Positions 1-10,968 of a stretch of 10,968 bases of DNA are shown in pieces. Source of the DNA: Armatimonadota bacterium. Its GTDB lineage: Bacteria > Armatimonadota > SYMT01. Location of the stretch: NCBI GenBank assembly GCA_020696885.1, contig JAJFMS010000035.1:1-10968 (forward strand), given 5' to 3'. The notes beneath the pieces were generated by a model. It was given only the letters and a program-made list of their open reading frames with translations. It did no database searches and was not told the origin of the DNA. Numbering within the stretch: position 1 is the stretch's first letter; each line of letters begins with the position of its first letter. The position numbers and the translations under genes were made by a program.

Positions 1-3000
1 GTCGGGCCGCTCACCGCGGAGTTTACCCTTACCTGCGCCTTCCGCCGCGCCGACGACCGCGTGACCAACGTTGCAGGCTACCGTGGCAGCGCCCCGGACG
101 GCTTCGTCGCTGTGGGTGACCGCTTCGGCGAGACCGTGGGCGGGACTAGCCTCTACTTCGATGACGACTTTATCGTCGGGACGACCGGGCTTCCGCTAAT
201 TAGCCGGTTCCCCCCGGCCGCTGGACCCGGCGGCGGCGGTTTAACGTTCGTGGCCGTCGCCATCGACCCGGTCAAGGACTACGTCATCGGCCGCGCGATC
301 GATCCGGCGACCGGCCGGGACCGCCTGCGCTTTACGTACCCGGCGCCCGTTGACAATACCAGTGACGCTTACGGCATGGACGCCGGCACCCCCTGGAAGC
401 CGATGATCTTCAGCGGGGACCGCCTGGCTACCCTGCGGAACAACGGCAACGGTTACTACCGGGTCGAGACGCTGGTGGACCTTGCTTCCAACACCGGCTC
501 CCCGGTGAGCAGTCTCCCCCCGATCATTCCGGTGCGGCAGACCGGTGCTAGCTTCTTCATCCCGGCAGTGGAGCCGGATGGCAACACGCTCCAGTTCCGC
601 CTCGCCACGCCGGAGGAAGGCGATGGGGCTACCAGGCAGACCTTCCCGCCCTACCAACAGCCGCCTGGCGTCACGGTCGACCCGGTCACCGGCGAATACA
701 GCATTCCACCGGGTCTCCTCCCCGGGCTCTGGACCACGCAGGTAGTCATCGAAGAATACGACGGCACCGGCGCGCTGATCGGGAAGTCCTCGGTTGATTT
801 CCTTTTCAACGTGATCGCTAATGCCACGGGTGTGCCACCGGTGTTCAATCGCCCGCCCACTCCTGCGGACGGCAGCGTCATTACGGCCGTCGTCGGGCGG
901 GAGACGAGCTTCCTCATCCAGGCCCAGGACCCGGACGGCGATACGGTCACCCTGAACACTACCGGTGTGCCGCTGGGCGCCCGGCAGTTTGCAAGCCTGC
1001 CATCGGTCGGGAATCTTCCGGTGAGCCTGTTCTCCTGGACGCCGACCCTGAGCGACATCGGCGCCTACAGTATTTCCTATACGGCCGAGGATGGCCGCGG
1101 CGGCTTCACGCAGACCGCCATCTCGCTCCTGGTCATCGACGGTATCGATATGCAGGAGCCGGACGGCGGGGAGTTCTACTTTGTCGACGATCTGGTCACC
1201 ATCCGCTGGGACAAGGGTAGTAAGATCCGCCCCAACGGTGTGAAGATCGAGCTTTCACGGGATGGCGGCACCACCTGGGAGGCGCCTCCGATTACGCCGC
1301 AGACTCCGGACACCGGCAGTTTCTTCTGGACGGTCACCGGCCCGCTGACCAAGAATGCCAAGATCCGGGTGACTAACCTTGCGGATCCGCTGGACTTCGG
1401 CGTTAGTGAGAACGTCTTCACGATCGGCGAAGGTCGGCAGGTTCCCGGGTGCACCACTGCCGCCGCGGCGCCGATCCCGGACAACAACCCGGTCTGGACG
1501 GAGAGCCTGCTGACGTTCCCGGACGACCTGGTGATCCGCTCCGTGCAGGTGGCCGTGGACATTTCCCACCCCTACAGCGGTGATCTCGAAGTTGAACTCG
1601 AGCACCCGGACGGCACGCGCGTACTCCTCCATGACGAGACCGGTGGCCAGGATGCGGATCTGATCGAGACATTCGGGTATGGATTTACACTCACCGCGCC
1701 GCGGGAGCCGCTGACCACGCTGTACGGGCGCCGCAGCAATGGCGTCTGGAAACTCCGCGTCCGCGATCTGAACCCTGGCGACGTGGGCACGCTCAACAGG
1801 TGGTGTCTCAACCTCATCGGGCCGGACACCGGCAGGTTCACCCTGGTGCAGCCGAACGGCGGCGAGCGGTGGGCGGTGGCTACCACCCGCCGGATCACCT
1901 GGACCTCCCAGAACGTGGTGGGGCCGGACGCAAACATCCAGGTCTCCCGCGACAGCGGCGCTACCTGGACCACGATTGCCACGGTGCCGGTCGCAGCGGG
2001 TCAGTATGACTGGCTGATCACCGGCCCGGAGACCACCCACGCTCGTATCCGGGTGGTATCTACCGAGGATCCGGTGCAGGTGGACGATAGTGATGGGGAC
2101 TTCCTCATCCAGAACCCGTTCCTGAAGGTGCTCCTGCCGAATGGCGGCGAGAGCATCTCTACCGGACAGGTGTTCCAGATCCGGTGGGACGCGGCTCCGC
2201 TGGAGACGACCGAGAACGTAACGATCGAGCTCAGCAAAGACGGTGGCGCCAATTGGAGCCCCGTGGCGACCGTGCCCAACAGCGGCTCGTTCAACTGGAC
2301 CCCGACGGTCGCCAACGTGACCGACGACGGACGGATCCGCATCACGTCGGTGAGCTCGCCGGCGCGCCAGGATCAGAGCGACAGCAGCTTCACGATCCAG
2401 CAGCCGGCACTGAGCGTGCTGGAGCCCGCTGTGGGCGACGTGTGGTACACCTACACCAGGCGCACCATCCGGTGGGGCCAGGTGGGTATTACCGGTCCGG
2501 TCAACATCGAGGTCAGCCGCGACGCAGGCGTGACCTGGCAGCTAATCATCCTCAACACGGCGAACGACGGCACGGAAGACTGGGTAGTCGCTGGGCCGGC
2601 GTCGGAAACGGGGGCGGCCAAGGTCCGTGTGGTCTCGGTGGAGAACCCAAGCCTCTTCGGAAGCAGCGATAGCTTCACGATCAAGGCGATGCGCGTGACC
2701 GTTACCGCGCCCAACGGCAACGAGGTGTTCGGTATCGGCTCCACGCAGACGATCACGTGGACCTCGGACGGCGTTCCGGGCAACGTGGACATCGAAGTGA
2801 GCCGGGATGGCGGTGAGACCTTCCAGCCGATCGTGAGCAACGTCCCCAACGGGGGCTCGAGCCTCTGGGTAGTGGACGGTCCGATTACCGCTAAAGCGCT
2901 GATCCGCGTGAAGGCGAACGGCTTCCTGGCCTCGGACGAGAGTGACGCAGTCTTCTCCATCATTACGGCGAATATTGCGGTGGTCAGCCCGACGGCCGAC

Positions 3001-4128
3001 GAAGAGCTGCGCGTGGGAGATACCGCCACACTGCGGTGGGTTTCCAACGGCGTTCCGGGCCGGGTGCGGGTGGACCTGAGCCGGGACAACGGAGCCCAGT
3101 GGCAGACGCTGTTCGCCAACACCGCCAACGATGGCAGCGAGCAGTGGACGGTGACCGGTCCGGATACCAACGAGGCGCTCATCCGGGTGTCTTCGGTCGA
3201 CCTTCCGGGCCGCTCGGGCCAGAACGCGAATCCGTTCACCATCGTCACCCCGGCCATCACCGTCGGGTCGCCGAACGGTGGGCAGACGTGGTATACCGGC
3301 GAGACCCAGAACCTCCAGTGGACGGCCAAGGGCTTCGACGGAGGTGTGCGCATCGAGCTGACCCGCAACGGCGGTCAGACCTGGGAGATCCTCTTCTCCG
3401 AAACGGAGAACGATGGCATCCAGCAGTGGACCGTGAACGGTCAGAACGCGAACAACGCTCGGATCCGCGTCACCGCCCTGTCCCAGCCGTCGGTGACCGA
3501 TCAGAGCGACGGCCCGTTCAGCATCGTGGAGCCGACGATCACGGTGGGCACGCCGAACGGCGGCCAGATCTGGCTGGTCGGCACCTCGCAGACGGTGACC
3601 TGGGGCAGCGTGGGTGTAACCGGCAACGTGGACATCGAGCTTTCCCTGGATAACGGGGCGACCTGGAGCCCGCTGTTCACCGACACCCCGAACGACGGCG
3701 CACAGGCCTGGCTGGTCTCGGGTGCCGTTTCCACCAGCGCTCGGATCCGCGTGAGCTGGAATGGTCGCAGCAGTGTCTCCGACACGACAGACAGCGCGTT
3801 CACAGTCACCCAGCCCACGATCCGCGTCACTTCGCCGGTTAACCGGACGCAGTGGTACGTAGCGGCCCGCGAGACGATCACGTGGGACGGAACCGCGGTC
3901 TCCGCAGGCGGCACCGTGGACATCGAGCTCTCGCGCAACAACGGCAAGAGCTACCAGAAGATCATCCAGGACACTGCGAATGACGGCAGCGTTACCTGGC
4001 AGGTCACTGGTAAGACGGCGAGCAAGTGCAAGGTCCGGGTGATCTGGAAGCCGATCCCGTCGGTAAGCGGCACCAGCGGCGGCACCTTCGTAATCAAGCC
4101 GAAGTCCAAGAGGGCGTCGCGCGGATAG
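1..4128 (+). CDS. Large repeat-containing secreted/surface protein with P domain (5' end missing)
   Basis: The frame is open from base 1 to the TAG at 4126-4128 (1375 visible codons). The GTG at 61 lies inside a continuing open frame, so the true start and any signal peptide are upstream of the window. Visible order: an unassigned N-terminal region (1-520); two cadherin/putative-Ig-like modules (about 520-825 and 835-1140, the second with a DPDGDTV motif and a SWTPT strand); one module of about 94 residues (1144-1425); a proprotein-convertase P-like domain (1426-1830, with SHPYSGDLEVELEHPDGT and NGVWKLRVRD); then eight more such modules (1834-4125). The modules resemble the Kre9/Knh-type extracellular domain (consensus PNGGE, TITW, IELSRDGG.TW, ARIRV). 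The product ends in a short basic tail with no LPXTG, PEP-CTERM or obvious sorting domain. No catalytic domain is visible. An adhesive or cell-surface structural role is inferred. Family assignment is good, function unknown. Confidence 0.85.
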   Translation, partial: VGPLTAEFTLTCAFRRADDRVTNVAGYRGSAPDGFVAVGDRFGETVGGTSLYFDDDFIVGTTGLPLISRFPPAAGPGGGGLTFVAVAIDPVKDYVIGRAIDPATGRDRLRFTYPAPVDNTSDAYGMDAGTPWKPMIFSGDRLATLRNNGNGYYRVETLVDLASNTGSPVSSLPPIIPVRQTGASFFIPAVEPDGNTLQFRLATPEEGDGATRQTFPPYQQPPGVTVDPVTGEYSIPPGLLPGLWTTQVVIEEYDGTGALIGKSSVDFLFNVIANATGVPPVFNRPPTPADGSVITAVVGRETSFLIQAQDPDGDTVTLNTTGVPLGARQFASLPSVGNLPVSLFSWTPTLSDIGAYSISYTAEDGRGGFTQTAISLLVIDGIDMQEPDGGEFYFVDDLVTIRWDKGSKIRPNGVKIELSRDGGTTWEAPPITPQTPDTGSFFWTVTGPLTKNAKIRVTNLADPLDFGVSENVFTIGEGRQVPGCTTAAAAPIPDNNPVWTESLLTFPDDLVIRSVQVAVDISHPYSGDLEVELEHPDGTRVLLHDETGGQDADLIETFGYGFTLTAPREPLTTLYGRRSNGVWKLRVRDLNPGDVGTLNRWCLNLIGPDTGRFTLVQPNGGERWAVATTRRITWTSQNVVGPDANIQVSRDSGATWTTIATVPVAAGQYDWLITGPETTHARIRVVSTEDPVQVDDSDGDFLIQNPFLKVLLPNGGESISTGQVFQIRWDAAPLETTENVTIELSKDGGANWSPVATVPNSGSFNWTPTVANVTDDGRIRITSVSSPARQDQSDSSFTIQQPALSVLEPAVGDVWYTYTRRTIRWGQVGITGPVNIEVSRDAGVTWQLIILNTANDGTEDWVVAGPASETGAAKVRVVSVENPSLFGSSDSFTIKAMRVTVTAPNGNEVFGIGSTQTITWTSDGVPGNVDIEVSRDGGETFQPIVSNVPNGGSSLWVVDGPITAKALIRVKANGFLASDESDAVFSIITANIAVVSPTADEELRVGDTATLRWVSNGVPGRVRVDLSRDNGAQWQTLFANTANDGSEQWTVTGPDTNEALIRVSSVDLPGRSGQNANPFTIVTPAITVGSPNGGQTWYTGETQNLQWTAKGFDGGVRIELTRNGGQTWEILFSETENDGIQQWTVNGQNANNARIRVTALSQPSVTDQSDGPFSIVEPTITVGTPNGGQIWLVGTSQTVTWGSVGVTGNVDIELSLDNGATWSPLFTDTPNDGAQAWLVSGAVSTSARIRVSWNGRSSVSDTTDSAFTVTQPTIRVTSPVNRTQWYVAARETITWDGTAVSAGGTVDIELSRNNGKSYQKIIQDTANDGSVTWQVTGKTASKCKVRVIWKPIPSVSGTSGGTFVIKPKSKRASRG
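1834..4125 (+). repeat. Eight tandem coding modules of about 282 bp (Kre9/Ig-like)
   Basis: Module starts fall at about 1834, 2119, 2407, 2692, 2974, 3256, 3538 and 3820. The last five are spaced exactly 282 bp apart (94 residues). A ninth related copy lies before the P domain at 1144-1425. Each module has PNGG or a variant near the start, a T.TW strand, a LSRDGG.TW turn, an NDG..W strand and a final ARIRV...F.I strand. DNA similarity between copies is only moderate, so this is an old protein-level duplication and not a recent satellite expansion. The strict 94-residue period in the distal part suggests later within-gene duplication there. Confidence 0.85.
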
Positions 4129-4165
4129 CTGGCAGGGGCGAGGCTTGAAGGCTTCGCATCCGGTC

Positions 4166-4177
4166 GACAACTGAACA
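4166..4177 (+). other. GACAACTGAACA motif upstream of terminator hairpin
   Basis: This 12-mer matches 11 of 12 bases of the minus-strand motif GACAACTGAATA that is repeated at 5566-5730. It lies 37 bp past the stop codon of the surface-protein gene, in that gene's sense direction, and its final A is the first base of the terminator stem. It may be part of the 3' processing or termination signal. It could also be coincidence, since a 12-mer with one mismatch is only moderately improbable in a window of this size. Confidence 0.4.
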
Positions 4178-4211
4178 GGCCGCCGGTGGATTTACCACCG
4201 GCGGCCTTTTT
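4177..4211 (+). terminator. Rho-independent terminator of the surface-protein gene
   Basis: A perfect 13-bp GC-rich stem (4177-4189 pairing with 4195-4207) closes a 5-nt ATTTA loop and is followed by a run of five T (4207-4211). It lies 48 bp after the stop codon at 4128 and reads in the plus direction. There is no matching A-tract on the left side, so it should act mainly on plus-strand transcripts. Confidence 0.92.
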
Positions 4212-4320
4212 ACGTGTTGGGGACAGCACGGTGTTGGGTGTTGGGCCGGAGACACAGCGACTGGGGAATGTAGGTAGCGATTGGGGGGCAGGAACGTGTA
4301 GCCCCAACGCGCAGTGCTGC

Positions 4321-4457
4321 GTAGGGGCACTCGCCGTGGTTGCCCTCGCCAGGCCGACCTCCCGGCGCTGGCAAAGCGGTACCGGTTGGCAGCGGTACGG
4401 CTTTGGGCGCGCCCGCACCGTCGTCGTTTGTAGGGCAACCACGGCGGATGCCCCTAC
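4321..4457. repeat. Interspersed inverted-repeat element (MITE-like or REP-like)
   Basis: The outer arms 4321-4347 and 4431-4457 are inverted copies of each other, matching at 24 of 27 positions, and begin GTAGGGGCAC. An inner imperfect inverted pair lies at 4373-4384 and 4393-4404 (AAAGCGGTACCG against CGGTACGGCTTT), so the unit could fold into a long nested cruciform or RNA hairpin. No believable ORF lies inside. Terminal arms of this GTAGGGGC type are typical of repetitive palindromic elements scattered through some GC-rich bacterial genomes. That this copy is part of such a family is inferred, because only one is in the window. The rest of the intergenic stretch 4129-4538 holds the terminator and three short GTGTTGGG repeats (4214-4245), and I see nothing else in it. 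Confidence 0.7.
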
Positions 4458-4538
4458 AAAGCAACGGCCTTGAGCCACCTCTACTTCGCGGTCGCCCCGT
4501 GCATGCGGAAACTAGCAAGCCTGGTTAGCTAGCCCCGG

Positions 4539-5351
4539 TCAGGAACCGGCAGGTTCCGTGGGGGTGGGCGCATTGAGCAGCCAGCGGATGCGCACCTTCC
4601 CCGGGGTGGTGGTTTCCACTCGTGGAACTGCGGTGCGGATCCCGCGCAGCTTCAGCAGCCGTCGCTGGTCATCGCTGACCGCCTCCGGACGGTACAGCGC
4701 GGGAGGGGCTTCCGCCAGGAGCTTCCGGGCACGCTCGCGCAGCCGCGCGGAGGCGCCTTCCATCACCACCTCCTCAATGCGGACTTCGAGAATATTGAAC
4801 ACCAGGATCCCCGAGCGCGTGGCTTCCTCCAGCGGCTTCTCGGCGAGGCGGGCGACGTACCCGCGTTCCCGGTAGAGCCGCTCGATGCCGCGCACGTCAT
4901 CCTGGAGCTGCGGAAGGCAGAGGACCTGGCCCAACTGCGTGGAGATCAACTCCTGCAGCGTGCGCAGCTCCACGATCGTGTTGCCGGTGACGCGGATGTG
5001 GAATACCCGCGGCAGCTCCGCCAGCCGGTAGGTGATCATGGTGCGGCCGTTCACGGTGCGTTGCGCCGCCGCCACACTGCGGAAGAACCCCAGGGCGAGC
5101 AAGGCCTTGCGATCCTGCTCCATCCGCGTCGCCTGGAACGGATCGCCGAGCTTGAGCGAGAGAGCGTCTCGCAGCGGTTCTTCCTGCAAATTGCTGCGGC
5201 CGGTGAACTCGATGCTGGCGACCACCGGCGGGGCTTCGTCCGCGCACACTGCCGGCCGGCCGCTGAAGGAAGCCGCCAACAAGCTGAGCGCGATGCAGAG
5301 CACCCAAGGGGTCCGTCCGGGAAGGGGGTCGAAGTGTGCTCTCGAGATCAT
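4539..5351 (-). CDS. Exported protein with three POTRA domains, no beta-barrel
   Basis: A 270-residue protein from the ATG at 5351 to the TGA at 4539-4541. This start gives a signal peptide (hydrophobic stretch at residues 15-31, likely cleavage after AVCA at 36). The frame runs on to a GTG at 5468, but that adds a non-signal-like leader and lies inside a strong hairpin, so I reject it. Three POTRA-like repeats follow: about 42-113 (IEFTGRSNLQEEPL, then LGFFRSV), 114-190 (IRVTGNTIVELRTLQELI, then LYRERGYVARL) and 191-262. The protein stops there, with no Omp85 barrel. BamA/TamA-type proteins are several hundred residues longer. A periplasmic partner in outer-membrane protein assembly is inferred. 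It could also be a degraded BamA paralogue, although the frame is clean. The ribosome binding site is weak, and the gene stands alone on the minus strand, separated by over 500 bp from the carotenoid operon. Confidence 0.82.
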   Translation of the reverse strand: MISRAHFDPLPGRTPWVLCIALSLLAASFSGRPAVCADEAPPVVASIEFTGRSNLQEEPLRDALSLKLGDPFQATRMEQDRKALLALGFFRSVAAAQRTVNGRTMITYRLAELPRVFHIRVTGNTIVELRTLQELISTQLGQVLCLPQLQDDVRGIERLYRERGYVARLAEKPLEEATRSGILVFNILEVRIEEVVMEGASARLRERARKLLAEAPPALYRPEAVSDDQRRLLKLRGIRTAVPRVETTTPGKVRIRWLLNAPTPTEPAGS

Positions 5352-5450
5352 ACGGGGTGGGGAAGCTGGGGTTCGGCAACAGTCCTCAATTTCTACTCTC
5401 CCGAGGCCGGTCTCGTCAGCAGCAGTTCCGGACCTGACGCGGTAACGCTG

Positions 5451-5487
5451 CAAGAGCCCGACGACCACGCGGGTCGTCGGGCTCTTG
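5451..5487. other. Perfect 16-bp-stem hairpin, terminator-like without T-tract
   Basis: Bases 5451-5466 (CAAGAGCCCGACGACC) pair perfectly with 5472-5487 around a 5-nt loop. The stem has the shape of an intrinsic terminator, but neither side is followed by a run of T. It lies 100 bp upstream of the POTRA gene and downstream of the repeat cluster, where it could separate the carotenoid operon from the POTRA gene. It may be a decayed or Rho-assisted terminator, an mRNA-stabilising hairpin or a protein-binding palindrome. Confidence 0.6.
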
Positions 5488-5521
5488 AGTTGCTGTCCGC
5501 CGGGCCGGGAAGCTCTTGCCT

Positions 5522-5730
5522 CCCCACACCGGGGGTCGCTTTATAGTAGGACCCATATCGGGTCGTTTTCACTTGTCCAGGTTATTCAGTTGTCACTCCA
5601 GCCGGAGCGTCTCGCCGTTATTCAGTTCCCCCTCGCCACGAGGGCTTCGAGCCGATATTCAGTTGTCTCCCAGAGGGCACTACCGGTATTCAGTTGTCAC
5701 CATCCGGAGATGGGCAGCTATTCAGTTGTG
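5522..5730 (-). repeat. Cluster of six GACAACTGAATA motifs interleaved with hairpins
   Basis: On the minus strand the 12-mer GACAACTGAATA is exact at 5583-5594, 5656-5667 and 5687-5698. It is 11/12 at 5719-5730 and 10/12 at 5619-5630 and 5566-5577. The five better copies are spaced 36, 37, 31 and 32 bp. Reading the minus strand, four copies sit directly after a small hairpin: CCATC/GATGG (5700-5713), CCC/GGG (5669-5677), CCCTCG/CGAGGG (5630-5644) and CTCC/GGAG (5596-5607). The gap is 1 nt in three cases, while the 10/12 copy abuts its stem. Stem sequences differ but the layout is kept. Two further hairpins (5551-5563 and 5522-5535) lie at the distal end. The cluster is 3' of the exported thioredoxin-fold gene, on its sense strand. 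Function unknown: candidates are a structured 3' RNA, a small RNA, an operator array or a repetitive element. Confidence 0.7.
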
Positions 5731-5877
5731 GTGTGTTCCCGACTTCCTAACTCTTGTTTTGTTCCCTGCGGCCTTTGCCTTAACCGCTTACACGACACTT
5801 ATACCCGGCGCCGGGAAGGTCAAACACGCTGCGGAAAAAGTTCTGCGCCTTCAGGACTTGAGATGCAGAGGCTGCCG

Positions 5878-6396
5878 TCACTGCAGCAAGCCGCTGATCA
5901 TGGTGCGAACCCGCGCGAGGGACTCCGGCTGCAGCGAGCCGCTCTCCCGAGCGGCGATTCGTCCAGCGGAGTCCAGGACGAACACGTGGACCACCTTTCG
6001 ATCCTTGATCTCCAGCGCCTTGGAGAGCGCGTTGGCGGCGTAGACGGTCATGATGTGGGAGCGGGCGAGCTTGGGCGTCCCCTTGACCATCTGTCCGTCG
6101 ATGTAGCCGCGCATCAACGAGAGGTTGCCGGGCATGGCCGCGATCTCGTAGTAGTCGGCTCGCGTCTCGTCCGGGAATAGTTTCTTGAACTCGACGGCCC
6201 ACTGCTCCATCGACCGCGCGTGCGCCCGCTCGAATCCCACGACAATCAGCCAGGGTTTGCCCCGGAAGCGGTCGGTGGCTACCTTCTGCCCGGTGAGGTC
6301 CTTTCCGTTAAACCGCGGGAAAACAGCCTCCGCTCCGGTGGCGGCCATCGCCGCGAGGCAGAGCAGGAGCAGCGCCAATAGGCCTCGATACTTCAT
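5878..6396 (-). CDS. Exported cysteine-less thioredoxin-fold protein (ATP10-like)
   Basis: A 172-residue protein starting at the ATG at 6396. The start is supported by a signal peptide (MKYRGLLALLLLCLAAMAATGAEA, residues 1-24, cleaved after AEA), by GGGGAGA upstream, and by the ATGA overlap with the glycosyltransferase stop. The mature part begins FPRFNGKDLTGQKV, followed by an FRGKPWLIVVGFE strand (44-56) and SMEQW (62-66). A late VVHVFVLDSAGRI strand (135-147) resembles the ending of thioredoxin/AhpC-fold proteins. The spacing recalls the ATP10 family of ATP-synthase assembly factors and their bacterial relatives. No cysteine is left in the mature protein, so the CXXC chemistry of true thioredoxins is absent. 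It is the last gene of the carotenoid operon. A binding or chaperone role in the periplasm is inferred, and any link to carotenoid synthesis is unproven. The fold call is moderate and the exact family uncertain. Confidence 0.75.
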   Translation of the reverse strand: MKYRGLLALLLLCLAAMAATGAEAVFPRFNGKDLTGQKVATDRFRGKPWLIVVGFERAHARSMEQWAVEFKKLFPDETRADYYEIAAMPGNLSLMRGYIDGQMVKGTPKLARSHIMTVYAANALSKALEIKDRKVVHVFVLDSAGRIAARESGSLQPESLARVRTMISGLLQ

Positions 6397-7535
6397 CGCA
6401 CATCTCCCCGGGCGACGATTGGTCGCCCCTTCCATGAGCTCGACGTCTTTCGGAAGGTGCGCCAGCCGCTGGCCCATTGGATGGCCACCAGGCAGGCAAT
6501 ACCCACCGGATGCAGCAGCACCGTGGTTCCGGGGTAGCGGAATCGTCGCCGGAGCGCCGCGTGCATACCCCCCAGCAGCAGCACCTGTCCCAGCACCGGC
6601 AGCGCCCAACTGGGAAGCCCCGCCGCGAGACCCCAGGCGGCAAAGACAAACGGCATTAGAAATAGCATCACTTCCAGGGCGCTCACAGCTATGAGCGTAG
6701 GCAGTGAGCCCAGTGCCTGATAGGCGTTCCGGCTGAAGCCGCTCCAGCACTCGCTCCAGCCGTGATACATCCGGCAGCTGATGTGCGCCGAGAGATCCGC
6801 GAGCACCACGCGGTGTCCCTGCGCCTTCATCAGCCGCGCGAGGTGGACACCGTCGTGAAGCGAGCCGGGAATTGCACCGTGTCCACCGCTCGCCAGATAG
6901 GCGACCCGGTTAACCAGCAGAAACTGACCGCAGGCGGCCGCAAAGGCGGGCTCCGGACGCTCCCACACGGCCCGGAGCGGCAGGAGCGTGAAGAGTATCC
7001 AGTAGATGAACGGCACGGTCAGCGCCTCCCCCAGCGTGCCCGCCTCCTGGCGAGGGAAGGTGCTGAGAAGGGTGGCCCCGGCAGCCCGAGCCCGCGACAC
7101 GGCTGTGGCTACCAGCGGCGGTGAATGCCGGGTGTCCGCGTCGAGGAAGAGGAGCCAGTCTCCGCGGGCGTGGCGGGCCAACTGCCAGCAGGCATGGGTC
7201 TTCCCGGCCCAGCCAGCCGGGAGAGGCTCGCCGCGGACGAGTTGCACGCGCGCATCCAGGCGGACCATCCGCTCCACGCGGGAGGCGGTGTCGTCCGTGG
7301 AGCCATCGTCCAGCACCAGTATTTCCAGGTGGGGGTAGTCCTGCGCGAGGATGCCGGCCAGGCAGGGCTCGATGTTGTGGGCTTCGTTTCGCGCCGGGAC
7401 GAGCACGCTTACCAGGGACGTTTCCTCGCCCGGTTCTGCGGGAGCGGGGCGCGCGTAATCGGCCAGGTTCCGCCGCACGAGGGCAGCGTCCGCGAGCAGC
7501 AGGGCCAGGATGAGGAGCTGGTAGTAGAGCAGCAT
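6393..7535 (-). CDS. Membrane family-2 glycosyltransferase, CrtQ/CruC-like (carotenoid glycosylation)
   Basis: A 380-residue protein from the ATG at 7535, chosen because AGGAG lies 5 nt upstream and because the protein then opens with a membrane segment (2-20). The longer frame to 7697 overlaps the acyltransferase gene. GT-A features: SVLVPARNEAHNIEPCL (43-59), LDDGSTDD (75-82), the metal-binding LDAD (131-134), LHDGV (226-230) in the acceptor/catalytic-base position, and GFSRNAY (266-272) in the QxxRW-equivalent position. Three further membrane segments lie at about 280-304, 308-327 and 338-355. Length and layout match CrtQ of staphyloxanthin synthesis and CruC of chlorobactene synthesis. 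In this operon it most likely transfers a sugar from a nucleotide-sugar donor to a carotenoid acid or hydroxyl at the inner face of the membrane. The family is certain; the acceptor is inferred from neighbours. Confidence 0.88.
   Translation of the reverse strand: MLLYYQLLILALLLADAALVRRNLADYARPAPAEPGEETSLVSVLVPARNEAHNIEPCLAGILAQDYPHLEILVLDDGSTDDTASRVERMVRLDARVQLVRGEPLPAGWAGKTHACWQLARHARGDWLLFLDADTRHSPPLVATAVSRARAAGATLLSTFPRQEAGTLGEALTVPFIYWILFTLLPLRAVWERPEPAFAAACGQFLLVNRVAYLASGGHGAIPGSLHDGVHLARLMKAQGHRVVLADLSAHISCRMYHGWSECWSGFSRNAYQALGSLPTLIAVSALEVMLFLMPFVFAAWGLAAGLPSWALPVLGQVLLLGGMHAALRRRFRYPGTTVLLHPVGIACLVAIQWASGWRTFRKTSSSWKGRPIVARGDVR
6403..6409 (-). promoter_or_regulatory. Ribosome binding site of the thioredoxin-fold gene
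   Basis: GGGGAGA on the minus strand lies 6 nt before the ATG at 6396, inside the 3' end of the glycosyltransferase gene. It supports this start over the upstream in-frame codons, which would add a long low-complexity leader before the signal peptide. Confidence 0.6.
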
Positions 7536-7540
7536 CGCTT

Positions 7541-7545
7541 CTCCT
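7541..7545 (-). promoter_or_regulatory. Ribosome binding site of the glycosyltransferase, overlapping the previous stop
   Basis: AGGAG on the minus strand lies 5 nt before the ATG at 7535 and overlaps the TAG stop (7544-7546) of the acyltransferase gene. It decides the glycosyltransferase start and implies translational coupling across the 8-nt gap between the genes. Confidence 0.75.
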
Positions 7546-8347
7546 AATCCCCGCGGCTGGAGGGTCCCCAACGGGGAGGCGTGAGCCGGGCGCCGTGGCT
7601 CGCTTCCAGCGGTTGCCCGCGCAGCCGGGCTATGGAGTGCCGGATGGAGTCGTAGACCGGGCTGATGCCGCTCCGGCCGTGGAGCAGCACCTGGCACCGG
7701 GAGGGGTCGCGGGAGGTGCGCACCGCGGCCAGGAGATCCAGGCTGGTCTCCAGGCGCTGCTCCAGGTCTCGCAGCAGGGGCCGGACCGCCATCCCACGTC
7801 CACCGGTTACCGGGAACGGCTCACCAAAATGGACCAGCACCTCGGGGCGCTTCTCGTCCCAGAAGACGTAATCCAGCGCGACCGTGCAGACGTGACAGGA
7901 GTCGAGCTGCCGGGCCACCTGGCCGATGCCGCTGTACAGCCGCACCGGGCGGAGGTCCGGGGAGACCATGGCGCCCTGCGCGGTGATCCAGAGCGCCCGG
8001 TCCTTCCCCTCTAGCAGCTCCTGGGCGTAGCAGACGAAGTCCCGGCCGCCGTCCAGCGTCTCCCGGTCCACACCGAACACCCCGATTCGGGTGAGGATGC
8101 GGTATCGCTCCACCTGGCGCTGGTCCATCGGGCCGTAGCTGTCCACCGGCAGCACCTCCCGCGAGAGCCAGAACGCCAGCAGCACGTCCCACCAGCTCGA
8201 ATGGCTCATGCACACGAGCAGGGGACCCGGCGGCCGCTCGGGGATCTCGCCTACGAGCAGAACCCGATGAAACGACGCGCGGAGATATCGCCGCACGTAG
8301 CCGCGGAACCAGCGTTCCACCCAGGGATGCTTGGCGGCGGGGATCAT
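7544..8347 (-). CDS. PlsC-family acyltransferase, CrtO/CruD-like (carotenoid glycoside acylation)
   Basis: A 267-residue protein from the ATG at 8347, whose start overlaps the TGA of the desaturase gene (ATGA, 8344-8347). The longer frame to 8494 would lie inside the desaturase gene. No Shine-Dalgarno is visible, so translation is probably coupled. LPLAT motifs: HSSWWD (49-54), an HX4D catalytic box; GVFGVDRE (89-96), matching the GxxFIDR motif; WITAQGA (120-126) in the place of FPEGTRS; and CTVALDY (154-160) as the fourth block. The replacement of FPEG by ITAQG separates it from phospholipid PlsC enzymes. In this context it probably transfers a fatty acyl group to the sugar of a glycosylated carotenoid, as CrtO does in staphyloxanthin synthesis. 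A lipid or lyso-lipid acyltransferase is the alternative. The family call is firm; the substrate is inferred. Confidence 0.85.
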   Translation of the reverse strand: MIPAAKHPWVERWFRGYVRRYLRASFHRVLLVGEIPERPPGPLLVCMSHSSWWDVLLAFWLSREVLPVDSYGPMDQRQVERYRILTRIGVFGVDRETLDGGRDFVCYAQELLEGKDRALWITAQGAMVSPDLRPVRLYSGIGQVARQLDSCHVCTVALDYVFWDEKRPEVLVHFGEPFPVTGGRGMAVRPLLRDLEQRLETSLDLLAAVRTSRDPSRCQVLLHGRSGISPVYDSIRHSIARLRGQPLEASHGARLTPPRWGPSSRGD

Positions 8348-9900
8348 GCGGTTGCGGCCGCCATCAGCGCGGGCTCGCCCAGGTCTTCCAGCACACAGGC
8401 GGCGGCGGTCTGGCCGCTCATCAGGACCATCGGCACTCCGGCCCCCGGGTTCACGCTGCCCCCGGCAAAGTAAAGGCCCGGGAAGTGCGGGCACCGGTTG
8501 CCGGGCTTGAAAGCCGAAGTAAGGCCCTTCTGGGTGAGCAGCCCGTAGATAGAGCCACCGGTGCTGCGGTAGAGCCGCTCGATCTCCGCCGGGGTCAGCA
8601 TCCGCTCCACCCGGATGCTCTCGCGCAGCCCGGTGAGACCGCGCTGCTCCAGGCGGCCCAGGATCGCGTCCCGGTAGCGGGGACCCTCTGTTGCCCAGTC
8701 CACGCCGCCCGTCATATAGGGGGTGTGGACCAGCACGTAGAGAGCGGTGTGCCCGGGCGGCGCCACCCCGGGGTCCGTCAGCGACGGGACGGCGAGGTAG
8801 ATCGACATGTCGCCCGCCGGAACCTTGCGCTCGTAGATGTCTTCGAACTCCCGGTCCGGGTCCTCACTGAAGAAGAAGTCGTGGTGCGCCAACTGGGGCC
8901 ACGTGCGGTCGCAGCCGAGGTAGAGCACCACCCCAGAGCACGCCGGCTCGAAGCGACGCCGCTCCGACCTGAGGATCTGCGCCGTTTTCGGATGCGGGAT
9001 CAGCTCGTCGTAGGTGCGGATCACGTCGCAGTTCGAGACCACCACGTCCGCGGGGATCCGCTCGCCGCCGCGCAACCGCACGCCGGTCACCCGGCGGCCC
9101 TCCAGCAGGATCTCCTCCACCAGCTCGCCGCGCCGCTCGCGGACGCCGAACTCCGCGGCCAGGCGCTCCAGGGCGCGCGCGATCGAACCGGTTCCGCCCA
9201 TGGGATACCAGACGCCCTGGCCCATCTGCACCCACGCGATGAGCGCCAGGATGGCCGGCGCCATGAACGGCGACGAGCCCACGTATTGCATGAAGTGGTC
9301 GAAGAGCTGCACCACGCGCGGGTCCTTGAAGTGGCGAGTGACCACGCTGTGGAAGCTGGAGAACGGCTGGATGCGGTTGCCCAGCCGCAGCGCAGCGGGG
9401 TTCATTACCCCATACTCGCGCAAGAGATCCACCATCCCGCCGTACGGCTTCCAGAAGAAGTACTCGTCCGAGATCTCGAACATCCCCCGGGCGTACTCCA
9501 GGAAGCGCGGGTAGGCGTCCGCGTCTCGCGGGCTCAGCCGCGCGAGCTCGCCGCACATCCGCTCCACGTCTTCCCGCAGGTCCAGGACTGTGCCGTCGGC
9601 GTAGAAGCACCGCCACTGCGGATCGAGCCGAACCATCTCCAGGTAGTCCCGGCTGCTCCGCCCAACGCTGGCGAAGAGGCGATCGAGAATCTCCGGCATG
9701 GTAATGATGGTGGGGCCCATATCGAAGCGGTAACCGCCGCTCTCCCACACGTTCATCTTGCCGCCCAGGTGCGCGTTGGGGTCTACCAGGTCTACCTGGT
9801 GACCGCCGGCGGCCAACCGGATCGCGGCGGCGGTGCCGGCTAGCCCGGCGCCGATCACTACCACGCGCTTTCGTGCCCCAGCTTCCACAATAGGGTTCAT
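8344..9900 (-). CDS. CrtI-family carotene desaturase/oxidase (CrtN/CrtP-like)
   Basis: A 518-residue flavoprotein from the ATG at 9900, which overlaps the TGA of the aldehyde dehydrogenase gene (ATGA, 9897-9900). The N-terminal Rossmann motif is VVVIGAGLAGTAAAIRLA (13-30), followed by LGGKMN and GGYRFDMGPTIITMPE (55-70). The C-terminal FAD-binding signature is YFAGGSVNPGAGVPMVLMSG (about 477-496), the CrtI-family hallmark. The middle has YVGSSPFMAPA and GVWYPMGGTGSIARAL, typical of the family. Length matches CrtI, CrtN and CrtP. It either introduces double bases of unsaturation into a C30 or C40 carotene (CrtN/CrtI) or oxidises its terminal methyl to an aldehyde (CrtP). The overlap with an aldehyde dehydrogenase favours the oxidase role, but residues alone do not settle this. 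Membrane-associated and FAD-dependent by family. Confidence 0.92.
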   Translation of the reverse strand: MNPIVEAGARKRVVVIGAGLAGTAAAIRLAAGGHQVDLVDPNAHLGGKMNVWESGGYRFDMGPTIITMPEILDRLFASVGRSSRDYLEMVRLDPQWRCFYADGTVLDLREDVERMCGELARLSPRDADAYPRFLEYARGMFEISDEYFFWKPYGGMVDLLREYGVMNPAALRLGNRIQPFSSFHSVVTRHFKDPRVVQLFDHFMQYVGSSPFMAPAILALIAWVQMGQGVWYPMGGTGSIARALERLAAEFGVRERRGELVEEILLEGRRVTGVRLRGGERIPADVVVSNCDVIRTYDELIPHPKTAQILRSERRRFEPACSGVVLYLGCDRTWPQLAHHDFFFSEDPDREFEDIYERKVPAGDMSIYLAVPSLTDPGVAPPGHTALYVLVHTPYMTGGVDWATEGPRYRDAILGRLEQRGLTGLRESIRVERMLTPAEIERLYRSTGGSIYGLLTQKGLTSAFKPGNRCPHFPGLYFAGGSVNPGAGVPMVLMSGQTAAACVLEDLGEPALMAAATA

Positions 9901-10968
9901 CGCTCGCTTCGCTTTCCGTGGGAGATCAAAGCCTTTAAGGCGCCAACCACGCCGGCGCCTCGCCCGCCGTGCTGCGCTGCGGCGGCTTTCAGCACCGCCA
10001 GCGCCTCCGGGCCGTAGGGAAACATGTGCATTCGCGGCAGGGACGGCAGCGGCCCCTCGTCCAGGACTCTTGGCTGCACCATCTCGCGCAGCCCCTCGGC
10101 GCCCCGCATCCGCCCGTAGCCGCTGCTCCCCGCGCCGCCGAACGGCGCCGCCGGGTCCGCGCAGGGCAGCACGATCTCATTCAGGGAGACTACGCCGCCC
10201 GGGAGCTCCGCGGCGAGCCGGCGGGCCTCTTGGGTGTCACGGGACCACACGCTGCTGGTCAACGCGAACGGATAGGCGCGGATCCGCTCCACCGCCTCCC
10301 GCGCGCTCTCCACCACCGCCAGCCCGATCACCGGGGCGAAGAGGTCTTCTTGAAAGACCCGCATCTCCTCCGTGCAGTCCGCCAGCAGCGCCGGCGTCAG
10401 GTAGAACCCTGGCCCGGATACCGGCTGCCCACCGCTGATGAGCCGCGCCCCGCAGTCCACGGCATCGTCGATGAAGGCCAGCGCACGCTCTCGTAGCTCC
10501 GCCGTGCGCACCGGGCCGAGGTCCGTTTCCGGCGAGAGGGGATCGCCCAGCCGGACCCGGGAGAGCTGCTCCGCTACCAGGCCCAGGAAGCGGGGGTAGG
10601 CGGAGCGCTCCACATAGATGCGCCGCGGCGCCATGCAGGTTTGCCCGCTGCCCAGCAGCCGGCCCCACACCGCCGCCCGCGCCGCCGTCTCCAGGTCCGC
10701 GTCCGCGCACACCAGCATCGGATCGGAGCCGGACAACTCAGCTACGGCCGGGCGGATCTGGCGTCCCAGGGACTCGAGCACCGTGCGGCCGGTCTGCACG
10801 CCGCCAATCAGCACGTACTTGTCGCAGCCCGCCTCCACCACCGCTCGGCCCACGTCCGGGCCGCCCGAGGCCATCTCCACATACGGCCCCAGCCCGGCCG
10901 CGACCAGCAGGTTGTGGATCGCGGCGGAGGTCGCGAGCGCGAGCTCGGACGGCTTCCAGAGCACGGTG
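9897..10968 (-). CDS. Aldehyde dehydrogenase, class-3-like, AldH of carotenoid synthesis (N-terminus off the window)
   Basis: The frame is open through the right edge. The first visible residues are TVLWKPSELA, the coenzyme-binding KPSE motif, so roughly 110 N-terminal residues are missing. The catalytic glutamate is in AELSGSDP and the catalytic cysteine in GSGQTCMAPRR. They are 34 residues apart, as expected for the superfamily. The WGRLLGSGQTCMAP block and the ending PFGGAGSSGYGRMRG, then a tail with RMHMFPYGPEAL, resemble class-3 aldehyde dehydrogenases, including their C-terminal extension. ELSGS replaces the usual ELGGK. By context it should oxidise a carotenoid terminal aldehyde to the carboxylic acid with NAD(P), as AldH does in staphyloxanthin synthesis. 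It is the first visible gene of the operon and its stop overlaps the desaturase start. A general fatty-aldehyde dehydrogenase is the alternative. Confidence 0.9.
   Translation of the reverse strand, partial: TVLWKPSELALATSAAIHNLLVAAGLGPYVEMASGGPDVGRAVVEAGCDKYVLIGGVQTGRTVLESLGRQIRPAVAELSGSDPMLVCADADLETAARAAVWGRLLGSGQTCMAPRRIYVERSAYPRFLGLVAEQLSRVRLGDPLSPETDLGPVRTAELRERALAFIDDAVDCGARLISGGQPVSGPGFYLTPALLADCTEEMRVFQEDLFAPVIGLAVVESAREAVERIRAYPFALTSSVWSRDTQEARRLAAELPGGVVSLNEIVLPCADPAAPFGGAGSSGYGRMRGAEGLREMVQPRVLDEGPLPSLPRMHMFPYGPEALAVLKAAAAQHGGRGAGVVGALKALISHGKRSER

Follow-up and report, generated by a model that had tools for sequence, protein, structure and literature searches.

A tandem array of motifs resembling the post-boxA element of rRNA leaders in an Armatimonadota bacterium may belong to a noncoding RNA that titrates NusA

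The minus strand of a 10,968-nucleotide contig from an Armatimonadota bacterium (the whole of which is referred to here as the window) carries an intergenic array of a short linear motif, and this motif is, as judged from its sequence, the element that follows boxA in the rRNA and tRNA leaders of Armatimonadota, ACAACTGAATA. It is the linear motif, not the hairpins lying between some of its copies, that constitutes the repeated unit. The explanation that we favour, albeit tentatively and somewhat short of an even chance, is that the array represents a noncoding RNA of about 340 nt consisting of tandem NusA-type sites, which would most likely act by titrating NusA.

A preliminary description of the window reported six copies of the 12-mer GACAACTGAATA, three of them exact, within 165 nt of the minus strand, and this repeat is confirmed by our analyses (table 1). 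With up to two mismatches allowed, the window contains six copies within 170 nt, compared to a maximum of one across 1000 dinucleotide shuffles of the same sequence; when the choice of motif was not fixed beforehand, a single 12-mer had five copies per 170 nt that did not overlap, compared to at most four in 150 shuffles. Four units fully fit the core A-N-A-A-Y-N-N-A-A-Y-A of the leader element, with unit 4 departing from it in the first letters only and unit 6 both inside and at the end; the array can be counted as having five or six units, the sixth being degenerate. The two long plus-strand ORFs at this place have no Pfam match above the cut-off (best E = 0.12) and no NCBIfam match. A search of all 10968 bases with Rfam release 15 and a tRNA scan yielded no match at the gathering score and no tRNA, placing the array outside any rRNA or tRNA leader.

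Table 1. Sequence features of the array and its surroundings in the window.
Feature	Position	Strand	Remarks
Promoter-like TTTGA-N14-GGTATAA	5799..5824	minus	one match in the window, 0/200 shuffles; RNA start expected near 5791 (inferred)
Unit 1, CACAACTGAATA	5719..5730	minus	1 mismatch
Spacer hairpin CCATC/GATGG	5700..5713	minus	seen in sequence; probably not a defining part
Unit 2, exact	5687..5698	minus	0 mismatches
Spacer hairpin CCC/GGG	5669..5677	minus	seen in sequence; weak
Unit 3, exact	5656..5667	minus	0 mismatches
Spacer hairpin CCCTCG/CGAGGG	5630..5644	minus	seen in sequence
Unit 4, GGGAACTGAATA	5619..5630	minus	2 mismatches
Spacer hairpin CTCC/GGAG	5596..5607	minus	seen in sequence
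Unit 5, exact	5583..5594	minus	0 mismatches
Unit 6, degenerate, GACAAGTGAAAA	5566..5577	minus	2 mismatches
Small hairpin GACCC/GGGTC directly after the array	5550..5564	minus	seen in sequence; T's follow on the plus strand
16-bp perfect hairpin, candidate RNA 3' end	5451..5487	minus	-32.1 kcal/mol; no U-tract on the minus strand
Intrinsic terminator, 13-bp stem and T-run	4177..4207	plus	adjoins the lone GACAACTGAACA copy
Lone copy GACAACTGAACA	4166..4177	plus	1 mismatch; missing from the preliminary description; may be chance

The likeness of the motif to the sequence following boxA in rRNA leaders, pointed out in the preliminary description, is supported by the sequences of Armatimonadota leaders. 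A search with CTTGACAACTGAAYA allowing up to one mismatch retrieved 36 matches in 28 of 61 Armatimonadota genomes, compared to 11 for the reversed control. Motif matches could be read out for 27 of 30 loci (25 of the 30 were covered by a tRNA scan), and 14 of these 27 are located either just upstream of a 16S gene (11 matches) or by tRNA genes (three matches, including neighbours of Ile/Ala tRNAs and the leader of a tRNA operon in genome G007); the remaining 13 are found elsewhere. Exact leader forms include CCTTGACAACTGAACAGTG and CCTTGACAACTGAATAGTG (loci L178 and L179). The match to the core in these leaders is by construction, because the search itself used the motif. A less dependent check, consisting in the application of a loose expression to DNA upstream of Rfam-located 16S genes in four regions, recovered the element as AAAACTAAATAG (CTTTAAAAACTAAATAGTG) in the Armatimonadota genome G042, as ACAATTAAATAG (CTTTTACAATTAAATAGTG) in G080 and as AGAACTCAATAG (TTTGAGAACTCAATAGTG) in Mycolicibacterium G254; the region upstream of the 16S gene of Pauljensenia G256 gave no match to the loose expression. 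We take the mycobacterial form TTTGAGAACTCAATAGTG to be the RNA co-crystallised with the NusA protein of Mycobacterium tuberculosis, and the window motif thus presumably resembles the RNA bound by mycobacterial NusA. The leader elements and the array units share the same sequence of 11-12 nt, and in both a G tends to occur three places past the core. However, the leaders examined carry one copy following a boxA-like CTT, whereas the window has five or six copies in an intergenic unit and none of them is preceded by such a CTT, in agreement with the preliminary description, which noted no boxA-like sequence before the copies. Binding of a boxC-like RNA by the S1-KH1-KH2 domains of M. tuberculosis NusA has been described (PMC6614801).

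Genes on the minus strand of the window are ordered as follows: an aldehyde dehydrogenase, a CrtI-type desaturase, an acyltransferase, a glycosyltransferase, a 172-residue protein and, beyond a gap of about 530 nt, a POTRA (BamA-like) gene starting near position 5351. The array is situated in this gap, which is devoid of any recognised same-strand gene, 148 nt past the stop codon at 5878. The 172-residue protein has no match among the Pfam and NCBIfam families; from its general appearance we assume that it is thioredoxin-like. A search confined to Armatimonadota found relatives of the two flanking proteins in G007 (55% and 47% identity), but no array adjoins either homologue, and orthology of the exact window locus was rejected on this ground.

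The synteny of the arrays in G113 and G042 led us to search for the neighbouring glycosyltransferase gene, which is present in 224 of 251 genomes. Among the best 30 loci examined, an array is divergently oriented with respect to this gene in four (G113, G145, G094 and G042). The genes beyond these four arrays differ, so the array unit seems to stand on its own. A comparison of G113 with G145 revealed higher conservation at motif positions (70/88) than in spacers (43/67; p = 0.044). In G094, six units were recognised by a weight matrix and two by a stricter regular expression; the matrix was trained on 33 units, with those of G113 and G042 included and those of G145 and G094 excluded. The syntenic arrays of G113, G145, G094 and G042 are followed by hairpins of -34.2, -37.8, -29.7 and -19.4 kcal/mol, respectively. 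There is no clear T-run after the 3' hairpin in G145 or in the window.

A promoter-like sequence is also common to the window and some of its relatives. The pattern TTTGA-N14/15-GGTATAA occurs 8 nt upstream of the array in both G113 and G145, 21 nt upstream of it in G094 and 68 nt upstream of it in the window; it is missing from the G042 array and from the other Armatimonadota loci examined, and 1.9 million strand positions of Armatimonadota DNA contain no further match. Two viral contigs also have it (419 loci scanned). The pattern weighs less than these numbers suggest, because it was spotted by eye before being tested. Its spacer is short for a promoter, the region upstream of the array in the window has a rank of 0.06 by a generic promoter score, and for 13 of 18 arrays assessed in this way no promoter ranks within the top 10% of random windows.

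Such arrays are rare. They occur in at least eight of the 251 Armatimonadota genomes sampled, including G042, G094, G145 and G155, the last with two copies only (locus L149). A scan of this phylum found an array in three of 251 genomes and a looser three-copy pattern added two more, with the reversed control giving none in both cases. Comparable scans of Actinomycetota and of the phylum of the Oscillospiraceae genome G257 found arrays in three of 396 and one of 299 genomes, respectively, each figure including the starting genome. Scattered arrays are also found in Bacillota and in phages, and in several GC-rich bacteria several degenerate copies precede a strong hairpin. The weight matrix applied to 364, 261 and 184 kb of G042, G113 and G007, samples that included stretches picked for holding known arrays, detected the known arrays only (the reversed control, run on G042 and G007, gave none). 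In two Nocardia the array is located between a stop codon and a terminator, i.e. in a 3' UTR; the same gene was located at 11 loci in 151 genomes of the family, and a terminator-like hairpin is found after it in nearly all cases (by eye), whereas the array is confined to the starting genome. In G136 (L316, positions 1362-1541, minus strand), a TTGACA-17-TTAAAT promoter is succeeded by a three-unit array and then by a c-di-AMP riboswitch (83.9 bits), all upstream of a uridylyltransferase-like gene, and each of the two arrays of G257 is preceded by a near-consensus promoter, at a distance of 38 and 37 nt, respectively. This scatter of settings suggests a module that is easily gained and lost.

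A scan of one genome per species yielded 86 stretches with two copies of ACAACTGAATA, each of which was inspected. Matches from Bacteroidota were set aside, as they are largely 8-bp AACTGAAY tandem repeats; these reach up to about 12 units, often with inverted copies nearby (L004, L009, L027, L058, L065, L075 and others). Nor did we count as alike two actinomycetotal loci, namely that of G584, which by eye looks like operators before a TetR-like gene, and that of G452, an array with a 25-bp period and without a clear 3'-UTR context. A family of loci from Lachnospiraceae (L002, L012, L024, L030, L041, L053, L056, L069 and L083) shows two ACAACTGAATA copies around a hairpin resembling CTTCTGGACA..TGTCCAGAAG, beyond which another stem of this kind follows. 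GC-rich viral contigs (L096, L234, L244, L251, L253 and L274) contain, by eye, short arrays of CAACTGAATA-like units just before apparent genes; some of these arrays end at an ATG, and a stronger hairpin is often found upstream of them.

In favour of an action of the array at the level of RNA are the match of the motif to an RNA element of leaders, the single orientation of the units both in the window and in the syntenic arrays, and the predicted exposure of the motif: in the seven arrays that were folded, the predicted unpaired fraction is 0.70-0.76 for motif copies versus 0.49-0.62 for base-matched positions. We envisage that transcription from the minus-strand promoter at about 5824-5799 would start near 5791 and produce an RNA that presents five or six largely single-stranded ACAACTGAATA copies and ends at a hairpin, most likely that at 5487-5451. 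Each copy (ACAACUGAAUA) would be, by analogy with the leader element, a putative site for the KH domains of NusA, which may be the natural ligand among KH proteins. A complete antitermination complex should not assemble on copies devoid of the boxA part; a short RNA bearing many NusA sites would most likely reduce the amount of free NusA, as CsrB reduces that of CsrA, and pausing, termination or rRNA transcription may be tuned as a result. NusA is an abundant protein, and titration would hence require much of the RNA. A broader proposition, which we regard as rather doubtful, is that the arrays define a family of small RNAs in which tandem rRNA-leader NusA sites behind a dedicated promoter would titrate NusA and so set termination and antitermination cell-wide, with the array of one relative coupled to a c-di-AMP riboswitch.

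The main rival to titration is action in cis, whereby the array would load NusA onto the nascent RNA and boost pausing or termination at the next hairpin, or shape its own leader; this we consider possible, if on the unlikely side. In Nocardia, Mycolicibacterium, Micromonospora, one viral contig and Armatimonadota, a strong hairpin does follow the array, and of the 20 loci whose GC content reaches 0.57, 15 have their stronger hairpin on the downstream side (p = 0.008). The position of the array in the two Nocardia, ahead of a terminator that family members possess without an array, and that between promoter and riboswitch in G136 point in the same direction, and so does the lone copy at 4166 in the window, which adjoins a terminator belonging to a plus-strand gene that ends at 4128 and encodes a large repeat protein (P-domain, BNR and Kre9-like repeats). 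However, the bias is not significant when all loci tested are considered (42/78, p = 0.11; a set derived from 108 rows by removal of 8-bp-repeat and short-flank rows, with viral loci, the window, two loci from the Armatimonadota scan and unthinned near-identical families included). Viral arrays do not show it either (51/107, p = 0.51, among 118 viral loci listed, 11 short-flank rows having been dropped); the same test on the first 79 loci listed gave 29 of 69 rows (p = 0.09). Across some 0.8 Mb from three genomes there are 14 lone noncoding matches to the motif, compared to 21 for the reversed control, and these matches have no link to terminators: a strong downstream hairpin accompanies three of the 14 matches versus three of the 21 control matches, and a general terminator add-on was rejected on this basis. 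Furthermore, arrays can have as many as nine sites, which is more than a single polymerase would need. We favour titration over action in cis because of the number of sites, the autonomy of the units and this behaviour of the lone sites.

The array could alternatively be the 5' leader of the POTRA gene, which lies downstream on the same strand, and regulate it by Nus-dependent antitermination or attenuation. In G136, and to judge from position in G094 and G042 too, an ORF on the strand of the array likewise comes after it, and arrays in some GC-rich viral contigs stand just before apparent start codons (by eye). Nevertheless, we deem such a role improbable, given that the boxA part is absent, that no array is found in the 2.8-kb locus of the G007 homologue of the POTRA gene, and that the arrays of G113, G001 and G257 are faced by convergent genes.

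The preliminary description interpreted the array as a structured RNA or a repeated binding module in which each small hairpin and the motif copy after it form one recognition unit. Its second half, a repeated RNA-binding module, remains the best reading, but the structured unit does not, and we consider it quite improbable. The four stems are indeed present in the sequence and directly precede copies of the motif, with an abutting-stem score that differs from that of shuffled spacers at p of about 0.017; yet this is weak statistical support. The four spacers do not stand out in their folding energy (p = 0.25), and the 261 nt from 5760 to 5500 fold with a z of -1.4. As to the refuting conditions named in the description, arrays do recur in other genomes, but most other copies seen lack an adjoining hairpin, and the spacer stems are not shared between arrays. 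Spacers of 1-8 nt, too short for a hairpin, are frequent in the arrays of G252, G257, G113 and G145, and the G001 array has one spacer able to form a 4-bp stem (by eye). Hairpin-plus-motif units were dropped on these grounds, spacer hairpins being no feature of the other arrays inspected and the motif copies being predicted as mostly unpaired.

Direct repeats acting at the level of DNA, i.e. operators or iterons recognised by some DNA-binding protein, would be compatible with the unit spacing of 31-37 nt in the window and have a possible counterpart in the paired operators that the G584 locus resembles. We see very little likelihood in this reading, as the unit matches an rRNA/tRNA leader element, keeps one orientation throughout the window array and the syntenic ones, and is spaced at anything from 11 nt (Nocardia) to 37 nt (the window). 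An antitoxin RNA of a type III toxin-antitoxin system, to which the 31-37 nt tandem units with a hairpin and then a gene of the same strand behind them bear some likeness, was rejected as most improbable, since the spacers differ in sequence and the downstream gene matches POTRA families and not a toxin family.

RNAs that titrate proteins are represented by CsrB and RsmZ, the sites of CsrB being GGA in hairpin loops that bind CsrA. The array would resemble these RNAs in having many copies of one short, putatively protein-binding site on a short RNA with a candidate terminator hairpin at its end; its sites differ from those of CsrB in being linear and in matching a Nus element. A regulator of termination is the target of EutX/Rli55, described as a riboswitch-controlled noncoding RNA that sequesters the antiterminator EutV (PMC5821096), and the G136 array similarly lies beside a riboswitch. 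In contrast, EutV is an ANTAR protein acting on a dual hairpin, whereas the array offers a linear motif and its target would be a general elongation factor. The Nus complex is also documented to regulate genes other than rRNA operons through boxA, e.g. suhB (PMC5725501), which shares with the array the use of Nus-type RNA elements outside rRNA operons; the element involved there is boxA, a NusB/E site upstream of genes, whereas the array lacks the boxA part and consists of tandem sites.

Searching 20 other loci with Rfam 15 gave six matches, none of them over an array, and no description of such an array was found in a literature search conducted by title and listing, mostly outside subscription papers. 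The principle of a site-array RNA is known, and what appear to be new here are the site and its use. If the array does bind NusA, it would exemplify an RNA that controls a general transcription elongation factor, be it by titrating it or by loading it locally, and the code of Nus recognition could be read outside rRNA operons as well. With the array recurring in unrelated phyla and in viral contigs, the sequence that NusA recognises becomes directly amenable to testing.

Finally, the region between the plus-strand repeat-protein gene and the POTRA gene contains two inverted copies of a sequence of roughly 26 bp (GTAGGGGCA..CGCCGTGGTTGCCCT) at 4320-4346 and 4427-4458, which is perhaps a remnant of a mobile element.
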